Assembly: GCA_033030425.1 (NCBI GenBank)
Contig: JAUFSD010000023.1
Span: 1,264,908 to 1,328,907 of the forward strand
Length of the DNA: 64,000 bases
Direction of reading: 5' to 3'
DNA from: Verpa conica
Taxonomy: Eukaryota; Ascomycota; Pezizomycetes; Pezizales; Morchellaceae
The position numbers and the translations under genes are program-made. The notes beneath the pieces were generated by a model. It ran no database searches. It was not told where the DNA came from and saw only the letters and a program-made list of their open reading frames with translations. How positions within the stretch are numbered: position 1 is the stretch's first letter; each line of letters begins with the position of its first letter. Shown piece by piece: positions 1-64,000 of the stretch.

Positions 1-2102
1 CAACTAAGCCACAAAAAAGGGTCGTGGAATGGGCAGGTTCATTATTGATTTGGGTAGCCTAATTCATAACTGGATTGCTAGACCTTGAGTGGCGATTGGG
101 TACTCCTTGCCAAGACCCATTGAGTGCGATGCAACTTATGTATTTAGCCATCTGGTAAAATGTATTATCCACATACCATTTCTACGCCTAAGCGGGCAGA
201 CCTCCGGAATTGGTGAGGTTTTGTTGCTGGAGTTTCAAGAGTGTATGAGTTTGGGTTTAGGCCACTTGATGGGATTTTATTAAACACTTTGGTAAAGGGT
301 GACGTGGGTTATTGACGATTCAATGGTATTGTGAGAAATTTAATTTTCTCTCACTTAGGACTCTTCTGAATATCGAAGCCTACTCCGTGCCTATCGTGCT
401 TCTGTTCTTTAGATTGTGAACGGTAGGAACATATTCGCACTCAATTGCTTATTCTAGTTGTCTTTGGTTCGTTAGATCAGCACGATGGGTATAATGAACT
501 CGGTTAGACGTTATATTAGTTGTTCGTATTAGGCTAGGTAGAATCAGATCGAATTGCCCCAGATGTTCAGATGACGATCTATTGATTTGGATAGGGCAAA
601 TAATGGATTCAGCCTTGCCTAACCCTAGTAAAAGTCATGTCATGCGCTTATAAGCATAAATTATAGTGGCTAGCAACACCATATATGCTATGCTGGCTGC
701 GGTCTATGAACTAATCGCCTTTGCCGAGAACTCTAAAGCTACCAAGACTTCGGCCGATCGTAGAAATCCAATCACGCCCCGACGGCGTGGCCGTTTTAAA
801 ATCTAGCCTGAATGTGAATGCTACTCTATATAGTGAGTAATCAGAATAGTAAATGGCATGGTTTGTGGGACTGTGGCTGTGGATCTGCCTACAATTACAA
901 CGATGTAGTTCTCATCATTTCCTCGTGCGTCTAAGTACTATGTAGTTGACGTGTAGCGGATGGGGCGCCGCTGGTTAGGTGGTTACACCTTAACGTCTTT
1001 GGCTGATCGAGTATCTTGGTATTCCGGCTTAGTTTGCCTCCGATAGAAGTAGACGCGCACTATAGTATTCATGTATCACGAGAATAAGGAAGAGTGTTGA
1101 ATTTTTTGTGGCTCTAGCCCATTATTATCTACTATACACCGCCTCGAGCACTTTGTTATCGTCTTTGTTTGCTAATAAAATTCTGTAGGCAAGTAAAGGA
1201 AGAAATAGAGATCCCATTAAAGTTCCACGATGGCGGCACTAGTAGTTAGATCCTCTGATAAATCTACGGAAGCGCCCCGAATGTAACCATAGCCGCACAT
1301 AAAAGATTTGAGAAGCGCGTGAATATTTGCGCCAATGATCAAAGCCTGCGGTAAAATTCCGTTAAAAAAAAAAAGTACAAACTAGCCATACGGGTGGCCT
1401 TCCGCCTACTAAACCCTGCAATATTCATGGCAAAGTTACACTACTTTTTTACAGTCACATCGCGTTTACGGCACAGATTCATCACTGCCCCAATACCTAC
1501 GTGGCGGAACAAACAACCTGGGTTTGATACCATGGTACTGGGAGCATGTACTCACCATTTCTGCACAAGTGTTGTATTGTACGTAGGTGCTAGTGCTGTA
1601 CTGGAAGTAGTCTGAGGTAAATTTGACGGTGAGTTTGAGTACGTCTCTATTCTGTGAGTAATGGAAATTATATTAAAACCACATGATACAAAGGTTATTT
1701 GGAATAATAGAGTGTAATGGGGGGTGTCTGATGCGCTCAAGATCGGGAAATTATCGTAAGTTACCTTTGTCATACTTTTGGGGGGTTGTGTAACTTGAGG
1801 GTGTAATAAAAATTTCTCTTTTTCATTCCATTCTTTCAGTTGAATTAGCTATGTATACAAGTTTGGGATTTCGTAGTTGAAACTAGCCCTCTGATGTAGG
1901 TGACTTGTTGCTCGAGTGTATGTTTGTGCATATGTAGGTTGAAGCCTAATGCCAGTGGAAAGCCTCGTGAGAAAATATGCCCTAGTATAAATTGTTTCAT
2001 ATTTTGGAGTACATAGTATGAAGATTTGAAAAGACAAATCTTCCTAAGGACCCACTAGGAGCATTTTCCTACGAAGAGAACATCTGATATCTTCTCTTCC
2101 CT
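1..2102. other. Gene-poor AT-rich stretch
   Basis: I find no supported gene here. The longest open frames are about 60-75 codons, start at arbitrary points, overlap on both strands and resemble no family I know. A distal 3' UTR of the minus-strand chromate transporter may occupy the last 50-100 bases. No clear inverted-repeat element was found. Confidence 0.6.
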
Positions 2103-3952
2103 TTACGCTTTCTGAACTCCATACCAACACATGCCACCAACAGCACCACCAACAATCGCCATAGCTGGGGGAACACCCCACCAAGCAGTAATACTATAAC
2201 TAACAGCAGCAACAACAACCCACCACGGATCTCTACCTAGACTCATCACCTCCGAACTCTCAGTCAAGTAGCCAATCTCCCAAAGTCTATACACCGCCGT
2301 AAACACCAAGCCCACTGCAGTCGCATTCACCCCACGCAGCAACGAGATTACGAGAGGCTTCGACCGAATAGCTCGCCAAATAGACTGAACTCCCAGCGAA
2401 AGAGTAAGGCCGGGGAGAAAAATACCAAGGAAAGATAAGATAGCTCCAAGCACAGAAGAGCTCTTAGCAAGGGCGAGTGAACCAAGGTAGACTGCGAAAT
2501 TGAAGTTGGGGCCGGGGAAGGCTTGGATTATGGCTAATCCTATGAGGAAGTCTCGTGATGAGACCCAGCCGGGCTCGACAACGTATTCGCGGAGTAGCGG
2601 GATGACGACGGGACCACCACCGAAGATGATGGTGCCGGCGAGGTACATATTTGTGAACAGGTCTAGTTCTAGCGGAGGGCTTTTGAGAACACCACGGGCG
2701 ACGAGAAAAGCAATGAATGTAGCTGGTGGCAGAGGAAGGGGGTATTAGTTTATTCAGGAGTATAAAGGTTATAATCGTAGAATAGGGTTAGGGATATACC
2801 AAAGAAACCAGCAATGATCGCAAGACCGACTTTAACGGGGATAGCATGTGAAGCCATATCGATAGCTTGCTGAGCAGGAAGCTCCTCCTCTATAGTCCTT
2901 CCCTTTGGCTCTGGTACTGTACTGGTAGGCAGTGTCGAGACCGCCGCGATACTCCTGTTACTCGAACCTGATCTCCTCTGGGCACCGCTTGCTTCGGGTG
3001 TTCTCTCCGCTAGTGCAATAGGACTACCTGGCTCTGGATTCTCCTCTTCCTCCCTTTGCTCATTGCGGCGGCGGCGGTTAAAACTAGTCCTTAATTTGCC
3101 AACTTTTGCACGGAGCCAGAGGTCCCAGATAACGGTGATGATACCACCGATTGCCATGAGGAGGGGGAAGTACCATAGCGCATTATAGCAGAGGCCAGCG
3201 CAGGCACCAAGAATAACGAGGAGGCGTGTGAGGCGGTCTTTAATTGCTTTCTCTGCTAGCTTGGGTTACAATTAGCTGTAAGAATTTCATGTTTCAGGGT
3301 TAGGGCTACCTGGACAGCAGCTAATGCGATAATTCCAACGGTACTAGCATTGAGCCCTGAGAGAAGTGCATACACAGGAGCTGGGAGAACTTCGTTGATT
3401 CGCTGGATACCGAGCGCGAGTGCAAACATCCCAATCGCACCGGGGAGACTGGAGTTCTTTAGTATCAGTAAAACCTGGGTACAAAATAATCATCCTACCT
3501 CCAAATCAGAAACGCCAGTATCGCCGGGAGAATTCCACTATGGATGAGCGCGATACAAAATGCCATCTTTGTGCTTCCGGGTCCAGGAAGAGCTTGACAT
3601 ATCGCGAAAAGCTCTTGATACTATAAATCATGAAATCAGAAATAGACCTCATAAATGCAACCTGCGCACTCAATCGATAGACCTCATGGGGAAAAAATCA
3701 ACTTACAGTTTGTTCATCAATCCACGGGATCCTCCCAGACACCTCCTCGTCCACAAACCTCGTCCTCAAAATCTGGAAATGCACCGGGGGTCCGCCAAAC
3801 GCCGTGAACCCCAAATCCCAAAAATTCACAACCACCTCCCAGAATCGCAGGACCAACTTGTTGTTATTCGCCTGGTAAGCCCCCGGTCGCGCTCCGTCAC
3901 CACCGACTCCCCCGGCCCTGCGGAGGGAGTTGAATATTGCAGAGAGTGGCAT
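2103..3952 (-). CDS. Chromate ion transporter (CHR family), five exons
   Basis: Multi-pass membrane transporter of the CHR superfamily (Pfam Chromate_transp), which exports chromate or sulfate-like oxyanions. I assemble exons 3952-3707, 3620-3499, 3448-3310, 3259-2800 and 2722-2103. They sum to 1587 nt (528 residues) in frame with GT-AG junctions. The N-terminal half shows GFTAFGGPPVHF and QALPGPGSTKM. The second half repeats the pattern as GTIIFGGGPVVIPLL and QAFPGPNFNFAVYLG, the known duplicated-domain architecture. A charged, probably cytosolic linker of about 100 residues (Arg run, Glu run, Ser/Pro-rich) joins the halves in exon 4. The start is the Met of MPLSAIFNSLRR. An upstream in-frame Met exists, but it lies in sequence without family resemblance. 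The acceptor before exon 4 is AAG rather than CAG or TAG, chosen because it keeps frame. No linked gene suggests a pathway. Confidence 0.9.
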
Positions 3953-6900
3953 ACTTCGCTGGTGATGATGGGAATTGAGATGTGAGGTTGTGGTGGATAC
4001 GCCATAAGGTAGGGCACAAGAATTATATACATGAAGATTACTGGCCAATAGTAATAGGTGAGAGACAGACAGTCTGATCACGTGGGATTTGCAACATTGT
4101 GTCACCCACGTGCCCGTCAATATTTTTGTGGTTGGCTAGCAAGATACGTATAACGCGAGAAAACCAACTCAAGGGAGTATCTACATAGAATGAGATATTC
4201 TTTGTTGGGTCGAGGCGTTTCCGGGCTCTGAGGCGAGTGATCAGTGTGTTCTCATATGACTAACGACATTGACCAATTGCTAGTCTAAGGACCCCTAACC
4301 CTAAACAACGAATCATTAAATCCCCCGGCTGGCTCACCTATAGGGTGTGCTTTGACTACAGTAGAGGTCAAACTTCAATTGCATCAATAGCAAGCCAACA
4401 ATACCGGCATTGATGCCCATACTCGGGTTTCGGGGCGTGAACGGCTTAATGAGCCTTGATTGAGACTCCCATTGTTTAGCCGGCAGGTATAAACCCTAGC
4501 GATGCGGAATCTGGTTGACATCTTTATCCTCGGTAGAAAACTTTATTTCGTATATTTTCAATTAGGAACTTGCTGAAGAATGTGATTGTGAGGGCGTGTA
4601 TGTGGTACTGGTTATCTGGAGTGGTATTACGGATAGCTTCTAGCTACTTCGCCTTTATGAGGTTGGACTTTTCTTGATCATGAAATCTCACTATCTTCCG
4701 AGGGACTATCAAGTTTTAGATAGGAGGCTGTCGTTATGGCTCATCTAAGAACTTTGAATTAAACCATAACGTATTGGATTCAGGGCTGAGTTTTGTCAAG
4801 TTGTAGAGGAAAAACTCACCAGAAGAGAAATGTAGTTTTGAATTTTGAAGTAGGTCCTACGGGCAATATCATCATAGATTTGGACTTGTATCCTATAAGA
4901 TCGCTAGAGGCGTGTATAGGGTAATAAGAACGATTTTTGCCTCCTGAACAAAGCGTGATTAACGCTCCCTGGGTTTTATCGTACTACTGTGTGACGAATG
5001 AATTAATTATAAGTACATGGACTACTTTGCGATTTCTAAGCTTATGGACGTACAAAGTCACAATGAGTATCGGTTCTTTCCCAGAATCACGGATAAGAGT
5101 TTGATTACATCTCAGATAACGCATCGCTTTAGTAAAAATACTATATATATGTACATGCTATAATTGTCATCACCGGGCAGAAGCTGGAAGAACATACACA
5201 AACTCTTGGAATCCGGTAAGCTCGGTCTACACGATGCTCCTGGCGAAATTACACTAGTGGCGTCATTGAACTACACATGAACTGTGTATGATTGTTTTGT
5301 CCCGCCTGTCCTGTTTTCTTTATACCATAGAACGGTAGGGGGTTTTTAGCATACTTTCAGGATTGGTTAACGGGAGCTTTGGGGGGTGGATACAAGTGAC
5401 GAAGAGAGCTACGGAGAATTTATGGTGAAATTGGGAGTGAGGGGTAAGGCATGGGGTGAATTAAGTGCAAACAGATATCTTCCGGTGCTTACGGTATTGA
5501 AAGCTGTATGAAAGCCGCCTGCCCGTAAACTTGTAAGTTGTAATATCTGCCAACGCAGTAGCGATAACAAAGCATCTTGTGTAATTGAATTTAGGATTCT
5601 AGGATAAATCGAGGGTAGCAAGATAACAGAGTTTCTTTTGCTTACTCTGGGATTACATACTCTATGTGACGGGTATGTCGGGAGCCATGAGCTTGTATAA
5701 GGAAGGACATGTAGTTCCTGGATATAGATATATTCTGTAAACGGCACCGGATCCCCTCGGGACTAAAAATAATCACTTCCAGTCCATCTTGAAGTAATTC
5801 TAGCCCAACAGCACAGACCAAAGCTAAGACTAGCACGACGTTGCGTTAAGGCTAATTCAACCCTAGCGGCCGCCCAAGACAACCCCCCCGCCAAGCCCAA
5901 CTCAGAAGGTGAGGCGTAAATAGAAATAACTAGCCCACTTTCTTTCTCAACTTTAAAGGGGGGGCTTACGGTAATATTCAACAATCCCCCCCCCTAAATT
6001 CGTGGAGTGTCATCTCGTATTCCGTAGCTCTCTATGTCGGTCCCGAGTCCGGATATGTGGTGAATATGCGATTTAGTCTGGTGCTCGGGCCAGGCCGGGT
6101 CGTTCTATCCTACGGGTCGTTCTATTTTTTTCTATTTGCTTTAACGTGGAATGGTTCGCCAATATGATGTCATCCCTGTGGTAGGGTTTGGACTCCCGCG
6201 GGAAGGGCATATTTTAGGTGCACTTCTGGGTACAGGTCACGCTGAAAGATGCTGTGCTCACATAAGCACCCTGGAACGATTCATGGAGCCTACTACAACT
6301 ATGTAGTAACCGAAGCGATAGCAAAATCTTAAACATTGATAATACTATTTATGTGATCTGTGTTTCTAAAGGGAAGATAGAACTGTTTTTAGTGGTTCCG
6401 AGTACCCGACGATACCTTCGTGTTGGAAAGTTAGATCGCTAGTTAGGCTTTGACAGACAAAGTGGTTGACTCTATCCGACATCTAGTTATCTATATTTAT
6501 TTAGGACTTTTTTTGCGGGGCATAGGGTCGTATATATCTAAATAGTGACTGTAGCGTGGGGTTGAAGCTCGTGATGGCTTCTATACTTAGACCTCCAGCT
6601 CACTATCAAAACACACCTACCAGCAGACTGACTGACCTCGCATTAAGTTCCGTAAAACGAAGATGATATCATAATACGGCTACATATATGTGTTGAGGGC
6701 CTGTTGCCAGCAAGGGTACCAGGGTATATAGACTATAGTACAATACTTTAGCTTCGATGAATACGGGGGTGCTTATCTATGGGGTTTCGATCTTTGGGTT
6801 TTTTTCCGGGCCGAGAGGGTCATAGCAGGTCACTCAGTTGCGGTGGGTCTTACGATACTGATAGGACCTTACATGTGTCCTGGGCCGAGGGAATACACAG

Positions 6901-8120
6901 CGGGATTGACGTGCCAACTAGAGAGGAGTGGTCCATAGGTAACGGTTTTCCACTTTATTAGGTACGGGGAAGCATCCGCCAGCCCCACAGTCCTAGATGA
7001 AATGTTTCCCCAAAAAGGATACAGACGAGACCTCAAGCCCCCCCAAAAGTGAAAGAGAAAGAAAAAAAACAAAGAAGTCAAAACGACAAGGCTGGTTAGT
7101 CTAGCTTTGACAGAGGTTTTCTGCGCTGATAGTACCATGTCAGCATACTAGATCGCGTGCTCGCGACCTATAAAAATAAATAGAAATGACGATTTTGAAC
7201 CCCGGGAAAGCTCTCCCGCAAAGAGCCTGACAGGTCCCAAGTAAAGACAGAGCCACGGCCGAAGCGAGGCATCTATGCAAGTACGAGGCTGGCCAGCCAG
7301 CGGGATCAACCAAAGGGCATTTCTTGCCTGTCAGAAGTGTGAATAGTTCTATGGCAAGAAAACACCGGCCATTGACAATTGCAGAGGCTAAACTACGATA
7401 CCCGAAAGAAGATCTGGCTAAGCAATGCAGGGAAATCGACAGCCACAGATGTAGTTAGGCAGAGGGAAGGAAATGCCTCATGGGGCGCTGCGGTGCAACC
7501 GAGGCCAGCTGTCTAAGAATAGCTGAGTGGCCTGTGCCAACCCTCCACTACCAGAAGCAATTCACCTGGGGTGAATGTCAGCGGCTTTGGCCGCTGATGC
7601 TAAACCTGGCGAATGGGTGATTGATAAACAGAAACGGTATATTTGGAAGTGCGAAAAAGGCTAGCTGGTCATCTTTCGAGAACACTCTCCCTTTGTTCGG
7701 AAGTCACAGAGACCGAGTCACGGATCATGACATGGGCTCAGCATTAGTAACTCTTTTGTAGCTGTAGATAGCTAGAGTGAGGGATAATCATCGCGGGATC
7801 GTGGATCATGGCTGGCGTGAATCACTACACCACACTATAATGTTTTCCCGTCTGACAGTGCTCACTCAAGGCAGGTGGATAGCCGGGATTTATCTCCACT
7901 ATGGCCACTATGGTCGGGCCTATCTCGTATATATATGTCTTTAGAATCCCGTTCTAATTCCCTTTCTCTCCTCCATCATCATCAGATCTCCAGAGTCCTT
8001 CGCTTTTAACTCACTTTCGCTTTTTGTCAATCGCTTGATTATCAACATTCGCTTTTATATATCCTCTCGCTCAAATAGAATTCCTAAACTTCAACCCTTT
8101 CAGCGAAAATAATATCCATA
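3953..8120. other. Long intergenic region
   Basis: Over 4 kb without a supportable gene. Several frames of 60-110 codons occur at 5409-5984 and 6779-7138, but none has a recognisable domain, good context or splice partners. C-runs occur near 5881-5890 and 5984-5994. The stretch 7200-7700 is more GC-rich than its surroundings but stop-rich in all frames. The final 200 bases serve as promoter and leader for the next gene. Confidence 0.6.
7928..8120 (+). promoter_or_regulatory. Putative core promoter and 5' leader of the Ser/Thr-rich protein gene
   Basis: An alternating TA box (7928-7937) is followed at about 30-50 bases by a pyrimidine-rich tract (about 7959-7978). A roughly 140-base CT/AT-rich leader then runs to the ATG at 8121. 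TATA plus CT tract is a common fungal promoter layout for strongly expressed secreted-protein genes. No transcription start is proven. Confidence 0.45.
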
Positions 8121-9274
8121 ATGTTCACTTCACCTTTGACTCTCTCCGCCCTTGCGTTGACTTTGATGCGCTTTGCTGCTGCTGCTCCTCATGGACATCC
8201 AGTGTATGTCTTCACTTTTGCTTAAATATGAATATTTTAATGTCCTAACTTTGGTTTCAATATAGTAACAACTCGACATCTTTGCCCCAACCTAGCACTG
8301 TGTACACAACCAACACTTTGTACCCAAGCAGCAGTGTGTACCCAAGCAGCATTTTGTACTCAACCAGTACTGTATACCCAAGCAGCGTCTTGCCTTCGAC
8401 CACTGCCGTTCCTACCACCATATACGGGACAGGTACTCATCCAACATACTCAACAATCAGTCCCATCGTCAACCAAACAACGATTGTTGCACCTCCCCCG
8501 TCTCATACTGCATCCGTAATCACTTCCACCTTGACACACACAAAGACACTTACCTGGACCCTCAACGTTCCCTGCACAACCACAGTCCATGGCTCAACCA
8601 GCTACTATAGCACAGCCTCCGTCTACACAACTTGCATCTCCGAATATGAGACCGTAACTGTTACCCAGAGCTGTGGCAAGAACTGCAACGTACCCGAGCC
8701 AACACCCACAACAATCTATTTCCCATCAGTCCCAGCATCTTCAGCACCCCCTGCTCAAGTGACCTCCGTCTACTTCCCATCCGTCCCAGCATCTTCTGCA
8801 CCCCCTGCCCAAGTCACTTCAGTCTATTTCTCATCAGTACCGGCATCTTCCGTACCTCCTGCCCAAGTCACTTCAGTCTATTTCTCATCAGTACCAGCAT
8901 CTTCCGCACCCCCCGCCCAAGTCACTTCCGTCTACTTCCCATCCGTCTCCGTGCCTGAGGGACCCAAGACATCCGTCACATCCGTTTTCGGGAACTCGGT
9001 CCCGACAACTGTCAGCGTCTCTATCCCAATCCAGACTATCCCATCTCACGTATATACATGTCCTCCTGCCGCCACCGTTACTGTCTCTGCTGTCAAGACT
9101 GTCACTGTGACTGATGCGCACAAGACTATCACTGTTACTGCAAGCCCTGTGTACAGCACCCTGCCTCACCACAGTTATACTAGCAGTGCAATGTGGAACT
9201 CGACTGTGTCAAAGCCTACCCACCACAACAGTGGAACAGTCACGGTTCTTCCTACTGGTGGATATCATCATTAA
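8121..9274 (+). CDS. Secreted Ser/Thr/Pro-rich repeat protein
   Basis: Two exons (8121-8203 and 8266-9274) joined by a 62-base GT-AG intron give 363 residues. The first exon encodes a signal peptide (MFTSPLTLSALALTLMRFAAAAP) that ends at an Ala-rich cleavage region. The mature protein is dominated by Ser, Thr, Pro, Val and Tyr. An early part carries YPSS repeats. A middle part holds four cysteines (PCTTTV, TTCIS, QSCGKNC). About 4.5 copies of an 18-residue repeat follow, then a Val/Thr-rich C-terminus ending GGYHH. There is no hydrophobic GPI tail, so it is probably released or wall-associated and heavily O-glycosylated (inference). Wobble positions are strongly C-biased, suggesting high expression. 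I know no specific function. Cell-wall protein, adhesin-like or surface-coat protein are the alternatives. Confidence 0.85.
8705..8966 (+). repeat. 54-bp coding tandem repeat (about 4.5 units)
   Basis: Each unit encodes an 18-residue block of the type TSVYFPSVPASSAPPAQV. The second and third units differ from the first and fourth mainly by Pro/Ser or Ala/Val swaps and by synonymous changes. The last unit decays into a different Pro-rich segment. In-frame minisatellites of this kind often vary in length among strains. Confidence 0.85.
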
Positions 9275-10929
9275 GTAGCTGTAGAGATTGGTGTGTGGGG
9301 AGGGGTTATGGTTTATGGTTATGTTTTTCTTTTGTTTAGTTAATTGGGTTATTATTGCATTTAAGGCGCCTTTAGTTGGGTTGCATATTTGTTCTGTTTT
9401 TTGTTTTTTGTTTAATGAATAGTGTGGTGTTTATGGGTGGATGATTAGTGGAGAGAACTTTTGTAAGTCGGGTGAGGGGGGAAAGAAATGATTTAGAATA
9501 CGATGTGTGTGTGTGTGTGTGGAAATATATACGTATGTTTGTACTTAATCACATTTATAATGGATGTTTTCAAACTCGAACTCTTTGTGATATGTATGCG
9601 AGATTCTGATTAGTATTTGTGATCACCCAAGTCTCTATTTTATCCGGCGGGTGGGGTGTGTTGATATATTCTAACCCGTTTTTGATAAAAGTCACGATTA
9701 GAGTTTTTTTTTTCCTTGTAAGACTCACTTTTATAGCTAGTGGTTGGGTGCTCGACTGTGTTATGTTCGTATCACAGGATTATTATCCGTCCAGCTCATA
9801 AACGGATACACAAATAGATCAACTTGGGTGAGAACGTACACCTCATGGCACTTCCATCGCCGTGGGGGGTCCGGAAGGTAATAATAGATCATGGGTAGTC
9901 ACTCGGCTGAATCTCTTCCTATAATGCGGTAAAGGTGCTGAATCGATTGTCTAAAAGAGATAGAGAGATCTATCAACATATTCTCCAAAAGAGAAAACAC
10001 CAAACTCTCATATGGGATGCCTTGCCTGGACCTCAAACATAGAAAATAGAGATACACGTGACTCATATATGAAACCGCCCATCAGCTATCCTTATTAGGA
10101 AACATCTACAACATATAATAGGCTCAAGTTTATAATAGGGAGAGTGTAATATGCCATTATCTAAGTAGCCAGCATCAAATAACTCTATACTTGTATACTA
10201 AATTGCTCCTAATATCTGAATGAGTAGCCAGCAGCAACAGGCGGATTTCTTCCAACACTATACTAATGACCGAGAATCAAATCTAGACAAATTTTTGGTA
10301 TGAGTTAGATTATTATGACTGGTGAGTTCTGTTATTTTCTAGTCATTTGAGATCTTAGTTATCGCTGGCGTAGAGAATAATTTGTTAACACCTATTGAGT
10401 TGATGTGTAGACTCCTATCTATCTTACTTACATGAACATTATGAAAAATATATGTGACTATGAGCTAAAGAAAGACAAAGCTCGTGTAATTAGAAAGAAA
10501 AAGAAAAGAAAGAGAAAAATATGATCCCGTTTCCCTATTTTTAATAGAATAGACAAAATATACATCTCTCTTCTGAAGAATAGAATTTCTCATTAAAATT
10601 CCCAGCCTACTCTTCTCTATCAACAAGTCAGTAACAATATATAAAGACTAGCTACCTAACCATCCGACTTACAAATTCATAGACAGTACGATATTAGGAA
10701 GGCTCAGTGCTACCACCCTGAAGCTTGGTTTCTGCAAGCAAGTAACCATTTCTAAAGTCGGTTGAGGGGTCCTGTCAGGGGGGAGGAGCTTTTTGGGGAT
10801 CCAGAAGCTGCTCTAGGGCTATAGAATTATGCAACTGAGATGATACTGCCACCAGAATTAGATAGTGTAAGCCAAAATCAAAGTGTTACAATGAGCTCGA
10901 TAAAAGACCTTAATCTCAGAGACATGGTA
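9275..10929. other. Intergenic region with microsatellite and dispersed repeat
   Basis: Holds the probable 3' UTR of the Ser/Thr-rich gene, a (TG)9 microsatellite at 9504-9521 and one copy of a dispersed repeat (9935-10120). The short open frame at 9619-9801 has no family resemblance. I see nothing else that can be supported. Confidence 0.6.
9935..10120 (+). repeat. Dispersed repeat, copy 1
   Basis: Closely similar, in the same orientation, to 42493-42676. Shared blocks include AAAAGAGATAGAGAGATCTA, CTCCAAAAGAGAAA and ACACGTGACTCATATATGAA. Small indels and substitutions separate the copies. No terminal inverted repeats are evident, so it may be a fragment of a larger duplicated unit. Copy 2 lies just upstream of F-box/ankyrin gene 2. 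Confidence 0.8.
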
Positions 10930-11157
10930 CTAACCTATAGTATTTTGCCATTGGCTTGCGTGCAGTACGTCTATGATATCATTGCTATAATAACCAGCCC
11001 TAGCAGCTATCACAATTGCCCTAGTATTTTCGATGTTGGGGTCCATAGCTATCAATATCTCCATAATATTTATCCTATCATCCAAACCTTTTATAACCTC
11101 TATAAGAACTGCTTCAGTGATTTCGACTTTAGTGCCTGCAGCCAGTAGTGTCCTCAT
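10930..11157 (-). pseudogene. Fragment resembling NLR-associated ITEAV repeats
   Basis: A 75-codon frame contains KVEITEAVL, then MEILIAMDPNIE and RAIVIAARAG, ending in a short LL-type helix. This alternation resembles the repeated ITEEVVKAAAGN...MxLLL units at the C-terminus of fungal NACHT/NB-ARC proteins. No NTPase domain lies nearby and no splice path extends it, so I read it as a remnant. The adjacent frame at 11210-11518 on the same strand is not recognisable. A chance match cannot be excluded. Confidence 0.35.
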
Positions 11158-12039
11158 GATCCTTTATAAGCATGGGTTATTTGGAGAGGTGGATTGCTCC
11201 GTGCTTTCTCTATGAGGCTCTCCGCGGGTGAGGCTCTGCGTGTGAGGCTCTGCGGGGATAGCCGAGGCTTGGCAGAATAAGATGACGTAGGTATGTACCA
11301 ATAGATAAGAATCCCTTGATATTATATCCTCCATATTGGCTTGCTACAGAGGTCCAAAATATTCCGGTCGCAGGCTCGAGCTGTCTAGGAAGATCCCCGA
11401 CAGCAGCCACTGAAGGCTTGAGTGATTTATCATGATTCCACGGCAGCGCTAGGTATCCAGCAGCGTAGATCCAAAATAAATTACCAGTGGATTCAGATGT
11501 ACTGTAGTCATCAACCACTCACTAGATCAACCTAGCAGCCTATGAATGACGGAGTGCCGTAGAAGTGAGGTCCTCAGAGATAGCTAAGAGAGAGGAATCT
11601 AAGACACCAAACGAGTCTTCAATTAAGATATATAAAGGTAATTCACAAGGAAGCTCAACGCTATAGAGGCTACGCTAAAAAGGACCTTTAGAGTGATACC
11701 ACTGATTCAGTCCAGCAGGTCTTAGGCAAGGTATAGGAGAGGTCTACAGCTATGTGGAGGCTTGAAGTGGCGTTATCTGGGGTCTGTAACATCGTTAAAT
11801 AGAGGTAGGGCATAGAAGGGGCGGGATTGGGAGTAGAAAGATTTTGTTTTTAGGGATCATATTCTTGAATGATTCGAGACAGGATTAATGGGAAAAGTGA
11901 TATACCGTCACGCTTTGTGTTTTACTTGGCTGAAGAGTACCAGCTACACCAGATAAGAAAAATGAGAAGAGAGTAGGACTTAAAAGATAACCGTGAATAA
12001 ACTTCTAAAGGAAATATTCTAGAATCTACTAGAAATTGT
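11158..12039. other. Intergenic, possibly decayed coding sequence
   Basis: A minus-strand frame at 11210-11518 (102 codons) has no recognised domain and begins and ends without gene-like context. The remaining sequence is stop-rich on both strands. Confidence 0.4.
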
Positions 12040-13560
12040 TTATAGGTTAATTATAGTAAATGGAGCAAGAAGACCATTTGAGAAATCTAGCACATTTTTT
12101 TGACTCTCTAACAAAGCGTCGTTTTCCGTTGGTGTAAGAACCGGCATATACCCGCGGTTATCTACAGCTTTAGTATCTGCCCCAGACTCCGTGAGTAGAT
12201 CAATAAGCGCCATTCGCCATTCCGGAAAGCCACACCCATCAAACATCAGAAGAATACAGATATCCCCTGGATCTCCTAACATCCTCACGGCGAGGTGGAG
12301 TGCGGTCTCTCCTTGCTTATTTCGCGCATTGACATCCGCCCCATTCTCCAGTAATAACTTCAAAAGCCGCACATCTCCCGGCGGGTGGCTATAGAATGCC
12401 CAACTTTTACTATGGCGGTGGCATGTATTTACGCTAGAAACCAAGTGAAGCGCAGAATTGCCGTTATCGTCGAGGTGGTTGGCATCTGCGCCATTCTCCA
12501 ATAGGAACTGTGTCATTTCTAGATTTCTCGTCTCAATGACCATCTGTAACGGTGTTTGTCCATTATTGGATTGGTGGTTTATGTCCGCGCCATTGTCAAG
12601 AAGTAGTCTGCAAGTTTCCAGTCTATTCTGTATCGCAGCGATCTGAAGTGGTGTCAGACCTTCTGAGTCTGTGGCGTCTAAATCTGCGCCGTTATCGATG
12701 AGCCATTTGACAATACTGGTGGAAGCATAGGATACTGCCAAATGGATAATAGAGCAGGAAGCATCTTTGTAGTCATCCATGTATCTAAGTCTGTTTAAAG
12801 AGTGCTCTGAATCGTTGTCCATAGAGCAATATCCACTGAAGATTGACTCTTGCTCAGTCTCTAGTTTGTAATTCACATCTGCTCCAAGGGATAGGAAAAG
12901 CTGTAGCCAAATCTCGAGGCTAGCCTTAAGAAGATCGCTGTTTCTGAGCACGACGGAGAGTCCTTTATTGAGAGCCGATTTAAAGATATCTTCCCCGAAG
13001 GTCGCTTTTGTGTGAGTTAGGACGGTTTTGACCACTTCCGGTGTGCCGTGTAGGGTGGCCTCTTTAAGTATATGGATGCTGTAGCTCGATTTTGTAGATA
13101 CAGTCTCGAGCACTAATCGAAGGAGTGCGTGGCGCTTTGTCTTGATGGCATAGTATAATGGCTGAGAATATCGAAAAAGCGACTCGTGAGTATCCGGGTA
13201 TGATGATTTGTAGGTAGGTTCCGTGACGAAATTATCCCTAACGTATACATCTACTCCCTGATCCATAACCAGGTCCAGATGCTCATCTTCATCTTTGGGG
13301 ATATTCGGGTACGTCTGTACCCAGACGCCGTTTTCAATGAGGTATTTCGCGAAGGCTCGGTTACCCGTGAGGACTGCCCAGTAGAATGCTGCATTGATAT
13401 TGTAGAGCTCAGACGCAACAGTGTGGAGGAGAGGAGGAATGAGGAGGGAGAAACGTCGCGATGTAAGGATTAGGGAGTAGAGATCTGCAGCGGGGAGATA
13501 ACCGCTAAACATGAGGATCAGCTCATTGGGGATTTCGTCTATTGACTTTTGGTCAGGCAT
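12040..13560 (-). CDS. F-box/ankyrin-repeat protein 1
   Basis: Intronless, 506 residues. The N-terminus (about 7-45: IDEIPNELILMFSGYL, then LYSLILTSRRF) is an F-box of the kind that binds Skp1 in SCF ubiquitin ligases. Weak repeats follow, with canonical ankyrin repeats from about residue 260 to 475. Clear units read DSEGLTPLQIAA...LLLDNGADI, NNGQTPLQMVI...LLENGADA and KQGETALHLAV. Family knowledge suggests substrate recruitment for ubiquitination, with ankyrin repeats choosing the target; the target is unknown. The start is the Met 15 bases before the F-box Ile codon, just after AT-rich leader sequence. A shorter paralogue lies at 41358-42362. Such genes are expanded and fast-evolving in many ascomycetes. 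Confidence 0.9.
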   Translation of the reverse strand: MPDQKSIDEIPNELILMFSGYLPAADLYSLILTSRRFSLLIPPLLHTVASELYNINAAFYWAVLTGNRAFAKYLIENGVWVQTYPNIPKDEDEHLDLVMDQGVDVYVRDNFVTEPTYKSSYPDTHESLFRYSQPLYYAIKTKRHALLRLVLETVSTKSSYSIHILKEATLHGTPEVVKTVLTHTKATFGEDIFKSALNKGLSVVLRNSDLLKASLEIWLQLFLSLGADVNYKLETEQESIFSGYCSMDNDSEHSLNRLRYMDDYKDASCSIIHLAVSYASTSIVKWLIDNGADLDATDSEGLTPLQIAAIQNRLETCRLLLDNGADINHQSNNGQTPLQMVIETRNLEMTQFLLENGADANHLDDNGNSALHLVSSVNTCHRHSKSWAFYSHPPGDVRLLKLLLENGADVNARNKQGETALHLAVRMLGDPGDICILLMFDGCGFPEWRMALIDLLTESGADTKAVDNRGYMPVLTPTENDALLESQKNVLDFSNGLLAPFTIINL

Positions 13561-13818
13561 TTTATTGTAGGGAGCAAGGGACTGATAGGCTGGGAGGGGG
13601 GGATTTTATAGCTATATAGCTAAGTTCACATGTGAGGATCCAGCCGATATCGAGCACACTTACCCATGAATACGCCAAGATATTGAAATATAGGCTATAT
13701 TTTGCCGTTCTCAAGTGTTCAGCCACGTTCTGTAAGGATACACTTGAAGGGCAATACCTTTATTTTCTTATATAAAATACCTAGGAGCTGCTGAGCATAT
13801 CCTTACAGGGCGAGTATA

Positions 13819-14510
13819 CTATCCCTTAGACCGTCAACGGTCCCAAGCGGGACCGGTCGTTGCCACAACCCCCGATTTTCCAGCCTTGAAACCCAACCAC
13901 TAGCTACAGTCACTAGCAAGAAGTCTTCGTGATTGGGGTAATACACACCAAAAGTACCCGATTTTCAGCCTTTTCCACCCAATAACACCACAATTATTCT
14001 TAATTATAAAGCCATGGTAAAATTCTTGAGTATCTAGAGATACTAGTTCTACATTCTCAACCTTATAGAAAATAGTTCTGGGGAGGAATAAAATATTCTG
14101 TGTGGAAAGCCTGTTGCTATGCAAGATTTGCTTGGGACCTAGAGGTATTCTTACAACCACAATATTCTGGACTTCCTAGGGCCCTAGAATAGCAATCAAA
14201 AAACTAGAAAAAAACCGGAAAAAACCTTTAACATACTCTTTATCTTCTCCCAAAATTATCCTAAGAGAAAAGTTCTGTTGTGGCTATGTGATAAAGGCTC
14301 CAAGTTGGTTATTTGTGGTATGTGCTGTATGCGATCACGAAGACTTCTTGCTAGCGACTGTATATAACCCATTGGGTTTATAATGATAATGGTTTAGGTT
14401 ATAGTCTAAATTTTCTAGCATAATTTCTGTAATATCTAGAGGCGTTGTGGTTGGGGTATGTCATTGAAAGACCGGTCTCAAACGGTTGCGTGTGGCAGTT
14501 TAGGGGATAC
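13819..14510. mobile_element. Putative Tc1/mariner-type non-autonomous element (outer unit)
   Basis: The ends form an imperfect inverted repeat. The left end begins CTATCCCTTAGACCGTC and the right end, read in reverse, GTATCCCCTAAACTGCC. Both then reach a shared GACCGGTC. TA dinucleotides flank it at 13817-13818 and 14511-14512, as expected for a Tc1/mariner/Fot1-type target duplication. It is about 690 bp with no transposase. Divergence of the arms makes the exact ends uncertain. Confidence 0.5.
13907..14360. mobile_element. TA-flanked MITE with 27-bp terminal inverted repeats (inner unit)
   Basis: The left arm, CAGTCACTAGCAAGAAGTCT continuing TCGTGAT, is mirrored on the right (14334-14360) with a single mismatch. 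TA flanks both ends (13905-13906, 14361-14362). CAGT ends plus TA duplication are typical of pogo/Fot1/mariner elements. It lies inside the outer element, so it is either a nested insertion or the subterminal repeat of one larger transposon. Confidence 0.75.
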
Positions 14511-14755
14511 TATCAATGTGCTGCCAAGCTGTCCTCCAAGTTGTGGGTTAGGGTTTTGTGTTATTCCTCACTAGTTCAAAGGTAATGGTGTGTTTTTTAA
14601 TGAAAGTATCCAACGAAGATCTATATCTAGTCCCAATTTATCCCAGCCTCTATCCCAATGTTCTACCTTCCTAGTGTGTATCTTTTCCAGTATCCTCCCC
14701 AGTGTCTATCCTTCCTAGCATCTTTCCTAGCCCCAGATAGTACTTACCACAAAAC

Positions 14756-16332
14756 CTACACAAACGTAGCGACTGTGCTCACCGGCTCCGCCGACAAACT
14801 CTGAAACGCCGCCCTCCCCATATCAATCAACTGGGACGGATCATATACCGGATGCAACGGCTCATGAATCCACTTCGAATAGTCCTTTCCGGGGCGCATC
14901 ATGATATCTTGCAAGTCAAACGCAAGCAACATACAATACCTATCAAGGTCGAGATTATTCGGCCCCTCACCCCATGGCTACACACCCCACAGTCAGCAAA
15001 CCGAAGTAATAAGTACTGAAGAAAAAAAGAGGTTAGGTTTGTTTTTCATAGCAGACGTTTTCAATCTCGAGTCCTACTTCGGATAGTGCGAAGAGAACAT
15101 ATGCGGTCAGCATCGTTACAGGGACCGTTGTCCAGCCTAGGGTCCGCCAGAGCTGGCTCGGGAGGACGAGGATGAAGATCCATACGATTCGCGAGATGGC
15201 GATGTTGTAGCCTAGTGGTATGGGCGTGCGGAGGAGTCGCTCACAGGAGGAGATGCACGATGTGAGGGTGTCCATGTATAGTAGGAGGTGGGTGAATACT
15301 TGTGTGTCAATTGGCCGTGTCTGGCGTACATGCTCAAGGTATGCTGAGATGTGCAATGTAATCTGTACAGGATGGTTTGTTGAGTCGGGGCCGGAGATCA
15401 TGTGGTACTGTTGGTTAAGGGTAGTTAGTTACCGGTATACAGAGAAGTTGGATATATATAAAAAGTCATGCCGGAGTTGTGGTTAACGCGAACATGCGGT
15501 AGATGTGACAGTAGTTCCCTGAGCTCGTGAAGCTCGTCCCAGTCTCTCTGGCCTCGGAGATGGTGTTTCAGTGATACTGAGAAGGCATGAAGGAGGTTGA
15601 TGGCTTCCTTTTTGGCGACGAGGTCGGACTTGTGCGTTTCTGGGTGCTCTTTTTGTGTTGGGATGTGTAGCCAGATGGTCCGTGCGATGTTACGGGTTAT
15701 GGCCGAAATCTTATCCCATTCGGTGCGGCCTTCCCACCAGCGGGCGTAGGCTGATTGCATGCGGAAGGAGATGGAGAGTGCAACGATGAATCTGGGGGTG
15801 TTAGTGTCATGGGAAAATTATAGGGGGGGTTGGTTATTTGAATAATAGAGGGGATTATAGCATATATGGGAAAGGCTGGTTTAGTAATTTAAGAACACCA
15901 AGATTATAAAGAAATAGGTGGATGAAAGATAGAAGATTAACAGTATTGAAGGTCTAACAAATGAAATTGAACGGGAAGAGGGAAGACGTGAGAAGCTTAC
16001 CCAAATACAGGGAATAGAATCGGTGTATGGAGAGAGTATTTCTCGTTGACATCAGCGGAAAGGTAGCATATCAAAGCGGCAACACCCCCGGATACAATAA
16101 TCTACCACAACCAATATCAGCAACAATTCACTGGAAGATATGATAAGGCACTGAATCGGAAACATACCTGAGGGAGGTGAATCCCGCCACCATGCATCCG
16201 CAGCGAGTACGGAACCCAGGTGTACTTTTTTTTATTCATCTGCATTCCCCTCCAGTTCGCATCGTGAAACGACCGGCGTGGATGGTGGTGATGGGAACGC
16301 ATCTTTATTTCAAGAGTTTTAAAGCGAACCAC
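14756..16332 (-). CDS. Bestrophin/UPF0187-family membrane channel protein
   Basis: Five exons (16332-16168, 16101-16001, 15791-15488, 15407-15057, 14977-14756) give 1143 nt, 380 residues. Recognisable bestrophin-like segments are SFRMQSAYARWWEGRTEW, IPLGYNIAISRIVWIFIL, then VTMLTAYVLFALSEVG and EIENPWGEGPNNLDLDRYC. These match fungal members of the bestrophin/YneE family, which form multi-pass, probably anion-conducting channels. The IEN-P/W-GxxxNDLxLD-C tail typical of the family is recovered only by splicing at 15056/14978, which supports that intron. The donor of intron 3 (GTTAAC at 15487) was chosen for frame and family fit. The start is the first Met of the open frame; a second Met 10 codons later is possible. 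No functional link to neighbours is evident. Confidence 0.87.
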
Positions 16333-17551
16333 AGGCTGCTATGCCTCGCTTGACGATCGATCCCTGTACCGTATCGTGATGTCAACTAATGTAGCAGGTA
16401 TTGCTTGAATGATAGTTGCATGCAGATATTATTTGTGGAGTCTCGTATGACAGTGTAGGGCTGCATAGGGACGGGACGGGGCAGAGGGGGGTGCTGAGTA
16501 GGTTTTGTACCCGGAGGGGAGAGGAGAGAAGGATCCTCTCACACAAAGGAGTCGTATGTTTTTTGCATTACTCCAACATTTTGGCAGATTCCCACATTTC
16601 AGGAGCGAATTAACAGCGCTGATCCATGATTCTCGGGCCGGCAGCCAGGGGGCGCAGTGAATGATAATCAAATTGATTAAGTGAGGGAATTGTGTGGATA
16701 CAGTCTGTGGATGGATCAGAGGTAGGGTTAGGGGGTGTTGTTTAGATGGCATCATATATGAGCGAGAGAAAGTCCATCTCACTTTGTGATAACTCTGAGA
16801 TGGTGGTTGTCTTTGTCAGCAAGACCAAGACCCTTTGCATGTGACGGCTCTAGGACAAGAGGCTGAAAAGTGTCAGGGTCAAGTTAGTCTGTCTTGGTGT
16901 CTACATAATGTATGTGGTAGTCTGCTGTCTGTCTTGTGTCTAATCCCCAGTCTCCTAATCCCAGTCTCCTAATCCCCCTAGTCTACCGGTACTGCATTCG
17001 CTTCTCGGCAGAACTCCCGTGTCTCTGCCTCCCCCCCCCCCGCTGGTGCTAGATATACTCTACCCCTCCGTCCTTTCCCGTCCTAGAAACTCCACCCAAC
17101 TCAACTCTGGTAACCGAGAAATTGATTGCCACGCGTAGTCAACACCATCTAGAGAGCATCGACATTTGTCCACCTATCCAATCCCTTTCCCCACAACTTT
17201 ATCCTCGCTTGGACTAAACTTCTACAGCTGCATTTTCCCCACCGCCTGCTATCTAGACTAACGCTTCACTCCCTTTCCGTGCGTTTCGGATCTTCTCCAC
17301 TTTATCTCTGTGAATTCCGTAAGTACTGTGGGCTGTCCATTAAATACGAGTCTTGATCCAACATGACTTCTGTGCTGAGTATCCCATCTTGCAAGTTACG
17401 AGTTCCCATTGCATTCAGCTCTAAAGGGTCCACTTCTTTAGCAGTTTTTTGAACTTTACCGCTAGACTTGACTAGGCTCGTCCCCTCCGAATTGGTGAAC
17501 CGCAGAGCCTTCACCTCAACACAACATCCTAGGTCTTCTATAGTGTCTGAG
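16333..17551. other. Divergent promoter region
   Basis: Lies between the minus-strand bestrophin gene and the plus-strand MFS gene, so it should hold both promoters. It contains a run of about ten C at 17033-17042 and a CT-rich tract from about 17170 to 17290. No additional gene is supported; open frames here are short and unrelated to known families. Confidence 0.6.
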
Positions 17552-19424
17552 ATGCCCGGATTCTTTCAGGACATCGTGAAAAACGCGTCTTCCACCCCAC
17601 AAATTCCAGAAGTGAATGAATCATCACCTCTACTACAACACGATGCACCAAAGGTCCCTTACGTGAGTGAAGCAGAGCTCATCTCTGAAGAACTTGGGGT
17701 GGCGAATCAGGATAAATTTCCTACAGCCCAACTCTGTGTCCTCGGTATGTCGAATTGACCTTTCCCCATCACTTTGCGGGGTGCTAACATGATCTCTAGC
17801 ATTTGTCCGAATCATTGAGCCCATAACATTCACTTCCGTGCTCCCCTACATTTACGCTCAAACCGTTTACCTCCTCTCGGGCAGTGGCCCTTCCGGAAAG
17901 GAATCTTCAATTGCCCTCTATTCTGCACTCCTAATCTCCTCGTTTGCGTTCAGTGAAACACTCACCTCTCACTTGTGGGGCCGTCTTTCGGACACTTATG
18001 GACGAAAGCCGGTGATCATTGTCGGCCTCACCGGCAGTGCTGTTTCACTAATTCTCTACGGGTTCTCGACTAATATAGCACTCGCAATGACAGCGAGGAT
18101 TATCGGGGGCCTGCTTAATGGCAATGTTGGAGTCCTGCAGACAGCCGTGATGGAGCTTACCGGTTCGCGCGAGGACTGGAGGGCAAAGGGACAGCTTGTG
18201 TTGCCCTTTGTGTGGTGTTTGGGAAGTATCATTGGGCCGGCTATCGGAGGTGGATTATCCCCAAATGCCCCCTGCAATGAAGAAATGATATGTGGTTCTA
18301 GCCTTCCAGGTGCAGGGTTGTTGGAGAGGCACCCATATGCACTGCCAAACATAATTTGTGCTCTCGTCGCAGTTTTAGGCATTGCTGTAGGGTGGCTGTG
18401 GATGGAGGAGACCAATCAACGGGTTAAGGACTCGAAACAGACGCTCGATAGTGGGCTTCTTGTTGGCGAGTATCTCCTTGGCGGCCCGAGGAGATTTTTG
18501 TCACGGCTCATGAAACGATGTGATTATACCTCTCGCAAACTGGCAGCAAACTCGCAGCCTGAAATTTCTGAGCCCTCAAAGGAAGCCTCCGAGGATGTTC
18601 CAGAATTTTGTGATACTATTAGTTGCTATGAAAATACCGCCCTTACAACAGCAAATCCGTCTTCCTCGACATCGATGTACCGGTCACTCTCTGCAATCGA
18701 CTCCTGCACCTCGCTTCCTTCGCAGATCAAAGATTCCTCAAAGTCAATACATACACCCTCGTTTTACCTTCTCATGACCACCTTCTTCATCTTATATTAC
18801 CACACAACTGCCTTCGAGCACCTCCTCGCCATCTTTCTCCAGTCCCGTCTCCCACCACTCTTTCCTATGCCTGAGGACCAAACACCACTCGGCGAAGGCT
18901 TCGGATTTACAACACGGCTAATGGGACTCCTCTTCCTCATACAGGGGATTTTCCAGATGAGTATCCAGTTCGTCGCATTCCCGTTCTTGAATAAACGTTT
19001 TTCAAAAATGGGGATCTACGTTACTACCCTTGCCATCTACCCACTTTTCTACTTCCTCATCCCACTCTTAGTCCTTCTACCTCCAAATTCAATTGTGTTC
19101 TGGATCTGTCTGTCAATGCTACTTACAGTGAAGATTGTGCTGGAGATTACGAGTTACCCCGCGTTGTTTATGGTGCTTTATGACTTTGCTGCTGACTCCC
19201 CAGATGGTATGGGGTGTGTATATGGTCTTAGCGCAGCAATTGCTGGAGCAGCTAAAGGCGTGGGGCCCGTGGTTACAGGGGCAGTGTGGAAGATGGGTAT
19301 GTCATGGGGTGGTGTAGGGCTGGCATGGTGGGTGCTGAGCATGTTGAGCGTTGTTGGAGTGGGTATTGCAGCACATTTAAGGGTTTCCGGAATGGGGAAA
19401 GGAAAGGGTGTTGCTTTGGGGTAG
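17552..19424 (+). CDS. Major facilitator superfamily transporter (ZIF1/YCR023C-like)
   Basis: Two exons (17552-17744, 17800-19424) joined by a 55-base GT-AG intron encode 605 residues. A soluble N-terminus of about 60 residues contains an acidic/dileucine-like ESSPLLQH. The first membrane helix is split by the intron and begins QLCVLAFVRIIEPITF. The MFS signature between helices 2 and 3 is GRLSDTYGRKP near residue 125. The helix-5 motif is GSIIGPAIGGGLS. A long hydrophilic loop (about 260-360) separates two six-helix halves, and the second half ends in a short basic tail. The body resembles fungal relatives of yeast YCR023C and plant ZIF1-type transporters, usually vacuolar and of uncertain substrate. 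The start is the Met of MPGFFQDIVK; the reading frame is open further 5' but without an ATG. Confidence 0.92.
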
Positions 19425-21144
19425 ATTATCATTTAGTCTTTAGTTTGATGCCTGAAATTAGAGTGCCCCTCCCTCCCCTTATCTATTTTGTATATGATAT
19501 TTCCTGTTTATAACCTGAGTAGTATTTTGAGTCAGAGTAGTTTAGTTCAGATATGCAAGCCTGGATAAAAGTTCATGTACTGTACCTAAAATCGAATTAT
19601 TTCCTAAAAATAATTTCCCGAGCCAAAGTTTTAGCCAGGGGATGTTCCAAGCTTGACAGTGTCTGTTGTTAGGTAAATACTCACAGCTTACTTTTGATGT
19701 TTTATCCTACAAGTTGGGATAAGAAATACTGGGGTTGAATTAGGGTATAGTATGTGCATTAGCTGTAGGTTTGGGCTGTAGGTCGTTGCAGGGTATAGGA
19801 ACAGGGGTTGTCGAGTAGATTAAACGGCATTTAGAGGATATTATTTAGATTATATAATGTATATTAAGACCTTTCTGTAACGTCTATTATTAGTATCAGA
19901 TGTAGAGTAAAGCTATATCATCACAAGGGTATTCATGGCCTCCCCAGAGGGTTCGGGTTGCCTAGCTCATAATTAGCTACTGTTAAGTTTACCACAATAA
20001 TGTAGGGGGTATTACCCATAGCATAGTATAAAATGCTAAAGGTGAAAGCAGGAACTAAGTGGTGGAACTGGGAGTGTTAGAAGGCATTCTTTTAATTAGT
20101 CTTGCTGTATGGGTGTCGGGGGTTACGTTATCATAAGTATAAGAGTTGTCATTCGAGTATACCTTATGGAGGTCAAATTCTTAAAGGTGAGTGGGTTTCT
20201 GTACATTTTGTGACTTTTTTGCTACTAGTGTGGTCCACGAGGCCGAGGCGCCTCGGGCCTCGCCTTGAGGTATCGGCCTCGAGGAGGCGCAAGGCCGGGG
20301 GGCCACGAGGTCGAGGTACCTCGAGGCTTCTCTCTGGGCTCGCCTCGAGGTGGCTCGAGGTAAATAATAATAAATTAAATAAAAGATTACAGACTCTAGT
20401 AGGAGTAAAATAGGTTACCTTGGTCATTCCCACCACAATTCATCACCCACTATTAGTGAGCTTGATTCAAAGGCCATAAAATAGGTAATAGGGTAGTAGG
20501 TAATAGCAGGGAACTACAATAAAATACTCTGTAGTGGAGTATTTAATAGCTCTTAAATTATTACTAAAAATAATTCTATGCCTCAAGGCTCCTCGAGGTA
20601 CCTCGAGGCCAGACTCCTAATACCCAAGGCGAGCCAAAGCCAGAGGCCTACAAAGCCGAGGCACCTCGAGACCACCTCCCCTACCTTGCCTCGAGCGGCC
20701 TCGTGGACCACACTATTTGCTACTGTAAATCATTGGTAGGGCATGGGACAAGTATAGTTGATTATAATGTGGTAAGGTATGCGGTATGGGGATCGAGTGA
20801 GGGCACGTATTCACAGATAAGTCGTACAGGCTAAGTCGTTCTCCGTGTTAATTCTTATATCCTTATCTTCTATATTTACTAAATAGTGTTTATTTGCGGC
20901 TTTGGTTCCTTGTGGGTGAGTGTGTATTTCATATCATCTCGGCGTATTCCTCAAACTAACACCCGCTAATCAGCAATAACTCTATATTAGTAATATAGCC
21001 TCAGGCATACCATTTCTATAAAAAGGCCTTTATCAATAACCTTCTCAACCCCGTTTTTCTTCTTCAGCCCCACCCCAGGCTCTCCGTCTAGATTGCATAC
21101 AATCAAAGTTATTCGTCTCAACTAAATAATATCGCGTTTAAGCT
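19425..21144. other. Intergenic region with MITE
   Basis: Contains the GC-rich palindromic MITE at 20228-20713 and otherwise AT-rich sequence. Frames at 20102-20436 fall within or across the element and are artefacts of its low-complexity GC sequence. Confidence 0.6.
20228..20713. mobile_element. GC-palindromic MITE, copy 1
   Basis: 486 bp, with ends GTGTGGTCCACGAGGC in inverted orientation and TA on both sides (20226-20227, 20714-20715). Inside are repeated CCTCGAGGT-type palindromes and an AT-rich core. Copy 2 at 25925-26307 shares the same ends, the core beginning GGTAAATAATAATAAATTAA, and the CAAGGCGAGCCAAAGCCAGA block. There is no coding capacity. A TA duplication suggests mobilisation by a mariner-like transposase. 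Confidence 0.9.
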
Positions 21145-22580
21145 ATGTCTACCCATAAGGACCTACCATTATATGACCCACCATCCTATGTCCCCGCAGC
21201 ATACCTTGTCACAGGCTCACTTCTAACTGCCCCGCAGCTTGTCTCTCAATTTCAAGGCTTGTTCCCCTCTATATCTCGTACGCTTTAGCTCCATCACTAA
21301 CCTTCACCCTATAGAATTTCGTGATAACCTTAAATATGTCTCGACTGCGCCCGAACTTGTCTTTGAGCGTTTAATTGCCAATGTACGGTATAAGTTCTAG
21401 CTTAAATTCTATAGGTACTGAATGGTATAATTATGTTTAGTTGAATGAGGCATGCAAAGCTGGCCTTGATCTGGAGCGCCAGCAGTATGCTGCCGCCCTT
21501 AAGAAGCTTGAATTATCAAATGACCAACTTAAAAAGGAGATCGCGGAACTGAAAGGGGTAGCACCTAAGGATTCAGGCTCGGAGCAGGCCTTAAAAACCC
21601 TAGGTTCGTCTCCTAGCTATCGCGCCCCAGGTTTCCTAAGTCTTTTCCCGGCGCCTGGTTCCATATCGCTTTATTCATCCCCGAAGGCTTGCTCTGAACC
21701 GGAGGCATCTGACACTGCCGCTAAAGTGAAGCCCCCAAAGAACCCGGCTATCGGAAAGTTTCACACCAATGAACTGCGATCATGGAGGGAGCCGCGTGTG
21801 GAAACCTGGAAGGTAGCCTCATTTGCTACCAAATATTCTGCACCGCCAGGCCTCCCTGTAGGGCTTACGGCAATAGATATCAGTTATCATGATAACCCCC
21901 GCGTCAGTTCCTACGCAAATAATATAAAAGGAGACCGCTGTGATATCCATCTCGACACCTGGGAGACAACAACGCTGTATGGAGCTGGTTGTACATGGTT
22001 GGAAATCGAGGCTAATGATCCGGACTTTCAATTCGGAAGTTATAACATCAGCGAAGACCACCCGTGGTATCGGCCCCAGACCCTTAATTCACGAAAAATA
22101 ACTTTCCAGCATAGATTTTCTTCACCGCCGGCCGTGGTCGTCTTCTTGAGCGCGTTAGATATGAAGCGTGGGAAGCACTGGCGCTTGACATCATTCGCGA
22201 CCGATATTACCGCAACTGGATTCACTATTCATATTGACACTTGGGAAGACTCGGTGCTGTACTCTGGAGTTGCAACGTGGATTGCTTATCCAGCGGATAG
22301 AGAGGGGGTCTATAGTGGCACTTTCAGTACCAAGGATTTCCGCACGTGGCTGAATCCTCAGCTCTACAATAGTAGATATGTGAAGTTTGGCAAAGGTGTT
22401 TTTTCAGCTACACCCCGGGTTTTTTTAGCAATACGCGAGATTGATATCGACCAAGGACGTAACCTGCGGCTCAATATAAAGAGTTCTAATGTCAGCGCTG
22501 CTGGGATGACGTGGCATCTAGATGGTTGGGAGGATACAATTGTATATGGTGCAGCGGGTTCTTATATTGCTCTTAGTTGA
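21145..22580 (+). CDS. H-type lectin protein with coiled coil and three lectin domains
   Basis: Three exons (21145-21277, 21315-21382, 21441-22580) encode 446 residues. Introns are 37 and 58 bases, and their junctions were chosen because they keep frame. The N-terminus (MSTHKDLPLYDPPSYVPA) is Pro-rich and lacks a signal peptide. A coiled coil follows (about 68-105; LERQQYAAALKKLELSND, KKEIAELK), then a Ser/Pro linker. Three H-type lectin (Pfam H_lectin) units follow. Each has a W or F entry strand, PP or TP, a central L/I-x-DI/DM, then FxIHxDTWEDTxLY-like sequence and a closing W or Y strand. Visible examples are CDIHLDTWETTTLYGAG, TIHIDTWEDSVLYSG and TWHLDGWEDTIVYGAAG. H-type lectins bind GalNAc and related sugars and oligomerise. 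A cytosolic defence or recognition role is plausible. A paralogue lies at 54389-55889. Confidence 0.9.
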
Positions 22581-24892
22581 GTAACCGAGCTTGATACATC
22601 TAAAAATACAAGGCATTTGTGTTTCAGAGTTTTTTCTGCATCTTATTTTATCTAGTTTGCTACGGGGTTGGTCCCCCCACTTCCTTTTGTCATTTAATCT
22701 GGGATTGTATCCGCTTGTGGGGATTCAGAGGTTATAAAACCTTTCCGCCTTATAAATTGTGGCTGTTAAGGGCCCAACCTTGTGGTTACTTCTCATGTTA
22801 GGCCATAGTACCGGACAGGTTGTATTGTTATTAGGTAGACTGAGGTCTCCAAATGAATTTTCTCTGCTTTTATTCTACCTCCTTAGCCCGCCTTATATCT
22901 TGTGTTTAAGAGCCTTTACTATAAGTTATTCTAATGGGACTATTCAGCGTTAAAATATATTAATTCCCCTTCTGGTGCTTGCAGAACAGGTTGCACTGCT
23001 ATATGAATAGATATGAAACTTACATATTAGGCTTCTGTGATAAGAAATACTCTTGGGACCTAAAATTCATATTCTTATAAACCACTTATTCTCATGGCGC
23101 ATGCGTATATCTTATCACAGGCAGAGTATTGAACCGGTCAACCATAAATATATAAATATTCATAGATACTAACTGTTAGAGAATACCGTTAGGGCCTTCT
23201 CCAAGAACCTAAAGAAAGAATAAAATTCCGAGTCTCGTGTCTCATGTTTCTTGATCTTTTGTCTTACATTGTAAATCATGACAGCTGAGCATTCAATATA
23301 GGTTTACCTACACTAGTCATATTAAGAATTAAGAGTAGTCTTAGTCTTAAAATAATGTCAAAAGGATAAGAATCCTCAAGGTCATTATAAGATAGCTAGA
23401 ATCTCGGAATAGCAATCTCTAACTATTTCGGGGGTCTTTGAGTATCTCCACCTATCAATAATAAATATAATATACAGGTTACGGCTTAGTGATATCCTAG
23501 ACCGTCAGCCTTAATGCGATTGTACAGCGGCTAGTGAGAGAGCTACTTAATACAAGAACTTAAAGAATTTTTGACTTGAAGCTAGCTAGTATATATACCG
23601 TTTAGAGCTTATTTTTTATCATTACACAAAGTTGTACAGCAGCCCCAAGGCTATGTCACGCAGTTGCTAGGCTTAGAAAAAGAAGAGAAAGCATTAAATA
23701 TACAGCCGCACCTTTCTATGACAGACCTTGGTATACCTGATCTCTTGCTAACCCCGATGAATTGGTCTGCTGCTGCATTTCCCCATCAAATTTACCTGCT
23801 ATCCCAAATTTTTCGATGGTTCCATACCGTATTGGTGCCAGAACTAGACCCTTGTCCCTATACAAATATTTAATGGTTACTTATAGAATACCTACCTACG
23901 GAGACTCACGGTAGTAGAACAGAAGCCCGTCTGTATGTGTATCCAGGGGAAAGAGTGTTAAAAAGCTTTGGTCAGAGCGCATATCCCGTAGTCTTGATGT
24001 TTCTTTTCAGTAATGCGCAGTATAGTCTCATTGGTGAGCACAGTAATCTAATTATCCACAAAGGATAGGATATGAAGATTTTACTCCCATCACTTTCAGC
24101 ACATGAGCGTAAATAGCTTACCTAGCTAGTTCCACGACTCAACTCATTTCTCTTCCGATCAGAGTTAACTTAAGGGCGAGAGTCTGGTGATTATATTCGT
24201 TTTTCTTCTCTATAGGTCAACATAACTGGAGGAAAGGCTACTGCTAGTACTTGTTTAATATCCGTAGCAGATTGTGTATCTGCGATCAGATTTCTGTAAT
24301 AGGATGTAAGCACTAAAAACAGGTGTCCGTGTACACTTGTTATCTTCAAATGACCGGGGATAATATCTTCTATCACATAAACGTACTTACTCTCGGCTGC
24401 TGCATCAACGCCCAGCTGAGGTAAGTCTTGGCACTCATCGGACCCTGATAAACTCTGAAACATCATCCCCCCACTACAGTCTTCCCCTATGCTAACCGAC
24501 GCTCATCCGCACAGATATCCTCACAGCCCCTGTTACATATACAAAAAACCGACACAGCCCCAGTGTCGCACCGCCCATGCTATCGACATCCGCCATATCG
24601 CAACCCACTCCCCCTTGCTATCGTTAGGGAGTGCCATACAAAACTCGACTCAAAAAAGCAAAGCTAGGGGTGTATTCTCACTCGACGATCTCAAGAAGCA
24701 TACAAGGACAAACCCCGGGTACCAGTATTTCAGTAGCTGAAGCAGGGCTCGCACAGCCCCCACCCGTGACCATGCCTAGCCCCATAGCAGAAACGAGAAA
24801 AGTTAAAGGTAATGAGGATAAGTAGTTATATTGATATTAAAAAAATTACAGGAGTTGCTGGCATCTTTATTATTCCTAGAGGGACACTTCTA

Positions 24893-25183
24893 CTCGCTGA
24901 AAAATAAAGTCTGTCACTTTGGGTACGAGTCGCAATGGAGTCCCCACACCAAAAAGTGAAGTACCTACATTAGTGTGAGTTTATAGCCACTAAAAATGTG
25001 GGGAATAGAAAAAAACTATAGGGGGCTTGGGAGGGGAAGCTGAGGTATGGTATGAATAGGACTACTAATAGAATATGATCATTAACTTGGGTTGTTGAGG
25101 ATATTGTGTGAGTACTTCACTTTTTGGTGTGGGGACTCCGTTGCGACTCGTACCCAAAGTGACAGACTTTATTTTTCAGCGAG
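24893..25183. mobile_element. MITE with about 72-bp terminal inverted repeats
   Basis: The left arm begins CTCGCTGAAAAATAAAGTCT and runs to 24964. The right arm (25112-25183) mirrors it with one mismatch. TA flanks both ends (24891-24892, 25184-25185). The unpaired core is only about 150 bp, so the whole element can fold into one hairpin. There is no coding capacity. Near-identity of the arms suggests recent activity or strong constraint. Confidence 0.92.
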
Positions 25184-25563
25184 TAGATCTGGTTTGGATA
25201 AATTTCTCATGTTTCTAATCTTACGGCCTTTTGGGTAAATATATACAAACTAAATAGATTAATTATAATAGATAAAATAATAGCAAGGGGGTATCTGGCT
25301 TAGAGGCCCTAAATTTGTGTTCAGAGGTTCTGGGTGGAAAGTGATGTTAGTTCCTCCAAGACGAACTATCACATATGTACATACCATCACTCGCTGGACT
25401 AACTCTATCACATGAGGACCACTATTACTATATGACTAATACTGGTGGCTGCGCATTCCCTCTCAATAAATGAGCTAGTGCCTGTGCATAATATACCCGA
25501 GATGAAATCATCTTATACTTTACGTATTATTGGTCATCATGGTGATCAGAAACCTCCGACGTA

Positions 25564-25731
25564 TTCGTATCAGGGCTAAAGTATTGGGACATACCGAAAA
25601 GGGAAAGATAACAACTGCACAGATCCGTGACGCAATTAAACACAGCAAAGAACAGCGCAGTCGTAACAAAGAAGTGACTGCTCAGATCCGTGACAGCCTG
25701 GTCTATTGCAATGCTTTGGCCCTGATATGAG
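25564..25731. mobile_element. Degraded MITE of the TCAGGGCTAAAG family, copy 1
   Basis: 168 bp flanked by TA. The left end (TTCGTATCAGGGCTAAAGTA) and the reversed right end (CTCATATCAGGGCCAAAGCA) are imperfectly paired. The interior matches the element at 33240-33419, including GAAAAGGGAAA and TCAGATCCGTGACAGCCTGG. An internal repeat of CAGATCCGTGAC occurs twice. Confidence 0.85.
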
Positions 25732-25924
25732 TATATAGTAACCAAAGTAGCCATTATAACCTAGTAATGAGGTATACGTTCATATTCACAATCCTTAACT
25801 ATACCTAGAACAGAATTAAGGTGTATATTATATTTTAGGCCATGTCAGGCGTCACGTAAGTCTAGTTCTATGGGAATTGCTTAAGGTTTTACGGTTGCTA
25901 AACACAACTAGATACCTCTACGTA

Positions 25925-26307
25925 GTGTGGTCCACGAGGCCTCGAGGTAAATAATAATAAATTAAAAAAATATTACAGACTCTAGTAGGAGCACAAGAGG
26001 TCACCCTAGCCATTCCCACAACAATTCGTCACACTGTTTGTAAAAGTACAGGAGCAAGCAATAGGGTGATAGTTTGATACTATGGAGGAGGGGGTAAGCT
26101 CGACCTCATATGGGTCGACCGCTGGCGGCTATTATTTAATAGCTTTAAATTATTACGAAAAATGGTTCTATGCGTCAAGGCCCCTCGAGGTACCTCGAGG
26201 CCAGACTCCTAATTCCCAAGGCGAGCCAAAGCCAGAAGCCTACAAAGCCGAGGCACCTCGAGATTACCCCCCCCCTGCCTCGCCTCAAGCGGCCTCGTGG
26301 ACCACAC
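25925..26307. mobile_element. GC-palindromic MITE, copy 2
   Basis: 383 bp, with ends GTGTGGTCCACGAGGC and TA flanks (25923-25924, 26308-26309). It is shorter than copy 1 because much of the left GC-rich palindromic block is missing. Core and right half align with copy 1. The frame at 26082-26363 crosses its right end and is not a gene. Confidence 0.9.
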
Positions 26308-26517
26308 TACCTCTATGGTTTCAGGTCACTGTGATCACCAATACTATGAGAGTCCTAGTCTAGGAACCCGTGTATGATCCTATGTATGTTGATCACTGTT
26401 ATTCTATTGGATAAATAATTGTCTACAGTTAAAATCACATTAAAATATTAGAGCCTTCCTAGCTTCTATATCTCTGGCACTTATTAAATAGGCCTAGGAA
26501 TCAATTTGAATATACGC

Positions 26518-26631
26518 CTTAGAAGAGGTCTACCGGAGTGAAGAGCCTCTCAGAAATCACTTTTTTCAACCTAATCGTGAAGTAATAGAGCTGAGGGCTC
26601 GAGAGAAAGAGAAGATTGGTAAAGGACAATA
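26518..26631 (+). pseudogene. Possible short coding remnant, charged helical segment
   Basis: An open stretch of about 38 codons reads ALEEVYRSEEPLRNHFFQPN and then EVIELRAREKEKIGKGQ before a stop. Its composition is protein-like (amphipathic and charged) and unlike the surrounding AT-rich sequence. There is no start codon, no splice partner and no family I can name. It may be the trace of a transposon or host gene. Confidence 0.2.
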
Positions 26632-28720
26632 GAAAAAAACTTATATTCACATCGATAAGACATGGCACAATGCGTTTGCACCACGGCGCAGCCCAGCACT
26701 GCCTATGTCTCAGAAGCTGACTATTGCTTTGGTATTTATCTAACCCTATGCGCTTAGACCTTCAGTACGGAGCTGTAAGACCTTTCAGGAATTCGATTGT
26801 CAGGTCAGGTCCTGCCTATAGCTTCATATTTATGTAATAGCAGTCTTTTCTAAAAACGTTAGTGATTTGCGAGTATAAGATCTGAAACATACCATAGGCT
26901 GGGAGGCTGCTGGTGCCTAGGCTTACCAGCTAGTATCTAAGCGCCTTGCTACTCAGCGCAGCTAAGAACATAGACATGCAAGTTTTGTTCGATAGATATA
27001 TTTTACCCACTAATGGTATTTTCTCAAGTAATATCCCTAGCCTCTAAATGATTCATGTCCAAGTTGCGTTGCCTGTCCAGAGTACGTTAAGGGATGTACA
27101 TGGTTAAAACTCCACCAAGGAATGGGTAGCCGATCCTGCCCTCCTCCGATCCTCCGAGGAAGTATAAAACTCTCCTAAAGTTGGTTGCACAAAACTGCTG
27201 TAGGTACTTTACAGTAGGTACGCCCGTAACTGCTATTGCATAATATGCGAAACTACCCCAAGCCTAGCAATATCAGCCCACTATTGAAACGTCGGTGATC
27301 TACCTAAACATACAAGTCTTATCTTCACCAACCGTTAGGTGTACTTTGTTCCTAGAGGTACCACACCCAACCAAATTCCTTGCTTTGAATAATTGTAGCT
27401 TCTTCACGCCCTCTGCGAGGAGATTCCTAGTTATTAGGAACGTGCACCTACCGACTTACAGTGAAGGGCCGATTGGAGCCAAAGGGAGGAATGTATAGAT
27501 TAGTATGGGATAGGTTGGTATAAAGTCTTGATGGTGTTTTGTGGTTGAAGCAAGGCTGAAGAGTGCCCGGCAATTGAGGCCTGGAGCCCACTTGCACACG
27601 TGTAATCTTATTGCGTTTATAGCCCCACCAACTCGTTCGATCGGTGAAATTCCAGTGTAGGAAACCCATCTATGGCGCGCCACGACTACCACCCACCACC
27701 AGCTCGTGTGCTTGCTCTGTATTTTCCGGGTGTTTCTAGTGAATAGGCAATTGAATACGCATCGTGAAGATACCCAAAGTGAGCGATGGGTAATCGGCGA
27801 TGGGCGATGGGCGGCTATGTGTATTTTGTGCGGCTATTTCAACGGGCATGTGCGGCCATCAAAAGCGGAGTCATCTGTTTGCTCTACTCTGGGGTCTATC
27901 TGCACTAACTACTGTATTTGGTTGGGTGATCGGAAGTCTACTTGGTCATGGTTCTAACTAGTCGTGACTTTTTGATTTGCCTTATCTAGCCTAGTACGCC
28001 TACAGTCTTATTTGATTAACCCCAAAATTCTGAGACTTGCATCTTCAGATCTGGTCCTAGTAAAATTTTCATTTTCATAAAATGGCAGCCTTGTGGCCAG
28101 CGCAGCACGCTACCTTTTGTTGAATTGGTGGGATTCATGTTTCTAGTGCAACTCATCGCCTGGGAAACCTGGCATAATATCTTTGGTGTATGGATTAGGC
28201 CACTGCGTTGAAGTTTCTTTTTCTCTAGCCTTGCAGCTCACAAAGCTGTGGAAGTCTAACTTGTAGCGTGTTCATCCTATCAGAAGCATGCGCAGTGCCA
28301 GTGAGACACTTTTTTTCCTTCACGATATTTAGCACTTTTCTAGGTATTATGTATTTTGGAGGGTAGGCAGTCAAACTTTAAAAGAGGGCAATTCACCGCT
28401 TCTAACTCAAACGATTTCAAATCTCTTTCCCCTACGTTTAGTACCAGATGCCCTGGTGTTTTTACTGCTATTTACTAGCATAAATCCGAATCCCACCACG
28501 TTTATACCTGGATTATAAGCCATTGAATTAGATAAGAAAAATAGCGAAACAGACCTATTATACCGGGCCTTGGTTTTCCACTACCAGCAATGGTAACCTA
28601 TCCTTAATCAATGAAGTTCGGGAATAAGACTAATTATTGTAGGCTCGCTACACGCTTTCGACCTCTCAGCTTTTCTTCCTTATACTTTTTCAGGCTTTCG
28701 GCCAGATAGAAAGTGCCCCA

Positions 28721-30391
28721 ATGCAGTATGATCACCGGGAGTACCCTATCTCTGCCTCCGGAAGGGAGAAATACACGTACGATCTTGTTAGTTCCGACGA
28801 ATATCAGGTCAACTCTACCTTTAATAATTCCACCAGCACAATCAATTTGCACGTCACTGGGCCCCCCGGAGAGATCGCTCTTTACGTTCGAGGTACCAGG
28901 AACTCCTGGGATGACCGTACGATCTACATGGATCGTTTTATTGATCAGCCTAGAACGCGCGGTACCATCGGCATCCTCTTTAGTTGCATCTTCACTCTAT
29001 TTCTCTGCGTATGGACAGCATTTCACGCCAATATAGTACCAGAGAGGGAAGATAAGAAGAGAGGGATTTACGAATGCCTCGGGAACTGGCGTCAAAAAGC
29101 CTTTTGGAGTGTGATTATCATCATTTTCCCAGAGTCTTCGCTCTTTTTCGCCCTATTCGAGAGAAGAAAAGCAAATGAGATATGTACATCGATCGACAAG
29201 GTACTTCACGGACCCTCCAACAAATCGAGTAAAACGCCCTGGTATCGCCCTAAGACGATCTATAAACTTATCAATTGGTTAAGTGGGGAATCAGAATCTT
29301 CTAGCGAATACTGGAGCGGAAAGCAGCAGCTTGGGTATTTTGCCCTGATGGGAGGCTTTGCTATTAGGGACACACGCGACGGTAAAAACAAACTAATGAC
29401 CCTGACACCGTGCGGTGTATACCTCCTCTATCGATGCTTAGAGCCAGCAGATAGGCTGGCCAAGATAGTAGACGACAAGAATAGAACAAGCCCCCTAGCA
29501 AAGTGTCTAGTGCTTTTTCAGGTCATATGGATAATTATCCAAATTATCTGTCGATATAGGTCACATTTGAGTGTGACACTGTTGGAGACACATACGGTTA
29601 TACACGGGGTGTGCGCCTTGGCGACTTATCTGATTTGGTTCAAAAAACCTTTCGATGTTAAGCACCCTATCGAGCTAGATATCGAGCCAGAATTGCATGC
29701 CCGCCTATTACACGTATCAGATAAGGGTACCAATGGAAGATGTAAGGAACTGTTTGACGCGGAGGTGGGGGGATCCCATTCGCCGCTAGGAAACTCCAAC
29801 ACCCAGGGGGAAGGACCAAAAGAGCCACTGCTTAAGTCAGAAGATCTACACCATGCGTGGGAATGCATGCCTATTTTAGCCGAACGGGCGGGCCAAACAA
29901 AGCTTGTCTTGAGGGTACTTATCGGAGAAGAAATGCAGTCTTTATCTTTTCCAGATCGAATACTGAAAGTATCCAGGGGGTTGACTAAAGTTTGGCGCGA
30001 ATTCCTCATACTGTTAGGAGCTAGCGTCGTTTATGGGGGGCTGCACTTTTGGGCATTTCAACTCGGTCACTTCCCTACTCCATTGGAGAAGTTTTTGTGG
30101 CAACTAGCTTTGTATTCTATCGGCGCAGGATTGATAGGTTGTCTTCTAGCTTTGCTTATCAGCTGCTATGTTTCTAAACATGGTGCTGCCAGCTCCACCC
30201 TTAATCCCTCTAAAAATTCCAGTGCGTGGGAAGTGATCTTCTTGGGTATAAGATGGCTATTTGTTGTTATTTGTCTGACTGGTTTAGTTTTGGCGAGATT
30301 GTACTTTTTTGGGGAATCCTTTGCTGCATTAAGGGACCCCAGTGCTAAAGCATTTAGAATGGTCAGTTGGACGAACCTATCATTTATCTAG
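28721..30391 (+). CDS. Fungal multi-pass membrane protein of unknown function
   Basis: Intronless, 556 residues. An N-terminal region of about 80 residues without a signal peptide precedes a first helix near 82-105 (TIGILFSCIFTLFLCVWTAF), followed by HANIVPERED. Further hydrophobic segments occur near 128-147, 260-280 and 285-305. A cluster near the C-terminus includes LLGASVVYGGLHFWAFQLG, a helix with two Cys at LIGCLLALLISCYV, and IRWLFVVICLTGLVLARLYF. A hydrophilic loop of about 120 residues lies before the C-terminal cluster. The pattern TxGxLxSCxxTxxxCxWTxxHxNxP and the late YGGLHxxAW-like block are recurrent in an ascomycete membrane family of unknown role that I recognise but cannot name. 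The start at 28721 is the first ATG of the frame. Gene neighbours give no clue. Confidence 0.85.
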   Translation: MQYDHREYPISASGREKYTYDLVSSDEYQVNSTFNNSTSTINLHVTGPPGEIALYVRGTRNSWDDRTIYMDRFIDQPRTRGTIGILFSCIFTLFLCVWTAFHANIVPEREDKKRGIYECLGNWRQKAFWSVIIIIFPESSLFFALFERRKANEICTSIDKVLHGPSNKSSKTPWYRPKTIYKLINWLSGESESSSEYWSGKQQLGYFALMGGFAIRDTRDGKNKLMTLTPCGVYLLYRCLEPADRLAKIVDDKNRTSPLAKCLVLFQVIWIIIQIICRYRSHLSVTLLETHTVIHGVCALATYLIWFKKPFDVKHPIELDIEPELHARLLHVSDKGTNGRCKELFDAEVGGSHSPLGNSNTQGEGPKEPLLKSEDLHHAWECMPILAERAGQTKLVLRVLIGEEMQSLSFPDRILKVSRGLTKVWREFLILLGASVVYGGLHFWAFQLGHFPTPLEKFLWQLALYSIGAGLIGCLLALLISCYVSKHGAASSTLNPSKNSSAWEVIFLGIRWLFVVICLTGLVLARLYFFGESFAALRDPSAKAFRMVSWTNLSFI

Positions 30392-30816
30392 AAGGGATTT
30401 TCATATATTGCATGTCTGGGATAGATGAATATGAGGGAGAGGTATTTCCTACTTTTCGAATGTAATTAGTTAGTTACAGAGTTGCTATTTCTGCTAAAAG
30501 TTTAATTTACTGTCTTTTTCTTCTCTTAAGACTGCATGGTATACCGCACTATTGCTATATTAGGATCGAGTTCTTGGAAGAAATAGGCTTCAAGAAGAAA
30601 AAAATATTTTGAATAATTTTTTAGACTCGCTAACGAGTCAGACTATAACCCAATAAAAACGCGTAAACCTAAACTTATACTAAGAATTGCTATAAATTTC
30701 CTTATGTTTCATGCAGCCTCTCCTATACTCTGAAATGAGGACTAAGTAATTGGCTTAGAAGGGCTTAAGTGGGGGAACCTCCGAGCACTAGTATTAACTT
30801 TTAGAACAGCTCAATA

Positions 30817-31083
30817 CTCAGGCGTTTATTAAATACTCGTAGTGAGGAGAGACACAGCACCAAAACTCACCAAAATCCTTTTACAGAAAAACCCCAAAAT
30901 CATACACAAAGCCAGGAATAAGTTATCTATAGTACCCAGATCTACTGTGATAAATCTATATTATTATTGTTATTGTGTTTGTTGTCTTATCATGTTGTTT
31001 TGTTGCTACTACCTCCCACACACATAATTTTGAGTGTCGCCTAAGGTTGCAACCTCCCTACGAGTATTTAATAAACACCTGAG
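30817..31083. mobile_element. TA-flanked MITE, CTCAGG ends
   Basis: 267 bp. The left arm CTCAGGCGTTTATTAAATAC plus TCGTAG is mirrored at the right end with two mismatches over about 31 bases. TA flanks at 30815-30816 and 31084-31085. It has no coding capacity. The frame at 30842-31027 is internal to the element. Confidence 0.88.
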
Positions 31084-33239
31084 TACAGCGATGACTAATC
31101 TTGCCCGTTTCCCAATGACTCGGTGTTTTGGCTAGGCGTAGTCTAGCCAGCTTCGATACCGATTCCCTGCATTTTATTAATCCGTATCAGTATATCAGAT
31201 GACGTACAACACACAACTTCGCTCATGTATATATGTGTATGAGCTCGACTAGCTATGTAGATTGGATCATAGACGTTGAGATTAGGTTTGTGGAACCATT
31301 AGAATACTATATATCTAATCATCACTATAAGCCCACTCTAATGCAGGGATAACATGCATTAACACGTTAGTCATCACGCCAAAAGAATTTATAGCAGATC
31401 TAACCTTATCAATGTAAATATATAGAGTTCTTCTTGTCTCAGTATCTATGGCTCCAATCATTCCAGCATATGTTAATGCACATATACCCCTGTCGCAAGA
31501 CATACTGTGTTGTTAGTTATTGTTGCTGGTTAGGAGAGGACAGTTGGCCTTATAGCTTAGTATTATGTACTCTTGCTTGGTATCTTTGATAGGGCGTGAA
31601 TTTTTGCAACTCAAAGTTATAAAACATAGAGATATTAAAGGAAATTATTTAACAATAAGTATACGTGATCTTGGCAGATTATAGGGTTGAAAATTTCGGA
31701 CCGGGACTACATATATATACCGTCTAACATTGACCGATGGGGCTGGGTTCTTGCAAACTAAAGTAATATATTTATTAAACATGTTATATCAACCTCGTGT
31801 AAGTCCCCCTAGTCTCTCTCCAGCCGCGCTCTTTGCACATACATGATACACAGACATTTATCACTAAGGAAATGGCTCTACGCCAGGGGCTTGGATCATG
31901 ACTCTATTATTTGGAAAAGGAAGTTATCTACAAAACGTGAGCGAATATATAACCTAAGATCAGATCAACGCTAGACCCACAAATATAACTACTATTATGA
32001 ACTATTGAAGATGACTAGTAGAGCCTCACAGCGAAAGCAAGAATGTCAAATATAGTGAGCAAGCTAATCGCTGGTAAAAGCCGACCTGAACCACTCACTC
32101 CTAAACATTCTTATCGTTCATATTATTTTATTATAGCTACCGTATAATCTGATTAAATTCGACCCGCTATAGCAGGGGTGGGTGTGCATTAATAGGCGCT
32201 GGAACAGTTGAAGCCACGAAACCTCTTGGCTCTAGAACAAGAAAGGTACGTACTTGTACTGATATAGTGTAAAACTGTGCTACTTTTTGTCTTTTGTGTC
32301 GAATATTGCACAAAAACGCATGTTATCCACGGCCACATGCACAGCGGGTCGAATTTAATTAGATTATATGGTAGGCTATATACAGGAGAGGTAATTAAAA
32401 TATCGCATAAATAATACCTATATAAGACAAAAAAATCGAGGAAAGAGCCATGGGAAATGGTAGGGGGGAAAATAAACATAACGTAGCCACCTCTGCACAT
32501 AGCCGCCTTTGTCTACATAGCCACCTCTCCAACTACATAGCCTCTTCTTATCCTGATAAAGCAGTTCTCTCCATTAGGCACTTTCCCATGCAAACGATCC
32601 AATACCCAAGCTTTCCTTCACTCGGGTCATAAACGCCACATCCTACCGCCGCTCAATGATATTCATGTACAGCCGTGTCCAACAAATTCCCGGAGCCCCC
32701 CCCATAGCAACGGGGGCATTTCAGCGATACATCAACAACCATAAAGTTTCTACAAAGAGAAGTGTTTAGGATAAGCTAAATGAGGTGATTTAACTCTACA
32801 ATGAGGCCTCTGGGTCACTTGGCTCATATGTAGAGGGTTAGTCCCCCAATCTATTAAGAGCTCTATCTCAATACTCATACAGGCAATAAGGCCCAAAAAA
32901 TGCGCCAATGGTCACCAGATTAAATACATATATATCATACAAGACTAACTTCCTACCCCATTAGTTCTAAACTATTTCATTAAATGGTTGATGAACTAGA
33001 GTTGATTAGGTATTTGTTTTGGTGTGAACTGACAAGACTTATTGAAGGTCACACCACAGGGGTCAAAAGACTCCCAAAGTGGTATTTTTCTCGGATTTCT
33101 TTACATACTTATATCCCCCATAGTCTCTTTAGTACCTATATGTATTCCCATATTAATACTAGTATTTGTGGTTGTGTTGAGGTCTGCGGAATTGCCGTTG
33201 CCATGGGGGGGCTCCGGGAATTTGTTGGACACGGCTGTA

Positions 33240-33419
33240 CTCGTGTCAGGGCTAAAGTATTGGGACACGCTGAAAAGGGAAATATAACGATTGCACAGAC
33301 CCGTGACGCAATCAAACGCAGTAAAAACAGTGAAGCACGGTGGTAGCAACAGAGAAAAATAGTGACCGCTCAGATCCGTGACAGCCTGGTCTGTCCCAAT
33401 ACTTTAGCCCTGACACGAG
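33240..33419. mobile_element. MITE of the TCAGGGCTAAAG family, copy 2
   Basis: 180 bp with perfect inverted ends of about 28 bases beginning CTCGTGTCAGGGCTAAAGTA. TA flanks (33238-33239, 33420-33421). It shares its interior with 25564-25731. It sits about 150 bases upstream of the phospholipase-like pseudogene start and may overlap its promoter. Confidence 0.93.
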
Positions 33420-33566
33420 TACGTATTACTCGCATTTATATATATTTTCCTTCTCACTTTAAAGGAAACTTGCGCTCAAGTCCACCACGAGGGGATCTAC
33501 CCGATATCCAGGCGGTTGATCCAACATTGCTCAGCAGAACCTTCAAAACCGGGCCTCACTATCAAA

Positions 33567-34306
33567 ATGGCGAAGATCTATCTGCTCTTTATCCTCCTCC
33601 TAGCCGTATTCAGCCTCGTTAGTGCCAATACCACCATTGTTCGTCGTGAAACCGAGATACAAACAACGGACCGTCGCCTTTTCGATTCTCCAATAGACAT
33701 CTTTCTAGAGGCGAGAAATAAGGCGGGGGATTATCTGCTTAACTTTATGAGTGATGGATGCTCCAAGGTTGCTGATAAGCCACTAGGCTTCGACTTTTGG
33801 CAAGCTGTGAAAGACATGATTTTGGCTATCGCAACTACAAGAAGGTAGGACTCCTCAATGACAAAAATCGCGCAAAAATAAACAAGAGATTCAGAGAGGA
33901 TATGGGGAATGTTTGCAGCACCGTAAGCGACCAAGGGATCGACTTTCGCTATCCAATTGCCACCATTATCGCTGAAGCTATGAAAGTTGCGACGACACTA
34001 GTTGATTTAGCCATCGAAATTTATGAGGATTTAACTAGTGATGAAACTTCCAGTAACGACAGTCAAATTACTGGTGGAGACCTTATTTATGACGGTAAAG
34101 ATGGCGATGGAGCTGTCAGCTATAGGTATAGCACTAGGGATGTTTTTGAGAAGATTGCGGATACCTATTATGAGGGTGTGACAATGGATGGTTGGATCCG
34201 TAATATCAATGGAGCCTGTAGATATGGTGGCGCTAGCGGTAATATTTATTTTTGGGGGGTTTATGCTCTTTTATTTACTCTTGTATTCGGGTATGGGTCG
34301 TGGTGA
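33567..34306 (+). pseudogene. Secreted fungal phospholipase A2-like gene, frameshifted
   Basis: Begins with a clear signal peptide (MAKIYLLFILLLAVFSLVSA). It continues in family style to SDGCSKVADKPLGFDF, after which the frame stops at 33848. The downstream family sequence (CERHDFGYRNYK through FREDMGNVC to the hydrophobic C-terminus ending FGYGSW) is intact in another frame. The shift falls at a run of four T (33795-33798) where the paralogue at 34831-35664 has five. The His-Asp catalytic pair of CxRHDFGY is present but out of frame with the signal peptide. This is either true inactivation or a homopolymer sequencing error. No GT-AG intron can repair it. Compared with the paralogue it lacks the Tyr/Asp-rich tract. 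It is placed tail to tail with that gene. Confidence 0.8.
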
Positions 34307-34830
34307 GGGGCTAGTTATAATGTTCTGTTTTTGTAGCATAGGCGGTTCGATTGAGGATAGCATTAGTAATTGACATCATAGAGAAACAGTAACTACTTGA
34401 GATAACTATATCATAATAGTACTTTGTAACTACTACTTCTGTTATAATAATTTTAATTTAACATCATTTTCAAGCATAAAGACAGCTTCTTACTATGTAG
34501 TAATCGTCATCTTAGATTACTTAGTTAGAATGCATTGACCTATTAGCTACCTATAGATCCTAGATACTTAAGTCTGAGCTTAGGAAAATAGCTATAGTAG
34601 TAATAGGTTCGTATTTTATAAGTGATATCTATTAGCGTGGGTTTAAAACAAAGAATATTATTTATGTTTCAAAGTAATGTATTAAGATCACTATGATACA
34701 ACAATGATTGAAAATAAAAATACAATTCACTCTGTAATATTGCGATTTGATACAACATTAAGTACATATATTACCTACTAATTCTATTCCCAATATTCAA
34801 CTCCTAAATAAAGACACCCTGGCTACGTAC
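34307..34830. other. Convergent intergenic spacer between phospholipase genes
   Basis: 524 AT-rich bases lying 3' of both copies, without an open frame worth reporting. It should contain both polyadenylation regions. I see no inverted repeat across it. Confidence 0.6.
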
Positions 34831-35664
34831 TTACCACGCCCCATACCCGAATACCAGAGCAGATAAGAAAGCAGCATACATCCCCCAGAAATAAGCATTA
34901 TCCCTGGTTCCATAAAGCCCAGAGGCGCCATTAATCGTACCATAAATTGTCACACCATAATAGTAGGTATCCGCAATTATCTCACAAATAACCTTCTCAC
35001 TATAACTATTGCCGGTCTCTCCACCGTTACCGTAGCTGCCTTGACCACTATTGTAGTTACTTTCGACACTATCGTAGTAATCGTAACTATCATAGTAGCT
35101 ACCATCGTAGAAGTCCTCGTTGTAGTCGCCGTAGTAGTAGTCGCTATTATCGTAATAGCCATCATAGTAGCTATCGTAGTAGTCATAGCTAATTTGATCC
35201 TGATTATAGGTATTTGTCTCGGAGAAATCAAGAAGTTCCTTAATACCGTTGGCAGCTTCAGCGACAAGCTGGGAAAGTGGATAGGTATAGTCGAGAATCT
35301 TGTTGTCTGCCTGGGCGCATGCATCCCACATGTCCTTTCTGAAGTTCCTGTCGATCCTTTGGCGGGCTGTATCGTCGCGGCGTTCTTGCAGCTTGTAGTT
35401 TCGATAACCAAAATCGTGTCTTTGACAACTCGGCAAAAAGTCGAATCCCAGGGGCTTATCATCAACCTTGGAGCACCCGTCACTCTCAAAATCAAGTGTA
35501 GAGCCTGTTTCCTCTGCCGAATCCCTCGCCGCTATAAATTCTTCTATTGAGGAGGCAAAAAGAAGGCGGTCCGTTATTGATATATCGCTTGTACTAACAT
35601 TGGCGGCGGCGGAGGTGCTAACAAAAACGACTATAGAAAAAAGGAGGATGAAGACCTTCGTCAT
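34831..35664 (-). CDS. Secreted fungal phospholipase A2 with Tyr-rich insert
   Basis: Intronless, 277 residues. Signal peptide MTKVFILLFSIVVFVSTSAA. The catalytic core of the prokaryotic/fungal-type phospholipase A2 family (Pfam Phospholip_A2_3) is visible: SDGCSKVDDKPLGFDF and SCQRHDFGYRNYK, with Cys64-Cys80 likely paired and His83-Asp84 as the catalytic pair. RNFRKDMWDAC supplies a further Cys. The family, which includes the truffle surface phospholipase TbSP1, hydrolyses phospholipids in a calcium-dependent manner outside the cell. Unusual features are a Tyr/Asp/Ser/Gly-rich tract at about 157-210 and a hydrophobic C-terminal segment of about 20 residues ending FGYGAW, which could anchor the enzyme. 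The start at 35664 is the Met of the signal peptide; the frame is open 85 codons further 5', probably untranslated. An antisense frame at 35041-35550 is a shadow of the Tyr-rich tract. Confidence 0.9.
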   Translation of the reverse strand: MTKVFILLFSIVVFVSTSAAANVSTSDISITDRLLFASSIEEFIAARDSAEETGSTLDFESDGCSKVDDKPLGFDFLPSCQRHDFGYRNYKLQERRDDTARQRIDRNFRKDMWDACAQADNKILDYTYPLSQLVAEAANGIKELLDFSETNTYNQDQISYDYYDSYYDGYYDNSDYYYGDYNEDFYDGSYYDSYDYYDSVESNYNSGQGSYGNGGETGNSYSEKVICEIIADTYYYGVTIYGTINGASGLYGTRDNAYFWGMYAAFLSALVFGYGAW

Positions 35665-36786
35665 TGCTCTCTCGGGATGATTGATTTGGAGGATCCTGTT
35701 AGGCGATCCTGGATCGAGTGGATAACGGACGGAAGGGGGGTTTTGGGCGCGACATGGAATATAAACAAACTCTAGGAAAACACGCACCTGAAGATAGCAG
35801 AGTGTGGTATTGGTGAGTTGTCTGCAGGGGGTCTTGGGTTTTATGATGTATTGGATAGGTTTTACACAAGAAGGAAGGAAAAACAGAAAGAACCGAGTAT
35901 TCTGCCCTTTCCTGCACATATCACTTTACGATCGCGCCGTGAACCTAATCTCCAATCTAAGTGGACAAGCGCTTCCCTCTCTGTCATAGCCTACCTGTAA
36001 CAAGAAGGCAGTATATACGATATAAATGTATATAGATATAGGGCTCAGCTTGATATCTGCGATTGGCTCACCCACGAAATTGCCTGATTTTCTCCCTGCG
36101 TGATTTACCGCCCTCAAGAGTTGATATAATAATTCCATTTTGGGTCTAGAATTTGTCTAACACAGGTCGTACAACACGCCCACGTGAATTTTACAGCTCT
36201 CTCAAGTGATGATAGAGCCGGGATTCAAATCTCTAGTGTAGGTTAGCGATAAATACATATCTATACACAATGCCATGGTCTTGGAAGTATAAACATTTAA
36301 TGTTAGCTATATACTTTGGTATTGGCTACTCTTGTAAAGGCTTAGCACTAAGGCTGTGGCATGGGGGGGCTGGCAGGGGTCAAGAGAGACATGCAGTTAT
36401 GCGTGCTAATGGGGGCTGAGATGTTATCTGCCCTATCAATCAAATATATCCGATCCACTGGAAATCATTGGTAGCCTTGTACACTCCAGCTTGCGTTTGG
36501 GATTGTCACGCTCTTGTCACGATCATGTCACAGAGGTATTTATGCACTACTATAGATTATTGGTTTGTATCGATTCTGCTCTGGCTCATTAAAGCTATAT
36601 AAGTTACACCTTGTTTGTATGACGACCCATAAAACTGGTAACCCCCCTTCATACCCCCTACCAGTAGTTCCTGTACCTCGAGATCTCGGTCGCTCTAAAT
36701 TGGCTTCTATGTATTAGCCAACCTTTCGGTCGAGCTCGCTCAGAAAACTAACCTCGCTTATCCAATCATTCCTGGCCAAAGAAGTA
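35665..36786. other. Intergenic region upstream of phospholipase gene
   Basis: Probable leader and promoter of the minus-strand phospholipase gene (35665 to about 36150), then AT-rich sequence. Three short GTCACG/GTCACGA/GTCACAG units occur near 36507-36533. I see no gene. Confidence 0.5.
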
Positions 36787-37001
36787 CTCGTAAACCGCTG
36801 ACGTTTGTAGAATCAACCAGGTCTGCATATGGGTGCATATGGTTGTTGGTCCAGTGGATACTGCCCAAATAACAGTTCAGAAAAAATCTAAAGCGAAGGT
36901 ATTGGCTCTACACTGGGTAAGGGGAATTTTGTACGCTGAGGTAGGTCATCTGCACTCATATGCAGACCTGGTCGATTCTACAAACGTCAGCGGTTTACGA
37001 G
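36787..37001. mobile_element. MITE with about 52-bp inverted repeats, inserted at a gene's 3' end
   Basis: 215 bp. Both arms begin CTCGTAAACCGCTGACGTTT and pair over about 52 bases with two mismatches. TA flanks at 36785-36786 and 37002-37003. The right arm overlaps the end of the minus-strand gene at 36995-37693: the TAA in CTCGTAA is that gene's stop codon. Confidence 0.93.
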
Positions 37002-37693
37002 TAATCAGGCCAGTCCATCCCCGCATGACGAATCCAGGTATCGCGGGGTGAATACAAGTGTAACGAATAATTTATCCGTAAACTCGCAATGCGCCCTTTC
37101 TCATCAAGTCGGTTCACAAGGGTCCCCATAGGCTCAAAGTAATCGCGGCGTGGTGCTTCAAGCCTCAACCATTGCACTATGTTGCTAGGACTCATGATAT
37201 TCGCTACCTTGATACTAACTTTCCCGGAGTCGCCGCAGCACTTGACAATCTCCTCAAGGAATACTGCCATCTCCTCCCGCCCAAAGGTACATGCACCTGC
37301 CAACTCAACCCCAGATACAGTCAACTCGGAAGTCGAAATACTTCTCTCCATGCCCCCCTTAGGTACGTAATACAAAGTATGGGTCAAATCATAGTCGTAA
37401 CCAGATGCCAGTACCCTAACAAAATTTCCCCGCCGTCCGCTAAGCAGTTGACTAAGTCGGTCATAATCGCTATCTTGGTAAGGATTGAAATGATAAAATC
37501 GTGTAACCAGAGGTTGATGCGTCAATAACAATCCCACAGTTGCCGCTGAGATATTAACACTATCGCCAACAATGCTCGAGGGAATCAACTGCTGAACTGC
37601 AGGATCTATAGTAAACTGGGAAAGAAACTGCCGCTGCTTCTCGTCAAGTTTTGCACTTCGCTGAAAATTATTTATCCTCGTGCTCGAATCCAT
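36995..37693 (-). CDS. Hypothetical protein, stop codon provided by a MITE
   Basis: 232 residues from the first ATG (MDSSTRINNFQRSAKLDEKQ). The frame is open about 55 codons further 5' with no ATG, so an upstream exon is possible. I do not recognise the family. The sequence looks like a soluble alpha/beta protein: an early helical part, then FVRVLASGYDYDLTHTLYYV, a central VSGVELAGACTFGREEMAVFL helix, IKVANIMSPSNIVQWLRL, and a C-terminal LRINYSLHLYSPRDTWIR. There is no signal peptide or membrane segment. The last codons are Asp-Tyr-Ser-stop, of which Tyr-Ser-stop come from the TA target and the inserted element. Without the element the frame would have run only about five codons further into flanking DNA, so the native C-terminus was changed little. 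Confidence 0.6.
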   Translation of the reverse strand: MDSSTRINNFQRSAKLDEKQRQFLSQFTIDPAVQQLIPSSIVGDSVNISAATVGLLLTHQPLVTRFYHFNPYQDSDYDRLSQLLSGRRGNFVRVLASGYDYDLTHTLYYVPKGGMERSISTSELTVSGVELAGACTFGREEMAVFLEEIVKCCGDSGKVSIKVANIMSPSNIVQWLRLEAPRRDYFEPMGTLVNRLDEKGRIASLRINYSLHLYSPRDTWIRHAGMDWPDYS

Positions 37694-38905
37694 ATCGTCG
37701 TCTATTAGTTGTTCTGTCGTCGGGTAGTGCTTCGAGGAGGTGAGAGATGGTTCAAGAGACTTGCTAAGTATGGGTTGCCTTAAATCTCTATTTCCTTTGC
37801 GACGTACCAAGCCAGGTCCGATGCTTATGCTTAGTGATATACTGTTCCCTCCAACCACTGCTAGTCAGAAGTAGAAAAAACTGTCTATAATCTCCAATCA
37901 GTCAGCCTGGGTCAAGAGGCCTGACCCAGCTAATAAGATCTTTGGCCCAAATAAAATTTGACCGGGCAAGTCAAAATCCCAGCTCTAGTAGGATTTCTTT
38001 CTAATGCCACGGGGTTTAGGGAAGGGGGGTATGGGAGATACCTCTAGAGCCCCCTCAAAACTACAATAGCATAAATAGGGCAGCCAAAGTCAATACATAT
38101 ATAGCTCTACCCAGATAATGAGAATAACTCATGGTAACAAATTATTTTCCTAGCCCAGCCCACAGAACAAATTGCCTTGCCAGCCCGGCCCAGCCCAACT
38201 ACAACCCGGGAAAGCCCATATGAGTCTTGGGCCATTGGGAGGGCTGGCTGGTCGTGATACATGCTGCATCTAAGTATTACCAGGACGCGCCTCAACCGGA
38301 GAGGAGGGTCAGATTATTATCATAAAAGCCACTACTGCAGTGGTTTCCCAGAAATGTCTATTATATACTGTAAAGGCATGGGTAAGGTGAAAGATTCCTA
38401 GAAGATAATACAAGTGTTTAGCGGATGAAATAAGTAGAAGCGCGGAGTCTCGGAGCCCCCAGCGATAACAATGAACATGGCTATCACCAAGTTGTGCAGC
38501 GGGATGACGGGCCGAAAGAAAGCTGAATTTCTTCTTTCGCTACGATTTGACTAAGGGAGCAGACCATCTCTCCATACTATGTGTAATCCTGGTATCAATT
38601 GCGTCACTCTACATCAGCGCCGCAGAAACGAGGGCAATTGAATAGATGTTACCAGGTTGTTCTTAGTCGGGAAGTAGACGAAGTGTGGGGAAATAAAAAT
38701 CCCCGTTCAATTTAGCCTGAACTCAGCAACGATGGTTCCCCGCATGTCTTCGGGGAGCGTCGGGAGGCTCAGTTGTAATGTAGTACAGGCTATCGTATGC
38801 AGCCCATCATCACATTTGTTTCAGGTACTATTCTTACTTGGGAACTTATAATAACCACCAAGCTCCCACGGGGCAGGGAGGAGATACTCAGTTCCATCTA
38901 CAATA
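37694..38905. other. Intergenic region with GGGCTGGGCC-type repeat
   Basis: Carries the possible upstream exon of the preceding minus-strand gene (to about 37858), then a block with short inverted GC motifs (37905-38250), then the promoter of the GH5 gene. No other coding sequence is supported. Confidence 0.5.
37905..38250. repeat. Degraded hAT-like MITE relative
   Basis: Contains CCCGGCCCAGCCCAACTACA, GGAAAGCCCATAT and GGGCCATTGGGAGGGCTG. These resemble the terminal parts of the elements at 57823-58136 and 61995-62279 in reverse orientation. The left end (GGCCTGACCCAGC) is only loosely matching and I could not define a target duplication, so the limits are approximate. Confidence 0.4.
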
Positions 38906-40690
38906 ATGGCTACAGTACAATACTCGTTTCTCAAAGTCGATGGCGAAAAGGTGGTAGATGGGGAGGGGAAAAACGTGATCTTGCGTGGAGCTGGACTAGG
39001 CGGTTGGATGAAGTAAGTTTGATATCTGGCTTAGGTTCTTATTCCATTATTGACAATGAATTGCACCTAGTATGGAGAATTTCATTACGGGCTATCCGGG
39101 CCATGAGAATCAACATAGGGAAGCGATGCTCGAGGTCCTTGGGAAAGAGAAATACGAATTTTTCTTTGACAAATGGCTCGAATACTTCTTTACCGATGAA
39201 GATGCAAAGTTCTTTGCCTCTGTAGGAATGAATTGTTTAAGAATACCCTTCAACTACCACCACTTTGAGGATGATATGAACCCCCGGGTGCTGAAAAAGG
39301 AGGGTTTCAAGCACCTTGATCGAGTGATTAACCTGGTAGGTGTGAACTAATAACGCTCAAAGAATTCGACTGATTTGACTACTCAGTGCGCAAAACATGG
39401 GATCTATACTATCCTAGACCTACATGCTGTTCCGGGAGGTCAAAATCCGGATTGGTACAGCTCACTTAACCTTTTGTCCTTTTCTCGGGAGTGCTAGCTG
39501 ACTCACTAAAGGCACTCGGACAACAACACTAACGCCGCGTACTTTTGGGAATACAAAGACTTCCAAGACCGTGTTGTCTGGCTTTGGGAACAACTTGCAG
39601 AGCATTACAAAGACTATACATGTATTGCTGGATACAATCCTTTGAACGAGCCAGCTGATCCTAGTAAGTCTAATATAAAATAGTAGTGAACTTATCTAAC
39701 TTAAATAGAACATACCCGCCTTCCAAAATTCTATGACCGAGTAGAGAAGGCCATTCGAGCAATTGATTCAAATCACATTCTTTGGCTAGATGGAAATACC
39801 TTTGCGATGGACTTCAGTGCCTTTGACCATGTGTTACCAAACTGCGTATATGCTATGCACGATTATGCGGTGAGCCCCTAATCCCCTCTTAAAATAAACA
39901 TGGGCTAATTCTGTAGTTGATGGGATTCCCTACTGGCGAGCGTTACACGGGGACGCCAGCTCAGAATGAGAAACTCGAAAAGCAATTCCTTCGCAAAGCC
40001 GAATTTATGTACAAATACAAAGTACCAATCTGGAACGGTGAATTTGGGCCTGTCTACTCTTCCGGCGGAGCAGACTCGGATGAGATTAATAATGAACGAT
40101 TCAACTTACTCGGACAACAACTTCGTATTTATGACAAGTACCAGATTGGGTGGAGTATTTGGCTCTACAAGGATATTGGGGTGCAAGGTATAGCGCACTG
40201 AATTCTTCCTGTTGTAGTGGGTTCCTAATCTTAGTGTATATAGGAATGGTTTATACATCACCGGAAAGCCCATGGATCAAGACTTTAAAGCCGTTTCTAG
40301 ATAAAAAGAAATCACTTCAGGCCGATGCTTGGGGCTACTATCCCTCGGAGGAGATTGATGGAATATTCAACGTAAGTTTCTTATGAAATACCTGGTGAGG
40401 ATAAATCTTGCTGATACTTCTTGGTACAGCCTTTGATTGAATGGATCGAGAAGAACTCTCCAGAGGCAGCTAAGAAGTACCCGGACCCGTGGACTGTCAA
40501 GCGCCATGTATCACGCCTTGTAAAGGAGTGCTTCCTTAGTGAGACACTGTCGATGGAATTTGCAAAGTACTTTGAAAACATGGACTTCAAGCAGCTCGAG
40601 GAAATGGCGAAGAGTTTTTCATTCCAAAGTTCGAAGCAGCGGGATGGATTAAATAGGATTTTGAGGGAGCATTCAGGACTAGACAGCTAG
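38906..40690 (+). CDS. Glycoside hydrolase family 5 enzyme (YBR056W-like), eight exons
   Basis: Exons 38906-39012, 39071-39335, 39387-39454, 39512-39663, 39709-39869, 39917-40187, 40244-40371 and 40430-40690 sum to 1413 nt (470 residues) with GT-AG junctions throughout. Family features: [20 protein letters not shown] near the N-terminus, [29 protein letters not shown], the acid/base in GYNPLNEP (Glu193), AMHDYA, and the nucleophile in IWNGEFGP (Glu293). A helical C-terminal extension of about 85 residues follows. There is no signal peptide, so it is likely intracellular, like yeast YBR056W, rather than a secreted exo-beta-1,3-glucanase. A beta-glucoside or glucosylated lipid substrate is inferred from the family, not shown. 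Some introns are only 45-60 bases. Confidence 0.92.
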
Positions 40691-41357
40691 AGATTTACCC
40701 CCCATTAGAACTTTATCCTTGGTTCTTGTATCTATCCCGTTGGAAGTCTATTTCTAAATGTGAGGTGTCAACCCGGAGAGCGGGTTTCTTATTATAGCTC
40801 CTAAAGAAGGAAAATATGCCCCTTCATTGTGTATAGTGACTCCTGGGGGTGCTATTACTATTTTTTAACCTTAACCTACAATTATACTGCCTGTTTGTAC
40901 AAGGTTCAAGCCTCTATTGTTTCAAGACACAGGCCTTTCCTGCCCATTATCAGCGCTAGTTTCATATTGTATATGCTCTCGACGATAATAGGTGTTTTTA
41001 ATCCTCCACCGGGCTATATCTGCCGCGGTCAACAATCGATTAACATCATTTTTGAAAGGATAGTTGCTGGAAGGAATTTTTCCTATTCTTTCAAAGGCTC
41101 TGGCCCTATATTTACTCCTTCAAAGGAACTGTTGATCCACCAAAAAATGATAAAACATGGATGCTCCGACACTCGGATGTCCGGAAGACTATACCCTAAT
41201 TTCTAGCCTAGCAAAAGTTGTTTCCGTATAGGCTCACAAGGCTCTTCATTATCGACTCGAGGATATCATTATCACTGCTATATAAGACAGCTCAGACAGT
41301 AGGATTTCAAGGAGAGATATAATCTACAGCACAAATTAAGCCTGCCCCATGAATAGA
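40691..41357. other. Convergent intergenic spacer
   Basis: Lies 3' of the GH5 gene (plus) and 3' of F-box/ankyrin gene 2 (minus). The 125-codon frame at 40829-41206 has no domain resemblance and no promoter-like context. I treat it as chance. Confidence 0.5.
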
Positions 41358-42362
41358 CTAACCCAAAAATACTATCCTTCCATTCCTCCACCGCCGGAAA
41401 GCTACCCCCCTGAAAAGTAGCCTTCTTATCTCCACGCACTGCCAGTACCCCGGCTGCGTTCTATCTATTACCGCTTTTCCACTATATCCCTTATGGGTTA
41501 CATCTGCACCCCACTCCAGTAATGTTCTAACAACAGAGTTTTTCTCTTGTCCGCTTACCGCATGGTGAAGAGCCGTGTATCCCTTGTAATCAATACTATC
41601 AACTTTTAACCCACGCCGTAACATGATTTCCACAGAACGTTCATTCCCCCAACTTGCTGCCTGGTGGAGGATTGATAGCCCTTTCGAATTCACCCAATCG
41701 ACAGACGCGCCTTGTTCAATAAGCATATCTACCACCGGTTCAGACCCCTGGATAACCGCTAAATGAAGCAATGTCTCCCCATCTATATCTTCATATGATA
41801 TATCTGCCCCCTTCTCTAGGAGGAGTCGAACAATCGCATCTGACGATGTCCTAACTGCTAGACCAAGTGGGCTGTCCGGTATCCAATCCCCTTCGACATC
41901 TGCACCGTATTCCAGCAGTAACTTCACTATATGTTCTTCTCTGTCCCTTATAGCAGCGTGTAGAGGTGAGAAACCGTCTCTATCTCCAATGTCTGCAAGT
42001 GCTCCATGGCTCAGCAATAGCTCTACAATCACGCGGTTCCCTGCATTCACTGCACGGTAGAGGGCTGTTTGACTTTTTGGGTACTCTAGGTTGGTGTAAG
42101 TATCCGGGCAATTGTCTATATAGAAGTCGATATCGACGTCTTGCTTCAGTAGGATTCGAACCAGCGACTCGTGGCCGTTCTCTGCGGCCCATTGGAGCGC
42201 GGTCATTCCATCCGCGTCTTCTAGTGCCCGCTTGTGGAGATGAGGTATTAGGGTGTAGGCTAGGTAGCTGTTGGTGAGAATTAAGGAGAATATGTCACGG
42301 ATGCTTTGGAATTCTTCGGTAATCATGCATATGAGTTCATAGGGGAGGGTGAGGAGCGACAT
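41358..42362 (-). CDS. F-box/ankyrin-repeat protein 2
   Basis: Intronless, 334 residues. The N-terminal F-box is LPYELICMITEEF then IFSLILTNSYLA. About seven consecutive ankyrin repeats fill residues 50-310. Clear ones are DGMTALQWAAENGHESLVRI, DGFSPLHAAIRDREEHIVKL, DGETLLHLAVIQGSEPVVDM and YKGYTALHHAV. The C-terminus is short and basic. As for the paralogue at 12040-13560, an SCF substrate-receptor role is inferred from the F-box. It is more canonical and compact than that paralogue. A dispersed repeat lies about 130-310 bases upstream of its start, in the likely promoter. Confidence 0.92.
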   Translation of the reverse strand: MSLLTLPYELICMITEEFQSIRDIFSLILTNSYLAYTLIPHLHKRALEDADGMTALQWAAENGHESLVRILLKQDVDIDFYIDNCPDTYTNLEYPKSQTALYRAVNAGNRVIVELLLSHGALADIGDRDGFSPLHAAIRDREEHIVKLLLEYGADVEGDWIPDSPLGLAVRTSSDAIVRLLLEKGADISYEDIDGETLLHLAVIQGSEPVVDMLIEQGASVDWVNSKGLSILHQAASWGNERSVEIMLRRGLKVDSIDYKGYTALHHAVSGQEKNSVVRTLLEWGADVTHKGYSGKAVIDRTQPGYWQCVEIRRLLFRGVAFRRWRNGRIVFLG

Positions 42363-43706
42363 TTGTAGGTTCGTAAAGTTGGTATGGGCCTGGGGGGAAA
42401 CGCTGGTGGTTTAGGGGATTAGCAGATAGATTGGATAAGATTAGCATATCGAGAAGTGACTAACCCCAGGCCGTACTATATGTTGTATTAACGTGTTGAA
42501 TTAATTGCCTAAAAGAGATAGAGAGATCTATCGATATATGCTCCAAAAGAGAAAGACCCTAAACCCTCATATGGTGTGCCTTTACCTGGATCCTCAAACC
42601 TAGCAAAAGGAAAACACGTGACTCATATATGAAACCACATTGACTATCTATATTATGAAGCATCTACAACAATATGCATTCAATCCAGCCTACAAAATAG
42701 TCCTTTGTATCAGTTTATGCCTGATGACGCAGATAGAGTAAGTTTAATTTTAACATTAATTCAAGAAGACCCCTACCCTTCAAGAAAGGAAAAGATAGTT
42801 TCAATCGTAGTTCTTGTGAATCTCTCTTCACCTATCCACAATCTTCTTGTCAAACTCAAATAAAGACTCTTACCCCATGTGTTCAAAAAAATCCATAATC
42901 TGTTTCTCACCACAACTGTCAAGGTCGTCTTATTTCTCAACTGTGGAGTGAATTCTCTCTAAGAAGACCTCGGGGAGCTCGACGCTCTTGCCAAGGAGCT
43001 CTCAACACTTCGGGGATTTTTGGCCCTCAATACAGCTGAGGTATTAGAAACTCCGGCACTATCCCCAAACCGTCAGGCGGTTTCGGACCCATATGGGCCC
43101 TATTTTGTAAACCAGTATAACCCAACTACTACAAAGAAAATAAATTCTGACCTTTTTCTATATGCGACTTAACATAGTAATTTATCTTTTTAGAAATATA
43201 ATAACATAGGGTAATAGTGAGTTGGATGTTACAGTGTAGTCACTTGAAGTCAAAGATTTGAATAACAGGGCCCAAATAGGATCAGTGATGTATCAATAAT
43301 TTACCTACGCATAGAGTGGGGACTTACCTCGTAGAGCTCAATTGCTCGCCTGATATTAACAGGGCTGTCGAATATTGGCATCTAGTACGATGAGTACCTG
43401 TATTTCAAAAGCTGTCATGCGTAGATTCTGTTTGGGTCATGACCGGTTACAATTGCTTTCGCGCTGCTCCAGTGAGCTATAGAAAGTCGAAGCCAATAGA
43501 TCCGGCGGCTTTTGTAGAAATCCCATCAAATATTCAGAGATCAGTTAAGGGGAATATCAGCTTATGCGTATAGATAGGATATATTATTTGTTCCCTAGTA
43601 TCATTCCATCAGGGATATAGGGTTAGGGTTTCATGAATAGCAACCTTTAATGGACCTGTCAAACCCTACACAACGCGTCCATTGATCGCCACCTCGAGAT
43701 TCCTCG
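42363..43706. other. Divergent promoter region with dispersed repeat
   Basis: Separates F-box/ankyrin gene 2 (minus) from the HNH gene (plus). It contains dispersed repeat copy 2 (42493-42676). At 43052-43090, CACTATCCCCAAACCGTC followed by GGCGGTTTCGGACCC resembles one end of the element at 13819-14510, but no matching right end was found. No gene is supported. Confidence 0.5.
42493..42676 (+). repeat. Dispersed repeat, copy 2
   Basis: Direct repeat of 9935-10120 with scattered substitutions and small indels. It holds the same AAAAGAGATAGAGAGATCTA, ACACGTGACTCATATATGAA and CATCTACAACA blocks. Its position just upstream of F-box/ankyrin gene 2 suggests either promoter sequence duplicated with a lost gene or a repeat family inserted near such genes. 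Confidence 0.8.
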
Positions 43707-45235
43707 ATGGATCCCCCTCCACTACTGTCTCTGGTCAGGCAGCCTGCCCACTTCATGACCCCCACGAGGTTACCAAATTTCCCGTCTTCAGTTGGCCGTT
43801 CCCCCTTGGTCTCCTTCTACCACCCTGGCTATTCATGCCTCACCAGGAATTGCAGCAATGACGACAGCGGTAACATCGACTCTATTAACGGCGACGAGCT
43901 TGAGGATGATGTAGCTGCTTTGATATTCAGTCTTCCAGCTGTCGATAATGGCGGTCTACACCATGGAACGGCCCTCGCTGCTTGTCGTATAATTTCCTAC
44001 AGTCGCCCCGGTTATCTCACTCGTGAGGCACCCAGTGGTGACCGGGTGTCCGAGTCTTGGGACTATGTCTTGCCTGCAGGAGTAAGGTACTATTACCATC
44101 TTGGTGCGTTCTCTATGTGCTTCTTCTCGGGACAAAAGCTTACTCCCACAAGAATCCCGTCTGCCCTTCCTTCGCAAAGTGGAAATTCGTTCGCTCCGCT
44201 ATCCCCACCGAGTGGATAAGCGCCTTCGATGTCCCCGGTGGTCAAACCGATCGTTCTGCCCTCGCAAATGAGTACCGGAGTACACACCCGCGATGTCACT
44301 TGCCGAATCACAGACTGTCGAGACGGTACCGAAAACGCCCATATTATCCCACGCAAAGAGCTTAGTTGGTTTCTGCGGAATGGCATGCGGCTCTACAACA
44401 GCAACCAAATACTTTCAAGCGATAAAATTATTGACGATGTACGCAACGGCTTTCTACTCCACCAAGATATACACAGCGCCTTTGATCACTCTGTCTTCTG
44501 TCTAACTGTCAAAGAAGGGAGGGTGGTTCCGCATTTTCTTGAAAGGAGCTATGAACAGGGTAGTTTGTACCATAATTCCGAGCTTCGCCTACCGGCTGCA
44601 GATCCATGTGTTGAGTTTATGTGGGCTCGCTTTGCATGGAGTATTATTCCACTCGCAGGTGTGTTCGCTAGTGCCCCTGGGAGGCATCTGAAGCGGTTGC
44701 CGGTACTGGTGGTTGGAAACCTCACTGCTGAAGGATCGTCTTCGGAGCGGGGATCACTTAAGCGGAGGCATCCGACCGTCGATACCCCTGTAGAAGGTGA
44801 CAATGGACGTGGCAATTCATACCATGAGAAACGAACGAGGGCTTCTGGGGTGACATCTGCCACCCTAGGAGTGAAAACCACTACAGCCTCTGCCTCATAT
44901 TCGCTATCAACACTCATCTCCACTGGCTAGCGACAGCCCTGAAAATAGCAAATCTGCACCTCTATCCCCCCAATCTAACCAAGTCTTTACTGAATTAGAG
45001 GAAGATATGAACGTTAGGAACGAGTTCTTTCCTGATATGAGTATGCCCCTTGTTCTCCCTTTCCATGTACAAATTCCACTAATCATCTTGTCTTGTAGCG
45101 GAAGAATTCGGCTACTCAAACACCTATACGTGGCAGACCGCACCGTTCTACCCCGGACAGAGACAAATGGAACGGCTCAAGAGGCGGTGGAGGGCAGAGA
45201 ATCCGCAGGTTGGATCCTTGCCGGATGAGATTTGA
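43707..45235 (+). CDS. Fungal HNH endonuclease-domain protein (HNH_2)
   Basis: The HNH_2-type domain is clear: RDVTCRITDCRDGTENAHII, then WFLRNGMRLYN, then NGFLLHQDIHSAFD, giving the His...Asn...His metal-binding set used to cut DNA. The N-terminal part (from MDPPPLLSLVRQPAHF) ends with LPAGVRYYYHL. The segment YSHKNPVCPSFAKWKF, in a second frame, is family-like. The C-terminus, in a third frame, reads EEFGYSNTYTWQTAPFYPGQ then MERLKRRW. Joining these needs introns near 44103-44137 (about 35 bases) and 44238-44280 (about 40). A third intron ends at 44886; its donor is 44790 or 44850. The last is 45040-45097. The first two are unusually short, so small frameshifts are the alternative. About 430 residues in all. 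Related proteins are abundant in fungi, with unknown targets. Confidence 0.75.
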
Positions 45236-45266
45236 ACCTAGGGCTGTGATTTATTGCAGACTGATA

Positions 45267-45438
45267 CAGTAAAATTTCTCTATAAGGGATCGAGTAATAA
45301 GGATATTCGTCGTGTAAGGGTACGCATTCCCGTCCCCAATAAGTATTTTGTACGTAGTGAGCCTTTTCTATAGGAATATACGCCCTATAAGGATATGGCA
45401 TTGCTTCAACTTCATATCCTTATAGGGAAATTTTGCTG
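45267..45438. mobile_element. Pogo/Fot1-like MITE, CAGT ends
   Basis: 172 bp. The left end CAGTAAAATTTCTCTATAAG and the reversed right end CAGCAAAATTTCCCTATAAG pair with two mismatches, and TA flanks both (45265-45266, 45439-45440). Repeated CCTATAAGGATAT motifs inside also occur as relics near 59380, 59455 and 60041, implying a dispersed family. Confidence 0.85.
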
Positions 45439-45457
45439 TAGTCGCTTCCCCTTTTCC

Positions 45458-45479
45458 TTTTTTTTTTTTGGGGGGGGGG
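45458..45479. repeat. T12-G10 homopolymer switch
   Basis: A run of twelve T is followed directly by ten G. A similar T9-G11 switch occurs at 58006-58025 inside another element. G-runs of this length are prone to slippage and sequencing error. Confidence 0.8.
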
Positions 45480-46106
45480 TCATGGGGAAGACGTTAATAG
45501 AGGGTGGTATTTATCACTCTAGGTTTTTGACTTTGATGGCGTTGGGTTTCGGCGTTGGGCTGAGGTTTGATTAATATTCATTGTAATGAGAGGATTGTTG
45601 CACCAGACCTCTGGATGAAAACAAATATGCCTGTATTTCTTCAAGTTGGTATACTTGGGTGTCTACTAAGGAAACACCACTACGATCGCAAGTCCAATGG
45701 GGATAGAACTCGTGTGATGGAGCCGTGGCAGGCTCAGGAGCTAGGTAGCCTCTCAAGAATACCTAGTGCGTCATGGCTAAGTAAATATCAGCTTAATATA
45801 TTTTAGTCGTGTGGTAGCAGAGATATCACCTCCTACCTAAACACAGTATATAACACTATGCCGTCCCTGACTAGCATAGTATATTTTAAGGTACCTACTT
45901 ATAGCTTCGGGGAAGAGTTGTATAATAAGGTTCTGCGGGGGGTATATTTTAGGGTGTAAAAAGATCAACCTTTCGCCATAGAAAAGGGGGGGTCTTTGCT
46001 GCATGTTGCCCCATCTACAACCTTCTTATATTGCGCTTGGGAGTTGTGGTATGTAGTCTGTCTGTGGAAAGTGTGGGCTAGGATATTCCTAGTCTAGGGT
46101 GGGGTG

Positions 46107-46124
46107 AATTAATTAATTAATTAA
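46107..46124. repeat. (AATT)n microsatellite
   Basis: Four and a half AATT units in an AT-rich spacer. Confidence 0.9.
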
Positions 46125-46758
46125 TCAAAAGTACGTGTAGTCTGGTATGGGACAGGGAAATTAGGATTTTTGTGAGAGATTGAGATTGTACTTGTGGGGC
46201 AATGTACTATTTGTGCCTATGCCGATCATCATCAAATCCCACTCATATGGAGGTGATATCGAAAGCAAGTGAGGGTTTGTGAGCAGGCAATCGACTCTGC
46301 TTGCACGATTTCTCATGATATTGTACCCTAACGCTCAAGAATACCGAGTACTATGTGGTTATATTTAATGAAACTGACTGAAAAAAAAATGTCATCTAAT
46401 TATGATAGGGAATATCACTCCATAGATAGTAGGGTATGAATACGAGTAGATAAATCATATATAGAAGAGAGTAGGATCAGAGCAAAGATAACTTATTCGA
46501 AAATCAACCGGTACAGTAACCTCCTAACTTAATCCATTTCTGACCTATATAAGCACTAAGTACATAAGATTACCTAACAATAAGCAGCGTTGGCTAAAAT
46601 AATAACGAAACTTCCTAGAGAAAACAAAATGGTAATAGAAATGACTCTATTCGTATATTCCCTAATTACAGAGGATATTAGTATGAATATTGTAGATTTT
46701 GAAAGGAATGAGAATAGATTTATACCTTCCTGTAAGCTTCACCCCGTATTTGGAGGGT

Positions 46759-49700
46759 TCAAGCCCCTGTGTGAATGAACGGTGCCCATAGAAGCGGCTT
46801 TCCTGGTTTTTTTGCTCGTAATTTCTTTACAGCCTTATGTAGCGCCATACCAACCTTCCGGTGGCCTTTGTCATTTCCCTGGTCACCAAATAATATACTG
46901 TAAAAATCACCTGCCACCTCTTTACAGGCGTCATCCTTGGATGTCCACAGAGTTGCAAGTACGTGATTAAAACCAGCAAGTTGAAACGCGCTCGCAAGAT
47001 GGATCGTTTCGTCTGACAAACCAATTCCGGAGTTGTCTGCAGTGCAGCAAGCAGAAAGATACGCCAGCTGCGCATTTTCGGTATTCGTGTCTGATATGTC
47101 TTGGACAGTGAGCCTGTCAATTGTGGGTGTAGAGTCTTTTCCGAGCAGAATCAAACTACTATTCGAAGGATTCATTTCATCTGACACCCCATGACAAGCA
47201 AAATGCATGGCATCGTATTGTCCGAACTTCTCAAGGACATCAGCGGCGCTGGGTTGGTTCAGTACTGTTGTTTGGGTCGTTCCTGTTTTGGCGATCTTAA
47301 CGATAGTTGCCACCTCTTCCTCCACCCCCGGGAGAGGCGCTTCGCCAGGTGTTGTCGGCATCGTAACTAGGAGGAGGTGGGAATTTTGTTTGCTTAGGTT
47401 TAATTTCTTTTGACGAGCATATGACAGGGCTTTGATAGTAGGGATATAGGACGAAATGACTCGGCTTATCGTATTGCGGGTTGATCCGGGAGAATGGTCG
47501 CCAGCTGCGTGAAAAGGTGCCGTACCCAACACCTCAGTACCGATCCACCAGATTTGGGTTAAGTTGTCATCATCAATTGCTCCGTTGAGTTGTAAATCCT
47601 CCAAAACTGGTTCGACTGCTACATCCCATAGCCATAGAAGGATTTTCTTCATTCTATCATTTCTCGAAGCATACGTACGCATAGGCCCCTTGACTAGTTC
47701 CTGGCTCAATTGTTCCATGTTATCCTCGGCTTCGCCGTATTTCAATTTTGGAAGTTCAAGTGATTTTATTGTGGACGTTGTGACGATTATGGCATCACTC
47801 CGGAATATTGTTGGATTGAAAACAATGATAGGGCCATGTTTGGCCATCTTCATGAGGTCCTCCGGGGCAGGTGGGAGCAGGAAATTTTTATAAGCGGGGA
47901 TCTTTCGAATATTCAACAATGTGGCTTCTATTTTCTCCATGACCTGCTTTCGTATCCTTAGGCTGGCATCTTTCCTTTTATTTTGATGCATAAGCCTCTG
48001 TTCCTTGGTGTCTTTGCCTCTGTCTCGGTTACCAGATCTATCATCGGGTTCCTTAGTCTCAATGAACGGAGAGTCGAGTTGGGTCCGGAGACGAGTAAAG
48101 GAATCAAATAACTCCGGATTTGTTGCTTTGAGTTCCGATAGTTCGCTCCTGTAATCAATAACGTAGCCAGTAATGATTCCACGACCTAATTCTAGCAATC
48201 TCAGTGCATGAGATGCGCCTCGTCCTGCAAGAAGAGCTAAGGATGCTGCCGTTGATGGTAGCCCATATAACTTCGAAAGATGATATTGCTGATCAGTACG
48301 CTCCAAGGCCCGTGGACTTACTTTTGGTAGCATTTTAACAGCCTCTTCAAGAAGTGAGCTTGACTCCTCCCAGTCCTGACGCGACACAAGACTCACAACA
48401 GCACCTTGAGCTGCAATGATACGTGTTAGGGGATCTGATGTCTGGGAGCTCCAGGCCTCCATGAAACTACGAAAAGACCTTTCAAGTTCATCTGACCCCG
48501 CGCTACCTCTTAATCTGAGAGACGCGCCCAAAATTACCAATAAATTTGCACGCCTAGGTTGATCTCCAGGGGATTTTGATAGAGCTGCTTCGGCATAGAC
48601 AATGGCTTTATCCAAATCGCTCATGTTCTTCAGCCGTTCGTATCGTCTGTAAAAAAAGAAGCTGAGGTCTGTCGAAATTGCTACCCAGTAAAGGTGGTCT
48701 TCCGGGATTGCTCTTACAGCTTCTTCTCCCCGCATAATGGCTGCATCAAGGTCACCCAATGCCCTTGATCTGACATGTTGGAGGAAAAGAGATTTGCTCA
48801 GAATAGATAACCTATTGGCAAGGTGAGGATGATCTGCCTGAGTCAATTCCAAGGCTTCTTCAGATAGCTCAATGGCCATCTTGAGGTCATCTTGAGCTCC
48901 CAACCGATAGTAGAGGGTGTTAAGGTTGCTGCTTAGGTTTGACAATCTATCTGCCAGCACAGGGTGGTCCCTTGGGGTTGCTTTCACGGCTTCTTTGGAC
49001 CGCTCAACAGCCATCTGCAGGTCGTTCAGAACCCCCAGGCGATCATATCGTGATTCAAGACGAGCGCCTAGATTGCTCAAGAAGCCTGCACGATCGGGGT
49101 GATCTTCCGGAGTTATGTCCAGAGCTGCCTGGATGTACTCAATACATTTCTCGAGGTCGTTTAAGTCACCTAGTTCTTCGTAACGGGAATTAAAGTAGTT
49201 GCTTTGATTACTCAATAGGCCTGGGAGATCGGGGTGGCCCTCCGGGGTTGCTGCTATGGCTCTTTCACCGTAGGCAATGGATGATTTGAGGTCGTCAGAA
49301 GAACCCAACCTTTCATATCGGAGGTAAAGGCGATTGCTCAGGCAGCCTAATCTACCCGGGAAAAAAGGATTACTTCCTGGGGTTGATGCCACGGTTGCTT
49401 CGGCTTGTTGAATGATTCTTTCTAAATCACTGAGGTAGCCCAGCCGATGATACCGATCCTCAATGAAGTTGCTTAAATTGACTAGCCTTTGCGTATGGTC
49501 TGGGCTGTCTCCCGGAGTTGCTGTGAGTACTGTTTCTGCTTTGCTGATTGCCATCTCTAGGTCACTCAAAGCTCCCAGCCGCTGATACCGGATTCTGAGG
49601 AGGTAGCCCATATTACTCAGATTACTTATATAGATAGGGTGATCTTTCGGGGTTTCTGTCAGTGCTACTTCGGTCTGCTCAATGGCGGTCTCAATATCAC

Positions 49701-51612
49701 CGAGGATCCCTAACCGCTCATACCTGGTAGCAAGGCTGCTGCACAGACTACCCAGCCTGGCTGCATGTTCGGGACTCTGATTTGGGGTTGCTACCACGGC
49801 TTCTTTGTTATACTCAATGGCACTTTCAAGGTCACTTAGGGTTCCAAAACGTTTAAACCGGAGTTCTAGGAGACCACCTAGGTTGGCTAACAGGTCCGCG
49901 CGCCCAGAATGGCATTGTGGTAGGGTTGTGAGGCATTCCCGAGTATGCTCAATAGCCATCTCCAGATCGTTAACAACTCCTAGCCGCTCATAACGGGCGA
50001 AAAGAAGATTTTTCAGGTTGGCTAAAGTTACTACACGGGCTGGAGCGCCTCTAGGGACTACTGCAAGGAGTACTTCCGACTGCTCAATCGCACTTTCTAG
50101 ATCACTAAGGACTCCGAACCGCTTGTACCGTAGGTAAATGAGGTGGCTTAGCCTGGCCAATGCAACTACACAATCAGGATGACCACCAGGGGTTTCTTCT
50201 ATGACTGCTTCAGTTTTCTGGATCGACATCTCCAAGTCGCTCAGATTTCCGAGCTGTTCATAGCGGTCTCTGAGGAGTTCCCCTAGCTCCTCCAACATTT
50301 CTAAATGTTTAGGATCATCTCCCTGGAGTACTCCCAGGGTTATCTCATATTTCTCAATAGCCATATTCAGGTTGCCAATAGTTCCCACCCGCTTATACCG
50401 GATATAAAGACAGTCGCTTAGGTTCTTTAATACGGTGATTTTACGGCTGGTGTCGTTTTCCGGGGTAACAGACAGGCATGCTTCTGCCATATCAACAGCC
50501 CCGTCCAAATCGCTAAGGGCTTCGAGTTTCCGGTATCGCACGTAGAGAGATGTGCTCAGGTTTCCTAGAAAAGCTGAACGCTGGTTGTGGTCAAGGTCTT
50601 CCGGGGCTGCTTTCGCGGCTGCTTTCACGGCTGCCTCGTACCATGTTATAGTTGCGTCAAGGTCGCTCGGCCTGTGCAGGTGTCGGAGTCGGGCGTAGAA
50701 GAGGCTTCCTAGGCCGTGGGTAATATTTGCACGTTGGGCGTAATTATGGTCGCCTGATGCCGCTACGGCTGCTTCACTGTGCGTAATAGCCGCTTCAAGA
50801 TCACACAAAGACCTTAGTCGCTCATATCTGGCAAGGAGATGATCGCTCAGACTTTTCAACATTTGCGCAAGATAATTGTCGCCCTCCGGTGTTAGTGCTA
50901 CTGACAACTCGGCATGCATAATGGCTTGATCGAGGCTGTGTGGGTCTCCTAAACGCTCATAGAGCCTGTAGTACCAGTTGCTGAGGCACACCGATCTATC
51001 CGCAAAATCCTCATGATCTTGTGGGGTTACTTCTAAAGCTTCCTCGAGGCGCTTGATTCCCATTTCGATGTCGTTTTTGTTTCCCAGCCGCTGGTACCTG
51101 GTGTCGTGGCGGTTGGCCAGATAACACAGAACACCCCCAAGTACTGGGTCGTCTTTTGGAGTCACTGCTACAGACGCCTCTACCGTCTCAATATCTCTGT
51201 CCAGGTCGGAAATGTTTTGTAGTTTCTTATATCGAGAGTCAAGGGAGTTACTCAGATTTCTCAATGCATAAACATGAAAGTAGTGGCCTTCTGGAGCTGC
51301 ATCTACAGCTGCTTCACTACATTTCATAGCCGCCTCAAGATCGCTCAGCGCCCCAAGACGCTCGAATCGGGCAAGGAGGCTGCTACTCAGATAAGCAAGC
51401 ATTGAAGGGTCCGGGTCGCTTTTGGGAGTTGCTGCAACGGCTGCTTCATTCCACTTCACGGCCCCTTCGAGGTCACTCAGGACCCCCGACTGCTGGTATT
51501 GGGCTAAGTAACTGCTTCCTACATCGCTCAACACAAAGGCGTAATCAGGGTTGTCTTCGGAGGTTACTGCTAGAGCCGCTATGGCCTGTTCAAGATCGCT
51601 GAGGTCTCCCAT
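46759..51612 (-). CDS. TPR-CHAT protein, caspase-like protease domain with about 23 repeats
   Basis: Single exon, 1617 residues. Residues 1 to about 1090 hold about 23 tandem TPR-like units of roughly 45-54 residues. Each is marked by a start such as LSDLEMAIEHTRE, a middle such as DHPDRAGFLSNLGARL and an end such as RYDRLGV. A linker includes a basic, charged segment near 1200. The C-terminal CHAT domain (about 1290-1617; Pfam CHAT, caspase/separase clan) shows AMHFACHG with catalytic His1474 and YLSACCTA with Cys1522, then LASAFQLAGFNHVLATLW and a terminal WAPFIHTG. CHAT proteins are proteases whose repeats usually sense a trigger. The start is the first ATG, but the frame is open 13 codons further to a TAA and keeps TPR register, so an upstream exon is possible. 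The gene is head to head with 52796-53602, a layout reminiscent of fungal protease/gasdermin cell-death pairs. Confidence 0.93.
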   Translation of the reverse strand: MGDLSDLEQAIAALAVTSEDNPDYAFVLSDVGSSYLAQYQQSGVLSDLEGAVKWNEAAVAATPKSDPDPSMLAYLSSSLLARFERLGALSDLEAAMKCSEAAVDAAPEGHYFHVYALRNLSNSLDSRYKKLQNISDLDRDIETVEASVAVTPKDDPVLGGVLCYLANRHDTRYQRLGNKNDIEMGIKRLEEALEVTPQDHEDFADRSVCLSNWYYRLYERLGDPHSLDQAIMHAELSVALTPEGDNYLAQMLKSLSDHLLARYERLRSLCDLEAAITHSEAAVAASGDHNYAQRANITHGLGSLFYARLRHLHRPSDLDATITWYEAAVKAAAKAAPEDLDHNQRSAFLGNLSTSLYVRYRKLEALSDLDGAVDMAEACLSVTPENDTSRKITVLKNLSDCLYIRYKRVGTIGNLNMAIEKYEITLGVLQGDDPKHLEMLEELGELLRDRYEQLGNLSDLEMSIQKTEAVIEETPGGHPDCVVALARLSHLIYLRYKRFGVLSDLESAIEQSEVLLAVVPRGAPARVVTLANLKNLLFARYERLGVVNDLEMAIEHTRECLTTLPQCHSGRADLLANLGGLLELRFKRFGTLSDLESAIEYNKEAVVATPNQSPEHAARLGSLCSSLATRYERLGILGDIETAIEQTEVALTETPKDHPIYISNLSNMGYLLRIRYQRLGALSDLEMAISKAETVLTATPGDSPDHTQRLVNLSNFIEDRYHRLGYLSDLERIIQQAEATVASTPGSNPFFPGRLGCLSNRLYLRYERLGSSDDLKSSIAYGERAIAATPEGHPDLPGLLSNQSNYFNSRYEELGDLNDLEKCIEYIQAALDITPEDHPDRAGFLSNLGARLESRYDRLGVLNDLQMAVERSKEAVKATPRDHPVLADRLSNLSSNLNTLYYRLGAQDDLKMAIELSEEALELTQADHPHLANRLSILSKSLFLQHVRSRALGDLDAAIMRGEEAVRAIPEDHLYWVAISTDLSFFFYRRYERLKNMSDLDKAIVYAEAALSKSPGDQPRRANLLVILGASLRLRGSAGSDELERSFRSFMEAWSSQTSDPLTRIIAAQGAVVSLVSRQDWEESSSLLEEAVKMLPKVSPRALERTDQQYHLSKLYGLPSTAASLALLAGRGASHALRLLELGRGIITGYVIDYRSELSELKATNPELFDSFTRLRTQLDSPFIETKEPDDRSGNRDRGKDTKEQRLMHQNKRKDASLRIRKQVMEKIEATLLNIRKIPAYKNFLLPPAPEDLMKMAKHGPIIVFNPTIFRSDAIIVTTSTIKSLELPKLKYGEAEDNMEQLSQELVKGPMRTYASRNDRMKKILLWLWDVAVEPVLEDLQLNGAIDDDNLTQIWWIGTEVLGTAPFHAAGDHSPGSTRNTISRVISSYIPTIKALSYARQKKLNLSKQNSHLLLVTMPTTPGEAPLPGVEEEVATIVKIAKTGTTQTTVLNQPSAADVLEKFGQYDAMHFACHGVSDEMNPSNSSLILLGKDSTPTIDRLTVQDISDTNTENAQLAYLSACCTADNSGIGLSDETIHLASAFQLAGFNHVLATLWTSKDDACKEVAGDFYSILFGDQGNDKGHRKVGMALHKAVKKLRAKKPGKPLLWAPFIHTGA

Positions 51613-52795
51613 CTTTCTAAGCTTTTTGTAAAATCGTTCGGGGGGTGTTGCTTAGAGGAGCTTTATGCCTCAAGAGGAATTACGCGGTTCTCACCTTTAT
51701 ATGGGAATCCTCAGGTGTCGCCTTTGTGGCACAGAACTCTTGCTAAAAGAGGTCTGTCTGCTCAGATTGCTATAAGCGAAGGATCTCAAGACAAGGCGAG
51801 CGCTTATTTGCATTAGCGCTCATCCGGTATCAAGACAAGCACTTTATGCATAATTTTGGTTAATGACTAACAATACCCCAAATGCTTTGTTTGCGAGTAG
51901 ATTGGGAACTGGAAAAGGCATCTAGATTTCAAGTTGCAACATGTCTCCAGGTGCTTTGTGTCACACAATAGTAGGTGTAGAGCCCTTACAAAGGACTAGA
52001 GTGTTCATAGAGGCTGTGATCTCGAGCTCATTACATAGTGTAGGAGCAGGGTCCTAAATGGTGGGCTGTCACACAAGGAGATCTCCTGAGCGAGGGTGGC
52101 TTAGCGTGGGGTCCCCCTTGACCTGTTCCTGCTGGTGTAGAGAGTAGATCGGTTGATTGATTAGTGTGGCGAATCGAGAAAACATTTCAACATATACAGT
52201 CGCACCTCGCTATACCAGGTGGTAAATTTTACGGGACAGCAAATAATCTCTAGGCTGGGAGTGCTAATAGGTAAGTGGGGTTAGGGTTCTGACAGTCAAG
52301 TCACCAAACTGGTACGAGCAGGGCCCCCCAATAGGTGCTAGTAAGGACAGCCAAGCTGAAGTTGTCCGTGACAAAATGTTGTTTATATGGGTACAGGGGT
52401 CTGGGGGTTCAAATTCCCATATGGTAAGGGACAATCGAAAATCAGGAATAACAAACTAATTTTGGGAAATGAAGTAGCAGCCAGATTCGTCCGGGATCGT
52501 ATAGCAAGGTGCAACTATAGAGTATGTACCTAGATCTCCCTGGTGAATATGTACTCTCAACCTACCTGGTGACTCAATAGCTGAGAGGTCGTGCGGGGAA
52601 AAGAACCGTACAACATACTAAAAATGTCAGCACCCACACAGGTACTCTAGGCAACATGCAGAAGGCAACGCAGGTTTCGGTCTCAGCTATTTTGACGACG
52701 ACGTTAATTTTAACGGACCTTCCCCCGACACCAACACTGGTATAACTAACGGATGAACCCCAACCTACTAAAAAACAATTTCTCCCCAGCACATA
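51613..52795. promoter_or_regulatory. Divergent promoter of TPR-CHAT gene and its partner
   Basis: 1.18 kb between two gene starts facing apart, so both promoters must lie here. A TA-flanked pogo-like MITE occupies 52197-52517. I could not recognise specific transcription-factor sites. The extension of TPR-like codons past 51612 suggests that part of the region near 51613-51800 may be a 5' exon or leader. Confidence 0.55.
52197..52517. mobile_element. Pogo/Fot1-like MITE in the divergent promoter
   Basis: 321 bp. The left end is CAGTCGCACCTCGCTATAC. The reversed right end is TAGTTGCACCTTGCTATAC, differing only by C-to-T changes. TA flanks at 52195-52196 and 52518-52519. No coding capacity. 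The transition bias in the right arm looks RIP-like. Confidence 0.75.
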
Positions 52796-53602
52796 ATGCC
52801 ATCCACAAACGTTTTCCAGACCAGTCTTTTACCCTTAGATGCTGTTCAGCTCGGGCGCTTGGTCCAAAACACCACGTCTCCCCAGCAGGATTTCCTCGAT
52901 CCCCCCGCTGACGAACCACCTGAAGTCATTGTCAACTCCCAGAAGAATTTCGAAGAGATACGAACCTCGGTCAAAGCTTTCAAGGTTCGGGCCCGCCTAA
53001 CCCAACTCCTTTCAGCCTCCTACGACAAGAAGCACTCTAAAAATATCGACTTGTCCGCTACAAGCGCCTCCACCTACCTGCTCTGTAATTCAAAAGCTTG
53101 GTTCACAAAAGCGTGCGGAACACCTGAAATACGTGAATGGTTAGAAGAAGCCATCGAGGACGGAAATAACGTTTATTTGGTTGTAGGGTACCATACCCTT
53201 GTAGATGCACGCTTTACAGCAGGTGCAAACTCTTCAAGGACAGATAGTGGAGGAATCACCGCACCGATCGGTGCTAGTGGAATACCATCTGTCGCGGGAA
53301 TGGATTTGAGCATTGGAGTTGATAGCTCAAAGAAATTCAGCCATGGGTTTAAGCGGACTTTTCATGCGCCCGGAGAGCAGATATATGCCGTCCAGTACCG
53401 TAAAATCTTATTCAAGTGGTATTCTAGCCGGAAGTTTGAGCACGGATTTCTTGAGCAGGATAATCGGTGGAAGGTCTATGGAGGAAGAGGGGAAGAGGAC
53501 AACGTTGAAGTGATCGAGGCAGAACTTTCAGATGAAGTTGAGCTTGAAGAATCTAACGAGACGTATACCAGCGAGGATGGTACGGCTGAATTTATTCTTT
53601 AG
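52796..53602 (+). CDS. Protein divergent from TPR-CHAT, possible gasdermin-like partner
   Basis: Intronless, 268 residues, no signal peptide. Sequence blocks: an N-terminal FQTSLLPLDAVQLGRLVQNT with a short QQDFLDPP motif. Next is a basic KVRARLTQLLSASYDKKHSK segment, then TYLLCNSKAWFTKACGTPE with WLEEAIED. A likely beta-strand part reads NNVYLVVGYHTLVDARF, followed by Ser/Gly-rich GASGIPSVAGMDLSIGV. Then come GEQIYAVQYRKILFKWYSSR and FLEQDNRWKVY. A strongly acidic tail of about 38 residues (228-268) closes it. The central LVVGYHT...VQYRKIxFKW pattern recurs in an uncharacterised ascomycete family I recognise. Its size, probable beta-rich body, short tail and divergent pairing with a CHAT protease fit fungal gasdermin-like proteins, which are cut to release a short C-terminal inhibitor. 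This is inference only; other immune-type roles remain possible. Confidence 0.8.
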   Translation: MPSTNVFQTSLLPLDAVQLGRLVQNTTSPQQDFLDPPADEPPEVIVNSQKNFEEIRTSVKAFKVRARLTQLLSASYDKKHSKNIDLSATSASTYLLCNSKAWFTKACGTPEIREWLEEAIEDGNNVYLVVGYHTLVDARFTAGANSSRTDSGGITAPIGASGIPSVAGMDLSIGVDSSKKFSHGFKRTFHAPGEQIYAVQYRKILFKWYSSRKFEHGFLEQDNRWKVYGGRGEEDNVEVIEAELSDEVELEESNETYTSEDGTAEFIL

Positions 53603-54388
53603 GTTTCTGTCGAGTAACACGTGTGGAGCGCTCGGGCGGGGTACAGTTCTAACCCGCAATACCCTAGCTAGTTTAAGTCAATATTGCTGTACAGAATTAT
53701 AGGACTGGTATATATATATTTATTAAACTATGTTTGCCCTTATTATATTTTTTATACTATAGCTCAATATAGTGCGCAATAATGAAGATAAATATGACAA
53801 ACGGTTATGAGAGTCGTATGGCGGGGTCATTTTTGGTTCTAGAGTTAACGTTTCCGTTGTAAAGGTTATAATGATTTGCGGACCGCTAGATTACATACTA
53901 TTAGATGCCGACTATAAACAGGTCATTGGTAATCATTTAAAATATTCTCATTGTCGTAATACAGAGGTTTTCCATGTACTTATGATAAAGTCATTCATTC
54001 AATGCAGAGGTTTTCAACATCGTTTTCCGAGATAAAGTACGGTTTGTAGTTATACATTCATTCCGTGATACTAGTGGAGCTGATTAGAGAGTGATAAATG
54101 AGGTATGCGGGCCATACACTCTAAAATTGAAATAAGATAACTACCCGTAACTAATCAATATCCATATTTATTCTAAACATCTCGGATAATTACCAAGTAA
54201 CCTAAGAGTACCTCGCTCACTTTGTTAGGCCCTAATTCTTATGGAGCCAATAAACAAGTAGAAACACAAATCTTACTCAGACCGATGTCACTTTTCCTGG
54301 GCCAAGAATCCAAAACAAAAAACATTGTATTATTCTCTCTGCTAACCAAATACAGCTTGACAAAAACAAAGTTAACTGAACTTGAGCC
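53603..54388. other. Convergent intergenic spacer
   Basis: AT-rich 3' region between the 52796-53602 gene and lectin gene 2. It holds no open frame of note and no clear inverted-repeat element. Confidence 0.6.
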
Positions 54389-55889
54389 TTAGGTAAGAGC
54401 AATATACGATCCACCAGCCGAGTACAAGGTTGTGTCCTTCCATGTATTCAACTGCCAAGTCATCCCCGCGGCCGAGGGCCCAGTACCGGTCACCTCAACC
54501 CTCAAGCCTTTTTTATATGATATATCAAACGAATTAATCCCTAGCAAAATACGTGGTGTGGTCTTAAACATATCCTTCGGGAACTTCGTCGGCCCCGATG
54601 TTTTCGGCTGTGGATTGGTATCCGGGCGCACATCCAGCGTACTAAAACTGCCAGTGCAAACATCCTTTTTACTCGCTGGATAAGAAATCCAGCTCGCTGC
54701 TGCTGAGAATAGTTGCGTATCACCCCATGTGTCGATATGGATTGTGAATCCAGTCGCGGTAATATCCGAAGCATATGCTTTGACGCGCCAGTTCTTCTGA
54801 GGGTTCATGTCGAATGCTGTTAACCACACCATAATCTGAGGAGGCTCGGCGTAAGGTCGTGCGAAAGAGACCTGGCGGTTGTAGGCCATCTCTGACGTAT
54901 GCCATGGGTGGTCTTCAAGAGTGTTAAATCTCCCGGATTGAAAATCTTGGTGGTCTGGCTCGATTTCGAGCCAGATGCAACCACCAGCATTAATCTTTGT
55001 AGTGGAGTCACCGTCGATATTGATATCAAACCCGTTGTTTGTCAGGTTGCTTGTGAAGCAGGAGGCGCGTATGCTGGTGCCATTGGGAATGTCTATTGAG
55101 TATAGTCCAGTAGCAATACTCGGTGGTGCCGGGTAGGCCTTGGCGAAAGAGACTTGCTTGGATGTTTTCTCGACTGGGATAGTGTCAGGGCGTACACCTT
55201 TGGTGTTGAAGCTATTGATAAGAGGATTCTTTGTAGATCTAGGATTGGAGGAACCCCCTATTGTGAGAATTAGTATTGTATTGATAGCGCGGGGAGGGGG
55301 TCCTACGTTTGTTTTGAAGGGCTTGGGCTAGTTCATCGTTTGCCTCTTTTGCGCGCAATAGTTCCTTCTCTGTATCCGATAGCTGCTTTTTCGTATCTGA
55401 CAGGTCTCGGGTTATCGCAAGCATCCCATTCTTTGCCTCTGAGAGATCCTTGCGTGCCTCTAATAGGCCCTTCTTCACTTGCACGGTCTCTTTCTTCAGG
55501 AGATTGTTCGATGATAGCAGGGATGCGTTTTCGCTCTGTAGTTTGTTTAACAACGAGGTAGAGGGTACCTTTACGCCGTTGGTCGGTAACTTTGCCGCAG
55601 TAGAGGGTAACTTCACACCAGTAGACGGTAACTTTACGCCGGTAGAGGGTATTTTCACACCGGTAGAGGGTATCTTTCCACCAGTGGACGGTGTCACCCT
55701 GTCAATGGAGAGATCCGCCAAGGGCAATAGGTCTCCGGTAAGTCTAGGGATAAGTCGGCCTGGGCCTGTAAGAGGTCGTAAGAGGTCAGTAGACGTGAGT
55801 GACTGAGCCACAGGTGACCCAGTAAGTAAGCCTGTGATTCTTTCAAGGCTTCTAACTGCTGACTCAAGTTCATCCCTATGGCCGTACAT
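54389..55889 (-). CDS. H-type lectin protein 2 with heptapeptide repeat and long coiled coil
   Basis: Two exons (55889-55307, 55257-54389) joined by a 49-base intron give 483 residues. The first begins MYGHRDELESAVRSLERI and is followed by a Pro-rich part with about six K(I/L)PSTGV heptapeptides. A coiled coil of about 80 residues (LQSENASLLSSNNLLKKE through LLRAKEANDELAQAL) follows. Three H-type lectin units occupy the second exon. Visible signatures are GFDINIDGDSTTKINAGG (Trp absent), GFTIHIDTWGDTQLFSA and GMTWQLNTWKDTTLYSAG, each with a PP/TP entry and closing strand. The lectin part closely resembles that of 21145-22580 while the N-termini share only the coiled-coil plan. No signal peptide, so it is likely intracellular. 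The splice is well supported: it recovers the first lectin domain in frame with a TACTAAT branch-like site. Confidence 0.9.
55559..55697 (-). repeat. 21-bp coding minisatellite in lectin 2
   Basis: About six units of 21 bp encode K(I/L/V)PSTGV-type heptapeptides (one AAKLPTNG variant). The units have few substitutions, so they look recent or homogenised. They separate the N-terminal head from the coiled coil. Confidence 0.85.
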
Positions 55890-56451
55890 CGTTTAAGGTG
55901 GGTTGGTTGGTATTAGAAGTGTGAAAATTGACTTTGAAATAGTAGAAGTAGCGATAGTGATGATAGTTCCGGGACGCTATAGAGCCTATAATGGATATAA
56001 AGTATTTGAGTATTTCGAAATAGGGGGTGCTCGTGGGTTATGAAGGCGTGATTAAATAATCTTCACATTTTTATGGTGATGACCTGGTTTTATCTGGGGC
56101 CCTGCTACTAGGCTCAGTGGGCTGCAAGCAAGATCGGCAATCTGGGCCAGCAAGCAGTGGCTTCGTGGCCAGGTATCTTCTAGAATCGATATCTCTATTA
56201 GATTGCGGGGCCTCCGGAACTGAATAACTCACTAGCGCACCTAGAGACGGATGCGCCACCATGTATGCTTATCCTAGTTATCTTTTGAAACAAAAGCTGC
56301 AGGCTTTTCATGGCGCTTTTTTAGCAATTTTCACGTCACACGCCTTCAAGATAAGTGTGACGATGGGATTTTACTGCAGCTATAATAATTAGAGGGGATT
56401 CACTACATATCTCCGCCCAGGGGGGATTTTCTTCTAGACCAGAGAGTTAGA

Positions 56452-56538
56452 CTCGGCACAAGGCTTAGTGGTGGGATAGGGTTGGAGGATCTCCTAAAGT
56501 GGGATAAACTAGAACTCAACCCTAACCTTTGTGCCGAG
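56452..56538. repeat. Short inverted repeat
   Basis: CTCGGCACAAGG on the left pairs with CCTTTGTGCCGAG on the right across about 60 bases. It may be a small hairpin element or remnant. No target duplication is clear. Confidence 0.6.
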
Positions 56539-57822
56539 CGTTATTCTCTTTGGCCTGCTCTCGAGGGGCAATGTGTCTTTCCAAACCTAACCCTGACCCC
56601 GCGTTTTGCCCCAAGTTATTCATGTACACCAATCTCTTACTACATCAGTACGTTGAAAAATACATATCAGCCAACTCATGCATATACTTGCTGCAGATCA
56701 ATCATATGCATAATCAAACTGTAAGAAGATCATCCCTCCACAAAACTCTTTACCCCTCCGTATTACGGCTGCTTAGCGATGGGACACGAGCCAAAACTTG
56801 TTAACAGGAAAGAAATGCTCCAACACCCACGAAAACTTCCTCAGAACCCCAAATATACCTGAGATTTACTATATATATATATATTCTTCCAGAATTAATA
56901 AATCCAACCTAATTAAGAATATAGTTAATTTTGAGACAAACGATTGCGATTATACTAGCGGTCAAGCTAGTATGTACTAGTAGATGATGACAGGTGTTCA
57001 TAACATGTACTACGAGACGGGGCTCACCCCTCCTTGTCTTTTTCTTTTTCTTCTTGTTAAGTAGTTAATACAATTATACTTGCTTTTTCAACAGTTAATG
57101 TATCTTAGCTTCTCAGTACTGAGAATTACCAGTTTTAACGATAAAACCAACCTCGTAGCTTTTAGGATAGTAGAAATCTTATAGGGAAACATAATATATA
57201 TTAAAATATACTGAGTTATTCTAACTAATAAATACTTTAAGAGATAGAACGAAAATCCCCAGTTTGGTGCCAACCAGCTTGTTCCCGTCACTCAGTGCCC
57301 GCTATTGTGCTGTTTAAACAAATATGAATGAGAGCTCATTCTATACGGTATTTGTGCTAGTACCTGTTCTTGTGACATAAGTGTAATCAGGACTAGGGGC
57401 TCTCGTGGGTATGATGAATCTTGGAGAAGGTAGAAAATAAGCTTTAACCCAAGCGAATTTTTAGGTTATTCTAACTATCAAAATGGTTCTCTTGGCTGCC
57501 ATTAAAACTTTGGTGCCTGAGCTTGAAATTGTTTATTAACTTCATGTTGAATTTTTTTGGAATTCATCACACCTCGGGCACGTCATGCCCCTGGGCGCGC
57601 CTCTAAAGTTCATTCTAGTCTACGAGCTAATCTTGCCTATACAAAGATAGATTTCCTTTAATATATCTATAGGGCGAGAGTAAGTACTTACTCGGACACA
57701 AAAATCTGATTAAGGTAAAGTTACGGGTTTTGGCAGTTTTTACAAATCCCTTGTGGCATCTTAAGTCCGGGAGGGGGGTGAAGCATATTAATTGCATGTT
57801 GAAACACTTGGCTCACCACGAG

Positions 57823-58136
57823 CAGGCTTTCCAATGGGCCAACCCTTATTTGGGCTTGCCTGGAAGAGCACTTTTGCTAGTTGGGCCGGGCTGAGCCGTA
57901 GGAAATATTTGCCCGGGCTAAATATTTAATTTGGCCAACGTTAAAATTTTCTAGAAGGGGTTTTTCCCGAAAGCCAGCACTAGCAGGTACCGGTTTTTCT
58001 TTTTCTTTTTTTTTGGGGGGGGGGGACAGGGGGGTCTAACGCAATAAGAACAATATTAGTTCTTAATTGGGTTACTTGGGCTTGCCTGGACTCCCATAAA
58101 ATAAGTTGGGTTGGGCTGGGCCCATTGGAAGGCCTG
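57823..58136. mobile_element. hAT-like MITE, copy 1
   Basis: 314 bp. The left end CAGGCTTTCCAATGGGCC pairs with the reversed right end CAGGCCTTCCAATGGGCC. Flanks ACCACGAG (57815-57822) and ACCATGAG (58137-58144) are an 8-bp target duplication with one mismatch, typical of hAT elements. The interior has GGGCTGGGCC-type blocks and a T9-G11 switch. It is related to 61995-62279. Confidence 0.87.
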
Positions 58137-61100
58137 ACCATGAGTGAACTTAAAAGCAAAAACTGCTAAAGGCAGCCTATCGACAATGCTCAGCTCCTCT
58201 CATCATTACTTGGCCGATAGGGATATTAAGTTCTTGTAGTTAGGGCAGTTAAAAATCAAGTGTGAATAGTATTGCCTGGTATTATGTCAAGGTATATAGA
58301 TAATTGCGATAGATCACTAATCCTGACAAGGGCCAAGGCGGTGATTGTGGCTATAACCTAGACTCGAGAGCCTCAGTATTATTTGTGTATGAACGAATGA
58401 ACCGAATAAATTATATTGTGTACGGTTTAAAGGTTGACGGCTATTATTGCAGCGGTACCGGAAATATATATCCGATTAGTGCTCGAAAGATCTAACTTGT
58501 TGTCGACTGTAGAGGGTAATAATTTGTATGGATAAAATCTATCTTTAGTAAAGAAAGTCCCATATCGAACGTTCTTAAGGATACATTATATCTAGTACAT
58601 GATTATATATATGTGCCAAGGGGAATTTTGGAAATACCATAGATGAAAGAACTGTTTCCCGTATTAAGAATATCTGGGTGTCATTATTCCAACTGATATG
58701 TGACCTGAAGTGATCTTAGTATAGCTTAAATTTGGCCTCTATTAAAGGGTCACTCCAAATGCCAAGAAATGGAAGTCATACACATAAGAACGGTGTCTTT
58801 ATGCCATAACTTATAACTACAGCTTGATTTTATACCTAGAAATATAGAACCGTCTGGTTTTTTTAAAAAAGCGTGAGAAGAAAAACAGTGGGGTAAGAAC
58901 CTCATTATTTACCAGAATCTCGCCGGGCGATGTGTAAATTATTTTTAGCGTTCTGTCTAAGATTAGCTAAATACGATAATGATATTAGGGAGCCTACAAT
59001 GCCTGTATATATATATGCCGTAATATGCAAGCCTCCGATAATTTCCTGACTTAAAATAGACATATCTTCACCATAGCTACTATCCGAGAAAATAGCTACG
59101 CAAACGGCGTATTCGGGGCGCCCTTTAGCATTGCTAAAGTGAGAAGTCAAGTATAAGATATACCTTGATTTTTAAAGAATAAAGTGTACCATGAATACAT
59201 AAAGGCATAGAAAGGCACGAAAATCTCTATTGATCGTGCCTAATAGGAAATCTCTTCAGTAGGACTGTCACCTACAACTAACTACATTAAAGTTCAAACT
59301 ATTAATAAAATTGCGGTCTGAATAATAGGCCTTTGTAGTACATATAGTATGATACCCCTATAAGAGTTGGGCCTATAAGGATATTAGCTCTAATATTTGT
59401 AAAATGAAGATATTTCCGTATAAGAGTATCCTTGAACTTTGTAGTTCTGTGTATAGGTATCCTTATAGAAGTAGTAGGGTTAGGGCTGTTTTCGCAAAGA
59501 CTTGTATGAGCCTGAAAGGTTTAAACCCAGGTACCTGCTGCACAGACACGATCATATATTATAGTGCTTAAGTATCGAGAAATCGATTTCCATAGCTCAA
59601 ACATTTCTTACGCCAAATATAGGAGCCTATAGAGCCACTGTGATACCCACCATTTGCATGGGGAAAAGAAATACCAAGTGCTTCTTGTACACCTAAAAAT
59701 CGAAATAAATACTAAGAGTTTCAAAATATCTACATAAATGTCTCTGTAATTTGCTTCATACTAGGTCTAGAGGCTTTTCTTGATAGTTTATGCTGGTCAT
59801 TGCGCAAATGGAAGTCAAACTACAGTCTTTGAGATTACACTTCCTGGACTGGGGCATATACTACTTTGGTGGCAAATATGGGATTATAAATCATACCACA
59901 AGCTTATATCAAACTACCCAACCATATTTACCCTTAACACTTGATATATGATATATGATACGAGTAGTATAGGTTGAAGCGTGAGGTATCTTGGCGTCAC
60001 CACATTGATTTATGGCACAGTATTGTTACATAGTACAATCGCCCTATAAGGATATGGGAGACCCATGGTCTCGTCCTCTTATAAGATAAGTATCTTTATT
60101 GAAGGTTTGAGTGATTTGCTTTGATTTCATGATTTTCTTGTTCCTTTTTATATATTTGTACTCGTGCTGGCCTCCCTCCATCCGGGTACCGCAACCCTTG
60201 GAAGTGCCTCGGGTACATGGGGCGTCGAATGGGAGTTGTAATTATAAGGTTCACTATGTCGTAATCTCTTACTAGTAATAAGTATAAAAAGCAGAAATTT
60301 TGCTAATGTATTTGATCCTTTGTCTCTGCTTATTTCTGTATTTGTAGTTCATTTTTATCGCGTTGTATGCTGTAAAAATCTGGCGACTTAATTTTACCCA
60401 AAGTACATTCACAAGCTTTATATTACTAATTAGAAACTACTATATTAGTATTAAGTTCACCAAAATGTTTGATGGGAATTGTGTTGGGAATAGCTGTGCG
60501 AGCACGATTAGCCCTGGTTAAGGTTCCCTATCGGTATTGATGAAATCTTGCTCGTTGATGACACTTTTGGGGGTGGGAGAGAAGGGCTAAGGGCAAGGTA
60601 TAGGATGAATGTCTTGGCGGGACTAGCCCGTCAGATATAACACCTCCGGGCATGTAAAATAGAACAATAACCTCCCAAGACTAGGAAGAGTGCCCCCACA
60701 GTACGGAAGGTTAGACCGGTTAAAGTTTTACTTACAAGCTGTAGTAAATCAGTACAAAAACGCTAGATTCTGGCCTTGTAAATACTATGTGAACTGAATC
60801 CAGAACCCTGTACTTGGGTCAAAACTAATTTAATAGGATAGATGCTTAGGAATTAGTGATAGTTGCTTGCACGCCTCTCTGGTGACCCAGTGGCTTTACC
60901 ACCTAATTAGCAGTGCTTGGTTTAAGTACAAGACGTTGAGTTAAGCAGAAATAGTAGCCGCTGATCTAGGATCGTTCTTGTAGGGGCTGTGCAAGAGAAT
61001 ATCATTGACTAGGACCCAGGAAACATACAAGGAAGAAAAGTATCCCAAGTGGAATACAGCCGTCGGTATATCCATGCCTAAAAACCGCGGTTCAAAATGT

Positions 61101-61310
61101 TGAAGCCACTATATCTCATTTATAGACTACATCTGGCCATCAAACTAAACACTCACGTCTTCCCCTCTCATCTTCAGACATTCCATGACCTCCAACTAAA
61201 CTCATACTGCTGTTGACGTTGCAGTCGCCAACAAAAAGCAGCATGTAAGCTGCGAATTCCCTGGACACGGACCTACAACACCTATCAACACCTTATCTCG
61301 AGTAGGAGCG

Positions 61311-61478
61311 TCACGAGTGGTACAAACCCGCAACATATCCCGAAGGACAGCTACCACCCGTAGCAGTTGCAGAAGCCGAGGTAGTAGAGGCGCTGGATGT
61401 AGAGGCGCTGGATGTTGAGGCCTGTGGAATACAGGCGACGAGGGTAAAGAGAAGTGGATAGATGATGAGGAGATACAT
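61311..61478 (-). CDS. Small secreted protein ORF (3' end uncertain)
   Basis: A 55-codon frame that begins with a signal peptide (MYLLIIYPLLFTLVACIPQA), then a triple STSSA-type repeat, TTSASATATGG and SCPSGYVAG before a stop. Too short for routine prediction, but the signal-peptide-plus-Ser/Thr design is protein-like. A GT donor lies near the SGYVAG codons, and downstream sequence in another frame contains Cys codons (for example LTCCF), so it may be the first exon of a larger small cysteine-containing secreted protein. I cannot fix the 3' structure from sequence alone. No family was recognised. Confidence 0.5.
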   Translation of the reverse strand: MYLLIIYPLLFTLVACIPQASTSSASTSSASTTSASATATGGSCPSGYVAGLYHS

Positions 61479-61637
61479 TTTTAGGGTGTGACCAACCGGT
61501 TTATGGCGAGTATGGGTAATGATGGAAGAAAAGAGGGTCTGTATGGGAAATCAGCTTTATAGAAATTGAACAGTAGGATATGGGGATGCATTGGAAGTGG
61601 AGAAACCGGCAAAAAGTCTCTGTGAAGAGAGTTTAGC

Positions 61638-61789
61638 CAGAGGTTTAAATGGGCCGGCCCGGGCTCAAAACTAGAGTGGCCCGGCCTGGCCCAAAAATTG
61701 ATTTAGTATGGTGATTGCTGGCCCGGGCCATAAAAAAGGTGGCTGGGCCGGCCAGAATTAATTAATGGGCCGGCCCATTTAAACCTCTG
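61638..61789. mobile_element. Small hAT-type MITE with perfect 8-bp target duplication
   Basis: 152 bp. Perfect 23-bp inverted ends begin CAGAGGTTTAAATGGGCCGG. Exact 8-bp duplications AGTTTAGC flank it (61630-61637 and 61790-61797). The interior is almost only repeated GGCC-rich and AT blocks. Exact duplication and ends indicate a recent insertion. Confidence 0.96.
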
Positions 61790-61994
61790 AGTTTAGCCCG
61801 ATTGGTACTCTAAATGGAGTCATTAACCCAAGACCTCGTCTATAGAATGTGGGGGCCTTTGCGGATCATCACCATCGGATAGACACCATTTATAGACAAT
61901 AGCGACATATGCAATTACATGTTATTCCCAACACCCGGTATATCATAGGCATTAATCTGCGGTAGGCAAAAAACCCAAATACCCATGTCATATG

Positions 61995-62279
61995 CAGGCT
62001 TTCCAATGAGCCGACCGATATTTAGGCTTCCCCGGGCCGTATTAGGTACTTGCCTAGGCCAAATATTGGACTCACCTTATAAACTATTAGAAAAGGATTG
62101 ACTCGAAGGTATTACTAGATAGTACCTCTATGGGGGGGCTATACGGGGCTCTAGGGAAATAAGAGAAATATTAGTTCTTACTTGGGTTACTTGGGCTTGC
62201 CTGGGCTCCTATTAAGTAAGTTGGGCTGGGCCGGTCCGGCGCCTTTTTTTTTGCGTGAGCTTACCATTTGGAAGCCCTG
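61995..62279. mobile_element. hAT-like MITE, copy 2
   Basis: 285 bp related to 57823-58136: the same left end CAGGCTTTCCAATG and right-end TTACTTGGGCTTGCCTGG blocks, with a slightly changed terminal GGAAGCCCTG. Flanks GTCATATG and GTGATGTG form an imperfect 8-bp duplication. Confidence 0.8.
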
Positions 62280-64000
62280 GTGATGTGTGACCTTGTAAAC
62301 TACTCCCAGTTTGGAAAGCTTTCCGGTAGTTTAGGTTTGTAGTACCACTTGAGCCTTTAAGAAGACGCTAGTGTAACACCAGAGTCGAAAAAGTACTACA
62401 TGTCTCTAGAGGTGTCCTCAGGTGCTGATACGGAGACCTGTTCCACAGCAAGGGCTAGCTTAATTTCTCATTAATATAGAGGGTGTTTGATCCACAAAGC
62501 ACAATTAATACGAGAGGAAGGGGAGAGAAGGAAATTAAGGGGAAGTAGGAAAAGCCATAGGAAGGAGGTAACAAATGGGATTACTATTGCTATTTTTTTG
62601 CTCTGTCTATCTTGTGTTAGATAAAATAGGCAGGATGTAGGTAAAAGGGGCAGAAATGGGTTTAATTGCTTTCATTTTCTAATGAGTGACTTCTGGATTG
62701 TTGATTGCTTTGTCTTTTCCTAGTCATCCTACTCTATGATGGCTGTTCTCACGAAATATCACTCGAATTCTGAGCAGCATGAATTCTTTTCACCCCCTCA
62801 ATAAGAGCAGCGTTGGGTACTTAAAACAGAAAGGTAGATCTAATAAGACCTGAGCCTAGAACCTCCACAAACCTGGACAGAGCTCACGCCATTGGGCTGC
62901 TTGCCGTCGGTGAGTGTAGACTGTAGATGGCATGTAGGAAAATGACGCACATTCGCAAAATAATAACAATTCTCAACAAACATATGCTTAATTACTGAAA
63001 GAAAATTCAAGAATATCAATTAAAATGTGTAGATCATTCCCCCTAAGATAGACTGGATCAGGGTCGTGATTTCCATGATAGTAATTTATCAATGTAGTTT
63101 GATCGCCTAGTGCTGGGCTAACTGAGTACTAGATTTTTTCACGGGGTAACATCAAATACACCTTTCTATATCCCATTAGAAAAATCTACTATTGAGACCT
63201 GTGGTTATTTTAGGTGAATTGTGACAAAATGCAGGTATTTGAGCGTTGTGGGGCCAAAATGTGCATCATTTCCCGGCACTCCATGTAGATACTCCAACAT
63301 TGAGGTGGTAGGGAGATATTGTGTTGCAACTACCGATGTAACACAGCGCCAGTCAGTTTCATAACCACTCAACAACTGTGTACTTATTTGCCAAACAAGG
63401 TGAGTATAAAAACGCAATGCTGGGAGAACTTACATAGCCCCATGAACTGGATTCCGGTATAGTCATTCACGACCGCTGGAAGAATACTATCTATTGAAGA
63501 ACCGGAGGATTAGAGCTAGTAGAAACTTGCAGAAACTAGAGATATATGATCGCTTTGGCAGCCTTTACCAGTGCTGAAATTCCTGTTCGCTAGTAGATAA
63601 TATCCGTCTGTCGACCGCCAATGGCTGTAGTCAGTAATGCGTCGGCGTAAAAACTACCGTTTAACCGAGGATTTCGACGGCACGGTCGTACATATCTATA
63701 TGCCGTAGGCAAGTTGCTCCGGCGATGAATAATCAGCTACTAATGGTCATGGGGCCGACCGTTTCTATGCCGGCACTTACACAGTTATCTATAAACCTGA
63801 CCCATGCTTCATACTGTACAGCATTCGGCCGGCAGCAGTCACCAGTTCTATAGGAGATAGGATATCGTTCTCGTATTTGCCTATCGAGATGAATTCTAGC
63901 CGAGATTGGTCATGTTTCCGTAGTGTTGCTCTGTAGAACATAAACATAGTCCAGTGGAGGGGTATTACTCGAGGCAGGCAAAAGTACCCGGAAATGTAAG

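Follow-up and report, generated by a model that had tools for sequence, protein, structure and literature searches.

A predicted gasdermin encoded beside a TPR-CHAT protease in Verpa conica: a probable two-gene cell-death module

Near one end of a contig of the fungus Verpa conica, a gene for a long repeat-bearing protease diverges from a gene for a much smaller protein. Do the two form a regulated-cell-death module, as the first-pass annotation proposed, or are they simply neighbours? The stretch analysed here (the window) is the final 64 kb of its contig, in a genome of 45.8 Mb and 25 contigs. Both open reading frames are intact and divergent where they had been placed, encoding 1617 aa on the minus strand and 268 aa on the plus strand, with in-frame stops preceding both start codons (Table 1). 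The window also encodes two H-type lectin proteins (PF09458; 21441-22580, +, and 54389-54889, -, the latter about 800 bp past the smaller gene), a phospholipase A2 of the Pfam "prokaryotic" family PF09056 (34831-35919, -; E 4.8e-33), an HNH_2 endonuclease-like ORF (PF13391; 44229-44930, +; E 6.8e-12) and two ankyrin-repeat proteins (12040-13560, -, with a weak F-box, and 41358-42362, -).

Table 1. Features of the locus, in window coordinates, and related gasdermin paralogs, in coordinates of their own stretches (L numbers label places in the genome)
Feature	Position	Strand	Basis	Proposed role
TPR-CHAT gene, single unbroken ORF, 1617 aa	46759..51612	-	ORF list; PF12770 and TPR families; paralogs intact in genome	sensor and activating protease
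TPR-like array, 23 full units of ~45 aa, aa 6-1035	48508..51597	-	iterated HMM; DNA spacing of 135 bases	sensor array
CHAT caspase-like protease domain, aa 1324-1616	46765..47643	-	PF12770	
His1474 codon, in HFACHG	47191..47193	-	alignment	catalytic
Cys1522 codon, in LSAC	47047..47049	-	alignment	catalytic
Shared upstream region of the divergent genes, 1183 bp	51613..52795	.	intergenic distance	
Gasdermin-fold gene, single unbroken ORF, 268 aa	52796..53602	+	AlphaFold model matching RCD-1 gasdermins; 48 homologs	pore-forming executioner
Two long predicted strands (aa 126-143, aa 186-210) around a low-confidence loop	53171..53425	+	predicted model	
Short acidic C-terminal tail, aa 226-268	53471..53599	+	residue composition	inhibitory segment and cleavage region
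Gasdermin paralogs with an anchor-like segment after an acidic linker	L010:1142-2158; L014:1157-2176; L017:7609-8775; L020:4515-5675; weaker L013:919-1848		hydropathy	

The larger protein consists of a TPR array, a linker and a C-terminal CHAT domain, in that order. The CHAT domain matches PF12770 with an E of 6.7e-40, and the columns of His1474 and Cys1522 hold His and Cys, respectively, in 17 of 17 aligned rows; we take these residues to be the catalytic pair, by analogy with CHAT proteases in general. The family match and the alignment positions together confirm the intact domain that had been read from the sequence. By iterating an HMM on the protein, we delineated 23 full repeat units and a weak 24th at residues 1088-1106, and the repeat spacing in the DNA agrees with TPR units of about 45 aa. 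The earlier count of about 23 units was accurate; the suggestion of a new variant with an extreme array is not supported, given the 10-24 units counted in 15 CHAT proteins of the genome (the window's included), among which this array is long, not extreme. Between the window protein and its nearest paralog in the genome, identity is 41% over the TPR array, 49% over the linker and 70% over the CHAT domain. The array is therefore the fastest-evolving part, as would be expected of a recognition part. The gene of that paralog (L025:1533-5318) has no gasdermin in the stretch examined. A PDB sequence search with the TPR-CHAT protein gave no match at E 0.001.

The partner had been identified by pattern as a possible gasdermin. 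It has no Pfam, NCBIfam or PADLOC match. We found 48 homologs and built three alignments: A1, the window protein with 45 of the 48 (three fragments dropped); A2, 30 of the 48 with 12 of the 13 intact members from this genome (L016 dropped); and A3, the window protein with 41 of 60 listed proteins (left out were fragments, rows whose inserts or tails were long, and a few more). No Pfam gasdermin model matched any of the 46 rows of A1, PF04598 had no match anywhere in the genome, and, even with E allowed up to 10, two HMMER profiles of the partner family matched no gasdermin in PDB. None of the homolog names shown says gasdermin. Named relatives come from Morchella, Maublancomyces, Tuber, Choiromyces, Wilcoxina, Trichoderma and Aspergillus, which fits an ascomycete probably close to Pezizomycetes.

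By structure prediction, we obtained two models of the partner, built from overlapping alignments, with mean pLDDT of 61.7 and 70.3, which is moderate confidence. The nearest fold to both is RCD-1 (RCD-1-1 and RCD-1-2; PDB 8jyx, 8jyy and 8jyz), at 11-16% identity over aligned residues. In the VIA structure listings, one per model, the top 23 rows are gasdermins in each case, and RCD-1 leads the best non-gasdermin by 4.0 and 5.5 Z units. TM-scores reach at most 0.51 among the matches listed, and the best Foldseek E of the second model is 3.4e-3. The Neurospora crassa proteins, given as 257 and 244 aa in a review (PMC12881547), are close in length to the window's 268 aa. The partner is thus predicted to have a gasdermin N-domain fold, nearest to RCD-1, and not a fold unrelated to pore formers. 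Going by the gasdermin fold, its two long predicted strands are a candidate membrane-inserting hairpin.

Beyond this fold lies the short acidic tail already seen at first pass, and it is real: residues 232-257 hold 12 D/E and no K/R, residues 226-268 hold 15 D/E against 2 K/R, and the segment after Trp225 is net negative in all 46 rows of A1. The 13 gasdermins of the genome share an acid-rich stretch, followed by extensions of differing kinds; the window protein has none. Five of the 13 carry a hydrophobic stretch over threshold within or close to the C-terminal end (Table 1), that of L013 being the weakest and that of L017 being followed by 38 residues; for these five, shuffled tails equalled the observed hydropathy in 0-23 of 2000 cases. 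Among homologs of at least 250 aa (n=57), two pass the hydropathy threshold (P0040 and P0169) and P0171 falls just under. A branch with good support sets apart 17 of 70 rows, and all of these anchor-like members are among the 17. Within that group the label is not one clade, as six labelled rows (L013 carried no label in this test) need three changes, a value equalled by 26 of 500 shuffles. For the window protein an anchor is ruled out, the maximum 19-residue hydropathy after residue 225 being -0.51. A literature search for anchored gasdermins returned nothing relevant. A different extension occurs in L016 (6527-8224), where the gasdermin is fused in one ORF to TPR repeats (PF13374, PF13424), with no CHAT gene in the stretch examined; the 532-aa homolog P0177, whose repeats read like the TPRs of CHAT proteins, looks like a second such fusion, from elsewhere.

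If the two genes work together, their families should keep company elsewhere. The partner matched 16 places in the genome. Thirteen are intact ORFs; the copies at the other three (L021, L022 and L023; L022 beside a decayed CHAT gene) are decayed or partial, which is consistent with birth-and-death turnover. CHAT domains matched 22 places, of which 17 score over 100 bits; the five weak ones, which include two fragments of a single decayed gene, are not among the 17. Ten of the 13 intact gasdermins adjoin an intact TPR-CHAT gene, nine head-to-head with 1071-2674 bp between the genes and one in tandem. Of the 17 strong CHAT places, ten adjoin a gasdermin, L024 lies in tandem beside a paired CHAT gene, and six are unpaired in the stretches examined (L025, L026, a distant relative, L027, L028, L031 and L032); the family HMM found no hidden gasdermin beside these six in stretches reaching some 3-4 kb upstream. 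For three intact gasdermins (L015, L016 and L020) the stretch examined shows no CHAT gene, and next to L015 is a short TPR-like ORF (122 aa, E 1.4e-7) that may be a relic. A subtilisin partner for the CHAT-less gasdermins is ruled out, as none of the 15 S8 places in the genome is near one, nor within 80 kb of any gasdermin-family member. Linkage of the two families is therefore conserved, and this, with the predicted fold, supports the earlier reading of a gasdermin/protease pair, which is very probably correct.

The paired proteins have also diverged in parallel. Across the ten pairs, gasdermin and CHAT-domain distances correlate with r 0.63 (0 of 20,000 permutations), with r 0.64 when the outlier L011 is omitted (0 of 20,000) and with r 0.65 once the window and L009 are omitted as well, which leaves seven pairs (42 of 20,000). 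Over the 250 residues that precede the CHAT domain, the same three sets give r 0.62, 0.52 and 0.38, with 1, 25 and 800 of 20,000 permutations. Nearest neighbours of gasdermin and CHAT domain agree in seven of the ten pairs; the window's pair is among those that disagree. In other genomes, the contigs carrying 60 gasdermin proteins and the best 120 of 2375 CHAT matches coincide exactly in size five times (4638, 13308, 15671, 18676 and 24096 bases), whereas 5000 jittered sets averaged 0.14 coincidences and reached 3 at most. This suggests that the equal-sized contigs are the same contig, and so that the linkage extends beyond this genome.

According to reviews, fungal gasdermin genes sit in clusters with a protease gene in about 80% or more of cases, S8 proteases accounting for 60-63% of partners and CHAT proteases for 17-19%, and often carrying TPR, ANK or WD repeats; the activator of the gasdermin in Podospora is described as a CHAT protease with TPRs. 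The reviews credit the survey of the fGSDM/Q2-L clusters to Clave et al. 2022 (PMC12881547, PMC10989679, PMC10197012). The annotation's premise that fungal CHAT or subtilisin proteases often lie beside gasdermins agrees with these accounts, and the window pair belongs to this already published kind. Like the clusters as reviewed, it joins a gasdermin-fold protein to an adjoining protease with CHAT and TPR repeats at under 10 kb, and where animal gasdermins carry a large inhibitory domain, its gasdermin has a short C-terminal region. It differs in its setting: the surveys, as summarised there, report mostly S8 partners, whereas all ten intact pairs found here use CHAT. Bacterial gasdermins are described as clustering with proteases too (PMC12881547). 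The hetB locus of Aspergillus fumigatus likewise encodes a CHAT protein, of 1,327 aa and involved in heterokaryon incompatibility; unlike in the window, the alternative idiomorph there encodes 149 aa in which no domain is recognised, and a gasdermin figures in the published account as a suggestion (PMC11138114). The NCBIfam model of another CHAT protease, Csx29, the TPR-CHAT protein of Craspase, matches residues 1353-1569 of the window's eukaryotic protein (E 1.1e-9), at 37.7 bits against a curated cut-off of 300. A literature search for gasdermins in Morchella returned nothing relevant.

Because the reviews place fungal gasdermins beside proteases and describe activation by a TPR-CHAT protein in Podospora, and because hetB ties a CHAT protein to heterokaryon incompatibility, the best reading of this locus is that the sensor-protease cuts the acidic tail of the adjacent gasdermin, and we consider such a two-gene cell-death module likely. 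The gasdermin would stay inactive while its tail is in place. On recognising a non-self or stress signal, the TPR array would switch on the CHAT cysteine protease, which would cut the gasdermin in or near the tail; the freed domain would then form membrane pores and kill the cell compartment, possibly in allorecognition or defence. Against the module stand the absence of a sequence-level link to known gasdermins in our searches, the moderate confidence of the models, and the three of 13 gasdermins and six of 17 strong CHAT places that are unpaired in the stretches examined.

A further point against it comes from the nearest structure, since RCD-1 is described as becoming active when two alleles are co-expressed, with no cleavage involved (PMC12881547, PMC11760362). 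The window gasdermin might then be activated by another allele or paralog, with the TPR-CHAT protein restraining or modulating it without cutting, and both the short tail past the fold and the many paralogs in one genome would suit such a scheme. The window gasdermin, unlike RCD-1 in these accounts, has an adjacent protease gene, and cleavage better fits the His and Cys kept across the aligned CHAT family, the co-divergence of gasdermin and protease, and the conserved acidic tail. We consider activation without cleavage improbable.

Adjacency could also reflect joint duplication of the two families near chromosome ends, without functional dependence. Under uniform placement, the chance of at least ten of 13 gasdermins being paired is 1.4e-19. 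Such a null model is too lenient, since the regions near contig ends are enriched in CHAT genes (11 of the 17 lie within 100 kb of an end, P 1.7e-7) and, more weakly, in gasdermins (5 of 13, P 0.0093); by our own arithmetic, the chance is about 6e-10 if everything is confined to the terminal 100 kb per contig end. Nor are the ten pairs independent events, since pairs may duplicate as units, and whole-pair copying would also yield parallel divergence. Yet the pairs lie 1.1-2.7 kb apart, mostly head-to-head, at terminal and internal sites alike, pairing persists down to about 32% gasdermin identity, and published clusters, as reviewed, show functional activation, which together leave mere co-duplication very unlikely. 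It is only assumed here that the contig ends represent ends of chromosomes, because the window's end has no telomere repeats; a short interstitial CCCTAA repeat (at least two units) occurs at window position 4293. In a literature search for fungal gasdermins and subtelomeres, gasdermins appeared only within reference lists. A beta pore-former of another class (CDC, CDC-like or MACPF) is a highly improbable identity for the partner, given the gasdermin-only top of both structure listings, the Z margin of RCD-1, and a size and single-domain build that fit a gasdermin.

Three points are unusual: the all-CHAT expansion, a gasdermin family isolated by sequence, and paralogs that are candidates for membrane anchoring. 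About 1900 fungal gasdermins have been published; the apparent separateness of the present lineage from known gasdermins is judged from HMMER profiles against PDB and Pfam. We tentatively propose, while thinking it somewhat doubtful, that a gasdermin lineage without sequence link to RCD-1 or animal gasdermins has expanded into matched gasdermin/TPR-CHAT pairs near contig ends, and that in part of the family, the window protein not included, a C-terminal membrane anchor follows the acidic linker, which would let CHAT cleavage free a gasdermin that is already anchored. If true, this would be a storage mode for which our literature search found no precedent. What the sensors of fungal gasdermin systems detect is named as an open question in a review (PMC12881547). 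With this locus comes a gasdermin family missed here by Pfam and PDB sequence profiles, and some ten natural sensor/executioner pairs in one genome offer a panel for testing protease-gasdermin specificity and sensor triggers.
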